A stretch of DNA of 44,746 nucleotides from Chitinophagaceae bacterium (lineage in GTDB: Bacteria > Bacteroidota > Bacteroidia > Chitinophagales > Chitinophagaceae), in NCBI GenBank assembly GCA_025933935.1, contig JAICYZ010000004.1, positions 1 to 44,746 of the forward strand. The letters run 5' to 3'. Position 1 is the first letter of the stretch. Each line of letters begins with the position of its first letter. Under the pieces are notes generated by a model, which did no database searches, was not told the DNA's origin, and saw only the letters and a program-made list of their open reading frames with translations. Below, piece by piece: positions 1 through 44,746 of this stretch. A program made the position numbers and the translations under genes.

Positions 1-70
1 TATCCATTATATTGTGCATCTTTATTTATTTTTTTAATTTTTTCATTTCATTTTTACTTTGCATTTAATC

Positions 71-724
71 ATGTTAAAAGCGACTGGTATTTATAAAAAT
101 TATGGCCCTTTACCGGTATTGAAGGGGGTGAATATAGAGATTTCAAAAGGTGAAATTGTGAGTATTGCCGGTTCTTCCGGAGCAGGGAAGAGTACGTTAT
201 TACACATTCTTGGCACGTTGGATAACGCCGATAGAGGGGAGATATCTATTGATAATGTAAATGTGAGTATGTTAAAAGGGAAAAAACTGGCTTCTTTCAG
301 AAATGAGCATATTGGGTTTGTTTTCCAATTCCATCATTTGCTTCCGGAATTTTCTGCATTAGAAAATATTTGTATTCCGGCATGGATAGCCGCCAGAAAA
401 AACCGCGATGTGCAGAAAAGGGCCGAAGAATTACTGGAATTATTAAACCTGAAAGATCGGGGAGAACACAAGCCTGGCGAGCTTTCGGGTGGGGAACAAC
501 AACGCGTGGCGGTAGCAAGGGCGTTGATAAATAATCCTTCCATCGTAATGGCAGATGAACCAACCGGCAACCTTGATTCTGCTCATGCAAAAGAGTTACA
601 CAACTTGTTTATTGACCTTCGCAATCGTTTTAAGCAAACATTTTTAATTGTGACACACAATGAAGAGCTTGCCCAATTGAGCGACAGGCTGTTGCATATG
701 AAAGATGGCAAAATAATTGGTTAG
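71..724 (+). CDS. lolD: LolD-like ABC transporter ATP-binding protein
   Basis: Soluble ATPase of the MacB/LolD class, which powers release of lipoproteins from the inner membrane or a related MacB-type export step. The protein of about 217 residues has the usual length and all ABC motifs in order: Walker [10 protein letters not shown] near residue 35, a Q-loop in [12 protein letters not shown], signature LSGGEQQR, Walker [13 protein letters not shown] and the H-loop VTHN. The TGNLDS extension after Walker B is typical of this class. I chose the ATG at 71 rather than a TTG twelve bases upstream because homologues begin close to MLKA. The partner permease is not adjacent, which is common for LolD in Bacteroidota. 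The LolD assignment within the class is family inference. Confidence 0.88.
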
Positions 725-833
725 AAAGCAGAAAGCTGAAAAGGGAAAGCGCCGAATGAAAACAGAACGGGTAGCACTGCTTAGCTTTTAGCCTTCACGG
801 TTAAACCTTAAATACTTAAAAAAGAACTTCCCG

Positions 834-1208
834 ATGATAAAAAAAGCCCTTCTTACTGTCTTTCTATTGATTTGTTCCAATACCTTTATGACGCTCGCCT
901 GGTACGGCCATTTGAAACTGAAACAAATGAATAAGCTCGTGGGCGTAAGTCTTTTTTTGATAATTCTGATGAGTTGGGGCGTCGCTTTTTTTGAATATAT
1001 GTTCCAGGTTCCTGCAAACCGGATCGGTTTTTCTGAAGATGGCGGCCCTTTTTCATTATGGCAGCTTAAAATAATCCAGGAAGTAATTACGCTGTCTGTT
1101 TTCACTGTCTTTATGTTGTTTTTTTTTAAAGATCAACCCCTTCGATGGAATCACCTGGTCGGTTTTGGATTATTGATTGCAGCGGTTTTCTTTCTTTTTA
1201 AAAAATGA
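834..1208 (+). CDS. DMT family membrane protein (DUF486)
   Basis: Small inner-membrane protein of 124 residues with four hydrophobic segments (about residues 4-24, 36-56, 80-100 and 105-122), the layout of the DUF486 branch of the drug/metabolite transporter superfamily. Motifs that I recognise from this family are TLAWYGHLK near the N-terminus, SWGVAFFEY in the second segment and the PANRIG loop after it. It lies alone between the LolD gene and the threonine dehydrogenase gene, with about 110 bp upstream. The substrate is unknown for the family. The ATG at 834 places the first membrane helix directly at the N-terminus. No promoter was recognised. Confidence 0.82.
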   Translation: MIKKALLTVFLLICSNTFMTLAWYGHLKLKQMNKLVGVSLFLIILMSWGVAFFEYMFQVPANRIGFSEDGGPFSLWQLKIIQEVITLSVFTVFMLFFFKDQPLRWNHLVGFGLLIAAVFFLFKK

Positions 1209-1412
1209 TACTATCGTAAGATAAAAAATCACCTTTATTTCTTTATTTACTGCAATACATAAATCATTTATAAAGAAACTTTTTGAACATTGAAATACTG
1301 CTAAGAATTACCGCTAATTAAATTATTTGCTTTAAACAATCGATTGCTCAGTTTTCCGCATCTATTTTGCCTTTACCCTTTTTAGATTTTACTTTGTCGC
1401 TTAAAAAATAAT

Positions 1413-2378
1413 ATGATCAAAGAAAAAATATTGGTAATCGGCGCTTGCGGTCAGATAGGAGTGGAGCTGACTCTGGAACTACGAAAAATCTATGGCGGCG
1501 CAAATGTGGTAGCTTCTGACTTGCGTGCCGAAAATGAATTATTGAAAGGTACCGGCCCTTACGTGAGCCTCGATGTGATGAACAAAGAGATGTTGCATGT
1601 GCAGGTCATCCGACAAAACATTACACAGATCTATTTATTGGCAGCAATTCTTTCTGCCACCGGCGAAAAAAATCCAAATCTTGCCTGGCATCTGAATACA
1701 CAAAGCCTGTTGAATGTTTTGGAAATTGCCAAAGATGAAAATGTGCACAAAGTATATTGGCCAAGCAGTATCGCGGTCTTCGGGCCTACATCTCCTAAAA
1801 CCAATTGTCCTCAAAAAACGGTGATCGAACCAACTACGGTTTATGGAATCAGCAAATATGCCGGTGAATTCTGGTGCAATTATTTTAATCACCGCTATGA
1901 TATTGATGTACGAAGCTTGCGCTATCCGGGATTAATAAGTTATAAAAGCGAACCCGGCGGCGGCACCACAGATTATGCGGTAGAAATTTTTCATGATGCA
2001 TTAGAAGAAGATCATTTCACTTGTTTTTTAAAAGAAGACACCTATTTGCCCATGATGTACATGCCCGATGCAATCCGCGCTACCATTGAATTGATGGAAT
2101 CGCCGGTTGGAAAAATTTCTGTGCGGACATCTTATAATATTCACGGAATGAGTTTTTCTCCCAAAGAAATAGCCACGGAAATTAAAAAGCATATTCCCGG
2201 TTTCACCGTTACCTATGAGCCGGACTATCGCCAGCAAATTGCGCAAAGCTGGCCTCAAAGCATTGATGATTCTGTAGCCAGAAACGATTGGGGTTGGAAG
2301 CCAAAATATGATCTTGCTACCATGACTACTGACATGATTGAAAACCTGAAAAGCGAAATCTCCGCACCCGCATCCTAA
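1413..2378 (+). CDS. tdh: L-threonine 3-dehydrogenase, SDR/epimerase type
   Basis: NAD-dependent extended short-chain dehydrogenase of 321 residues. It is predicted to oxidise L-threonine to 2-amino-3-oxobutyrate, which is then cleaved to glycine and acetyl-CoA. The N-terminal Rossmann motif is GACGQIG (residues 10-16). The catalytic signature is PSSIAVFG followed by YGISK (Tyr-x-x-x-Lys). The stretch LRYPGLIS...GGGTTDYAVEIFHDAL is characteristic of the GalE-like threonine dehydrogenases known from Flavobacterium and distinguishes it from sugar-nucleotide epimerases. The PMMYMPDAIRATIELM segment is also typical. It is a single gene with about 200 bp of AT-rich sequence upstream. The usual partner 2-amino-3-ketobutyrate CoA ligase is not in the window. 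Confidence 0.9.
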   Translation: MIKEKILVIGACGQIGVELTLELRKIYGGANVVASDLRAENELLKGTGPYVSLDVMNKEMLHVQVIRQNITQIYLLAAILSATGEKNPNLAWHLNTQSLLNVLEIAKDENVHKVYWPSSIAVFGPTSPKTNCPQKTVIEPTTVYGISKYAGEFWCNYFNHRYDIDVRSLRYPGLISYKSEPGGGTTDYAVEIFHDALEEDHFTCFLKEDTYLPMMYMPDAIRATIELMESPVGKISVRTSYNIHGMSFSPKEIATEIKKHIPGFTVTYEPDYRQQIAQSWPQSIDDSVARNDWGWKPKYDLATMTTDMIENLKSEISAPAS

Positions 2379-2395
2379 AAAAAACTGTCATGGTA

Positions 2396-2427
2396 TTGTT
2401 TTGTTTAGAAATAATTGTTGATATTTG
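2396..2427 (+). promoter_or_regulatory. Possible Bacteroidota-type promoter of the first porin-like gene
   Basis: A TTG at 2396-2398 and GATATTTG at 2420-2427 roughly match the -33 TTTG and -7 TAnnTTTG boxes, with a 21-base spacer. The downstream leader to the ATG at 2469 contains four CAAAA units. The same GATATTTGCA core occurs before the next outer-membrane gene. The spacing is not ideal, so this is a weak call. Confidence 0.3.
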
Positions 2428-2468
2428 CACCTCATTTTTTTAAAACAAAACAAAACAAAACACCCACA

Positions 2469-3077
2469 ATGAGAAAATTACTATTGGCAATTGCTGCTAT
2501 TGCATTTTCAGCAGCGTCCACACAAGCACAAACAACTTCTTTCGGCTTAAAGGGCGGTATGACAGCCTCAAACATGAAGATGTCCAGCAATGGAATGTCT
2601 GTTTCCTTAACAACAAAAATTGGCTTTTATGCCGGTGCCCTTGCAGAAATTGGCGTTTCAGAAAAATTTGCAATACAACCGGAATTATTTTATTCTTCTA
2701 TGGGAGCTAAGATAAAAGTAACTGACAGCGGCATGAGTGCTTCTGCAACAGAAAATCTTGGATATATCAATTTACCCATTTTGGCTAAATATAAGTCACA
2801 AGGCTTTTCTGTTTTCGCAGGACCACAAATAGGTTATTTACTTTCTGCAAAATCAAAAAGTACCGACGACAGTCAAACTATAGATGATAAAGACGAATAT
2901 AAACCAATTGAAGTATCTGGTGTTTTAGGAGTTGGTTATACTTTAGCTAATGGGTTTGGTATCGACGCACGCTACCAGGTTGGATTATCAAATATTGCAA
3001 AAGATGCGGGCGGAAGTGATGCTAGTGTCAAAAACAGTGCTTTCATGGTTGGGGTTCATTACTTTTTCAACCGGTAA
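2469..3077 (+). CDS. Porin-family outer-membrane beta-barrel protein
   Basis: A secreted protein of about 202 residues with a clean signal peptide (MRKLLLAIAAIAFSAASTQA, cleavage before QTTSFG). It is followed by alternating hydrophobic/polar strands such as TSFGLKGGMTASNMK, KIGFYAGALAEIGV, KFAIQPELFYSSMGAK, GYINLPILAKYK and GFSVFAGPQIGYLL, and it ends in the aromatic VGVHYFFNR. This is the PorT/OmpX-like eight-stranded barrel pattern (outer membrane protein beta-barrel family) that is abundant in Bacteroidota. Function is unknown. The ATG at 2469 is chosen because it begins the signal peptide; an earlier in-frame start would add a poly-lysine extension. A terminator follows directly, so the gene is probably monocistronic. 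Confidence 0.85.
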   Translation: MRKLLLAIAAIAFSAASTQAQTTSFGLKGGMTASNMKMSSNGMSVSLTTKIGFYAGALAEIGVSEKFAIQPELFYSSMGAKIKVTDSGMSASATENLGYINLPILAKYKSQGFSVFAGPQIGYLLSAKSKSTDDSQTIDDKDEYKPIEVSGVLGVGYTLANGFGIDARYQVGLSNIAKDAGGSDASVKNSAFMVGVHYFFNR

Positions 3078-3095
3078 TCGCATTAGAATACCAGT

Positions 3096-3132
3096 AAAAA
3101 AAGTGTTTCAAAATTTTTGGGACACTTTTTTT
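3096..3132 (+). terminator. Rho-independent terminator after the first porin-like gene
   Basis: The arms AAAAAAAGTGTTTC and GGGACACTTTTTTT form a stem with two G-U pairs around an AT-rich loop, ending in a run of seven T. It lies about 20 bp after the stop codon. Confidence 0.75.
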
Positions 3133-3190
3133 ATGTCTGTTTGTTTTCGGTAAAATAAAATCTTTTTTAACAAATACGTATAAGCATTTA

Positions 3191-3220
3191 TTGTGAAATT
3201 CAAAAGATTATAGATATTTG
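3191..3220 (+). promoter_or_regulatory. Bacteroidota-type promoter of the second outer-membrane gene
   Basis: TTG at 3191-3193, a 19-base spacer and GATATTTG at 3213-3220 match the Bacteroidota -33/-7 arrangement with one mismatch in the -7 box. The distance to the ATG at 3272 is about 50 bases and the leader is rich in AAAAC units, as for the preceding gene. Confidence 0.5.
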
Positions 3221-3271
3221 CATTTTAAATGTAGTTAATTTAAACCCATTTGTAAAACAAAAAACAAAAAA

Positions 3272-3772
3272 ATGAAAAAGTTACTTCTAGTATTTGCCGT
3301 TGTTGCATTTACAACAATAGGCGCACAGGCGCAGGACGCAAAGTCAACCAATTTAAGCCTTGGAGTAAATGTTGGAATTCCTACTACCACCGGTCTTTCC
3401 ATCGCTTATGGCGCAGATTTGCAAGCTGATTTCGCAGTAGCACCAACTACAAAAATTACCGGCAGCGTCGGATATGAAGCGTACAAAATAAAAGATGTTC
3501 CTTCCGGCTCCGGCATTAAAAGCACTTTCGGCATCATTCCTATTCTTGCCGGTGCAAAATTCTTTTTCGGAGAAACCGGAAAAATGTATGGTCACGCTCA
3601 GTTGGGTTATGCAATTTCAACAACAAAAGGCGGAAGTGGTGCATTTGCTTACGCACCGAGTCTCGGATATTATGTAAGCCCAAATTTTGATATTGCGCTT
3701 AAGTATCTTGCATCCAGCAGAAACAGCGCTACTACAGGATCTTTAAATTTGCGCCTCGCTTATAATTTCTAA
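3272..3772 (+). CDS. Small outer-membrane beta-barrel protein
   Basis: A 166-residue protein with a signal peptide (MKKLLLVFAVVAFTTIGAQA, cleavage before QDAKST) and about eight amphipathic strands, for example LSLGVNVGIPTT, LSIAYGADLQADFAV, KITGSVGYEAYKI, IPILAGAKFFFG, MYGHAQLGYAIS and FDIALKYLASS. It closes with LNLRLAYNF, a C-terminal aromatic typical of barrel insertion by BAM. It is similar in design to the preceding gene but not obviously a duplicate. It is flanked by its own promoter-like element and a strong terminator, so it is likely a monocistronic surface protein. No enzymatic motif is visible and the role is unknown. Confidence 0.82.
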   Translation: MKKLLLVFAVVAFTTIGAQAQDAKSTNLSLGVNVGIPTTTGLSIAYGADLQADFAVAPTTKITGSVGYEAYKIKDVPSGSGIKSTFGIIPILAGAKFFFGETGKMYGHAQLGYAISTTKGGSGAFAYAPSLGYYVSPNFDIALKYLASSRNSATTGSLNLRLAYNF

Positions 3773-3794
3773 ATTTTAAAGTATTTTAAAACTT

Positions 3795-3824
3795 AAAAGC
3801 CTTCATTTTCTGAAGGCTTTTTTA
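3795..3824 (+). terminator. Rho-independent terminator
   Basis: The perfect 11-bp stem AAAAGCCTTCA / TGAAGGCTTTT with a five-base loop TTTTC ends in a T run, 22 bp after the stop codon of the small barrel gene. Confidence 0.9.
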
Positions 3825-3935
3825 TTGATTGTAGGGGAAACAAAAATTTGTATTATTTCTCTGTTGGCTGACAAATCAATTAACCATTCAATCTGAATTT
3901 TCACAGTAAACGATTATTTATCTTTACCCAAAAAA

Positions 3936-6536
3936 TTGCCCCTGAAACTATCTAATATATATAAAAACAGGCAGTTCTTTTCTCCAAAACTTTATTGGAA
4001 AGAAATACTTGGACTCCTGATGATCCTGCTGGCATTTGTATTTTTCAGAAGCGAGCGGAAAGAACTGATACAAATTATTCCAAACATTGAAAATGCTGAT
4101 CCTTTTTGGATTTTGGCGGGAGTTGGCGTTACGTTTATATATGTGTTTTTGCAAAGCGGCATGTACATCAGCAGTTTTTCTTCTATTGGTTTACCTTTAA
4201 AATGGATCGATTCCTTTGAACTTTTTCTAAAAAGGAATTTTTTAAGTATTTTTTTACCTGCCGGAGGCGTAAGCGCTTTGGCTTATACGCCTTCACAATT
4301 AAGAAAAAGAGGCTTCAATAAAACACAAATCGGGCAGGCGAGCGGTTTATATGGCTTCGCAGGTTTATCCACTGTTTTTTTAGTCGGGCTTCCGGTATTG
4401 GTTCTTCTCACATTGTCGCCGGGCAGGCAGTTTAAAAGTGCATGGGTAGGATTGATTTTTGTTGTTCTCCTAATGCTGGGCCTTGTGTGGCTTGCCAGGT
4501 CACTGAAACAAAAAAATAAGTTATATCAGTTTATTGAAAAAAAATTTCCACGCGCGTCGCCGGTGATCGATGAACTCTTTGCTGCCAATGTTCAGCAAAA
4601 AAAATATGCCGGTGCTATTGGATTCTCCGTCGGAGTGGAATTAAGCGGCATGGCCTCAATTTATGTCGCCATGCTGGCGCTCGGCGTTTCTCCATCCCTG
4701 ATGGCTGCAGCGGTAGGTTATATGGTTACTGTTTTGCTGATGGTAGTTTCTCCCTTTCTACGTGGCCTTGGCGCGGTGGAAATGTCGCTCGTTTATATCC
4801 TCGAAATGTACGGCTACTCTACGGTTCAGGCGTTGTCTGTCACCATTCTATACCGTGTCTTTGAATTTTGGTTGCCCATGTTATTTGGCATCGTCGCTTT
4901 TGCATGGCGCGGGCGACAACTATTTATCCGGATTGCGCCGGCATTACTCATCTTTGCTTTGGGGATCGTTAATATTATTTCTGTTGTAAAGCCTCCATCT
5001 CATCCTCGGCTGAAATTACTCCACCAGTTTCTTCCTTTGGATGCGATCAATGCCTCGAATGCACTTGTTCTTTTTATAGGATTGGTACTTCTCATCACGT
5101 CGGCATATATGTTTAAAGGATTAAAAAACGCCTGGCGATTGGCAATTTTGTTGTCTGTGCTGTCGCTCATCGGCAATCTTACAAAAGCCCTTGATTATTA
5201 TGAAGCTGTTTTTGCTGCCATCACCCTTGTATTATTATTGCTCAGCAGAAAGCAATACCTAATCCAAAGTAATCTCAAATTGGTGCGCGTTGGTTTATTA
5301 TCTGTGGTCATTGTGTTTTTATCGGTATTGGTTTTTGGATTTGTAAGTTTTTATTTTATCAATCCAAGAGCTTTTGGAATCGATTTTACCTGGAAACAAT
5401 CGATCCTTTATTCATTTGAGTTTTTTTTATTGAATGGAAATGATACAATACAGCCTCAAACGCCGGTAGGGCATCAGTTTCTATGGTTCTTTCAGTTACT
5501 CGGTTATTTCAGTTGGGCGTTCCTGTTGTTTACGCTCATCAAACCTTATATTAAGCTTCAGCCTCCATCGGGTTCAGGAAGGGAACGGGCGAACTTCTTA
5601 TTAAGTGAGTATGGAAATTCGGCAATGGATTATTTCAAAATTTCAAAGGATAAATTGCTTTTCTTTTCTGAGCTGTGCGACGGGTTTTTAGCCTACCGGA
5701 TTGCGAATGGTTTTGCCATTGTGTTGGAAGAACCAGTGTGTGCCGAAGAAAACAAACCGGAAATATTAGCAGAGTTTTACAATCAGTGCCGGAAAATGGG
5801 ATTAAAAGTTGCATTCTACCGGGTAGATGAAAACAGCATCCTATGGTTTAATGAGCTAAGGAAGAAAAAAATACTTATAGGACAGGAAGCAATATTGGAA
5901 GCGGAAAATTTTACTATGGAAGGAAGAAATAAAAAATCGTTACGGAATGCAATGAACAGCCTGGAGAAAAAAGGATTTGTGACTAAAATTTATCGTCATC
6001 CTCTTCCAGCCGAACTGGTAGCAGAACTGCAAAAAATATCTGATGAGTGGCTGGCTTATTATGGAAAGGATGAACAAATATTTTCCCAGGGAATGTTCAA
6101 TGCGGAAGAAATTGCTCAGCAGGATGTGATCACTTCGGAAGATGCGGAAGGCAAAATCGTTGCATTTTTAAATATTATTCCTGACTATGCTCCGGAAGAA
6201 TGTACTTATGATCTCATTCGGAAAACAGGCGCTGCTCCCGGCGGCTGTATGGATGCGCTGATCATCAAAATGGTACAATATGCGAGAGAAAATAAATGTA
6301 AATACATCAATCTTGGATTAGTGCCGATGACCGGAATTTCAGAACCGGATAGTCCCGCCGAGCAAATAATTAAATATGCGGCTGAAAAGCTTAAACGTTT
6401 CAGGCACTTCCAGGGTTTGCGCGATTTTAAAGAGAAATATGCCACTATTTGGGAAGATAAATACCTGGTTTATGATACCGATTATGACTTGCTGCAATTG
6501 CCTGCTGCTTTAAACAAAGTGATGCAACCTCAATAA
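3936..6536 (+). CDS. mprF: MprF-like bifunctional lysylphosphatidylglycerol synthase/flippase
   Basis: An 866-residue integral membrane protein. The N-terminal two-thirds is polytopic (about twelve or more hydrophobic segments between residues 20 and 550) and carries the flippase motif region around FLPAGGVSALAYTPSQLRKRGF. The C-terminal 300 residues (about 560-860) form a soluble DUF2156/GNAT-like synthase domain with FSELCDGFLAYRIANGFAIVLEEPV and MEGRNKKSLRNAMNSLEKKGF. In characterised MprF/LpiA enzymes this domain transfers an amino acid from aminoacyl-tRNA to phosphatidylglycerol, lowering negative surface charge and giving cationic-peptide resistance. No ATG precedes the first conserved helix, so the TTG at 3936 is used; the start is uncertain. 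The next gene begins 6 bp downstream and encodes a VirJ/AcvB-like hydrolase, so the two are surely co-transcribed. The amino acid and lipid specificity cannot be read here. Confidence 0.85.
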   Translation: MPLKLSNIYKNRQFFSPKLYWKEILGLLMILLAFVFFRSERKELIQIIPNIENADPFWILAGVGVTFIYVFLQSGMYISSFSSIGLPLKWIDSFELFLKRNFLSIFLPAGGVSALAYTPSQLRKRGFNKTQIGQASGLYGFAGLSTVFLVGLPVLVLLTLSPGRQFKSAWVGLIFVVLLMLGLVWLARSLKQKNKLYQFIEKKFPRASPVIDELFAANVQQKKYAGAIGFSVGVELSGMASIYVAMLALGVSPSLMAAAVGYMVTVLLMVVSPFLRGLGAVEMSLVYILEMYGYSTVQALSVTILYRVFEFWLPMLFGIVAFAWRGRQLFIRIAPALLIFALGIVNIISVVKPPSHPRLKLLHQFLPLDAINASNALVLFIGLVLLITSAYMFKGLKNAWRLAILLSVLSLIGNLTKALDYYEAVFAAITLVLLLLSRKQYLIQSNLKLVRVGLLSVVIVFLSVLVFGFVSFYFINPRAFGIDFTWKQSILYSFEFFLLNGNDTIQPQTPVGHQFLWFFQLLGYFSWAFLLFTLIKPYIKLQPPSGSGRERANFLLSEYGNSAMDYFKISKDKLLFFSELCDGFLAYRIANGFAIVLEEPVCAEENKPEILAEFYNQCRKMGLKVAFYRVDENSILWFNELRKKKILIGQEAILEAENFTMEGRNKKSLRNAMNSLEKKGFVTKIYRHPLPAELVAELQKISDEWLAYYGKDEQIFSQGMFNAEEIAQQDVITSEDAEGKIVAFLNIIPDYAPEECTYDLIRKTGAAPGGCMDALIIKMVQYARENKCKYINLGLVPMTGISEPDSPAEQIIKYAAEKLKRFRHFQGLRDFKEKYATIWEDKYLVYDTDYDLLQLPAALNKVMQPQ

Positions 6537-6542
6537 TAAATT

Positions 6543-7199
6543 ATGAATAAGAGCATATACCTACTTCTTCTTTTTTCGACATTTGGCGCGGCTGCACAAA
6601 CGCTTCCAATGAAAGAATGGGATGCATCGGCGCATAACAAGCCGCTGGTTTTTTATATTTCCGGCGACGGCGGCCTTAACAGATTTTCCAATGAATTATG
6701 CACTGCCATAAATAAAGAGGGATTTGACGTAGACGCGATGGATTCCAAATCCTATTTCTGGAGCCAAAAAACACCTGCGGGAACTGCAGAAGATATTAGT
6801 GATTTTCTATCAAAAAAAATTGCAAGGCGTCCTAACCAACAAATTGTATTGATTGGCTATTCTTTCGGTGCCGATGTTTTGCCTTATGTGCTGAACCGCT
6901 TGCCGAAAAACATTGCTGATAAGATAAAAGTTTCCTTTCTTCTGGCTTCATCAGGAAGCACCGATTTTGTAATTCATATCGCCGATTTATTTGGCTCCGG
7001 CAAACGGCGGGGTATGGATGTTTTAACGGAAGTAAATAAAATTTCAAACCAAAAGATCGTTATTCTCAACAGTAGTGATGATAAGGGTCTTGATGCCGGA
7101 AAAATTACCGTTAAACACACAACGGAAATACTTCCTGGTGGCCATCATTTCGATGGAGATATTAACGAGATCGTGAAAGCAATAATTAAATATATTTAA
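6543..7199 (+). CDS. VirJ/AcvB-like periplasmic serine hydrolase
   Basis: A 218-residue alpha/beta-hydrolase with a signal peptide (MNKSIYLLLLFSTFGAAAQ). It carries GDGG (residues 41-44, likely oxyanion region), the nucleophile elbow GYSFG with Ser107, and LPGGHHFDGD near residue 195, which would supply the catalytic His. This is the pattern of the VirJ domain (bacterial virulence protein family). In Agrobacterium and Rhizobium the homologue AcvB is encoded with the MprF-type enzyme LpiA and hydrolyses lysyl-phosphatidylglycerol. The same pairing here, 6 bp after an MprF-like gene, strongly suggests an aminoacyl-lipid hydrolase facing the periplasm. The family assignment comes from motifs and context; the lipid substrate is inference. 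Confidence 0.78.
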   Translation: MNKSIYLLLLFSTFGAAAQTLPMKEWDASAHNKPLVFYISGDGGLNRFSNELCTAINKEGFDVDAMDSKSYFWSQKTPAGTAEDISDFLSKKIARRPNQQIVLIGYSFGADVLPYVLNRLPKNIADKIKVSFLLASSGSTDFVIHIADLFGSGKRRGMDVLTEVNKISNQKIVILNSSDDKGLDAGKITVKHTTEILPGGHHFDGDINEIVKAIIKYI

Positions 7200-7448
7200 G
7201 CTCCGGGTCGAGATGTGGTGAAATAAAATGGATAGTTTTCCTGATGCAGCAGAGAAATAAATAAGTGAATTTTGTATTTTTTGAATAAAATATTCGAGAT
7301 GTATATTTGATAGGTTTTCTGCAAATTCTCACTGCTACTCCTACGAAACAGAACGATAGTTAAAACTAACAATGATACCTTGGAACGATGTTTTTACACA
7401 TGGTATTTATCCGAACATTTTTCCGCAAAATGTTAAAGTAACACTTAA

Positions 7449-8165
7449 TTACAAACCGAGCACTTCTTTCATAGAAAACACACCTTTTTTATCTACTAGA
7501 AATTCAGCCGCGAGCACAGCGCCTTCTGCAAAGCCTTTTCGATTGTGCGCCGTGTGAATAATTTCAATATCATCTACCGGCGAAGAATATTTTACAGAAT
7601 GTGTGCCGGGTACTTCATCAATTCTTTTGCTGATAATGGAAAGTTCGTTTTCATTTTGAGTTTCCGCGTTTATCCATTTGTTTTTTTCGGGTAATGTCTG
7701 AATGATTTGTTCAGCGAGTGTGATTGCCGTTCCACTTGGCGCATCTTTTTTTTGGGTGTGATGAGTTTCTTCAATCGCTACACGATAGGAGGGGTGCGGC
7801 TTTAAGAGGGTTGCTAATTTTTTATTTAGTTCAAAAAAAATATTTACCCCGATACTAAAATTGCTCGCATATAAAAAAGCGCCGTTGACTTCCTTACATT
7901 TCTCTTCAATCGTTTCTAGTTGATCCAGCCAACCGGTAGTACCGCACACAACCGGCACATTTGCATTTAAAGAAAATAAAATATTTTCGACCGCACTATG
8001 CGGATTGGTAAATTCAATGGCAACATCTGCTCGTTGAATATTTTCTTGCGTGAGCTCCTGCAGGTTTTCATCAGTAATTCGTAATACAATTTCATGGCCT
8101 CTTTGCAAAGCAATTTCTTCAATGGCGTGTCCCATTTTACCGTATCCTAATAAAGCGATTTTCAT
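7449..8165 (-). CDS. dapB: 4-hydroxy-tetrahydrodipicolinate reductase
   Basis: A cytoplasmic enzyme of 238 residues that reduces hydroxy-tetrahydrodipicolinate to tetrahydrodipicolinate with NAD(P)H in lysine and peptidoglycan precursor synthesis. The N-terminal nucleotide-binding motif is GYGKMG. VVCGTTGW marks the cofactor pocket, and the catalytic signature EETHHTQKKDAPSGTA is intact. The length agrees with the short Bacteroidota form. It is the last gene of a minus-strand operon parA-parB-DUF5683-dapB, 29 bp after the preceding gene. In many Bacteroidota lepB follows in this operon, but here a convergent VirJ-like gene follows instead. Confidence 0.96.
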   Translation of the reverse strand: MKIALLGYGKMGHAIEEIALQRGHEIVLRITDENLQELTQENIQRADVAIEFTNPHSAVENILFSLNANVPVVCGTTGWLDQLETIEEKCKEVNGAFLYASNFSIGVNIFFELNKKLATLLKPHPSYRVAIEETHHTQKKDAPSGTAITLAEQIIQTLPEKNKWINAETQNENELSIISKRIDEVPGTHSVKYSSPVDDIEIIHTAHNRKGFAEGAVLAAEFLVDKKGVFSMKEVLGL

Positions 8166-8194
8166 AAAAAAGTGATTAAAAATAAAAGATAAAT

Positions 8195-8926
8195 TTACGG
8201 CAGCGGCAACAGTGGTCTTGAATTTTTTTCTTTGAAAAAGAACACCAAAGAAACTCCGGGATTATTCATGTTTGATAGTCCCGGTTGAATTTTAATTCCT
8301 ATGTCCGGACTTACATCAAAAGCCTTCAAATGTGCGTCCACAGTGGCATCAACTACATTCAATGCCCAGAAACCAAGAAAAACCAAAACTGAATAATCTA
8401 TATTTTGCCTGAAAATATTCCGGTTAAGTCTGAGATCCTGGGTGGTGTATTCTTGAAGATCCGGTGCTACCCTCATGCTATCCGCATGCGTAGCACGTGA
8501 GCGATAAATTACGGCATTTCTCAAGTCTCGATACGTGTGTAAATTATAAAAAAATACATAGGCTGTAGTTCCCAGGGCGCCGTAAATAATCGGAATTTTC
8601 CAATATTTTTTATTGTACCATTGTCCCCACCCGGGCAAAATAGCCGAGCGAAGCATGGCCGTTTTCGGATTAAATTTTTTTACTGCGGTGTCTGAAGCCA
8701 GCAAACTTTTACCGGAAGTATCCGGAACATTACTTTTTAAAATAACCGTATCGTGTTTTTCTGTAATAGAAGTATCGGCCGGTTTTGCCAGGGTTGTGTC
8801 TTCTTTTTTTATAATTTCTGCATTCTTTTTTATAAGAGATGTATCGTGTTGCTGCGCAAAGAGGACACTTCCGGGCAATAAAAGGAGTAGGAGTAAAATG
8901 GTAAAAATAGTAGTTTGTGCTGCCAT
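8195..8926 (-). CDS. DUF5683 domain-containing membrane protein
   Basis: A 243-residue protein with an N-terminal signal/anchor (TIFTILLLLLLLPGSVLFAQ), a low-complexity Thr/Asp/Lys region to about residue 85, and the DUF5683 domain. That domain begins with NPKTAMLRSAILPGWGQWYN, then has two hydrophobic segments (IPIIYGALGTTAYVFFYN and YSVLVFLGFWALNVVDATVDAHL). The PGWGQ motif recalls the small TM2-like hairpin proteins. Its place between parB (4-bp gap) and dapB is the usual Bacteroidota arrangement. Function is unknown. The motif VDATVDAHLKAFDVS is a hallmark I recognise for this family. Confidence 0.88.
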   Translation of the reverse strand: MAAQTTIFTILLLLLLLPGSVLFAQQHDTSLIKKNAEIIKKEDTTLAKPADTSITEKHDTVILKSNVPDTSGKSLLASDTAVKKFNPKTAMLRSAILPGWGQWYNKKYWKIPIIYGALGTTAYVFFYNLHTYRDLRNAVIYRSRATHADSMRVAPDLQEYTTQDLRLNRNIFRQNIDYSVLVFLGFWALNVVDATVDAHLKAFDVSPDIGIKIQPGLSNMNNPGVSLVFFFKEKNSRPLLPLP

Positions 8927-8930
8927 AATT

Positions 8931-9857
8931 TTAATCCACCGAAACCTGCATCTTATCTAAAAGTGAACTTAATTCTTCGATAGAAAAATAATCAAAAGTG
9001 ATGCTGCCGGTCCCTTTTTTACTGTGAGTCATTTTTACTTTCGTGCTGAAATGAGATGCTAAATTATCTTCAATTTTCTTTAAAGATGGTGGTAGCGTTG
9101 GTTTTACCTGATTATTAACAGTGTTTTTACCCTGAGTGTATAACTTTCTCACAAGGTCTTCTGTCTGGCGAACAGAAAGCTCTTTGGTTTTTATTTCATT
9201 AAAAATGTACAATTGTTTGTCAACGACATCTACGTTAATTAAAGCGCGGGCATGGCCCATACTGATATTTCCGTTTCTTACCGCTGCCTGAATATCAGGA
9301 GGTAATTTCAGAAGGCGGATGTAATTGGTAACCGTGCTGCGTTCTTTGCCCATCCGTTCTGCAAGCTGATCTTGTGTATAGTCGAGTTCTTCCATCAATT
9401 GTTTATAACTAAGCGCAATTTCAATCGCATTCAAATCCTCTCTTTGCAAATTTTCGAGCAAAGCGAGTTCGAGAATCTTTGAATCTTTTACGTCTCTTAT
9501 ATAAACTGGAACATCGGGGAGACCGGCGATCTTAGCCGCGCGAAATCTTCTTTCCCCGGCGATGATCCTATACTTTCCATTGGTAATTTTAGTAACAGTC
9601 AGTGGCTGAATTATATCATGAATTTTTACAGACGCTGCTAATTCACTTAATGCATTTTCATCAAAATCGTGGCGTGGCTGTTCCGGATTTGCTTCTATCT
9701 GGCTTAATGGAATTCTTGCATTTGCCGGGTTTCCTTTATCGGAAGAATCTTTAATTAAATTTTTTTCAGTCACAGAAAGATCGCTGTCTATATTCTGCAA
9801 CAACGAACGGATTCCTTTTCCTAATGCGTCTTTTTTATTTGGCGTGGTCGTCTTCAT
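8931..9857 (-). CDS. parB: ParB/Spo0J chromosome-partitioning protein
   Basis: A 308-residue centromere-binding CTPase. Residues 47-140 hold the ParB N-terminal domain with IEANPEQPRHDFD and the CTP-binding box GERRFRAAK. A helix-turn-helix region follows (LSYKQLMEELDYTQDQLAERMGKERSTVTNYIRLLKLP and GHARALINVD). The C-terminal 60 residues would form the dimerisation domain. The N-terminal KKDALGKGIRSLL is the typical ParA-contact segment. It lies 25 bp after parA and 4 bp before the DUF5683 gene. No parS palindrome of the usual TGTTnCACGTGnAACA kind was seen in this window. Confidence 0.96.
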   Translation of the reverse strand: MKTTTPNKKDALGKGIRSLLQNIDSDLSVTEKNLIKDSSDKGNPANARIPLSQIEANPEQPRHDFDENALSELAASVKIHDIIQPLTVTKITNGKYRIIAGERRFRAAKIAGLPDVPVYIRDVKDSKILELALLENLQREDLNAIEIALSYKQLMEELDYTQDQLAERMGKERSTVTNYIRLLKLPPDIQAAVRNGNISMGHARALINVDVVDKQLYIFNEIKTKELSVRQTEDLVRKLYTQGKNTVNNQVKPTLPPSLKKIEDNLASHFSTKVKMTHSKKGTGSITFDYFSIEELSSLLDKMQVSVD

Positions 9858-9882
9858 CTTTTAATTGGATAATTTAAAAAGT

Positions 9883-10689
9883 CTATGGATGCTCCAAAAC
9901 TTTATCTGTCTGATTCATTTTCGTCATATTGTTTTTTTGCAAAACCTCTTTCGCCAGATTCAAGTAATTAATGGCGCCCTTGCTCTCCGCATCGTAAAGG
10001 ATGGCAGGTTTTCCAAAACTTGGCGCTTCGCTCAGCCGGGTATTCCGGTGGATTACACTGCTGAAAACCAGTTCTTCGAAGTGATGGCGCACTTCATTTA
10101 CCACCTGGTTGCAGAGCCGCAATCTTCCATCATACATCGTCATCAAAAGGCCTTCGATCTGCAATTCCGGATTGAGCCGGTTTTGCACTATTTTAATCGT
10201 ATTTAATAATTTTCCCAATCCTTCTAAAGCGAAAAATTCAGCCTGAACGGGCACTACAACACTATCCGAAGCCACCAGTGCGTTTACGGTGATCAATCCC
10301 AATGAGGGAGAACAATCGATGATAATAAAATCATATTCATCCCGAATTTGTTTTAAAACATTTTTCAAAACACTTTCACGATCAGGATAACTGATCATTT
10401 CGATTTCCGCACCAACGAGGTCAATGTGTGAAGGCATCAGATCCAGGTATGGGATTTCTGTTTTTAAGATCACATCTTTTGCCGGCGTCTCATTTACCAT
10501 GCAATCGTAAAGGCCTGTCGTTACATTGTGGAGATCAAAACCAACACCGGTGGTACTGTTTGCCTGCGGATCTGCATCAACGAGTAACGTTTTAAACTCC
10601 AATACAGCAAGACTGGCAGCGAGATTAATCGCCGTAGTTGTTTTTCCGACACCACCTTTTTGATTTGCAATTCCTATGATTTTTCCCAT
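9883..10689 (-). CDS. parA: ParA/Soj chromosome-partitioning ATPase
   Basis: A Walker-type ATPase of about 268 residues with the deviant Walker [16 protein letters not shown] at the N-terminus, [12 protein letters not shown] (Walker A'), [11 protein letters not shown] (Walker B) and the usual C-terminal [23 protein letters not shown]. The annotated ATG at 10689 gives [13 protein letters not shown], the normal ParA beginning; an in-frame ATG 45 bases further upstream would add a basic tail not seen in the family. A CAAAATTA at 10754-10761 reads TAATTTTG on the coding strand and could be a -7 box 65 bases upstream, but the -33 box is poor. It heads the par-dapB operon. Confidence 0.96.
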
Positions 10690-10780
10690 AATTCGTTTCG
10701 CTATTCTTTTTCTTTTAGATTTGGATTCATTCAATCCTTCTTTATAATTTTCTCAAAATTAAAATTCTCATTATTTGAGA

Positions 10781-10855
10781 CATTCACCATTCGCTATTCA
10801 TTATTCACTATTGACTATTCACTCCATTCACTATTCACCACCATTCACCACAATC
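10781..10855. repeat. Degenerate ATTCAC short tandem repeat
   Basis: About nine imperfect copies of a 7- to 9-base unit of the ATTCACT/ATTCACC kind lie between parA and the FMN reductase gene. Read on the minus strand the units are GTGAATGGTGAAT, which also appear on the plus strand at 31887-31945. The rest of the intergenic stretch 10856-10980 is AT-rich with nothing recognisable. Confidence 0.7.
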
Positions 10856-10980
10856 CGGCAAATTTAATTATTAGCCCTAATATTAACGCATAATCTACGG
10901 TTAAAAACCATTTATTAATCCCCTAACTTCTAACAATTTTTTATTTACGTAAGTGGATAAACCGAAAAGCAAGTAATTTT

Positions 10981-11484
10981 ATGCCCATGTACACGATAAT
11001 CAGCGGCACGAACCGCGTTGGAAGTCATACGGAAAAAGTGGCGAAGGAATATCAACGCATCCTGAAAAATAAGAATATTGACGCACACATTTTTTCTTTA
11101 AAAGGACTTGACGTTCTTCATCGTTCAGATGAAATTATAACAGCAGAAACAGAAATTTTAATTCCGACTCAAAAATTTATTTTTATTATCCCTGAATATA
11201 ATGGTTCCTATCCCGGCGTTCTGAAAGCGCTGATTGACAACAGCGATACCCGCAAAGTATGGAATTACAAAAAGGCGTTGCTTACCGGAGTAGCCACCGG
11301 AAGGGCGGGCAATCTGCGCGGAATGGATCATCTTTCCGACACCCTGCATTTTATGAAAATGAATGTTTTTTATAACAAACTTCCTATTTCAATCATTGAT
11401 AAAGTAATCGATAAAGAGGGCCATCTGAATGATGAAACGCTGCTGGCAGTAAACAAACAAATAGATGAATTTCTGAATTATTAA
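10981..11484 (+). CDS. NADPH-dependent FMN reductase family protein
   Basis: A flavodoxin-like NAD(P)H:FMN/quinone oxidoreductase of 167 residues. The phosphate-binding loop is SGTNRVGSHTEK near residue 8, and the flavin-binding EYNGSYPGVLKALIDN motif (usual form PEYNGSIPGVLKNAID) lies near residue 76. GVATGRAGNLRGMDHL follows. The protein is cytosolic and of normal family length. The electron acceptor cannot be predicted. The next gene starts 21 bp downstream on the same strand, so they may be co-transcribed, although their functions do not suggest a shared pathway. Confidence 0.9.
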   Translation: MPMYTIISGTNRVGSHTEKVAKEYQRILKNKNIDAHIFSLKGLDVLHRSDEIITAETEILIPTQKFIFIIPEYNGSYPGVLKALIDNSDTRKVWNYKKALLTGVATGRAGNLRGMDHLSDTLHFMKMNVFYNKLPISIIDKVIDKEGHLNDETLLAVNKQIDEFLNY

Positions 11485-11505
11485 CTGGTTAAATTAAAAT
11501 AAAAA

Positions 11506-12756
11506 ATGCGTACTCCTTTTGGAACTTTTATCATCATTTTGATCATGATCTTGCTGGATATCTACGTTTTCATGGCGATAAAATCAGTAACTCATTCTGC
11601 TTCTTCCAGGTTAAGAAGTATCATTTATGTTATTTACTGGATCATTGCGGTTGTAGCCATAGCCGGACTGGTGCTTTTTATTTTTACCGGTCCTGAATTT
11701 TTGCCAAAGAAAGTAAGAACGTATCTTTTCGCAAGCATTCTTGCTTTTGTTTTTGGCCAATTGGTCTCCTCGGTTTTCTTCCTGATCGACGATGTGCGAC
11801 GATTGATTCAATGGCTTGCAGGAAAAGCTTTTTTTAGAAATACAGAAGTTTCGCAGATGAATGGCGATGGCATCAGTCGTTCTGTATTCCTTAGCTGGAT
11901 TGGGCTAGCGGCAGGTACGACACTTTTTGGAAGTTTGATTTATGGATTTTCTAATAAATACAATTACCGTGTAAAAAAAATAAAAATTGCATTTGATAAT
12001 TTACCACCTGGTTTCAAAGGATTAAAAATTGTTCATTTCAGTGATGTGCATTCGGGAAGTTTTATGAATAAAAAAGCAGTGGAACATGGCGTAGAAAAAA
12101 TAATTGCTCAAAATGCCGACCTGGTTATTTTTAGTGGCGACCTCGTGAATGACCGTGCCCCCGAAATGCTGAATTACATGGACGTGTTCAACAAAGTAAA
12201 AGCGCCAATGGGCGTATATTCAACCTTTGGAAATCACGATTATGGCGATTATGTGAAGTGGCCTTATCAAGGTGTAACGAAAGAACAAAATTTGATCAAC
12301 CTGGCAAAGATTCATGCAGAACTTGGATGGCGGCTGATGATGGACGAACACGTAGAATTGGAAAGAAATGGCGATAAAATTGCTTTGATCGGAATTCAAA
12401 ACTGGAGTGCCAAGGCACATTTCCCAAGATATGGCAACATGAAAAAAGCATATGCAGGTGCAGAAAAATATCCTTTTAAAATCCTGATCAGTCACGATCC
12501 CAGCCATTGGGACGCGCAGGTGCGGCCCGAATATTCTGATGTAGATTTGACGCTAAGCGGTCATACACATGGAATGCAATTCGGCGTAGAAATTCCCGGA
12601 TTTAAATGGAGCCCGGTTCAATATGTTTATAAAGAATGGGACGGACTGTATGAAGAAGGAAAGCAAAAATTATATGTGAACCCGGGTTTTGGATTTATTG
12701 GCTATCCGGGCAGGGTAGGGATTCTGGCAGAAATAACCGTCATTGAATTGCTTTAA
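11506..12756 (+). CDS. Membrane-anchored metallophosphoesterase
   Basis: A 416-residue protein with four N-terminal transmembrane segments (about 7-27, 40-62, 72-95 and 125-147) and a calcineurin-like phosphoesterase domain from residue 160. The metal ligands are in order: FSDVH (about 178), FSGDLVND (about 211), GNHDYGDY (about 241), SHDPSHW (about 328) and SGHTHG (about 351). This is the YaeI/YkuE type, for which lipid or nucleotide phosphodiesters are known substrates in some members. The orientation of the catalytic domain cannot be fixed from sequence. It probably shares a transcript with the flavin reductase gene. Confidence 0.92.
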   Translation: MRTPFGTFIIILIMILLDIYVFMAIKSVTHSASSRLRSIIYVIYWIIAVVAIAGLVLFIFTGPEFLPKKVRTYLFASILAFVFGQLVSSVFFLIDDVRRLIQWLAGKAFFRNTEVSQMNGDGISRSVFLSWIGLAAGTTLFGSLIYGFSNKYNYRVKKIKIAFDNLPPGFKGLKIVHFSDVHSGSFMNKKAVEHGVEKIIAQNADLVIFSGDLVNDRAPEMLNYMDVFNKVKAPMGVYSTFGNHDYGDYVKWPYQGVTKEQNLINLAKIHAELGWRLMMDEHVELERNGDKIALIGIQNWSAKAHFPRYGNMKKAYAGAEKYPFKILISHDPSHWDAQVRPEYSDVDLTLSGHTHGMQFGVEIPGFKWSPVQYVYKEWDGLYEEGKQKLYVNPGFGFIGYPGRVGILAEITVIELL

Positions 12757-12792
12757 AAAACATTTGCCGTGTTTGTGTTTTCACAAACCACA

Positions 12793-12844
12793 TTCTTTCA
12801 GTGAAGAACAAATACTGACATTTCGTTCAGTAAAAGAACAAATA
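12793..12844. repeat. Two imperfect 22-23-base direct repeats
   Basis: TTCTTTCAGTGAAGAACAAA at 12793 and TTCGTTCAGTAAAAGAACAA at 12822 are direct repeats with a period of about 29-30 bases, each ending in GAACAAATA. They lie in the 255-base gap between the phosphoesterase and the beta-propeller gene. A GTTTGTG/CACAAAC hairpin (12771-12788) precedes them. They could be regulator sites; no known consensus was recognised. Confidence 0.5.
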
Positions 12845-13011
12845 TTTCAAATTTACATTTTCGGTTTCTGACAGGAATCATAGGCGGCAGTTGACATCAG
12901 ATCAGAAATGACGATGATTCAATTGGCATAAAATATTTAGAAAAAAATATTACAAAAAGAAGGAATTGGTTTAAATTGAAGTTGATTTCCTCACTTCTAA
13001 AAAATCATTTT

Positions 13012-13833
13012 ATGAAGAAACTTCTTTTCCCCGCTATTTTTTTTATTTCTTTTTCTTTAAATGCACAAAAACATCAACTGGTAAAACTTTGGGAAACTGA
13101 CACTATCATTAGTGTTCCTGAATCCGTTTTACCGGATCTAAACAAAAACATTCTGTATGTTTCTTTGATAGATGGTGGCGGCTGGGATGAAGACGGAAAA
13201 GGAGGTGTAGGCAAATTATCCTTGTCAGGAAAAATAATTGATACAAATTTTATAACCGGTTTAAACGCACCCAAGGGTTTGGGAAAATTTGGAAATCGTC
13301 TTTATGCCGCAGACATCCGTGACGTGGTGGTGATTGATATTAGCAAAGGAAAAGTAGAAAAGAAAATTGCGATTCCGGACGCTTCAGGATTAAATGATAT
13401 TACCGTTTCAAACAAAGGCCTAGTCTATGTTTCCGATTCCAAAACCAGTAAAATCTGGAAGATCGAAAATGATCAGCCTTCTTTATTTCTTGAAAATGTC
13501 AACGGCGCCAACGGGTTGAAAGCAATAGGGAATGATTTAATTTTTGCAGAAGGAAAAGATTTAAAGAAAGCAGATGTAAATAAAAAAATCGCTTTGATTG
13601 CAACCGTCACAGAAGGCATCGATGGAATAGAACCGCTTGGTAATGGTGATTTCCTTGCTACATCGTGGGTTGGCTATATTTATTATGTTCATGCAAATGG
13701 CAAAGTAGAAACGTTACTTGAAACTCATGATCAGAAAATCAATTCGGCCGACATTGGTTATAATGCGGCAAAAAAGATTGTTTATGTGCCAACATTTCTT
13801 CATAAAACAATCGCAGCGTATCAGTTGAGGTAA
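13012..13833 (+). CDS. Secreted SMP-30/NHL-like beta-propeller protein
   Basis: A 273-residue protein with a signal peptide (MKKLLFPAIFFISFSLNAQ) and a six-bladed propeller pattern of repeated short strands: WETDTIISVPESVLPDLNKN, NAPKGLGKFGNRLYAADIRDVVVID, GLNDITVSNKGLVYVSDSKTSKIWKI, NGANGLKAIGNDLIFAEG, IDGIEPLGNGDFLATSWVGYIYYV and SADIGYNAAKKIVYVPTFLHKTI. This matches the SMP-30/gluconolactonase/LRE family as found in Bacteroidota. Whether it is a lactonase or only a binding protein is unclear because the metal-binding residues are not obvious. I chose the ATG at 13012 over an upstream TTG because it begins the signal peptide. Confidence 0.83.
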   Translation: MKKLLFPAIFFISFSLNAQKHQLVKLWETDTIISVPESVLPDLNKNILYVSLIDGGGWDEDGKGGVGKLSLSGKIIDTNFITGLNAPKGLGKFGNRLYAADIRDVVVIDISKGKVEKKIAIPDASGLNDITVSNKGLVYVSDSKTSKIWKIENDQPSLFLENVNGANGLKAIGNDLIFAEGKDLKKADVNKKIALIATVTEGIDGIEPLGNGDFLATSWVGYIYYVHANGKVETLLETHDQKINSADIGYNAAKKIVYVPTFLHKTIAAYQLR

Positions 13834-13867
13834 GGTTGAAAGTTGAAGGTTCAAGGTTGAAAGTTGA
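13834..13867. repeat. Short GGTTGAAAGTTGAA tandem repeat
   Basis: Three to four imperfect units of GGTTGAAAGTTGAA follow the stop codon of the propeller gene directly. The 128-base stretch to the next start codon shows only a poor promoter candidate (TTG at 13894, TACATTTT at 13913, 16-base spacer). Confidence 0.6.
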
Positions 13868-13961
13868 AGAAATTGGTATCCATAAATCCCAAATTGTAAA
13901 ACCGGTAATTCTTACATTTTTATTTTTCAAAAATCATAACTTTCATTACAAAATTAATTTC

Positions 13962-14312
13962 ATGGAACTAACTATCCGCGTAGAAGGCGACGATGCAGTT
14001 ACAGATGCTAAAAGCCTTAAAGATTTTCTTGAAAACCGTAGTGCAAAAGGACTTAATGAAGTTGAAATGGCAAGAACAGTACATAAAGAAGGGGAGCAGG
14101 GACTGGGCAGCTTCATCGGCAGCCTGCTGCTGAAACTTGCTGGTGGAGATGAAGTAGTAAAAGGAATCGTTACCCTTCTGAATACATGGGCGCAACAGCA
14201 TGACAAAAGAATCCATTTGCCTAATGGAGTTATCATCCCCGCAAATACACTATCGCCCGAACAAATAGTAGAAGTGGTTGGTAAAATTAAGGATCAGTCG
14301 CAAAAACCCTGA
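13962..14312 (+). CDS. EACC1-like small protein of a caspase conflict module
   Basis: A 116-residue soluble protein. Visible layout: an N-terminal strand MELTIRVEGDD, a helix TDAKSLKDFLENR, a short VEMARTVHKEGEQGLGS stretch, a hydrophobic helix pair GSFIGSLLLKLAGGDEVVKG and VTLLNTWAQQHDKRIHL, a strand NGVIIPANTL and a final helix SPEQIVEVVGKI. This order (strand, SLxxFL helix, E-x-G-x-LG turn, LxxWxxxxxxxIxLxxG) is what I know of EACC1, effector-associated constant component 1, described in the bioinformatic survey of NTP-dependent conflict systems by Aravind and colleagues. EACC1 genes sit beside protease or other effectors. Here a caspase gene starts 2 bp after the stop codon, as expected. 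The assignment is by pattern and context, not by alignment. Confidence 0.7.
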   Translation: MELTIRVEGDDAVTDAKSLKDFLENRSAKGLNEVEMARTVHKEGEQGLGSFIGSLLLKLAGGDEVVKGIVTLLNTWAQQHDKRIHLPNGVIIPANTLSPEQIVEVVGKIKDQSQKP

Positions 14313-14314
14313 AC

Positions 14315-15562
14315 ATGGATGTTCAAAAAACAAAAGTAATTCTGGTTGGTAATTCCATGTTTCCCGCCTGGGGCGGAGAAAAAAAAGACATCCCAAACGT
14401 GGAGCAAAACATGGACTTGCTTAAGAAGATTTTTACTGATGCGAATTATTTTGGCATTCCTGATGACGCGAAACATCTGGTGGAAATCAAAAACAAAACA
14501 TCACAGGAAATATTATTGACTGTAAAACATGAAACAAAATCTTTCTTAGAAAAAGATCTGTTTGACAGGTTGATCTTTTATTACAGTGGCCACGGAATAC
14601 CGGGAGAAGATTCGAATCTTTTTTTTGCGTCAAATGATACGGTCCGGAGTGATTATGAAATTACATCAGTTAACTCTCACCGGTTATTCTCTTATCTGGA
14701 AGCGTTCGGCGCAAAGGAACTGATCGTTATATTGGATTGCTGTTATGCAGCTCAGAGCAAAGAAAACCAGGGTGATGCTGATTCGTTGATCTCAAAAAGT
14801 TTACCTGAAGATAAAACGGAACTTGACGAATCTGAAAACGGTATTTATTATTTGTTTGCTGCCGGCAAAGACAATGTGGCAAAATTTAATCCGCAGGAAC
14901 CTAAAAAACCTACTTATTTTACAGAAGCGCTCTTAAACACGATCGGAAAGGGAACAGAACCCGGACGTGATTTTATTACCATAGGTGAAGTATACATCCA
15001 GCTTCGCAAAGAAATAGCAGAACTAAAGAAATCAGTTGATGCTGATATACCTGAACCAAGGCCCGTATTGCAGGGAAACGTAAATGGCTTTCTTTTTTGT
15101 AAAAATATAAAGTTCAAAAATCAGGAAGATAAAGACTGGTCAGAGTTGCGTGAGGATCCTAGTATGAAAAAATTACTGCTCTTTAAGGAAAAGTATCCTG
15201 AAAGCAGGTTTGAAAATGAAATGGATGATCTCACAATCAGGGTGCTCGAAGCACAGAAGGCATTAAAAAACATGGAGGAAAATAAAGATATCAAACTCGC
15301 TGTTCAGATAAAAAAACTTTATGAAGATATTCCTTACATAAAAAAACGCGCAGATGCCTTTATAAATAGTCAACTGGCGGTAAATGCAAGTCAGGAAGAC
15401 AAGGATATAGAAAGTGCCAGCTTCCAGGAGCCTTCTTTAAAAGATTTTTCCAATAACATCGCGAATTCTTCAGCAGCGACACTTGTAAAACAAACGGAAA
15501 TTAAACAACCGGAAAACGCTTCTTTTAGTATGGAACATGGTAGTGCCGCAAGACCCAAATAA
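14315..15562 (+). CDS. Caspase-family (peptidase C14) protease
   Basis: A 415-residue cytoplasmic protein. Residues 1-265 form a caspase-like fold: strand VILVGNS, LIFYYSGHGIP with catalytic His93, LIVILDCCYAAQ with the D-x-C nucleophile Cys143 (Cys142 adjacent), then YLFAAGKDNVA and TYFTEALLNTI, where a late small-subunit strand and helix are expected. Both catalytic residues are intact. Residues 270-350 are helical (FKEKYPESRFENEMDDL resembles a TPR-like helix pair), and the last 60 residues are Ser/Asn-rich and probably disordered. It lies 2 bp after the EACC1-like gene and precedes the TPR gene, so all three should be co-transcribed. By analogy with known caspase-containing defence systems it may cleave cellular proteins when triggered. 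Target and trigger are unknown. Confidence 0.9.
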   Translation: MDVQKTKVILVGNSMFPAWGGEKKDIPNVEQNMDLLKKIFTDANYFGIPDDAKHLVEIKNKTSQEILLTVKHETKSFLEKDLFDRLIFYYSGHGIPGEDSNLFFASNDTVRSDYEITSVNSHRLFSYLEAFGAKELIVILDCCYAAQSKENQGDADSLISKSLPEDKTELDESENGIYYLFAAGKDNVAKFNPQEPKKPTYFTEALLNTIGKGTEPGRDFITIGEVYIQLRKEIAELKKSVDADIPEPRPVLQGNVNGFLFCKNIKFKNQEDKDWSELREDPSMKKLLLFKEKYPESRFENEMDDLTIRVLEAQKALKNMEENKDIKLAVQIKKLYEDIPYIKKRADAFINSQLAVNASQEDKDIESASFQEPSLKDFSNNIANSSAATLVKQTEIKQPENASFSMEHGSAARPK

Positions 15563-15602
15563 CCGCATCAACAAAAAATCTATCGTTAAAATATTTACAC
15601 TC

Positions 15603-17960
15603 ATGAGCAGCCAGGAAGAAATCGAAAAATTAAAGAGCGAGATTGAAGCGGAGCCGCAAAATTCTGTTTTATACAATAACCTGGGCATTAAATATTTTTA
15701 CGATCAGAATTTTGAAGAAGCAAAAAAGTATTATCAAAAGGCGATTGATCTTAATCCAAACGTTGCTGTTTATTATGCAAATATGGGACTTCTCCATGAC
15801 GAGTTAAAAAACCTCACTGCTTCTGCAGAGTGTTATGAGAAAGCAGCTGCGCTTGATCCCTCCTGGACTATTTTTAAAAAACTGGGAATTGCGTATTTTA
15901 AATTAAACCAATTCGAGCCGGCTATCAGCAATTATTTACATGCTATTGATCTTAAGAAAGACGACGCCGAACTTTTTGAAAATATAGGACTTGCCTATGA
16001 AAGCTCCGGCAAAATGAAAGAAGCGGAAGAAGCATATCTCCAGGCAGCTTCAATTGACCCGGATAGCTATAGTGATCAAAATACACTTGGCGTGTTCATG
16101 CTGAAGCAGGAGAAATATGATGAGGCTGTCGAACATTTCAAAAATGCAATCAGGCTCGGAAAAGGAGAAGCAGTTTTATATGATAATATTGGACTCGCTT
16201 ATGAAAAACTAAATAACGACGAAGAGGCGGAAAATGCGTATCGCAAAACCATAGAAGCCGAACCTTCAAACTCCGTTTATCTAAACCGGCTTGGCGTTTT
16301 CCTGTATCGGAAAAAAAGGTATGAGGAAGCTATTGCATTTTATAAAAAAGCCATTGAAAACAGTCCTTCTATATCCGTTTACTGGGACAATCTCGGCCTT
16401 GCATATGAAGATTCCGGTCAATTTATTGAGGCAAAAGCTGCTTATCAGAAATTAGCAGAACTAGAGCCGGAATCCACCAATTCTTATTATAAACTGGCTT
16501 TAGTATTGGTAAAAGAGAAAAATTTTCCGGAAGTGATTCGCGTCTTAAAAGAAGGATTAACACTTGACCCCAATAATATCGAATCTTTGAAACTGTTGGG
16601 CCAATACCAGGAAAACCAGGATCTTTATGAAGATGCTTATAATACCTATTTGCAGGCATTAAAACTGCAACCTGAAGATGAATATTTTAATAACCGCGCC
16701 GGAATATGCTGTTACAAATTAAATCACAACGAAGAAGCAATAAAATATTACCAGAAAGCGATTTCCAGGAATCCAAAGTTAGCGGTGTATTATGAAAATT
16801 CAGGATTATCATACATACAGCTAAAAAACTGGCCGAATGCGGTACAAGCTTATCAAACGGCACTTTCCATTCAACCTTCTGCTGATACGTACAATGCTTT
16901 AGGAATTGCATACTACAACGCAGGCAGTGATCCCGAAGCAATAATAAATTATCAAAAGGCAATTGAATTAAGCAAAGAATTAAATAAAGAAGAAGCAGTT
17001 TATTACAGCAATATTGGTCTTTCTTACGAAAATACGGGTGCCAAAGAAAAGGCTGAACAAGCCTACAAGAAAGCCCTGGAGCTTGAACCTGATAATTATA
17101 CTTATCAAAACCGTTTGGGTGTTTTTTATTTTTTGAATGGCAATTATGATGCTGCTATTGAATATTATAAGAAGGCCCTCAGCTTGAATAACGCAGAGGA
17201 AGTGTTATATGAAAACCTGGGCCTGGCGTATGAAAAAAAAGATATGCCAGACGAGGCGCTCAACACTTATAAAGAAGCGCTGAAAATAATGCCGGCAAAT
17301 GAAATGATGAACAGCAAGGCTGGCGAACTTTCCTACAAAAAATCAGACTTCGGATCAGCGATTGATTTTATAAAAAAAGCGATTGAAGCGAATCCAAAAA
17401 ATGCTGTTTATTATGATAATTTAGGCCTTGCATATAGGTCGTTGGGCAATTATGAACGGGCAAAAAAAGCATTAGAAAAAGCAATGGAGCTTGATCCAAA
17501 AAATGCTGTTTATTACAACAATTACGGGTTGATTTTTTATTACGAAAAAGATTATCCAAACGCAATAAAGTATTATAATCAGGCGATAGCTTTAGACGAT
17601 AAAAATGAAATTTATTTCGATAACCTTGGATTGGTTTATGAAGACATGGAAGATTATAAAAATGCGCTTTCTGCTTATGAAAAAGGGTTAAATGTATCTG
17701 ATAAAAAAGACAATTTTTTGAACCTGATCGGCCTCATGTATTATTATCAGAATATTATGCCCGATGCAATTATTGCCTATAAAAAAGCAATCAGTATCAA
17801 TAATTCCGTAGCCGTTTATTGGGCTAATCTTTCCTTAGCTTACACGAAAGTGCCGAATTATGCAGAGGCAGAAAAAGCGATGAACCAGGCAGTTGCTTTG
17901 AATGATACGGAAGAGTATCGCAAGCGCCTGAATGACATTAAGCAACTGGCACAAACCTGA
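15603..17960 (+). CDS. 22-TPR repeat protein of the caspase module
   Basis: A 785-residue protein made almost wholly of 34-residue tetratricopeptide repeats: I count 22 from residue 15 to about 770, with no enzymatic, signal or membrane segment. The repeats alternate. Odd ones read like LGVFYYxxxxYxEAIxYYKKAI, and even ones like YxNLGLAYExxxxxxEAExAYKKALELEP, giving eleven 68-residue units. Such a rod would bind partners, here plausibly the caspase, the EACC1-like protein or the trigger. I chose the ATG at 15603 (MSSQEE), 40 bp after the caspase stop. An in-frame ATG at 15537 overlaps the caspase gene by 26 bp and would add 22 basic residues; it would allow translational coupling and cannot be excluded. 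Confidence 0.9.
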   Translation: MSSQEEIEKLKSEIEAEPQNSVLYNNLGIKYFYDQNFEEAKKYYQKAIDLNPNVAVYYANMGLLHDELKNLTASAECYEKAAALDPSWTIFKKLGIAYFKLNQFEPAISNYLHAIDLKKDDAELFENIGLAYESSGKMKEAEEAYLQAASIDPDSYSDQNTLGVFMLKQEKYDEAVEHFKNAIRLGKGEAVLYDNIGLAYEKLNNDEEAENAYRKTIEAEPSNSVYLNRLGVFLYRKKRYEEAIAFYKKAIENSPSISVYWDNLGLAYEDSGQFIEAKAAYQKLAELEPESTNSYYKLALVLVKEKNFPEVIRVLKEGLTLDPNNIESLKLLGQYQENQDLYEDAYNTYLQALKLQPEDEYFNNRAGICCYKLNHNEEAIKYYQKAISRNPKLAVYYENSGLSYIQLKNWPNAVQAYQTALSIQPSADTYNALGIAYYNAGSDPEAIINYQKAIELSKELNKEEAVYYSNIGLSYENTGAKEKAEQAYKKALELEPDNYTYQNRLGVFYFLNGNYDAAIEYYKKALSLNNAEEVLYENLGLAYEKKDMPDEALNTYKEALKIMPANEMMNSKAGELSYKKSDFGSAIDFIKKAIEANPKNAVYYDNLGLAYRSLGNYERAKKALEKAMELDPKNAVYYNNYGLIFYYEKDYPNAIKYYNQAIALDDKNEIYFDNLGLVYEDMEDYKNALSAYEKGLNVSDKKDNFLNLIGLMYYYQNIMPDAIIAYKKAISINNSVAVYWANLSLAYTKVPNYAEAEKAMNQAVALNDTEEYRKRLNDIKQLAQT

Positions 17961-18424
17961 CGTTCGATGACTTTCATCACGAAGCAATATTAAGCTGGTA
18001 TACCAACAAGAAAGAGTGAAGAATATCTTTCGAAATATTTTATCGCCTTGCAGCCCGTTTAAAGTGCATTGCCATCTATCAGCATGTTTTTTACCAATTA
18101 AAAATCTTCCGCTTATTTAGTAATCAAAAATGCTCTATATCGGCGTTTTTGAAAAATTCCTTTGTATTTATCAATTAGTTCAGAAATTAAAAAATGCCGT
18201 AATTTTAGTAATCAGATAGTAGAAGATACAAAATCGAAAAGGACGTTATTTATGCTTTTACTGTTTGTAAGATTCGGAGATTCAAATTGGAGATCTTAGT
18301 GCTATTTAAAAATTCTTGGATCCCGGAAACGTTGCTTTGCTACGCCACTGATTTTAATAAGATAAAACCCCCGTTACCTGATGCAGTTTCGCATCTATTA
18401 TGATATTATTCTAATTATGTTTTT
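17961..18424. other. Intergenic stretch without recognised gene
   Basis: 464 bases of AT-rich sequence after the TPR gene. No coding frame on either strand gives a recognisable protein, and no terminator hairpin with a T run was found. TTTAGTAATCA occurs twice (near 18116 and 18199). A promoter for the downstream gene probably lies here, but no good TTTG/TAnnTTTG pair was identified. Confidence 0.5.
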
Positions 18425-20008
18425 ATGTCGCATCATATAAAAAAGGAAGGCAACAGTCCGGATATTTTCCTTTTGGTAAAAGGATTAACCAGCAGCGAAA
18501 AATCTTATTATAAAAAAATGAGTAAACGCCATGCCGACCAAAACGAAGCATTACATTTACGACTGTTCAAATTGATTGATGAGACTTCGATTCTTGACGA
18601 AAATGAATTGAGTAAAGCTCTTGACATTAAAAACAAGATCCATTTTTCCGGCCTTAAAGCTTATCTCCATAAAGACATTCTGGACATACTTGTATTTCAA
18701 AAAAGAAATATTTCTGTAGATACCCAGTTATATTTTATGCAGGAGCAAATAAAGACGCTACAGGAAAAAAAACTGCTACATCTGGCACAAAAAGCTTGCA
18801 AAAAAGCAATAGCACTTGCCACGCAATATGAAAAATACCATTTCCTGATATTGTTGCTTCACTTACAAAACAAAGTGCTTGAATACAAAGATTATAAGCA
18901 GTTTAAGGAGAGTACCGATAGCATTTTTTCAACTTTGAAAAATGCGATTGATTCACAGCAACTCTATGCGGAAAACAGATTCTTGTATGAAAAAGTACGT
19001 CTGCTCACTTATCGCTCCTGGCTTCCTATTACCGCTGATGAATTAAAGGAAATAGAAAAAGCAAAAAAGATTTTGCATGAAATGAAGCCGGCAAACGAGA
19101 AGCACCGTTTAATTTCTTTGTTCTATCTGAATACATTGGCATTATGTCAATATATGTTACACGAAAATGAAGCTTGTAAAAATACCTGCCGCAGCATCTA
19201 TCATTTATGGAGCAATAGCACGGAGCTCGTTAATGAATATCCGCTCCTTTTTCTTAATTCTATTAACACCACTTCTTATAATGATTTTTTATGTAACGAT
19301 ATTCAGCTGGCACAGGAGAATATACTTGCTTATGGCCGAATTGCAAAAGCACATTTAATAAATGAAATTTACCGTAAGCATTTTGAAGTGATTCAATTCA
19401 ATACTCAGTTGAAAGTCTTTCTTAAAACTGCCCGGTTTGACCAGGTAAAAATTTTAATCGATAATAAAGCGGCAACGATATTTAATTATTCAGCCGAAAT
19501 TTTGTCACCCGCCGAGCAATTGTCTATCAGAGGTTCTGTCTGTATTTCTTATTTTGTAATGGAGCAATGGGAGGATGCAGAAAGCCTGTTGTCTGTGATT
19601 AAGGAGCAAAATCAACATATAAAGCGTGAAGATATTTTGTATTTTTCACTGTTATTTTTTCCGGTTATTCTTTATGAAAAAAAAGAATGGGAACGATTGG
19701 ACAGCGCGCTTAAATCTGCTTATCACTTTTTATATGCCCGAAAAAAACTACGGCCTTTCGAACGGGAACTGATGTTGTTCCTGGGGCATTTATCCGCCGC
19801 CGACTCCAAGCGAAACGCCAATGAATTAATCAATAATTTTCTGGAACGTCTCAGTGACTACAGAAACGATCCTGATAAAAATCTTTATTTTCTGTATTTT
19901 AATTATTATGGATGGCTGGAAAGTAAAGTGATGAACCTGCGGTATATGGACTATTTAAAGCGGCAGATAAAGCCGCCGGAAGAAATAAGCTCGATGGAAG
20001 TGCAATAG
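18425..20008 (+). CDS. Helical Bacteroidota protein of unknown function
   Basis: A 527-residue soluble, strongly alpha-helical protein without signal peptide. Its N-terminus, DIFLLVKGLTSSEKSYYKKM followed by ALHLRLFKLIDE and KAYLHKDILDILVF, matches a family I know only as roughly 500-residue hypothetical proteins of Bacteroidota that begin with a LxxLIKSLTxSEKRYFK-like motif. The rest looks like irregular TPR-type helix pairs (for example EAIALATQYEKYHF-like and MEQWEDAESLLSVIKEQ stretches). No catalytic motif is visible. It follows the TPR gene after 464 bp, so I do not count it as part of the caspase module, though a helical sensor role cannot be excluded. Confidence 0.7.
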   Translation: MSHHIKKEGNSPDIFLLVKGLTSSEKSYYKKMSKRHADQNEALHLRLFKLIDETSILDENELSKALDIKNKIHFSGLKAYLHKDILDILVFQKRNISVDTQLYFMQEQIKTLQEKKLLHLAQKACKKAIALATQYEKYHFLILLLHLQNKVLEYKDYKQFKESTDSIFSTLKNAIDSQQLYAENRFLYEKVRLLTYRSWLPITADELKEIEKAKKILHEMKPANEKHRLISLFYLNTLALCQYMLHENEACKNTCRSIYHLWSNSTELVNEYPLLFLNSINTTSYNDFLCNDIQLAQENILAYGRIAKAHLINEIYRKHFEVIQFNTQLKVFLKTARFDQVKILIDNKAATIFNYSAEILSPAEQLSIRGSVCISYFVMEQWEDAESLLSVIKEQNQHIKREDILYFSLLFFPVILYEKKEWERLDSALKSAYHFLYARKKLRPFERELMLFLGHLSAADSKRNANELINNFLERLSDYRNDPDKNLYFLYFNYYGWLESKVMNLRYMDYLKRQIKPPEEISSMEVQ

Positions 20009-20028
20009 AAATCAGGAAGACAAGCAAG

Positions 20029-22146
20029 TTATTTTTCTTCTCCTTCAACAAGGACTTTGTCTATGACCACTTTCAAATCTGAAATGCTTACAGTAATCGG
20101 AATGGCGCCAACCTGCACCACTGCTTTCTTTCCGCGCATCTCCGTCACGATTCCAACTTGCCGGTTCGCGATCATCATTACTTTGTCCCCTTGTTTTACC
20201 GCTTCATTTATCTCTATATATTTACTGTCAATCTTCTTTTGTTTTTTCTGTAAAATTTGTTTTTCCGGTTGTTTAAAAAGCAATGCCTGCATCATCTTTA
20301 TAACCTTGCTTTTATCATCCGTTTTTTTCCATTCTAGCAAAATAGATTTTAATTTCCGATCCATTTCTTTCAGATAAACAAACTTTGCTTCGTTGATTTG
20401 ATTCTGTTCTTTTAATAATTCTACTTGTTGTTTGTGTTTTTCTTTTTGAATCACGTACTGCATCTCCTTTTGCAGCTTTTCATTTTCTTTCAACAGAATG
20501 TCGAGCTTCTTTTTTTCAGATTGAATTTGTTGCATGTCCTGCTCGGTGCTGTTCAATAATTTATCAAGCGAGAAATGATTTTCATCCACTAATTTTCTTG
20601 CTTTCTCAATCAGGTTTTGCGACAATCCAATTCGCTCTGCGATTGAAAAAGTGTAGGAGCTGCCCGGCTTTCCAAGTGCCAGCTGGTAAAGTGGTTTCAG
20701 GTTTTTTTCATCAAAAGCCATCGCGCCATTAATGATTCCATTCACTTTATTTGCCATTACTTTCAGATTCAGATAATGCGTTGTTACAATGCCAAAAGCA
20801 TGTTTTTTTGCAAGCTCTTCCATGATTACTTCTGCAAAAGCGCCACCCAGGTTTGGATCACTGCCGCTGCCGAGTTCATCAATAAAAAATAATGTTTTCC
20901 CGTTGGCATTTTCCATAAAATATTTCATATTGATCAGATGCGAGGAATAGGTACTTAATTCAAATTCCAGGCTTTGAGTGTCGCCAATATGAATCATCAG
21001 TTGTTTGAAAATTCCAAACTCGCTGTCTTTGTCGCAGGAAACCAACAGCCCACTTTGCACCATCATTTGCAATAATCCAACAGTTTTTAAAGTAACAGTT
21101 TTGCCGCCTGCATTTGGCCCGCTGATTACAAGAATCCGGTTCTTTTCATCCAAAGAAACGTTCACCGGAATGGTCGGCTTTTTTAATTTTTCATTATAAA
21201 TAAAAAGTAATGGATGAACCGCATTTTTCAAATGTACAATGGCCTTGTCATGCAACGCCGGGAGGTTGCCATGGTAATCCAAAGCCAGTCTGGACTTAGC
21301 TCTGATAAAATCATACTCACCAATAATTTCATGATAAACGGAAAGCAGTGAATGATAAACGCGAATTTTTGAAGTCAGTTTTTGAAGGATGATATTTACT
21401 TCTTTACGTTCTTCATTTTCCAGCGAAAAAATATCGTTGTTCAAATGAGTCGTTTCTTCCGGTTCGATAAATGAAGTCCTGCGGCTGTCACTTTCACCAT
21501 GCAAAATTCCTTTTACCATTCGTTTTTGCTCTGCAAAAACAGCCAGTACTTTACGGCCATTCATGAAGCTTTCTTCAATATCTGTGAGGTAACCTTGCTT
21601 TTTTAACTTGCTGACGATTCGATCAAAAACCCGTTTAAGTTCTGTTCTTTTTTTATATAACGACATTCTGATAGAAGCGAGCTTTTCAGAAGCGCTGTCT
21701 TTCACAATGCCGTATTCATCAAGGATTTCATCAATTAACCGGGGAATTGTTTTTTCAAAATAAGTTTGTTCTATGATCAAGGCGAGAGAAGGATAAGCCA
21801 CTTTTCTATCAGGAGAAAACCACCGGAAGATTTGCTGAATAGCGTTTGCCAGTTTTTTTATTTGCAAAAATTGTTCGCCTGAAAGAATGGACGCTTCAAT
21901 GCTTAATAATTTTAATTCTTTTGAAAGGTTTAGGACAGCATCATCAGGAAAATATAAATGATTTTCGAAAAGCAGTTTGTATTCGTGTGTTTGTAGAAGC
22001 TGCGGTTCTATAAATTTTTTATGAGTATGAATGCGTAATTCAAAAGCTCTTCTGAGTGCATATTCTGAACGGCAATGTGCTGCAAGCAATTCCTTTATTT
22101 TATCAAATTCTAACTGGTGAGAGGCAGATTCAGGAAAAAGTTTCAT
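20029..22146 (-). CDS. MutS2-like ATPase without Smr domain
   Basis: A 705-residue protein of the MutS/MutS2 family. Residues 1-300 are the helical core/lever region (SRRTSFIEPEETTHLNNDI matches the MutS2 core). Walker A GPNAGGKTVTLKT lies near residue 340, Walker B LFFIDELGSGSDPNLGGAF near 418, and TTHYLNLK near 445. A long Lys/Glu/Gln-rich coiled coil covers about 500-600, followed by a small beta domain with VKQGDKVMMIANRQVGIVTEM. The protein stops at KVVIDKVLVEGEEK, where typical MutS2 proteins continue into an Smr nuclease domain of about 80 residues. The ATG at 22146 (MKLFPES) is chosen over a TTG 27 bases upstream. Roles proposed for MutS2 include recombination control and ribosome rescue; without Smr the nuclease function is doubtful. 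Confidence 0.88.
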   Translation of the reverse strand: MKLFPESASHQLEFDKIKELLAAHCRSEYALRRAFELRIHTHKKFIEPQLLQTHEYKLLFENHLYFPDDAVLNLSKELKLLSIEASILSGEQFLQIKKLANAIQQIFRWFSPDRKVAYPSLALIIEQTYFEKTIPRLIDEILDEYGIVKDSASEKLASIRMSLYKKRTELKRVFDRIVSKLKKQGYLTDIEESFMNGRKVLAVFAEQKRMVKGILHGESDSRRTSFIEPEETTHLNNDIFSLENEERKEVNIILQKLTSKIRVYHSLLSVYHEIIGEYDFIRAKSRLALDYHGNLPALHDKAIVHLKNAVHPLLFIYNEKLKKPTIPVNVSLDEKNRILVISGPNAGGKTVTLKTVGLLQMMVQSGLLVSCDKDSEFGIFKQLMIHIGDTQSLEFELSTYSSHLINMKYFMENANGKTLFFIDELGSGSDPNLGGAFAEVIMEELAKKHAFGIVTTHYLNLKVMANKVNGIINGAMAFDEKNLKPLYQLALGKPGSSYTFSIAERIGLSQNLIEKARKLVDENHFSLDKLLNSTEQDMQQIQSEKKKLDILLKENEKLQKEMQYVIQKEKHKQQVELLKEQNQINEAKFVYLKEMDRKLKSILLEWKKTDDKSKVIKMMQALLFKQPEKQILQKKQKKIDSKYIEINEAVKQGDKVMMIANRQVGIVTEMRGKKAVVQVGAIPITVSISDLKVVIDKVLVEGEEK

Positions 22147-22444
22147 GTTTGGGTTGGCAAACGGATTTATCAATTATTGCCCTAAAAAATTATTGATTTA
22201 TTAAATTATTTTCTAATGGTCTCTGATATTTTCATTCACTATTGAATTTCGTGTAAAAGTAAAACAATCTTTGGTAGGAGCGGGGCATGAGCGAACAGTA
22301 AAAGAATAAATAATGAGGATTTGTATTTTTAAATGTTCTTAAACTCTTGAATTGTTTTACCGTTAGATTTTCTCAGAAAACTCAACAAAAAGCAGTTACA
22401 ATAATGGAACTCTTCTAAACTCTTCAACATCAAATCCTAATCTT

Positions 22445-23056
22445 CTATTGCATCAAATCTTCCATGATCTTCTTTGTTTCTTCGAAACTGTTGTGTTGAT
22501 AAGCACGAATTCCAACTTTTTTTGCCGCTTCCACCAGCATGAAACGATCGTCAAAATAAATACATTCTTCAGGTTTTGCCTGCGCGATTCCGAGAGCAAG
22601 ATGAAAAATGCCCGGATCCGGTTTGCGCATTCCTACTTCGCAAGAAGAAATAAAAGCGTCAAAAAAATCATGCAATTTAAATTTTTTGATGCGGTATTCA
22701 TTCAATTCACGCGGCTCATTATTAATTGATATAACTTTTATGTTTTCATGCTTGTTTTTCCAGCCGATCATCCAGGGAAGCGTATCCGGAAGTTGTACGG
22801 ATTGAGCATACATAAACTGCTTAAATTCATCCCGGCTAAAATCTCTTTTTTGTGTAAAAACGACGGTATTCAAATAATCATCTAACGAAATTTTCCCCAT
22901 TTCATAAACATTAAAAATAAAATCGTGCAGCATGTCCATCTCTTCATAGTTGAGATTGAATTTTTTAGCAGCAGCCATTCTTGATAGATGCCCCCAGCCG
23001 TTTGTAAGTAGCACTCCGCCTATATCTGAAAATAAAATTTTGATTTGTTGTTTCAT
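22445..23056 (-). CDS. HAD-family (subfamily IA) phosphatase
   Basis: A 203-residue haloacid dehalogenase-like hydrolase. Motif I is FSDIGGVLLTNG: the nucleophile Asp is present but the second Asp of DxD is replaced by Gly, as in the YihX glucose-1-phosphate phosphatase branch (DLGNV). Motif II is VISINNE, motif III is the Lys in GMRKPDPGIF, and motif IV is CIYFDDR. The helical cap between residues 20 and 90 is of the C1 type. Substrate is probably a small phosphorylated metabolite. It stands alone, with about 110 bp to the next gene. The 270-base gap between it and the MutS2-like gene holds no recognised feature. Confidence 0.88.
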   Translation of the reverse strand: MKQQIKILFSDIGGVLLTNGWGHLSRMAAAKKFNLNYEEMDMLHDFIFNVYEMGKISLDDYLNTVVFTQKRDFSRDEFKQFMYAQSVQLPDTLPWMIGWKNKHENIKVISINNEPRELNEYRIKKFKLHDFFDAFISSCEVGMRKPDPGIFHLALGIAQAKPEECIYFDDRFMLVEAAKKVGIRAYQHNSFEETKKIMEDLMQ

Positions 23057-23169
23057 ACGTTGTTTAAAATAAAAGAAAATTATTTACTCTTTTAGGAAAA
23101 GGTTTCATGATTTCAATTTAGGATTGAAATGTTGAGGTTCATCTATCTAAAAAAAGGTAAAAGATCATT

Positions 23170-23631
23170 TTAACCGTTATCTGTCTCTAAAGCTTTTATT
23201 TTTTGAAGCCTCCTTTCAAACCTTTCTTCCCCACGGTAATTTGCGTTTAAAAAAGCCATGATCAGTTCTTCTGCTGCGGCAAAACCTGTCACTCTTCCAC
23301 CAAGGCAAATGAGGTTCATATCGTCATCTTCAACGCCCTGATGAGCAGAAAAATGTTCATTAATCAACGCTGCCCTTACTCCTGCAATTTTGTTGGCCGC
23401 AACTGCTGCTCCCACGCCGCTTCCGCAGATTGCAATACCACGATCCACGTTTTTTTGTGCAACTGCTTTGGCTAACGGTATCACAAAATCAGGAAAATCA
23501 TCTGCGCTGTTCAATTCAAAAGCGCCGAAATCTTTTATTTCAAAGTTGTGTGCTAATAAAAAAGGCAACAGGATATTTTTTAGTTCAAACCCGCCATGAT
23601 CGCAGGCGATACCAACATTCATCGTATTCAT
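23170..23631 (-). CDS. rpiB: Ribose-5-phosphate isomerase B
   Basis: A 153-residue RpiB/LacA/LacB family isomerase interconverting ribose 5-phosphate and ribulose 5-phosphate in the pentose phosphate pathway. Recognisable positions: GIACDHGGFELK at the N-terminus, ICGSGVGAAVAANKIAGVRAAL with the active-site Cys and the phosphate loop, and DDDMNLICLGGRVTG near residue 110. The length is normal. A second in-frame ATG at 23622 would shorten the protein by three residues and give MNVGIACD. It has no obvious operon partner. Confidence 0.92.
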   Translation of the reverse strand: MNTMNVGIACDHGGFELKNILLPFLLAHNFEIKDFGAFELNSADDFPDFVIPLAKAVAQKNVDRGIAICGSGVGAAVAANKIAGVRAALINEHFSAHQGVEDDDMNLICLGGRVTGFAAAEELIMAFLNANYRGEERFERRLQKIKALETDNG

Positions 23632-23791
23632 TTTGGAAATAATTTTAATTTTTACTCGACTTTCGCTTTGCTAAAAGTAACGCATTGAAACAAAAAATTA
23701 CAATCGTTGTTTTTCAATAAAATTATCCGGTAGAATTAGGCTGATTTAAATTTTAAAAATTATCTTTAAAAAAATGAGAATAGTATAGCGT

Positions 23792-24265
23792 ATGACAAGA
23801 GAAGAAAAGTTTATGAATGAAGCGGTGTTGCTTTCAGAAAAAGGGATTAATAAAAATGAGGGCGGCCCGTTTGGTTGTGTAGTTGTAAAAGATAATAAAA
23901 TAATAGGCAGGGGAAATAATAAAGTAACCAGCACGAATGATCCGACCGCACACGCAGAAATTATTGCCATCAGGGACGCTTGCAGTACTCTTCAAACATT
24001 TCAGTTGGAAGGTTGTGAAATTTTTACATCTTGTGAACCGTGTCCAATGTGCCTTGGCGCCATTTATTGGGCACGCCCCGATGTTGTTTATTTTGCCAAT
24101 ACCAGAAATGATGCAGCGGAAATCGGCTTTGATGATTCGATGATCTATGATGAAATAAATGCAAAAATGGAAGAAAGAAAAATTCCTTTGATAAATTTGC
24201 AAAGCGAAAACGCAAAACATGTTTTTCACACATGGAAAGAGAAAAAAGATAAAATGATCTATTAA
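23792..24265 (+). CDS. guaD: Guanine deaminase-like nucleoside deaminase
   Basis: A 157-residue zinc-dependent cytidine deaminase-fold enzyme. Zinc ligands and the catalytic Glu are in DPTAHAEIIAIRDAC (HAE) and SCEPCPMCLGAIYWARP (PCxxC). The segments GGPFGCVVVKDN and the C-terminal AAEIGFDDSMIYDEI closely resemble the GuaD guanine deaminases of Bacillus rather than the tRNA adenosine deaminase TadA. The predicted reaction is guanine to xanthine plus ammonia. It is divergent from rpiB with about 160 bp between them. A TadA-like role is the alternative but less likely. Confidence 0.88.
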   Translation: MTREEKFMNEAVLLSEKGINKNEGGPFGCVVVKDNKIIGRGNNKVTSTNDPTAHAEIIAIRDACSTLQTFQLEGCEIFTSCEPCPMCLGAIYWARPDVVYFANTRNDAAEIGFDDSMIYDEINAKMEERKIPLINLQSENAKHVFHTWKEKKDKMIY

Positions 24266-24371
24266 AAATTTAAAAACAAAAAATATTTTTAAAAATAAAG
24301 TACAATCTTTATCTCACAAATTTGGGTACGGTTTTCCCCATCAAATTCCACACACCTAATCAAAATAACAT

Positions 24372-24632
24372 ATGTCAGATTGCAATTTTAGTATACCTTT
24401 TCAACAACCGGTAAGCGTCGTTATTGCGAAAGCAAAAGCTGCCATAGAAAATTATCATGGAACCTTTAATGGCGATGAAACTTCAGGCGATTTTGGAATT
24501 ACCGTTTATGGCAACACCATAAAAGGAACTTATTCGGTAACTGGCCAGGTTCTAAATCTTACTATAACTCACAAGCCATTCTTCGTTCCATGCAGTACAA
24601 TTGAAAACTTGTTATTGAAGGAAATGAGTTAG
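24372..24632 (+). CDS. Small conserved hypothetical protein
   Basis: An 86-residue soluble protein, MSDCNFSIPFQQPVSVVI onward. It has a helix (IAKAKAAIENY), several beta strands (GTFNGDETSGDFGITVYG, TIKGTYSVTG, VLNLTITHK) and a short C-terminal helix (CSTIENLLLKEM). This layout weakly resembles the small polyhydroxyalkanoate-system (PHA granule) proteins, but I see no decisive motif. It lies 106 bp after the deaminase gene and converges with a response-regulator gene. I consider it a real gene because of its good start context and balanced composition; its function is unknown. Confidence 0.65.
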   Translation: MSDCNFSIPFQQPVSVVIAKAKAAIENYHGTFNGDETSGDFGITVYGNTIKGTYSVTGQVLNLTITHKPFFVPCSTIENLLLKEMS

Positions 24633-24643
24633 TGGGAAAATGT

Positions 24644-25021
24644 TTACGCTGAAGCATGCGTTTTTGCTAAAAGATGATGAATCCTTTTAACCATGTCATT
24701 TACTTCAAACGGCTTAGGCATAAAATCATCTGCGCCATATTCATAAATAGCCGTTTCTGCAATATTGGGATAAGAGGAAAACATGATTACCGGGATATTC
24801 CGGGTAAAAATGGATGATTTCAATTTTTTGCAAATATCCAGTCCATCGATGCCTGAAAGAAAAACATCAAGCAGGATTAATTGTGGTTTATAAGTCCTCA
24901 CTGCTTCCCACGCCTTACGCCAATCGGAGTACGCAAAGACCTCAAATCCCTTCTTCCTAAGGAGAGACTTAACAACCGCCAGAAGGTCAAGATCATCGTC
25001 AAGAATTAGAATTTTAGACAT
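24644..25021 (-). CDS. Single-domain response regulator (CheY-like)
   Basis: A 125-residue receiver domain with no output domain. It has the acidic pocket ILDDDLDLL, the phospho-acceptor Asp in LILLDVFLSG (about residue 55), the conserved Ser in MFSSYP and the Lys in FMPKPFEVND. I chose the ATG at 25021 (MSKILILDDD) rather than a TTG nine bases upstream. No histidine kinase lies next to it, so it must serve a kinase encoded elsewhere. It is convergent with the small hypothetical gene (11-bp gap). Confidence 0.9.
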   Translation of the reverse strand: MSKILILDDDLDLLAVVKSLLRKKGFEVFAYSDWRKAWEAVRTYKPQLILLDVFLSGIDGLDICKKLKSSIFTRNIPVIMFSSYPNIAETAIYEYGADDFMPKPFEVNDMVKRIHHLLAKTHASA

Positions 25022-25275
25022 ACCAATCAAGCATCAAAAAGCATGCAATGATTTTAGATTTTTGAGTGTCAGGAGAAAGATGTTAAAGGAGGAAAGGGAA
25101 ATATTTATTTTCTTGCTGGATTCCGCAACTGAAAAGGGCTTCAAGGCAACAGGGAAAGTTTATTCTTTAAAAGTTTTGGTTCAAATAATTTTTCACTTAT
25201 TTTTGCACTCCTTTAAAAAAAGCCGGTATAAAAGGAGATAATTTTTTACTGGTGTTTAAGATGATTTAAATATAT

Positions 25276-25348
25276 GATTCGGTAGCTCAGTTGGTAGAGC
25301 ACATCACTTTTAATGATGGGGTCCTGGGTCCGAGTCCCAGCCGAATCA
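25276..25348 (+). tRNA. tRNA-Lys (anticodon UUU)
   Basis: A complete cloverleaf can be folded: acceptor GATTCGG/CCGAATC (7 bp), D-stem GCTC/GAGC with loop AGTTGGTA, anticodon stem CATCA/TGATG with loop CTTTTAA (anticodon TTT), and T-stem CTGGG/CCCAG. The discriminator base is A; CCA is not encoded. One oddity: the T-loop is TCCGAGT, so position 55 is C where U is nearly universal. A terminator follows 8 bp downstream. Confidence 0.85.
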
Positions 25349-25384
25349 CTTTAAAGCCTCTGCAAAGCAGAGGTTTTTTTATTT
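25278..25384. repeat. Left copy of a tRNA-Lys + terminator direct repeat
   Basis: This segment of about 107 bases (tRNA body plus terminator plus ATTT) is repeated with substitutions at 25638-25747. The repeats are about 360 bases apart and enclose the broken GIY-YIG gene. Confidence 0.75.
25357..25380 (+). terminator. Terminator of tRNA-Lys
   Basis: The perfect 7-bp stem CCTCTGC/GCAGAGG with loop AAA is followed by seven T. Confidence 0.9.
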
Positions 25385-25405
25385 ATTGAAATTTAAAGAT
25401 TTTTT

Positions 25406-25645
25406 ATGCCATATACCTACATCTTATTTTCAGCAAAGCTCATAAATATTATATCGGCGCCTGCACTGATCTACAAAAAAGACTTCATGAACACAATATT
25501 GGGCATTCCAGGTTCACATGAACCGGGATTCCATGGGAAATAAAATACAGTGAGTCATTTGAAACATTGCAGGAAGCAAAAAAAAAGAGAACTATTTATT
25601 AAAAAAATGAAATCAAGAAAATACATTGAAAGTTTACTTCGGTAG
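25406..25645 (+). pseudogene. GIY-YIG nuclease pseudogene
   Basis: Remnant of an approximately 80-residue GIY-YIG endonuclease of the small UvrC-N-like type. It starts MPYTYILF (25406). After a one-base shift near 25430 it continues SKAHKYYIGACTDLQKRLHE, then HNIGHSRFT, an in-frame TGA at 25519, and TGIPWEIKYSESFETLQEAK. It shifts again in a run of nine A (25578-25586) and ends MKSRKYIESLLR at a TAG at 25643. The catalytic Tyr and Arg regions can still be read, but two frameshifts and one stop make it non-functional. Its last codons overlap the start of the second tRNA-like sequence. Related intact genes are often found beside tRNA genes in Bacteroidota, which suggests a mobile or homing origin (inference). 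Confidence 0.8.
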
Positions 25646-25710
25646 TTCAGTTGGAAGAGCATCCCGATTTTTAATCGGGAGGGTCTTGGGTGCGAGTCCC
25701 AGCCACATCA
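25636..25710 (+). pseudogene. Degenerate tRNA-Lys(UUU)-like sequence
   Basis: Clearly homologous to the tRNA-Lys at 25276 but decayed: the acceptor arms ACTTCGG and CCACATC pair at only three of seven positions, the D-loop is AGTTGGAA, and the T-loop is TGCGAGT. The anticodon arm has been replaced by the strong hairpin TCCCGA/TCGGGA with loop TTTTTAA, still showing TTT. It is unlikely to be charged or matured. It could be the right-hand scar of a duplication or insertion at the tRNA gene. Confidence 0.75.
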
Positions 25711-25747
25711 CTTTAAAGCCTCTGTAAAAGCAGAGGTTTTTTTATTT
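25638..25747. repeat. Right copy of the tRNA-Lys + terminator direct repeat
   Basis: Counterpart of 25278-25384: the shared blocks TTCGGTAG, TCAGTTGG, GAGTCCCAGCC, ATCACTTTAAAGCCTCTG and the T-rich tail are in the same order and spacing, apart from a 2-base longer anticodon arm. Confidence 0.75.
25719..25743 (+). terminator. Terminator after the tRNA-like remnant
   Basis: Stem CCTCTG/CAGAGG with loop TAAAAG and seven T; a slightly weakened copy of the terminator at 25357. Confidence 0.8.
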
Positions 25748-25857
25748 TTGTTACAGTCAGCGAACAAATAAGCATATTTTCTTTTCTTAATTATTTGTCT
25801 TGAATAATTTATTTTTCTTTCCTTTCTTCTCTGTTATTTTTGCCCAAAATCGAATGA

Positions 25858-26658
25858 ATGTTTGAAAATAAAGTTGTTGTTGTAACCGGCGGTACTGATG
25901 GAATTGGAAAAGCGCTTGTTGCAGAATTTTTGGAGAGAGGAGCAAAAGTTTCAACCTGTGCCCGTACTGCTGAAAAACTGGAGACATTAGAAAATGAATT
26001 TTTCGGAAAATCGTTATTTACAATGGTTGCCGATGTCAGCAAAGAAGGAGACTGTAAAAATTTTATTGAAGCAACTATTCAAAAATTTAATGGAATAGAT
26101 ATTTTGATCAATAATGCAGGAATTTCAATGCGCGGAATGTTCCAGGAAACAACCCTCGAAACATTGAGAAGAGTGATGGATATTAATTTTTGGGGAACCG
26201 TTTATTGTACCAAATTTGCGTTGGATTCAATTTTAAAAAATAAAGGAACCATTGTCGGAATGTCTTCTGTCGCTGGTTACAGAGGTTTGCCCGGAAGGAG
26301 CGGATACAGCGCAAGTAAATTTGCAGTAAACGGATGGCTGGAAGCTTTGCGCACAGAACTGTTGGAAACGGGCGTGAATGTCATGTGGGTATGCCCCGGA
26401 TTTACCAAATCAAATATCCGTAATGCAGCATTAAATAAAGATGCAAAGCCCCAGGTAGAATCTCCTTTAAAAGAAGAAAAATTGATGACTGCCGAAGAGT
26501 GCGCACAACATATTATTAAAGCAATATCAAAAAGGAAACGTACGCTCATATTGACTTTTACAGGAAAGGAAACCGTGTATATGAACAAATTTTTCCCCTC
26601 GCTCACGGATAAATTAACGAGGAAATTCTTTTTTAAAAATGGAGAACTGATCAAATAA
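25858..26658 (+). CDS. SDR family oxidoreductase
   Basis: A classical short-chain dehydrogenase of 266 residues. It has the cofactor motif TGGTDGIGKAL (residues 10-20), the structural motif LINNAGIS (about 82), catalytic Ser in GMSSVAGY and the YSASK catalytic Tyr/Lys (about 150). CARTAEKLE after the second strand suggests NADP(H) preference because of the Arg. The C-terminal part (LILTFTGKETVYMNKFFPSL) resembles the acyl/keto-reductase-like branch common in Bacteroidota. The substrate is unknown. It is followed after 59 bp by a SAM-hydrolase family gene on the same strand. Confidence 0.9.
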   Translation: MFENKVVVVTGGTDGIGKALVAEFLERGAKVSTCARTAEKLETLENEFFGKSLFTMVADVSKEGDCKNFIEATIQKFNGIDILINNAGISMRGMFQETTLETLRRVMDINFWGTVYCTKFALDSILKNKGTIVGMSSVAGYRGLPGRSGYSASKFAVNGWLEALRTELLETGVNVMWVCPGFTKSNIRNAALNKDAKPQVESPLKEEKLMTAEECAQHIIKAISKRKRTLILTFTGKETVYMNKFFPSLTDKLTRKFFFKNGELIK

Positions 26659-26717
26659 TTCTTTAGAAATAAAAAAGTTCATTTGCTACCTTTAAAAAAT
26701 CAGAATCAAATTTTTGA

Positions 26718-27545
26718 ATGGCTTTAATAACACTTACATCGGATATCGGGCGACAGGATTTTTTGACAGGAGCTGTGAAAGGACAATTATTACAGGTAAA
26801 TCCTGAGTTTAAGATCGTGGACATTTCGCACGAATTATCACCATTCAATTATCCACAAGCCGCTTATGTTTGCCGTAATGCCATCAAAAATTTTCCTCCA
26901 AAAACTTTTCACATTGTACTCGTAAATCTTTTTGATAAAAGACCGGAGCATTTGTTATTTATAGAACATAACGATCAATATATCGGGTGTGCTGATAATG
27001 GTTTGATCACCATGATCCTGGAAGAAACTCCGCAGAAAATGGTCGCGCTTTCTTTAGATCCTTCCGAACAAAAGAACACGTTGTATTGTTCAAAAATTTT
27101 TGCAAAAGCTTATCAAAATATCCTCGATGGGAAAACCCTGGAAGAATGTGGAGATCCGGAAGTTTCGATAGAAGTAAAAAATCCTTTACGGCCGTTGCTT
27201 CGTGAAAAATATATGGAAGGCCAAATTATCTTTATTGATAATTTTGAAAATGTAATTATTAATATCACCAAAGAAGAATTTGAAGAGCAAAGGCGAGGCA
27301 GGAGTTTTAAAATTGTTTTCAAACGTGATGAAATTATTGAAAAGATAAGTGAGAGTTATGCGGATGTGCATGAGAGCGAAAAACTGGCTTTGTTTAATTC
27401 GGCAAATTATCTTGAAATAGCGATCAATAAAGGAAATGCGGCTGGTTTGTTCGGACTGGAAGGCTATAGCGAAAAAGTAAGTGTCCAAACCCAATACATG
27501 CAAAACCGGTTACTTTATCAGACGGTAAAGATTTATTTTGATTAA
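26718..27545 (+). CDS. SAM hydroxide adenosyltransferase (DUF62) family protein, divergent
   Basis: A 275-residue protein of the family that includes SAM hydrolases and the fluorinase/chlorinase. N-terminal ITLTSDIGRQDFLTGAVKGQLL corresponds to the usual LTDFGxxDxYVGxMKG. ISHELSPFNYPQAAYVCRN, GCADNGLITMIL and the C-terminal domain with IIFIDNFENVIINITKEEF and NSANYLEIAINKGNAA are also family features. The motif normally read as VDPGVG is LVNLFDKRPE here, so an expected catalytic Asp appears as Asn and the glycines are missing. The normal reaction is SAM plus water to adenosine plus methionine; activity of this protein is uncertain. The next gene begins 26 bp downstream. Confidence 0.85.
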   Translation: MALITLTSDIGRQDFLTGAVKGQLLQVNPEFKIVDISHELSPFNYPQAAYVCRNAIKNFPPKTFHIVLVNLFDKRPEHLLFIEHNDQYIGCADNGLITMILEETPQKMVALSLDPSEQKNTLYCSKIFAKAYQNILDGKTLEECGDPEVSIEVKNPLRPLLREKYMEGQIIFIDNFENVIINITKEEFEEQRRGRSFKIVFKRDEIIEKISESYADVHESEKLALFNSANYLEIAINKGNAAGLFGLEGYSEKVSVQTQYMQNRLLYQTVKIYFD

Positions 27546-27571
27546 CTTCATCTTTCACCAAATTAATTATC

Positions 27572-28411
27572 ATGAAAAAATTATCAATTACATTTCTATT
27601 GTCTGCTTTTTTAACGATTTCTGCCTTTTCACAGCTGCGCATGCCTGCGCCTTCACCCACAGAATTTATCCGCCAGGATTTTGGCCTTTCATCTGTAGAA
27701 CTCACTTACAGCAGGCCTTCTTTAAAAGGAAGAAACGTTTTTGGAACCGTAGTTCTTTATGATTCTTTATGGCGAACGGGAGCAAATTCAGCAACGAAAA
27801 TAAAGTTTAATGATCCGGTAGAAATTCTAGGTCACCATGTGGATACGGGAAGTTATGCGATTTATACAATTCCTCACAAGAATGGCGAATGGACAATTGT
27901 TCTCAACAAAGGTTTTAATAATTCCGGTGTTTCCGGTTACCAGCAAAGCGATGATGTTTTTAGGGAAAATGTAAAGTCAACTAAAACATCAAATAAAATT
28001 GAAACCTTTACCATGCAATTTACCAACATCAAACCCGAGAGCTGTGACCTCTCATTAATGTGGGATAATGTGATGGTAAATGTGCCGATAAAGGCAAATA
28101 TCAAAGATAAAATAAGGGCTCAGATAGAGAGTGCTCTTTCTTCTGATAAAAAGCCCTACTGGCAGGCAGCGCAGTTTTATAATGAATATGACAACAACAA
28201 AGCAAAAGCGCTTGAAATGGTAAATGAAGCGATTAATCAAAGCGGCAAGCCACCTTTCTTTATGGTATATTATAAAGCAAAAATTCAAAAAGATATGGGT
28301 GATAAAAAAGGCGCTCTTGCTTCAGCAAATCAATCAATGCAACTTGCTAAAGAAGCGAACAACAGCGATTATGTTTTGCTGAATGAAAAGCTAATCAAAG
28401 AATTAAAATAA
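27572..28411 (+). CDS. DUF2911 domain-containing secreted protein
   Basis: A 279-residue protein with signal peptide (MKKLSITFLLSAFLTISAFS, then QLRMPAPSP). Residues 25-175 form the DUF2911 domain with its typical motifs SPTEFIRQDFGLSSVELTYSRP, LKGRNVFG, LWRTGANSATKIKF, YAIYTIPHKNGEWTIVLNK and DLSLMWDNVMVNVPIK. The last 90 residues are a TPR-like helical region (YWQAAQFYNEYDNNKAKALE, KALEMVNEAINQ). The family is nearly restricted to Bacteroidota and relatives and its role is unknown. It ends a possible three-gene run with the SDR and SAM-hydrolase family genes and is followed by a strong terminator. Confidence 0.9.
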   Translation: MKKLSITFLLSAFLTISAFSQLRMPAPSPTEFIRQDFGLSSVELTYSRPSLKGRNVFGTVVLYDSLWRTGANSATKIKFNDPVEILGHHVDTGSYAIYTIPHKNGEWTIVLNKGFNNSGVSGYQQSDDVFRENVKSTKTSNKIETFTMQFTNIKPESCDLSLMWDNVMVNVPIKANIKDKIRAQIESALSSDKKPYWQAAQFYNEYDNNKAKALEMVNEAINQSGKPPFFMVYYKAKIQKDMGDKKGALASANQSMQLAKEANNSDYVLLNEKLIKELK

Positions 28412-28430
28412 ATAAAACCGTTTTATTTTA

Positions 28431-28468
28431 AAAAATCCTTCTCATGCTACATGAGAAGGATTTTTTTT
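28431..28468 (+). terminator. Rho-independent terminator
   Basis: The long perfect stem AAAAATCCTTCTCATG / CATGAGAAGGATTTTT with a three-base loop ends in a run of eight T, 20 bp after the DUF2911 stop codon. It may act in both directions for the convergent regulator gene. Confidence 0.93.
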
Positions 28469-28503
28469 AAACTCTTTTTTAAAAATGGAAAGCGGAATTT
28501 GTA

Positions 28504-29297
28504 TTATTCCTTTGTTTGCTGCAATTGAGTTTTTCTTTTATCATGCATTGAGTGCATATATTCTGTCGGTGTCATATTGAATTGTTTCTGAAAATTCCTT
28601 GCAAAATTGCTTTGCGAACTATAGCCAACAATCGCTGATATTTCATACATTTTATGAGCTCCTTTGACAAGTAATTCTGCTGCTTTTTTAAGCCGGATGA
28701 TATTGATGAGTTCGAGCGGCGAAAGGTTGGAAATAGCTTTGATTTTTCGGTAAAGTGTTACCCTGCTCATATTCATCAGTCCGGCTCGTTTCTCCACATC
28801 CAGTTCGGTATCTTCTATCTTTTCTGAAATCATCTCATTCAAATCTTCAAGGAAGCGCTCATCAGACCGGCAATGTGCAATGCTTTTCAAATGCACCAGG
28901 GGAGATCCGGCAAAATGTTCCCTGATCATATTTCTGTTTGCCAACAGGCTCGCAATTTGAGCCAGTAAATATTCTTTAGAAAATGGCTTTTCAATATACG
29001 CTTCTGCACCCATTTCCAGTCCTTGTACTTTCGACTGGATGGTATTTTTTGCAGTAAGCAGAATAACCGGAATATGGCTGTGGTCGAAATCGGATTTTAC
29101 AATCTTACAAAATTCAAAGCCATCCATTTCCGGCATCATTACATCGCAAACAATTAATTGAACTGCTTCATTTTGTAAAATTTCCAATCCGGCAGCGGCG
29201 CTTTCTGCTTTTAAAATATTGTATTTATTGCTTAGCGTTCGTTGCAGAAATTCAAAATTTCCTCTTCATCATCTATTAATAAAATTAACGGCAGCAT
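28504..29297 (-). pseudogene. Frameshifted REC-AraC response regulator
   Basis: A response regulator with receiver and AraC-type DNA-binding domains. The gene should start at the ATG at 29297 (MLPLILLIDDEEEIL). A single-base deletion near 29248-29256 breaks the frame: the first frame ends in a stop a few codons later, while the second continues FLQRTLSNKYNIL into EILQNEAVQLIVCDVMMPEM, LLTAKN, YIEKPFS and the AraC helices SPLELINIIRLKKAAELL and VGYSSQSNFARNFQKQF. All other features are intact; the total length of 794 bases is one short of 795. An internal ATG at 29187 would give a 227-residue protein lacking the first strand and acidic pocket. It neighbours the carbohydrate cluster and may once have controlled it. 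A sequencing error is the alternative. Confidence 0.8.
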
Positions 29298-29457
29298 GTT
29301 TCTATTTTTTAATTAAAGCAGTGACTGTTCTTTTGACGAATTTACTTTCTTATTTTCATAAGATTGCAGCGGCATGGATAATAGAAAAGTATTGAAATCT
29401 TTATTATGATTTCCTTCACACCATTATTTGAAATGTCATTCTGCGACATTCTATTAA

Positions 29458-29706
29458 CAGGAAAAAAGCTGGGGTTACCAGAGTTTTAAAAGCAACGATA
29501 GTTTATTTAAGAGATATAACTCATTAACTGATAAACTGGAAGAACTAATTAAAGCCGGTTTATCAGCGGCAGTTTATACCCAAACAACAGATGTGGAAGG
29601 CGAAGTAAATGGTTTTATGACTAACGACCGGAAAGTGATGAAGATGCCTGTTGAAAAATTAAAAGAAGTGAATGAAAAAATGTATCAAGTACAACCTGTT
29701 GAGTAG
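29458..29706 (+). pseudogene. C-terminal fragment of a GH2-type glycoside hydrolase
   Basis: An open frame of about 82 codons without start codon: SWGYQSFKSNDSLFKRYNSL, KLEELIKAGLSAAVYTQTTD, VEGEVNGFMTNDRKVMKM and VEKLKEVNEKMY. This is the end of the TIM-barrel of sugar-binding GH2 family proteins, where YTQTTDVExEVNGxMTYDR is characteristic. The upstream several hundred codons are absent, and an in-frame TAA lies directly before. It is therefore a deletion scar at the left edge of the arabinose-type cluster, not a functional gene. Confidence 0.78.
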
Positions 29707-29794
29707 ATGGACCAGGGTTTTGAAAACCTTACAGATTTAACTGTTATTTCTTTTCATATTGAGTAAATTTGAAGAAACCAAAAGCCTTAGAACG

Positions 29795-31888
29795 ATGGAA
29801 ATAAGAATGTTGAATATTTGTTGGTTTACTGCAATTTCATTCAGTTCATTATTGTGTTTTAAAAATGCAAATGCTCAGAGGGATTTAAAGGCAACTGTCG
29901 TTGAACGGCCATCCACAAGCGTTACCAATTCATATTATGTCAGTAATAAAAAGCCTTTGCAACCTTTGGTCTTTATAAAACTTCCCGTCGGCGATATCAA
30001 GCCGGAAGGATGGATATTAAAATACCTGCAATTGCAAAGAGATGGATTAACAGGAAAGCTTGGCGAAATAAGCGCATGGCTTGAAAAGAAAAACAATGCG
30101 TGGTATAGCGGAACGGGCAAAGGCGATCATGGCTGGGAAGAAGTGCCTTACTGGTTGAAAGGTTACGGAGATATGGGTTATATTCTGAATGATCAATCTA
30201 TTATCAAAGAAACAAAATCGTGGCTTGAAAAAGTATTTCAAAGCCAGCGTGCTGATGGTTACTTTGGACCGGGAGAAGTAGTAAGAAATAAAGAAAATCA
30301 AATTGTAAAAGTTCCGGATTTGTGGCCGAATATGATCATGCTTTTTTGCCTGCAGTCTTATTATGAATACAGTAACGATCCACGCGTGATTCCGTTCATG
30401 AGTAAATATTTTCATTGGCAATCGACAGTTCCGGATAGTATTCTCTTAAAAACTTACTGGGAAAACAGTCGTGGGGGGGATAATCTCTACAGCATTTATT
30501 GGTTGTATGATCATACGGGAGAAAAATCGTTGCTTGACCTGGGGACTAAAATCTTCAGAAATACCGCTGATTGGGATCAAAAAAACAATTTACCGAACTG
30601 GCATAACGTCAATATAGCGCAAAGTTTCAGAGAGCCGGCGACATACTATATGCAGTCGAAAGACAGCAGTTTATTGAACGCCACCTACAATGATTTTCAT
30701 TTGGTACGAATCATTTATGGACAAGTTCCGGGCGGCATGTTTGGTGCAGATGAAGATGCGAGAAAAGGCTATACTGATCCGCGGCAGGCAGTGGAAACTT
30801 GTGGTATGGTAGAGCAAATGGCCAGTGATGAAATCCTGAGCGGCATCACCGGCGATCCGATGTGGGCCGACAATTGTGAAAATATTGCTTTCAATAGTTA
30901 TCCCGCTGCGGTAATGCCGGACTTTAGAGGATTGCGTTACCTCACCGCTCCCAATATGGTAATAAGCGATAGTAAAAATCATTCTCCGGGCATAGAAAAC
31001 TCCGGTCCTTTTTTAACCATGAATCCTTTCAGCAGCCGCTGTTGCCAGCACAATCATTCGCAAGGCTGGCCTTATTACGAAGAACATTTATGGATGGCTA
31101 CTCCGGATAATGGAATTGCCGCGATCATGTACAATAGCAGTGAAGTAACAGCAAAAATTGGAGATGTAAAAGGCAAAACCGTTACGCTAAAACAAACCAC
31201 TCATTATCCTTTTGATGAAAATATAAAAATAGAAGTAAATACTTCTTCACCGGTAACTTTCCCCTTGTACCTGCGTGTTCCGCGATGGTGTGATGATGCC
31301 ACAGTAACTGTTAATGGAAAAGCAGTGCAGGTAGAACCTTCAGCAAGTTCTTATATCAGGCTGGAAAACAAATGGAAACAGGGCGACGTGGTAGAATTGA
31401 CATTGCCAATGAAATTAAATTTGAAATTGTGGACAGAAAATAAAAACAGCGTAAGTGTGAATTATGGCCCACTTACTTTTTCTTTAAAAATTGATGAATA
31501 CTATCAAAAAGTAGATAGCAAAGAATCGGCAATCGGTGATTCAAAATGGCAGGCGGATGCTGATCAATCCAAATGGCCGGCCTACAATATTTATCCAGCC
31601 AGCATGTGGAATTATGGGTTGGCTTTAAATGATAAACCGTTATCACAACAATTTGAAATTATTAAAAAACCGTGGCCGGAAAGTAATTTCCCTTTTGACC
31701 AAAAAGATGTACCAATTATGATAAAAGCAAAAGGAAAATTGATTCCTCAATGGACGGTGGATCAATATGGTTTATGTGGCGTTTTGCCTGAAAGCCCGGT
31801 GGCAGTTCATACAAAGGAAGAAACCATAGAATTAATACCGATGGGAGCAGCAAGGCTAAGAATATCTGCTTTTCCGGTGGTGAAATAG
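29795..31888 (+). CDS. GH127-type beta-L-arabinofuranosidase (DUF1680)
   Basis: A secreted glycoside hydrolase of 697 residues with a signal peptide ending at FKNANAQ. An (alpha/alpha)6 barrel covers about residues 60-470, followed by beta-sandwich domains. The zinc/cysteine active site of GH127 is visible: VETCGMVEQM gives Glu334 and Cys336, and SSRCCQHNHSQGWPYY gives Cys416 and Cys417, in the spacing known from the Bifidobacterium enzyme HypBA1. GGMFGADE and FRGLRYLTAPN are further family motifs. Predicted activity is release of beta-linked L-arabinofuranose. The ATG at 29795 is chosen because it begins the signal region; an in-frame TTG lies 36 bases upstream. First intact gene of the carbohydrate cluster. 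Confidence 0.88.
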   Translation: MEIRMLNICWFTAISFSSLLCFKNANAQRDLKATVVERPSTSVTNSYYVSNKKPLQPLVFIKLPVGDIKPEGWILKYLQLQRDGLTGKLGEISAWLEKKNNAWYSGTGKGDHGWEEVPYWLKGYGDMGYILNDQSIIKETKSWLEKVFQSQRADGYFGPGEVVRNKENQIVKVPDLWPNMIMLFCLQSYYEYSNDPRVIPFMSKYFHWQSTVPDSILLKTYWENSRGGDNLYSIYWLYDHTGEKSLLDLGTKIFRNTADWDQKNNLPNWHNVNIAQSFREPATYYMQSKDSSLLNATYNDFHLVRIIYGQVPGGMFGADEDARKGYTDPRQAVETCGMVEQMASDEILSGITGDPMWADNCENIAFNSYPAAVMPDFRGLRYLTAPNMVISDSKNHSPGIENSGPFLTMNPFSSRCCQHNHSQGWPYYEEHLWMATPDNGIAAIMYNSSEVTAKIGDVKGKTVTLKQTTHYPFDENIKIEVNTSSPVTFPLYLRVPRWCDDATVTVNGKAVQVEPSASSYIRLENKWKQGDVVELTLPMKLNLKLWTENKNSVSVNYGPLTFSLKIDEYYQKVDSKESAIGDSKWQADADQSKWPAYNIYPASMWNYGLALNDKPLSQQFEIIKKPWPESNFPFDQKDVPIMIKAKGKLIPQWTVDQYGLCGVLPESPVAVHTKEETIELIPMGAARLRISAFPVVK

Positions 31889-31945
31889 TGAGTGGTGAGA
31901 GGTGAATGGTGAATATTAAAACTTGAATATTGATTATTGAATATT
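31887..31945. repeat. GTGAATGGTGAAT-type short tandem repeat
   Basis: Imperfect units GTGAGTGGTGAGAGGTGAATGGTGAATATT followed by GAATATTGATTATTGAATATT lie directly after the GH127 stop codon. They are the same kind of unit, in the opposite orientation, as at 10781-10855. Confidence 0.6.
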
Positions 31946-31965
31946 AAACTCGAAATTTTACGATC

Positions 31966-33048
31966 ATGAGAAAATTGTTTTTTATTTTATTTGCCGCAAC
32001 GCTGCTGAGCAATGGAAACGTTTATGCTCAGAAAGAAAGATCAGTCTGGAGCAAAACCGAAGCTAATAAATGGTACGCTACAAAAGGCTGGCTTCGCGGA
32101 AGTAATTTCATTCCGAGTACTGCTATCAATCAACTGGAAATGTGGCAGGCGGCCACTTTTGATCCAAAAACCATCGACAGGGAATTGGGTTATGCACAAG
32201 GGATCGGCTTTAATGCCATGCGCGTTTTTCTTCATCATGTTGCGTGGCAGGAAGATCCGTCCGGGTTTAAAAACAGGATTAAAGAATATCTTACCATTGC
32301 AAATAAACATCATATCGGAACCATATTCGTCATTTTTGACGATTGCTGGAATGATACTTATCATGCAGGAAAGCAACCGGCTCCAAAAACAGGAATACAC
32401 AATTCAGGATGGCTTCGTGATCCGGGCACTTTATATCATACAGAACCTTTGTTGGGCGATACTTTGGAGAAATATGTAAAAGACATTCTGACTACCTTTA
32501 AACATGACAAAAGAATATTGCTTTGGGATCTGTATAATGAACCCGGCAATTCTGATTACGGAAATAAGAGTATGGATCTTCTACAAAAAGCATTTACCTG
32601 GGCTCGTGAAATTAATCCTGATCAGCCATTATCTGCAGGCCTTTGGAATCCAAAACTGGTTGATCTAAATGTCTATCAACTCGCAAATTCAGACGTGATC
32701 ACTTATCACAATTACGACAAAGAACCGGAACATGCAAAAGTCATTGATTCTTTAAAACCTTATGGCAGGCCACTTATTTGTACCGAATATATGGCGCGCA
32801 CAAGAGGAAGTTTGTTTGCTAGCATCATGCCTTTGCTGAAAAAAAATCATGTCGGCGCTATCAATTGGGGATTGGTATCAGGCAAAACAAATACCATCTA
32901 CGCATGGGATACGCCAATGCCAAATGGCGAGCAACCAAAAGTTTGGTTTCATGATATTTTCCGAAAAGATGGAACGCCGTATAGTGAAAAAGAAATTGAA
33001 CTAATAAAATCGCTAACAGGCGTGAAGCAGACACAAAAAGTAAAGTAA
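31966..33048 (+). CDS. GH5-like (clan GH-A) glycoside hydrolase
   Basis: A secreted 360-residue TIM-barrel enzyme with signal peptide MRKLFFILFAATLLSNGNVYA. The acid/base Glu192 lies in WDLYNEPGN, and the nucleophile Glu274 in ICTEYMARTRG. INWGLVSGKTNTIYAWDTP and the N-terminal WLRGSNFIPSTAINQLEMWQ are typical of a Bacteroidota group usually labelled 1,4-beta-xylanase or cellulase-family hydrolase. Both catalytic residues are present and the length is normal. Substrate cannot be read; the neighbours favour a hemicellulose side chain or backbone. It follows the GH127 gene after 77 bp, mostly short repeats. Confidence 0.85.
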   Translation: MRKLFFILFAATLLSNGNVYAQKERSVWSKTEANKWYATKGWLRGSNFIPSTAINQLEMWQAATFDPKTIDRELGYAQGIGFNAMRVFLHHVAWQEDPSGFKNRIKEYLTIANKHHIGTIFVIFDDCWNDTYHAGKQPAPKTGIHNSGWLRDPGTLYHTEPLLGDTLEKYVKDILTTFKHDKRILLWDLYNEPGNSDYGNKSMDLLQKAFTWAREINPDQPLSAGLWNPKLVDLNVYQLANSDVITYHNYDKEPEHAKVIDSLKPYGRPLICTEYMARTRGSLFASIMPLLKKNHVGAINWGLVSGKTNTIYAWDTPMPNGEQPKVWFHDIFRKDGTPYSEKEIELIKSLTGVKQTQKVK

Positions 33049-33159
33049 GTTTTTGTCTTTCCAATAAGTCAAAAGAAATATTCTTGAATAGTAAATGAAT
33101 AAATAACCGGGAATTTTAATTTGCAAAAAGCCTCCTTAAAATACGAATAAAGTAACCAC

Positions 33160-35616
33160 ATGATGAAAATTTATCGCCTTATCACCGTTTACATTTTTGT
33201 TTTATTTTCCTCCTTTTCCTTCGCGCAGGTTCATAAAGCACCTGCTTATCCGCTCATTACACACGATCCGTATTTTAGCATCTGGTCGATGTCCGATACT
33301 TTAAATGCTGCTCCTACAAAACACTGGACTGGCGCTGATCAGCCGATGATTGGAATGATAAAAGTAGATGGAAAAACGTACCGGGTAATTGGCAAAGAAG
33401 GTAAAATATCTGAGAGCATTCTTCCAACAAGTGATGAGAAAACTTATTCTGTGAGTTATACAGAAACAAAACCAACAGAAGGATGGCAGAATCTTTCGTA
33501 CAATGAAACAAATTGGAAAAATGGGAAAGCGCCATTTAGCAGTAATCAGAAAAGCGCGGGCACTTTATGGAATAGTGCTGATTTGTGGATGAGAAGAACG
33601 TTTGATTTAAATAAAACGGATTTTAATAAGCTTTTCCTGAAGTTGATGCACGACGATAATATTGAAGTCTATTTGAATGGTACGGAAGTGTACCAGCATA
33701 TCGGCTGGACCCATAAATATGAGTATATTCCTTTGAACAACGCAAACCTGAAAAAAGGAAAAAATATATTAGCGATTCATATTGTCAACACAGCCGGTGG
33801 CGCTTTTTTAGATGCAGGAATTGTAAATGAACCAGAGATCAAAACGAATGCAAACATTATCGAAGCGAAACAAAAAAGTGTGGTGATGAATGCAACGCAA
33901 ACTATTTATAATTTTACCTGCGGCCCAGTAGATGCTACGGTTACATTCACTTCACCGTTATTAATAAAAGATCTGGACCTTTTGTCCCGCCCCGTTTCTT
34001 ACGTTACTTATTCTGTAAAAGCCAGCGATAACAAAACTCATAATGTTCAGGTTTATTTTGGGGCTTCCACCGATATCGCCGTGAATAGCCCGGCAGAGGA
34101 AGTAGTTGCAAAAAAATACAATTCTTCTTCACTAAACATATTAAAAGCCGGCACTACGGCACAACCGGTTTTGCAAAAAAAAGGAGATGACGTTCGTATC
34201 GACTGGGGATATATGTATGTCGCCACTCCTTCTTCTGAAAAAGCTGTAGAATACATCAGCACTGCATCACAGGCGATTCCCGCTTTTGTTTCAAATAAAC
34301 AAAACACAAACATTACTACCGGTAAAAATTTGGTTTTAAATACTTCTATTAATATAGGAAAAGTAGGGGCAGAAGCGAAAGAGACGTACTTTTTATTGGG
34401 CTACGACGATATTTATTCTATTCAGTATTTTCATCAGAACCTGCGCCCCTGGTGGAATAAGAGTGGCAAAGAGACAATTGAAAATCAACTATCAAAAGCA
34501 GCAACAGAATATAAAAGCGTTATGCAAAAATGTGATGACTGGAATAAAAAAATGTATAATGATTTGGTAAATGCGGGTGGCGAAACTTACGCCAATCTTT
34601 GCGTCCTTGCTTATCGTCAAAGCATCGCTGCTCATAAATTATTGCAAAGCCCCCAGCGAGAAATTTTGTTTTTATCAAAAGAAAATTTCAGTAACGGCTC
34701 CATCAATACGGTTGATGTAACTTATCCATCCTCGCCATTGTATCTGTGTTACAATCCGGAACTGTTAAAGGGAATGCTGAACGGAATTTTTTATTATAGT
34801 GAAACCGGTCAATGGAAACATCCTTTTGCAGCGCATGATTTGGGAACTTATCCGATTGCTAACGGACAAACTTATGGTGAAGGAATGCCGGTAGAAGAAT
34901 CAGGAAATATGGTAATACTTACCGCCGCAATTGCTAAAGCAGAAGGGAATGCGGATTTTGCAAAGAAGCATTGGCAGACATTGACCACCTGGACAAATTA
35001 TCTGGTAAAAGAAGGTTTTGATCCGGTGAGCCAACTATCAACAGATGATTTTGCCGGACATCTTGCACGAAATGCGAATCTTTCTATAAAAGCAATTGAG
35101 GCAATTGGTTGTTATGGAATGCTGGCGAAAATGGTGGGAAAAAATGATGTTGTAGAAACTTATACGGATACAGCAAAAAATATGGCGAAACGATGGATCG
35201 CTTATGATGACTTAGGCGACCATTTTGCTTTAACTTTTGATAAAACTGATAGTTGGAGCCAGAAGTATAATATGGTTTGGGATAAAGTTTTAGATCTGAA
35301 TTTATTTCCAAAAGAAGTTTATGAAAAAGAGATAAAATTTTATCTCACCAAACAAAAAGAATTTGGATTGCCATTGGACAGCCGCAAAACTTATACAAAG
35401 AGTGATTGGATCACGTGGACTGCAACCCTTGCAAATAATCAGCAAAATTTTGAAGCACTGATAGATCCTGTTTTTAAATATACACAGGAAACGCCCACAC
35501 GTGTTCCCATGAGCGATTGGTATGAAACAACCAACGGAAAGCAAGTTGGTTTCCAGGCAAGGAGCGTAGTAGGAGGCTATTTTATGAAATTACTGGATGT
35601 AAAATTGAATAAGTAA
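33160..35616 (+). CDS. DUF4965/DUF1793 glutaminase-like secreted protein
   Basis: An 818-residue protein with signal peptide (to about FAQ, residue 23). Domain order: DUF4964 (PLITHDPYFSIWSMSDTL), a galactose-binding-like insertion at about residues 107-225 (LWMRRTFDLNKTDFNKLFLK, MHDDNIEVYLNGTEVY, NILAIHIVNTAGGAFLDAGI), then DUF5127, DUF4965 and DUF1793 with YRQSIAAHKL, SPLYLCYNPELLKGM, PFAAHDLGTYPIANGQTYGE and MPVEESGNMVIL. Fungal relatives are extracellular glutaminase A. In Bacteroidota such genes usually sit in polysaccharide loci and the fold is a six-hairpin barrel, so a glycosidase role is possible. The true reaction is unresolved. Confidence 0.83.
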   Translation: MMKIYRLITVYIFVLFSSFSFAQVHKAPAYPLITHDPYFSIWSMSDTLNAAPTKHWTGADQPMIGMIKVDGKTYRVIGKEGKISESILPTSDEKTYSVSYTETKPTEGWQNLSYNETNWKNGKAPFSSNQKSAGTLWNSADLWMRRTFDLNKTDFNKLFLKLMHDDNIEVYLNGTEVYQHIGWTHKYEYIPLNNANLKKGKNILAIHIVNTAGGAFLDAGIVNEPEIKTNANIIEAKQKSVVMNATQTIYNFTCGPVDATVTFTSPLLIKDLDLLSRPVSYVTYSVKASDNKTHNVQVYFGASTDIAVNSPAEEVVAKKYNSSSLNILKAGTTAQPVLQKKGDDVRIDWGYMYVATPSSEKAVEYISTASQAIPAFVSNKQNTNITTGKNLVLNTSINIGKVGAEAKETYFLLGYDDIYSIQYFHQNLRPWWNKSGKETIENQLSKAATEYKSVMQKCDDWNKKMYNDLVNAGGETYANLCVLAYRQSIAAHKLLQSPQREILFLSKENFSNGSINTVDVTYPSSPLYLCYNPELLKGMLNGIFYYSETGQWKHPFAAHDLGTYPIANGQTYGEGMPVEESGNMVILTAAIAKAEGNADFAKKHWQTLTTWTNYLVKEGFDPVSQLSTDDFAGHLARNANLSIKAIEAIGCYGMLAKMVGKNDVVETYTDTAKNMAKRWIAYDDLGDHFALTFDKTDSWSQKYNMVWDKVLDLNLFPKEVYEKEIKFYLTKQKEFGLPLDSRKTYTKSDWITWTATLANNQQNFEALIDPVFKYTQETPTRVPMSDWYETTNGKQVGFQARSVVGGYFMKLLDVKLNK

Positions 35617-35653
35617 GTTGCGAGTTTTAACTTTCGGAGATGTTGGGATGATC

Positions 35654-35866
35654 CTACGCATAGATTAATCTTCCTTTCGGTTCCGGTATTTGCCATCCTT
35701 TTTGATTGGCCATATTTAACCACTCTTCTGCTAAATTATTAATTTCGTTTAAAGCTTCATTTTGTGTTTCACCATGAGCTATGCATCCTTTTAACTCTGG
35801 CATCTCTGCAACGAATACTTTATCTGTTTCGCTCCAATAAATGATTATTTCATATTTATTCTTCAT
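35654..35866 (-). CDS. hicB: HicB-family antitoxin
   Basis: A 70-residue protein with the HicB partial RNase H-like fold: YEIIIYWSETDKVFVAEMPE, LKGCIAHGETQNEALNEINN and AEEWLNMANQKGWQIPEP. No extra DNA-binding tail is visible after the core. It overlaps the upstream hicA gene by 11 bp, so the toxin gene is translated first and the antitoxin is coupled to it. It lies on the minus strand inside the plus-strand carbohydrate cluster. HicB neutralises the HicA mRNA interferase and usually represses its own operon. Confidence 0.9.
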   Translation of the reverse strand: MKNKYEIIIYWSETDKVFVAEMPELKGCIAHGETQNEALNEINNLAEEWLNMANQKGWQIPEPKGRLIYA

Positions 35867-36119
35867 GTTTTATTAATTGATAAGTTACTAAAAATTCTCT
35901 TACCTGCTTTACCTGATAGCTTTTAGCCTTGCCATCTTTGGTTTTTTGTAAATTAATAATTCCTTGTACTCCCTGAATAGAAAATATTCTATGGCTTCCG
36001 CCTGTCTTTCTTTCTTCAAAAGCTATTCTCATAAGAATATTTACCAAATCATCTATAATAAAATTTGCATCCGCATTTCCCGAAAGTAATCGTGACAATA
36101 ATTTCTCTTTTTTGCTCAT
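35856..36119 (-). CDS. hicA: HicA-like toxin (mRNA interferase)
   Basis: An 87-residue protein of the HicA type. The double-stranded RNA-binding-like core has RIAFEERKTGGSHRIF with the catalytic His in the GSH motif, GIINLQ and YQVKQVREFLVTYQL. It is somewhat longer at the N-terminus (about 35 extra residues before the conserved core) than the classic 60-residue HicA, as seen in a Bacteroidota subgroup. It is encoded first, overlapping hicB by 11 bp. The predicted action is translation-dependent or free mRNA cleavage when HicB is lost. The 220 bases upstream hold no clear operator palindrome. Confidence 0.87.
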   Translation of the reverse strand: MSKKEKLLSRLLSGNADANFIIDDLVNILMRIAFEERKTGGSHRIFSIQGVQGIINLQKTKDGKAKSYQVKQVREFLVTYQLIKHEE

Positions 36120-36342
36120 GCAGTGCGCCTTTTTGCGAATATGATTTTTTTTTGGATAGAAACAGATTGGCTTTCTTTCCTCTTGTTGCTCATCTATTCT
36201 GTAACTAAGTTTGGTGCAACAGCAACAATCAAGTAATTTGCTTAAATTAATTTTTTAAATAGATTTTTGCTTCTTTTAAATTTGAAACTTACGAGGATCT
36301 TATAATGGTGTGAGATTATAGAAAATACCAGAAAAATATATT

Positions 36343-37434
36343 TTGATTAAATACAATCAGACAACAAAAATATTTTTTACAATTTGCCTCTTGATTGCTT
36401 TTACTAATGTAGTAAAGGCGCAATCTGATTTTTACAAAGACAGAATCGACACCCTCAATAAAAATATCTATACATATTTTTACGATTCAGCAAATGGGCT
36501 ATATTATGAAACGAATCACGTGCGAACAGGCGAAAAAAAACATTCTTATTTATGGCCTTTATGCGCTTTGATACAAGCCGCTAATGAAGAGGAAACTTTG
36601 CAACCCTCAAAAGATTATTTGTCACCGGTAATGAAAGCGATTGTTCAATATTATAGTAACATTCCACCAGTTCCTGCTTACCAGGCTTATGTAACAAAAG
36701 AAGAAAAAGATTCGCGCTTTTATGACGATAATCAGTGGATTGCCATCGCTTGTCTTGATGCTTATAACCGGACAAAAAATGAAAAGTATTTACAGATTGC
36801 AAAAGAGATTTATCGTTTTATGATGACCGGGTTTGACACTTTATCCGGTGGAGGAATTTACTGGAAAGAAGACACAAAAAATTCTAAAAATACCTGTTCA
36901 GACGGCCCAGGTGTCCTGGTCGCGCTGCAACTTTATAAAGTTACTCATCAACAAAATTATCTGGATACTGCCTTGCTTTTATATAATTGGGTAAATGCTC
37001 ATCTGCAAGCTGTTGATGGATTGTACTATGATAACATAAAAATCCCTTCTTTAAAAATCGATTCTGCAATTTATACTTATAACACTGGCACGATGCTTCA
37101 ATCGAATGTGTTGTTATTTACCCTAACAAAAGATAAAAAGTATTTGAAAGAAGCGCAACGGATCGCTACCGCTGCAGAAAGATATTTCTACAAAAACAAC
37201 AAATTGCCGGCGAATTATTGGTTTAATGCTGTATTGTTAAGAGGCGAAATTGCTTTGTATAAAATTGATAAAAATAGAAAGCACATTGATTATTTTATCG
37301 ACGATGCAAATCGAATTTGGAATGAAGAAAGAGAAAATGGGTTGATTGGAAAAAAAGGAAAAAGAAAGAGATTGATTGACCAGGCAGCGATGATCGAGAT
37401 TTATGCAAGGCTGGAGGAGCTTTTACAGAGATAG
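36343..37434 (+). CDS. GH76-like secreted glycoside hydrolase
   Basis: A 363-residue (alpha/alpha)6-barrel protein with a signal peptide (FFTICLLIAFTNVVKAQ). The paired acids of GH76 alpha-1,6-mannanases are present in RFYDDNQWIAIACLDAY (Asp128, Asp129). GGGIYWKEDTKNSKNTCSDG, TYNTGTMLQSNVLL and DQAAMIEIYARLEEL are further family features. No ATG precedes the signal peptide, so the TTG at 36343 is the likely start. It resumes the plus-strand carbohydrate cluster after the HicAB pair. In this context the enzyme may act on a glycan other than yeast mannan; specificity is inferred from family only. Confidence 0.84.
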   Translation: MIKYNQTTKIFFTICLLIAFTNVVKAQSDFYKDRIDTLNKNIYTYFYDSANGLYYETNHVRTGEKKHSYLWPLCALIQAANEEETLQPSKDYLSPVMKAIVQYYSNIPPVPAYQAYVTKEEKDSRFYDDNQWIAIACLDAYNRTKNEKYLQIAKEIYRFMMTGFDTLSGGGIYWKEDTKNSKNTCSDGPGVLVALQLYKVTHQQNYLDTALLLYNWVNAHLQAVDGLYYDNIKIPSLKIDSAIYTYNTGTMLQSNVLLFTLTKDKKYLKEAQRIATAAERYFYKNNKLPANYWFNAVLLRGEIALYKIDKNRKHIDYFIDDANRIWNEERENGLIGKKGKRKRLIDQAAMIEIYARLEELLQR

Positions 37435-37442
37435 AAATGAGG

Positions 37443-37590
37443 ATTATTTGTAAGTTTACCGCCAAACTTATTTGAGTTCTTCTTAACCTTCTTGCCAACT
37501 CTTTTTTTGAAAATATTTTTGTGAAACAAGAACGGCGATGAATTAGAAAACAAAAACCGGCATTATTTGTAAGTTTACTGAAAACTTATT
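37443..37590. repeat. Two copies of a hairpin-forming intergenic repeat
   Basis: ATTATTTGTAAGTTTACCG (from 37443) and ATTATTTGTAAGTTTACTG (from 37562) are direct repeats 119 bases apart. Each continues into AAACTTATT, so each can form an AAGTTT/AAACTT dyad. They lie between the GH76 gene and the epimerase gene, the second about 45 bases before the ATG at 37632. They could be a regulator site or a small repeat family. Confidence 0.55.
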
Positions 37591-37631
37591 CTAAATAATA
37601 ATTCATTTAAAAAAAATTAAACAATACGAAA

Positions 37632-38834
37632 ATGAAAAAAATGGCAATTATATTCTCCGCGTTTGCTATTGGATCCCTCGCTTCCTGCAATGGTTCCAAC
37701 TCATCAAAGGAAACAAAGACAGATTCCACTTCAACCAATTCAAATGTTGCTGCCGCTGATACAACAAGCAATCATTTTATCCCTGATAAAAAGAATTTTG
37801 AAACGACGATTGATGGCAAAAAAACCGATTTGTATGTTTTGAAAAACCACAATGGAATGGAAGCGGCATTTACCAATTATGGAGGCCGCATTGTGAGTCT
37901 TGTCGTGCCTGACAAAAATGGAAAAATGACAGATGTCGTTGTGGGTTTCAACAGTGTTGAAGGTTATCAAAAATCTACGGAACCCTATTATGGTGGTACC
38001 ATCGGGCGTTATGGAAACCGCATTGCAAAAGGAAAATTTACATTAGATGGCAAGCAATACCAGCTATCCATAAACAATGGCGTCAACACATTGCATGGCG
38101 GCAAAAAAGGTTTCCAGGATGTAGTTTGGGACGCCAATAAATTAAATGATTCCACCATTCAGTTTACTTATTTGTCAAAAGATGGAGAAGAAGGTTTTCC
38201 GGGAAACCTGAATGTAAAAGTGACTTATTCGCTAACGGGAGATAATAGTTTGAAATGTGAATATGAAGCAACAACTGATAAAACAACGGTTGTTAATCTG
38301 ACGAATCACGCTTATTTCAATCTGAATGGAGAAGGAAGTGGCACCATCTTAAACCATACCGTGCAGATTTATGCTGATAAATATAATCCTATAGATTCAG
38401 GTTGGATTCCATTAGGGCCTATCGCTGCAGTTAAAGGAACACCTTTCGATTTTACAACTCCGACAACTATCGGTGCACGCATCAATGATGATAATCAACA
38501 ATTAAAAAATGGCAAAGGTTACGACCATAATTTTGTTTTAAATGGAACCAAGTTCGATGGATTGAATCATGCAGCAACCGTTACAGGCGATAAATCAGGA
38601 ATCGTAATGAATATCTACACACAGGAGCCGGGATTGCAATTTTACAGTGGCAATTTTATGGCGTCTAAAAATACTTTTGGTGACGGAAGTAAGGATGTTT
38701 ACAGGACAGCATTTGCAATGGAAACACAGCATTTTCCTGATTCTCCAAATGAACCTTCTTATCCATCAACTGTTTTGAAGCCGGGACAGGTTTATAAAAC
38801 GTTTAGTTTGTATAATTTTTCTACCGTTAAATAA
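37632..38834 (+). CDS. galM: Aldose 1-epimerase (mutarotase) lipoprotein
   Basis: A 400-residue galactose-mutarotase-family enzyme interconverting alpha and beta anomers of aldoses. The N-terminus is a lipoprotein signal with lipobox LASC (Cys at about residue 19) followed by a Ser/Thr/Asn linker, so the enzyme is anchored in the periplasm or on the surface. Active-site features: GRYGNRIAKG, TLHGGKKGF, NLTNHAYFNLNG (catalytic His) and AFAMETQHFPDSPNEP (catalytic Glu). Export as a lipoprotein is common in carbohydrate loci of Bacteroidota, where it processes sugars freed outside the cytoplasm. It lies 29 bp before the GH43-GH43 gene, so the two are probably co-transcribed. Confidence 0.93.
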   Translation: MKKMAIIFSAFAIGSLASCNGSNSSKETKTDSTSTNSNVAAADTTSNHFIPDKKNFETTIDGKKTDLYVLKNHNGMEAAFTNYGGRIVSLVVPDKNGKMTDVVVGFNSVEGYQKSTEPYYGGTIGRYGNRIAKGKFTLDGKQYQLSINNGVNTLHGGKKGFQDVVWDANKLNDSTIQFTYLSKDGEEGFPGNLNVKVTYSLTGDNSLKCEYEATTDKTTVVNLTNHAYFNLNGEGSGTILNHTVQIYADKYNPIDSGWIPLGPIAAVKGTPFDFTTPTTIGARINDDNQQLKNGKGYDHNFVLNGTKFDGLNHAATVTGDKSGIVMNIYTQEPGLQFYSGNFMASKNTFGDGSKDVYRTAFAMETQHFPDSPNEPSYPSTVLKPGQVYKTFSLYNFSTVK

Positions 38835-38863
38835 CGTCGGGGGTTTAAAAAATTGACTCTTGA

Positions 38864-40843
38864 ATGCGTAAAATCATTTTTCTTATTATTTGTTCTTTCG
38901 CTGCAAGTGGCATTTCAGCACAGCAAACGTTCACCAATCCTTTGCTTCCGTCCGGTGCAGATCCATGGGTTACTTATCATGATGGATATTATTACTACAC
39001 GAACACGACGGCAAAAAATCTCACTTTATGGAAAACAAAGAACATGGGGGACCTAAAGGATGGAGAAAAAAAAGTGGTATGGAATCCGCCTCAGAAAGGC
39101 CCGTATTCCAAAGAGATATGGGCGCCTGAAATTCATTTTTTGCAAGGTAAATGGTACGCTTATTTTGCAGCTGACAGCGGTAATAATTTCACACACAGAA
39201 TTTATGTTTTGGAGAATGCATCGCAAGATCCTTTGCAGGGAACATGGGAGATGAAAGGAGAATTAAACCTGCCGCAAAATAAATGGGCCATTGATGCAAG
39301 TGTGTTTGAAAACAAAGGAAAGGTGTATGTTATCTGGAGCGGATGGAAGGGAAATGTAAATGGTGAACAGGATATTTTTATTGCCCGGTTAAAAAATCCA
39401 TGGACGACAGAAGGCAAACGAACATTGATTTCTGCGCCTACCTTCGAATGGGAAACGAATGGAAATTTGCACAATCCAAATGATGTAAAACATGTAAATG
39501 TGAATGAGGGCCCGGAGATTTTAAAACACGGCGACAAAATATTTTTGATCTATTCTGCCAGTGGTTGCTGGACGGATTATTACGCGTTGGGAATGCTAAC
39601 AACAAGTGTAGATGCAGATTTATTAAAAGCTTCCTCATGGATAAAATCTGATCGTCCTGTGTTTAAGCAATCTCCCGAAAATCATGTATACGCCACCGGC
39701 CATAATTCATTTTTCAAATCGCCGGACGGAAAAGAGAATTATATTTTATATCATGCAAACAGTGCGCCGGGAGAAGGTTGCGGCCGGCATCGTTCACCAC
39801 GGGCACAAAAGTTTACATGGAATGCAGACGGTTCTCCAGATTTTGGTGAGCCTGTAGCAGCAGGAGTGGAGCTGGCTCTTCCTTCAGGAACTGAAGTTTC
39901 AGAAATACGAAAAAATCCGGTACTTAATACAAATTTTCCGGATCCAACGGTGATAAATATCAACGGCACTTATTACGCTTATGCTACGAACAGCATGCAT
40001 GATGGTAAAATGATTAACATACAAATGGCTACATCGAAAGATTTATTCAACTGGAAGTATGAAGGCGATGCATTGCCAGAGAAGCCAGTGTGGGCAAGCA
40101 ATACGCAACGTTTTTGGGCGCCGGATGTGTTATATGATTCTACGAGTAGTGAATATGTAATGTTTTACAGCGCAGAGAATAATGATACCAGTGTGAATAT
40201 GTGTATCGGCGTTGCTTTTTCCAAAAATCCATCAGGGCCGTTTCATGATTCAGGAAAACCAATTTTGGAGGGGAAAGATTTTAAAAATATTGACCCTATG
40301 GCAATGATTGATCCGCAGACAGGAAAACGATTGTTGTATTGGGGATCTGATTTTGCGGCGATAAAAGTTCGTGAATTAAACGACGATTGGGAAAGTTTTA
40401 AAGAAGGACCCACGGCTACTCCTGTAATGTTTCCGGGAGTGGAAAAGGATTATACAAAGCTGGTTGAAGGCGCATGGGTAGATTGCCATGATGGCAAATA
40501 TTACTTGTATTATTCGGGTGATAATTGTTGTGGCGATAATTCAAATTATGCAGTTATGGTTGCCCGTGCTGATAATGCTTTTGGCCCGTTTGAGAGATTC
40601 GGCGAAGCAAACGGAACCGGCAGTAGTGTTATTCTTCAAAAAGACAGTACCTGGACTGCGCCGGGTCATAATTCTATTTTTAAAGACAATAACGGAAACT
40701 CATGGATTGCTTATCATGCCATTTGGAAAAAAGAAGCAGAAGTGGAAAAAGCAAAACACGAAAATAAATACGTCAGAAAGGTGATGTGTATTGAGCCGGT
40801 GATTTATAAAAATGGCTGGCCGGTTGTTGAAAAAAAATATTAG
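38864..40843 (+). CDS. Tandem GH43-GH43 glycoside hydrolase
   Basis: A 659-residue secreted protein (signal peptide to about residue 19, ISAQ) with two complete five-bladed GH43 propellers. Domain 1 (about 22-345) has catalytic Asp33 in SGADPWVTYHDG, Asp144 in AIDASVFE and Glu215 in NEGPEIL. Domain 2 (about 350-658) has Asp360 in FPDPTV, Asp477 in NIDPMAMID and Glu535 in VEGAWVDC. Both domains keep the Asp/Asp/Glu triad, so both may be active. GH43 enzymes are arabinofuranosidases, arabinanases or xylosidases; domain 1 resembles the TNPLLPSGADPWV arabinofuranosidase group. The stop codon overlaps the end of the convergent YdeI gene by 4 bp. Confidence 0.9.
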   Translation: MRKIIFLIICSFAASGISAQQTFTNPLLPSGADPWVTYHDGYYYYTNTTAKNLTLWKTKNMGDLKDGEKKVVWNPPQKGPYSKEIWAPEIHFLQGKWYAYFAADSGNNFTHRIYVLENASQDPLQGTWEMKGELNLPQNKWAIDASVFENKGKVYVIWSGWKGNVNGEQDIFIARLKNPWTTEGKRTLISAPTFEWETNGNLHNPNDVKHVNVNEGPEILKHGDKIFLIYSASGCWTDYYALGMLTTSVDADLLKASSWIKSDRPVFKQSPENHVYATGHNSFFKSPDGKENYILYHANSAPGEGCGRHRSPRAQKFTWNADGSPDFGEPVAAGVELALPSGTEVSEIRKNPVLNTNFPDPTVININGTYYAYATNSMHDGKMINIQMATSKDLFNWKYEGDALPEKPVWASNTQRFWAPDVLYDSTSSEYVMFYSAENNDTSVNMCIGVAFSKNPSGPFHDSGKPILEGKDFKNIDPMAMIDPQTGKRLLYWGSDFAAIKVRELNDDWESFKEGPTATPVMFPGVEKDYTKLVEGAWVDCHDGKYYLYYSGDNCCGDNSNYAVMVARADNAFGPFERFGEANGTGSSVILQKDSTWTAPGHNSIFKDNNGNSWIAYHAIWKKEAEVEKAKHENKYVRKVMCIEPVIYKNGWPVVEKKY

Positions 40844-41424
40844 TCATCCAATCCTTTTCCATCTAATATTTTCGGCAAAGATTTTTCCACCCTGGCTTCC
40901 CTTGTTTTTGATTGTTTGGGTTGCGAAAAATAAAAAATATAGCCCCTTTGTCTTCCAGGGGTGAGGGATTCAAAAGCAGTTTTTAATGAAGGCATTTCAG
41001 TCAATTTCTTTTGAAATTCTTCTGGAATGTTGAAATCTTTTGTCTTTTTTAAAGGTACTTTTAAACCCGCTTCTTCCACTTCAACTGCCTGATAAATGTA
41101 TGATTTTATCACCTGCGCCATTTTCACAATTTGCTTTAAATTCGTGAACCTGATCTGCCGTGCCGACTGCACATTTTCTGTTTGTTGGATTAAAATCTTT
41201 TCCGGATCATTCAGCAAGGCTCCTTTGAAAAATAAAAGTGCGCAGTATTCTTTAAACACATGAATTAACACAATATTTTTTCCTTCAAACCTGTAGCAGG
41301 GACAACCCCATTTCAATTCTTCTTTGAGATCACAATCCAGAACGATTTTTCTTAATTGCTGTGTTTCTTTTTGCCATTTGCCTTTATCAAAATAAAAATC
41401 AGCCTTTGTATTCATTGTGTTCAT
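40840..41424 (-). CDS. YdeI/OmpD-associated family protein (DUF1801-type)
   Basis: A 194-residue cytosolic protein. The first 120 residues match the DUF1801 fold (LRKIVLDCDLKEELKWGCPCYRFEGKNIVLIHVFKEYCALLFFKGA). The C-terminal part is the YdeI-specific extension (IPEEFQKKLTEMPSLKTAFESLTPGRQRGYIFYFSQPKQSKTREAR). No catalytic motif is known; the family is widely distributed and its role is unclear. It is the last gene of the minus-strand ArsR cluster (18 bp after the DUF4256 gene). An alternative start MNTK lies nine bases inside. Confidence 0.88.
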   Translation of the reverse strand: MNTMNTKADFYFDKGKWQKETQQLRKIVLDCDLKEELKWGCPCYRFEGKNIVLIHVFKEYCALLFFKGALLNDPEKILIQQTENVQSARQIRFTNLKQIVKMAQVIKSYIYQAVEVEEAGLKVPLKKTKDFNIPEEFQKKLTEMPSLKTAFESLTPGRQRGYIFYFSQPKQSKTREARVEKSLPKILDGKGLDD

Positions 41425-41442
41425 TTTAAAAGTTAGTAAAAT

Positions 41443-42018
41443 TTAAACGTGCAGCAACCCTCGAAATCCTCTCGCAGCGTAATAGGATTCTGCTCCGTTA
41501 TGATAGAGAAACACCGTGTCGTAGCGACGATCACAAAAAAGTGCACCGCCTAATTTCCTGATAACTGGAGGCGTTTTCACCCAACTGGAGGTTTTCAAAT
41601 CAAACTTTCCAAGCTGTTGCAGCCCGCGGTATTGTTCTTCTGTTAAAAGCTCAATGCCCATTTCAGCAGCCATATCAATGGCGCTATTTACCGTCTTATA
41701 TTCTTTTCTTGAATTCAGCGCTTCCCGGTCGTAACAAAGGCTTCTACGCCCTTTGGGACTTTCTGTGGAACAATCATAAAAAATAAATCCACTTGTCTTT
41801 TTATCTTCGCTAACGATTACATCCGGTTCACCACCCGTTCTTTCCATTTCATTCAACGACCATAATTTATCAAGATTGGCTTCCAGCTTTCGTTGTACTC
41901 CATGCCATTCAACCGCTTTATGACGGTTCATGTTTTTCTCAAAACGTGTTTTTAATATTTTGAGTAGTTTATCAACTTCATCGGGTGGCAACTTTTTTTT
42001 ACCGCTCATGCAATTCAT
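41443..42018 (-). CDS. DUF4256 domain-containing protein
   Basis: A soluble protein of 188-191 residues that I recognise as DUF4256 from LLKILKTRFEKNMNRHKAVEW, MERTGGEPDVIVSEDKK, FYDCSTESPKGRRSLCYDRE, GIELLTEEQYRGLQQLGKFD and the C-terminal RRYDTVFLYHNGAESYYAAR. Function is unknown; such genes often lie beside small stress-type genes (SRPBCC, VOC, YdeI), as here. Two starts are possible, ATG at 42018 (MNCMSG) or ATG at 42009 (MSGKKK). It belongs to the minus-strand cluster headed by the ArsR gene. Confidence 0.88.
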   Translation of the reverse strand: MNCMSGKKKLPPDEVDKLLKILKTRFEKNMNRHKAVEWHGVQRKLEANLDKLWSLNEMERTGGEPDVIVSEDKKTSGFIFYDCSTESPKGRRSLCYDREALNSRKEYKTVNSAIDMAAEMGIELLTEEQYRGLQQLGKFDLKTSSWVKTPPVIRKLGGALFCDRRYDTVFLYHNGAESYYAARGFRGLLHV

Positions 42019-42107
42019 TTAAATGCCTAAAGTAAGAATTTTTCCATCAAGATATCCTGATTCTTTCAATGAAGAGAATTCTGGAATAGCACAGCTATCC
42101 TGAAGCG

Positions 42108-42575
42108 TTATTTTAATTTGCTTAGGACGTCCTGCAAGCGGGTGTGAGCCATATTGATGCCCTGTGCAAACGGTAACTTCAATACCTGGTCTCTTTGCTG
42201 TGGCGATTCATATATTACATGCATATTCAGCCTGCTTGTATCACCAGAAATTTTTTCAAATTCATAGATTTCCAGCTGAACACCAAAAGGCGTATTTCCC
42301 ATTTCAAATGTGCGCGTGATTTTTCGGTTCGGGATCAGGTCATGAATTACACCATTGGACTGAAATACGACATTTCCATTTTTGTCTTTTGTTTCAAATT
42401 GATAACTGCCATGTTTTTTATTTTCCAGTTTCAACACTTTTGTGCCCATCCATTGTTCTACAATTTCCGGTTCTATATAAGCTCTGAAAAGTAGATCCAG
42501 CGGCAAATCAAATTCCCGGGTGATCATTAAGTCCTGTTTGCCTTCTTCGGCATTGACTTTAGTTTTTTGTTCCAT
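42108..42575 (-). CDS. SRPBCC (AHSA1-like) domain protein
   Basis: A 155-residue START-like helix-grip protein of the activator of Hsp90 ATPase homologue family. It has the REFDLPLDLLFRAYIEPEIVEQWMG beginning (usual form: FDAPRELVFxAWTDPExLxxWWG), YQFETKDKNGNVVFQSNGVI and the C-terminal amphipathic helix INMAHTRLQDVLSKL. Such proteins bind hydrophobic ligands; the ligand is unknown. It lies 12 bp after the VOC gene, and the pairing of ArsR regulators with SRPBCC proteins is a frequent bacterial arrangement. Confidence 0.9.
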   Translation of the reverse strand: MEQKTKVNAEEGKQDLMITREFDLPLDLLFRAYIEPEIVEQWMGTKVLKLENKKHGSYQFETKDKNGNVVFQSNGVIHDLIPNRKITRTFEMGNTPFGVQLEIYEFEKISGDTSRLNMHVIYESPQQRDQVLKLPFAQGINMAHTRLQDVLSKLK

Positions 42576-42587
42576 TTTTATCTTGGG

Positions 42588-42920
42588 TTAATTTTGAATA
42601 AGTCCGATAATGTTACTGTCCTTATCTTTTACACTCGCAATTAATCTTTCTCCTCCCACGTTTTTTATATCCTGCATGATTTCAGCGCCACCATCCAGTA
42701 AAATTTGTAAACTATTCTTAATGTCGTCAACATGATAGTAAGGTGTCATTCCTGCTCCCGGACTCTTTGGAACAAACCCGACATCCTGATCATTAATTTT
42801 GAAACCAACATAATACGGTTGGTCAGAGTAAGGCTCAACGCCTAAAAATTTTTGAAATACTTTTTTTGCTTCCATTACATCCGCAACCGGATAAATAATT
42901 GTGTTAATGCCCTTGTTCAT
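42588..42920 (-). CDS. VOC/glyoxalase-like family protein
   Basis: A 110-residue vicinal-oxygen-chelate fold protein: INTIIYPVADVMEAKKVFQK, FLGVEPYSDQPYYVGFKIND, YYHVDDIKNSLQILLDGGAE and SVKDKDSNIIGLIQN. A single VOC module of two beta-alpha-beta-beta-beta units is present. No full set of metal ligands is evident, so it may bind a small molecule rather than catalyse. It is followed directly by the SRPBCC gene and preceded by the ArsR gene after 126 bp, in which nothing was recognised. Confidence 0.88.
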   Translation of the reverse strand: MNKGINTIIYPVADVMEAKKVFQKFLGVEPYSDQPYYVGFKINDQDVGFVPKSPGAGMTPYYHVDDIKNSLQILLDGGAEIMQDIKNVGGERLIASVKDKDSNIIGLIQN

Positions 42921-43046
42921 AATATTTGTTTTATTGTCCTACTCTTTTGGATTTTCGGTGGCTCCCGTTTTTTATTGTGATTTCTGCTTCACAATATTTT
43001 TTATTCTGCTTTATACCATCGCCAGTGCTGCTTTACAAGCAATCAC

Positions 43047-43367
43047 TTACTTGGTTTTTTGCTTTTTCATGATTGTTTCCAACTTGTTGAAACGGTCGTC
43101 CCACATTTTTCGGAATGGCTCAATAAAATCAGAAACCTCTTTCATTTTTGTGGCATTGATATGATAGAAAATTTCCCTCCCGTTTTGCTCTTGTTGAAGC
43201 AACTCGCATTCGGTAAGGATTTGCAAATGTTTTGAAACCGTCGGCCTTGCTGTGTCAAAGTTTGCGGCTATCGCGCCAGCTGTCATGGCTTGCGAGGCTA
43301 CCAACAGAAGTATCGCCCTTCTTGTTGGATCTGCTATTGCCTGGAAAACGTCCCGTCGTAAATTCAT
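43047..43367 (-). CDS. ArsR-family winged-helix transcriptional regulator
   Basis: A 106-residue winged-helix repressor: [20 protein letters not shown], recognition helix [19 protein letters not shown] and wing [16 protein letters not shown]. No CxC metal site is present, so it belongs to the non-metal ArsR subgroup that often pairs with SRPBCC proteins. It heads a minus-strand cluster ArsR-VOC-SRPBCC-DUF4256-YdeI. Directly upstream are two similar 16-bp palindromic boxes placed in and just after a recognisable promoter, which strongly suggests autorepression. Confidence 0.93.
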
Positions 43368-43370
43368 TAT

Positions 43371-43417
43371 GTAGCTATTTGACTACAAATATAAATGTAG
43401 TTATTTAACTACGCAAA
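43371..43417 (-). promoter_or_regulatory. ArsR promoter with two operator palindromes
   Basis: On the minus strand, TTTG (43417-43414), a 20-base spacer and TATATTTG (43393-43386) fit the Bacteroidota -33/-7 consensus TTTG/TAnnTTTG. The spacer holds the perfect palindrome GTAGTTATTTAACTAC (43397-43412). A second, imperfect copy GTAGCTATTTGACTAC (43371-43386) begins at the end of the -7 box and lies just before the ATG. The centres are 26 bp apart. A dimeric repressor bound there would block RNA polymerase. Confidence 0.75.
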
Positions 43418-43665
43418 TTATTTTTTATTTTTTTTTTACTCCTGACAGCTTGAATGAATGGTTAATTTAAAAAGACGGTTATTTGTTTATTTACTGATGC
43501 ATTCTTTACGAATGCGAATTTCCTGGGTAATTTGTGGCTTAAATCAAATTTGCACAATGAAACAGAATGAATACATTTTGAAACATTATGTGGAAATGTA
43601 TACCAGATTCGTTGTATTTTTCCTGTTGTTTAAAAAACCATTACTTTTTTCAATTGACAGTTTAC

Positions 43666-44210
43666 ATGATTTCAAATACAAAGGTTAGCAACCTTGTTTT
43701 TATACTTCTGCTATTATTTTCGACAAGGAATGTGTATTCCCAACAAAGCAAAACACTATTTAGATTGTTACCTGCTTCACAAACTGGCATCAATTTTAAA
43801 AACCAGCTTTTTGAAAATGATTCCCTCAATATTTTGAACCAGGCAAATATTTATAACGGCGGCGGAGTAGGGATTGGCGACTTTAACCGCGACGGGTTGA
43901 TGGATGTTTATTTTGCCGGAAATATCGTCTCAAATAAATTATATCTGAACAAAGGTTCATTAAAATTCAAGGATATTACAGATGTGGCGGGTGTTGGCGG
44001 TGAAGGACGATGGTGTACCGGTGTTTCAATGGTAGTCATAAACAATGATGGTTGGCCCGACATTTATGTGTGTGCCTCTTTCAGAAGTGATCCAAAACTG
44101 AGAACTAATTTGCTTTACATCAACCAGGGATTGAATAAAGACGGCGTTCCAACTTTTACCAGAAGCTTATGGACTGGCTGACACTGGCTTTAGCACACAA
44201 GCTTATTTTT
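43666..44210 (+). pseudogene. Truncated VCBS/FG-GAP repeat protein gene
   Basis: The N-terminal part of a large secreted VCBS-repeat protein: signal peptide ending LLLLFSTRNVYSQ, then two calcium-binding-type repeats (GGGVGIGDFNRDGLMDVYFA, LYLNKGSLKFKDITDVAGV, MVVINNDGWPDIYVCASF). An extra A near 44161 shifts the frame, giving a stop at 44181. In the corrected frame the protein would read TEAYGLADTGFSTQAYF before homology ends abruptly near 44210. Normal members continue for several hundred more residues. The ATG at 43666 begins the signal peptide. The 250 bases upstream hold no other gene. Confidence 0.78.
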
Positions 44211-44746
44211 TGTAAATCGCTGGTGATTTCAGAAGAAAAAGTAAATCGGTTTGAGAGCGAAATGATGCAAGAATTTAAAGAAGATGGTATTCCGGGAAAT
44301 CTTTTTGATAATTCAATCGCTTTTGGAAACAAAGTGGCAAGCGAAATCCTCATTTGGATAAGCAAAGATAATTACAATCATACCCGGTCGTTGGGGGCCT
44401 ATTCAGTAAAGTATGACTCATCATCGTGGAAGCCAACACCGCCGGTTTACATGAAGGCTGTTGAGCCACACTGGAACCAGATGCGCACATTTATAATTGA
44501 CTCTGCACAGGCTTTCAAACCTGTTAAACCACCTCATTTCTCCATCGATACTTCAAGCGCATTTTATAAAGAAGCCATCGAAGTATTGAAGCAAGGAAAT
44601 AGCAATACAACCGAACAAAGAAACATTGCGAATTTCTGGGACTGCAATCCTTTTGATGTAACCCAAAGAGGCCATGTGATGTATGCAACCAAGAAGATTT
44701 CTCCCGGCGGCCATTGGATGAATATTATCAGGTTGGTTTGTGAGAA
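44169..44746 (+). pseudogene. 3' part of a vanadium haloperoxidase/PAP2-like gene, 5' end lost
   Basis: An open frame runs to the window edge. From about 44208 it reads CKSLVISEEKVNRFESEMMQ, FDNSIAFGNKVASEILIWIS, KDNYNHTRSLGAYSV, PTPPVYMKAVEPHWNQMRTF, NIANFWDCNPFDVTQRGHVM and ATKKISPGGHWMNI. This is the middle of the vanadium-dependent haloperoxidase-related PAP2 proteins that often follow VCBS-repeat genes in Bacteroidota. The N-terminal 150-200 residues and signal peptide are missing, and the frame joins the VCBS remnant directly. An ATG at 44169 exists but would give an artificial start. The gene continues beyond the window. Confidence 0.72.

Follow-up and report, generated by a model that had tools for sequence, protein, structure and literature searches.

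A small GIY-YIG nuclease gene linked to tRNA genes in Bacteroidota, putatively a minimal homing-like element

What does a broken nuclease gene between two copies of a tRNA-Lys gene and its terminator represent? The question arises from a 44,746-nucleotide stretch of a Chitinophagaceae genome (hereafter the window), in which the original prediction, made from the sequence alone, had described a GIY-YIG nuclease pseudogene bracketed in this way and had proposed it as a possible fossil of a tRNA-associated homing element.

The locus in the window and its assembly

The bracketed arrangement held when examined by ARAGORN, Rfam, PF01541, alignment of the repeats, and a terminator scan (Table 1). The two tRNA + terminator copies are identical in 96 of 114 aligned columns, and their alignment score of 130 compared to 26 for the best of 20 shuffles rejects a chance repeat. 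Scanning of 25000-25900 returned both terminators and no others, while shuffles average 0.5. The repeats had been described as ~360 bases apart, and ~360 bases is the distance between the starts of the copies. The second copy, in which ARAGORN called no tRNA, is 80% identical to the intact tRNA-Lys over 25638-25711. It had been called decayed, and this was only partly borne out: rather than having decayed at random, its anticodon arm has been replaced by a palindrome with the stem TCCCGA/TCGGGA, which is the sole such palindrome in the window and occurred in none of 100 shuffles.

Table 1 Features of the tRNA-Lys and nuclease locus (positions within the window)
Feature	Position	Strand	Support
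Intact tRNA-Lys, anticodon TTT (UUU)	25276..25349	+	ARAGORN; Rfam RF00005, 70.2 bits
Terminator of intact tRNA-Lys	25353..25380	+	Terminator scan 25353-25377; T run read to 25380
GIY-YIG nuclease pseudogene, broken by an in-frame TGA and by frame shifts	25406..25645	+	PF01541 match; intact homologue at the same site in genome G014
tRNA-Lys-like copy, broken acceptor stem, replaced anticodon arm	25636..25711	+	Alignment to intact tRNA; no ARAGORN call
Palindrome TCCCGATTTTTAATCGGGA replacing the anticodon arm	25662..25680	no strand	Palindrome search
Second terminator copy	25715..25743	+	Terminator scan 25715-25740; downstream repeat copy

The PF01541 match in the window (28.9 bits, cut-off 22.6) covers 25414-25584 with one in-frame TGA, and the protein is split over different reading frames, indicating frame shifts besides the TGA. 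As predicted, the nuclease frame runs into the tRNA-like copy, where its last part stops at a TAG (25643-25645). Because the nuclease is broken, the window copy is a fossil, and it belongs, in decayed form, to a recurrent unit. Elsewhere in the window, a DUF805 RNA (RF03081; 42932-42997, minus strand) was found with 63.6 bits, exceeding the gathering score.

The same assembly contains three GIY-YIG loci besides two long frames of 608 and 460 amino acids, the former of which we take to be UvrC. Each of the remaining two loci is likewise bracketed by a tRNA and its broken copy, namely tRNA-Arg(CCT) on contig C186 and tRNA-Arg(CCG) on contig C435; read by eye, the extra palindrome-like insert sits in the D loop at both. 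The TCCCGA...TCGGGA palindrome occurs at five places in the 4.1-Mb draft assembly. As four of the five are not beside a tRNA, the idea of a palindrome private to the element was rejected. At one locus (L170; G000:C247 near 1347), TCCCGA..TCGGGA and TCCGCC..GGCGGA lie within what appears by eye to be RNase P RNA.

The nuclease and its linkage to tRNA genes

Intact nuclease frames comprise ~80 codons, barely more than the catalytic domain. Three intact homologues match PF01541 with 48.8-57 bits, and Y5, Y16, G18, R26, and E62 are invariant in 12 homologues. The GIY-YIG catalytic domain has conserved Tyr, Arg, and Glu. The intact homologues belong to the GIY-YIG nuclease superfamily, the window copy itself being broken. 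Comparison of six hand-picked pairs of the tRNA-linked type gave low dN/dS values (~0.33, 0.23, 0.12, 0.17, 0.15, and 0.09), and it is likely on this basis that the intact genes are under selection; one pair of a clade without tRNAs gave 0.44, and one pair of unequal length was left unscored. Among solved structures, the nearest relatives by sequence are UPF0213 (2.8e-11, 4.2e-8) and SLX1 (from 4.6e-5), followed by I-TevI (0.14). The predicted fold (pLDDT 88.1) also matched UPF0213 best (1.9e-3), then SLX1 and I-TevI, with no Foldseek E-value <0.001. The NCBIfam group I intron endonuclease model matched below its cut-off, and PHROG gave weak matches to GIY-YIG homing families for one of three homologues.

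Small GIY-YIG genes had been said to be common beside Bacteroidota tRNA genes, which held, and comparison shows the linkage to be one of strand as well. In this genome and 59 relatives, a tRNA on the same strand lies within 400 bp of 59 of the 107 stand-alone GIY-YIG genes considered, compared to 0/107 for a tRNA on the opposite strand. These 107 come from the better matches only, without the long frames (UvrC-size and others) and without 12 of the 15 units of an array in genome G017. For closer homologues, i.e., the best 80 of 117 from a scan of species genomes with five Lys- or Arg-type proteins, the same-strand count was 58 (48/59 in the subset with full flanks) and the opposite-strand count 3. 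Nearly all of these are from Bacteroidota; the hosts in the scan were Chitinophagaceae, Algoriphagus, Saprospiraceae, Solitalea, Bacteroidales, one Ignavibacteria MAG, and one MAG labelled Actinomyces. The nuclease starts at a median of 41 bases past the tRNA end (quartiles 34-56; 91 loci with an upstream tRNA). On a tree of 100 rows, from which 4 broken rows and 3 duplicates had been dropped, a single clade of 32 is without any tRNA and a tRNA is present in 55 of the 68 others. Genes of the tRNA-free clade (L011, L015, L021, L044, L056, L077, and others) are ~100 amino acids long, and many are flanked by REP-like direct repeats, e.g., TGTCATTCCGA...GGAATCT.

An artefact of one MAG could be rejected, since the same anatomy occurs in named isolates and a complete chromosome (CP128386, Pinibacter soli, Parafilimonas terrae, Algoriphagus). 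Recent phage cargo was rejected as well: two scans of viral contigs contained no relative, and matches in phages and plasmids are distant (five phage and four plasmid records, only 37-43% identical).

Comparison further shows that nuclease lineages stay with one tRNA isotype. Among 135 tRNA-type rows, 88 fall into 14 isotype groups of at least two; on the tree, these groups required 24 changes vs 50.9 with shuffled labels, and none of 200 shuffles was as low. The underlying alignment is short and many forks are unresolved. For the tRNA-Lys group (35 rows), 4 changes were required vs 27.8 after shuffling, and no clustering was found for six groups of two or three rows (Leu-TAA, Arg-ACG, Pro-GGG, Leu-GAG, Arg-CCG, Ser-TGA). 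Lys-type nucleases occur in differing neighbourhoods, before an SDR gene in some relatives of the window and in a Pro-Arg-Lys cluster in several Algoriphagus, so the fidelity is to the tRNA and not to one neighbourhood.

States of the site, spare tRNA copies, and the palindrome

The original prediction had proposed searching relatives for empty sites with one tRNA copy, and had named plain tandem tRNA-Lys genes without a nuclease as the finding that would refute it. Empty sites were found: in genomes G009 and G011, a single tRNA-Lys and the same downstream SDR gene are present without a nuclease. The locus holds a short nuclease remnant in G006 and an intact GIY-YIG frame in G014, the nearest relative, with 633 of 704 aligned bases identical to the window. 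Among 30 genomes, each represented by its best tRNA-Lys locus (weak 26-29-bit matches on the tRNA itself excluded), four had nuclease and palindrome (G000, G014, G018, G031), two a nuclease piece (G003, G006), one palindrome copies only (G028), and 23 none; plain tandem tRNA-Lys genes without a nuclease were seen at none of these loci. The downstream flank of G015 is only 84 bases long, and a possible decayed nuclease start was read by eye at the tRNA-Lys locus of G035. Nuclease-free arrays do exist (G028, L293-L296, and others), and those examined bear the palindrome. Comparison shows that the nuclease is present or absent at one fixed site, as expected of a free-standing homing endonuclease.

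Truncated and tandem states are likewise shown by comparison. In G017, 15 near-identical nuclease units spaced 360 bp apart, and one truncated unit, lie behind tRNA-Asp (L036, G017:C23:202500-211500); the first units contain nuclease, palindrome, tRNA 3' part, and terminator in this order. The unit length of 320-400 bp is constant in distant hosts. Counting only flanks of ≥900 bp, loci with an upstream tRNA have extra nuclease pieces downstream in 11/57 cases and upstream in 1/57 (a match to the tRNA-derived tail). With the tRNA downstream, extra pieces lie upstream in 2/13 and downstream in 1/13, and with tRNAs on both sides the numbers are 4/8 downstream and 0/8 upstream. Tandem 5' copies also precede tRNAs: L293 has four ahead of tRNA-Thr and L299 three ahead of tRNA-Val, in stretches that contain no nuclease, and L297 and L306 have such copies together with a nuclease. 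Spacers of upstream tRNA units at L187, L293, L296, and L299 contain, by eye, a AGTTCTTT-like motif that we take to be boxA-type.

A T-arm copy of the tRNA lies downstream of the nuclease in 55 of 88 loci with an upstream intact tRNA. Of these copies, 54 retain the 3' acceptor strand, 20 the D region, 6 the 5' acceptor strand (shuffle control, 4/88), and 4 the anticodon arm. Upstream copies were matched in 28 of the 88 loci (0 in shuffles), 20 of them with a hairpin of ≥6 bp, and 60 loci are without upstream repeats; four of the 28 matches (L202, L212, L222, L236) are not copies but adjacent tRNA genes with a different isotype. Where a 5' copy precedes the tRNA (23 loci), all 23 retain the 5' acceptor strand, 19 the D region, 4 the 3' acceptor strand, 1 the T arm, and none the cognate anticodon arm. 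Comparison shows that spare copies are truncated from opposite ends and that the middle anticodon arm is swapped in both kinds. Under a second criterion, a downstream copy was present in 67 of 89 loci, with a hairpin of ≥6 bp beside 56 of the 67, vs 8/67 for the corresponding part of the intact tRNA; this set excludes 6 duplicates, 90 loci that have no intact tRNA upstream, and 2 whose flanks are short. Depending on the criterion, loci without a clear downstream copy number 22/89 or 33/88, up to at least 34/89.

Simple tRNA duplication followed by random decay was rejected, as the anticodon arm is selectively absent and palindromes are present. Breakage of the copies exactly at the anticodon arm was rejected too: upstream copies extend beyond the anticodon palindrome and end in the T arm, so their physical ends are not at the anticodon arm, and 20/55 downstream copies keep the D region. 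Of the 15 loci whose intact tRNA lies downstream of the nuclease, 14 have the 5' acceptor strand upstream, 11 have a hairpin, and 7 keep the anticodon arm; these types thus differ from the preceding ones, several of them having a D-loop palindrome.

The outer six pairs of the palindromes read TCCCGA/TCGGGA (31), TCCCGC/GCGGGA (8), TCCCGG/CCGGGA (3), TCCCGT/ACGGGA (1), or others (13); since this set was selected as hairpins, two-sided changes are no independent test. The loop often still displays the cognate anticodon, e.g., TTTCTAA in tRNA-Arg copies. Upstream and downstream palindromes within a locus are alike (19 loci; mean edit distance 3.32 vs 5.77, 0/5000), also among ten tRNA-Lys loci (2.6 vs 3.53, 24/5000). 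The 19 loci were chosen by rule, and an earlier 18 hand-picked loci had given a stronger, agreeing result.

Of 298 genomes from the order, 57 contain the pattern GAGCATCCCG...CGGGA (backward control, 5) and 190 the nuclease type. Excluding the window's genome, the nuclease is present in 51/56 pattern-bearing vs 138/241 pattern-free genomes (Fisher p = 4.7e-7, kinship uncorrected), i.e., 138/297 genomes have a nuclease without the searched pattern. None of the seven places looked at in the five nuclease-negative pattern genomes is beside a tRNA. At 30 pattern loci, a same-strand tRNA lies within 450 bp in 22, and a nuclease within 600 bp is present in 11 and absent in 19. Two loci show further arrangements: an array of tRNA-Lys-like genes with near-complete folds and a TCCCGA/TCGGGA anticodon stem in Pinibacter soli (L180), and a hairpin-bearing tRNA-Pro copy ~140-220 bases before an intact tRNA-Pro at 948 with no nuclease between (L213). 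The palindrome may protect spare copies, serve as the substrate of the nuclease, or be mobile in its own right, and the data do not discriminate between these possibilities.

A homing-like reading, its rivals, and known systems

The GIY-YIG nuclease SegB of phage T6 cuts in tRNA genes and drives tandem tRNA-nuclease repeats, and SegB-type nucleases are frequent near phage tRNAs of many isotypes (PMC13096335). The motif reported for SegB is RAWTSGAAC (PMC13096335), which we read as the complement of a typical T loop. The element described here resembles T6/T4 SegB (PMC13096335) in its position beside tRNAs of many isotypes, in its tandem tRNA + nuclease units (15 x 360 bp in G017; extra units at 11/57 loci), and in the junction between nuclease gene end and tRNA. 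In contrast to SegB, it is chromosomal in Bacteroidota with no close relative found in viral collections, it consists of the catalytic domain alone, it carries truncated tRNA copies with a palindromic anticodon arm, and its cutting is inferred.

The reading that we favour, at slightly better than even odds (probability ~0.55), is a minimal tRNA-directed, homing-like element of the SegB type. Such an element would comprise the ~80-codon GIY-YIG gene, the palindrome, and duplicated pieces of the adjoining tRNA gene. The nuclease would probably be expressed by read-through from the tRNA transcript and would break the cognate tRNA gene, likeliest in the anticodon arm. Out-of-register repair at the repeated tRNA half and terminator would then keep one working tRNA and add one unit, and arrays would grow away from the working tRNA. 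A target in the anticodon arm would explain both the isotype fidelity and why the arm is kept only in the working gene. A cut in the T loop remains possible, because the SegB motif resembles the T-loop complement and upstream copies end in the T arm. Cutting of DNA and its place, transfer between genomes, read-through, and marking or protection of spare copies by the palindrome are all inferred. The proposed fossil of a homing element is supported as a reading, whereas homing itself is not shown.

Several points speak against this reading. Neither cutting nor movement has been observed. The spare copies have lost the anticodon arm, yet the working tRNA retains this presumed target, and no explanation is at hand for how that tRNA would withstand a live nuclease; escape via a changed anticodon stem was rejected, since ATACA is frequent in nuclease-free tRNA-Lys genes but also present in many nuclease-bearing ones. 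Upstream copies end in the T arm, and the anticodon arm is kept in 7/15 loci with the tRNA downstream. The palindrome also lies away from tRNAs, many loci lack a clear downstream copy, and 138/297 genomes have the nuclease without the pattern. Among solved structures, UPF0213 and SLX1 are closer to the nuclease than I-TevI is.

This last point also bears on the rival that remains possible, in which a structure-specific, SLX1/UPF0213-like enzyme acts on a cruciform formed by the palindrome, the palindrome being mobile as REP sequences are for RAYT transposases. Sequence and fold searches agree on these nearest relatives, palindrome pattern and nuclease co-occur across genomes (51/56 vs 138/241), and another GIY-YIG clade sits in other palindromic-looking repeats. 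However, the isotype fidelity suggests recognition of the tRNA gene, and the palindrome occurs in genomes and places without a nearby tRNA or nuclease. A tRNA-linked repeat unit is, to our knowledge, not described in the UPF0213 (YhbQ/YazA) or SLX1 families. The element is like REP/RAYT in tying short palindromes to a small nuclease-type gene, but the gene encodes a GIY-YIG protein instead of a Y1 transposase and the copies carry tRNA pieces. It is unlikely, and already weakened by the data, that tandem duplications arise by themselves at tRNA genes and the nuclease is a mere rider. Arrays of palindrome-bearing copies without an adjacent nuclease, and the 19 of 30 pattern loci with no nuclease within 600 bp (11 have one), would fit this view, while the absence of opposite-strand tRNAs (0/107), the isotype fidelity, and the lack of any tRNA-adjacent place among those looked at in the five nuclease-negative pattern genomes argue against it.

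Type III toxin-antitoxin loci place an RNA and a terminator before a nuclease gene. A toxin with an RNA antitoxin, here the tRNA-like RNA with its terminator, would match the order of RNA, terminator, and nuclease and the repeated RNA units upstream at some loci. We consider it very unlikely, as upstream repeats are absent from most loci (60/88), the family is one of DNA nucleases, and array polarity and empty sites fit a mobile element. The remnant of a classical integrase island, with attachment repeats and one gene remaining, is practically ruled out. Like islands of tyrosine integrases, the element duplicates the 3' part of a tRNA that keeps working; in contrast to them, no integrase is seen, the terminator is part of the repeat, the anticodon arm is swapped, and the unit stays at ~320-400 bp in distant hosts. 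Between the repeats, GIY-YIG coding sequence alone was seen in the window and the loci inspected; in the window, no integrase was found between the repeats, the frames there being GIY-YIG pieces and short chance frames.

A bolder version of the favoured homing-like reading, to which we would not yet commit, is a distinct class of minimal mobile elements in Bacteroidota: an ~80-codon nuclease with matched palindromes would target the anticodon arm of one isotype, leave or bring a working tRNA, and spawn nuclease-free derivatives, namely the arrays of palindrome-bearing half tRNAs found next to tRNAs that have no nuclease. In the open-access literature searched, with subscription papers and preprints largely uncovered, no paper, judged by title and abstract, dealt with GIY-YIG elements that sit on chromosomes beside tRNA genes and have copies of this kind. 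The unit is likely a variant of tRNA-linked GIY-YIG elements that is widespread and seemingly undescribed so far, with its function inferred.

If the homing-like reading is true, the element would be among the smallest selfish elements, consisting of a lone catalytic domain, a palindrome, and pieces taken from a tRNA gene, and it would aim at a gene indispensable to the cell. It would account for small GIY-YIG frames that extend into copies of tRNAs. Its isotype-specific nucleases would form a natural panel for studying how a single tRNA gene can be recognised by such a small domain. The coupling of GIY-YIG nucleases to tRNA amplification, of the kind seen with SegB, would then extend from phages to chromosomes over much of a phylum.
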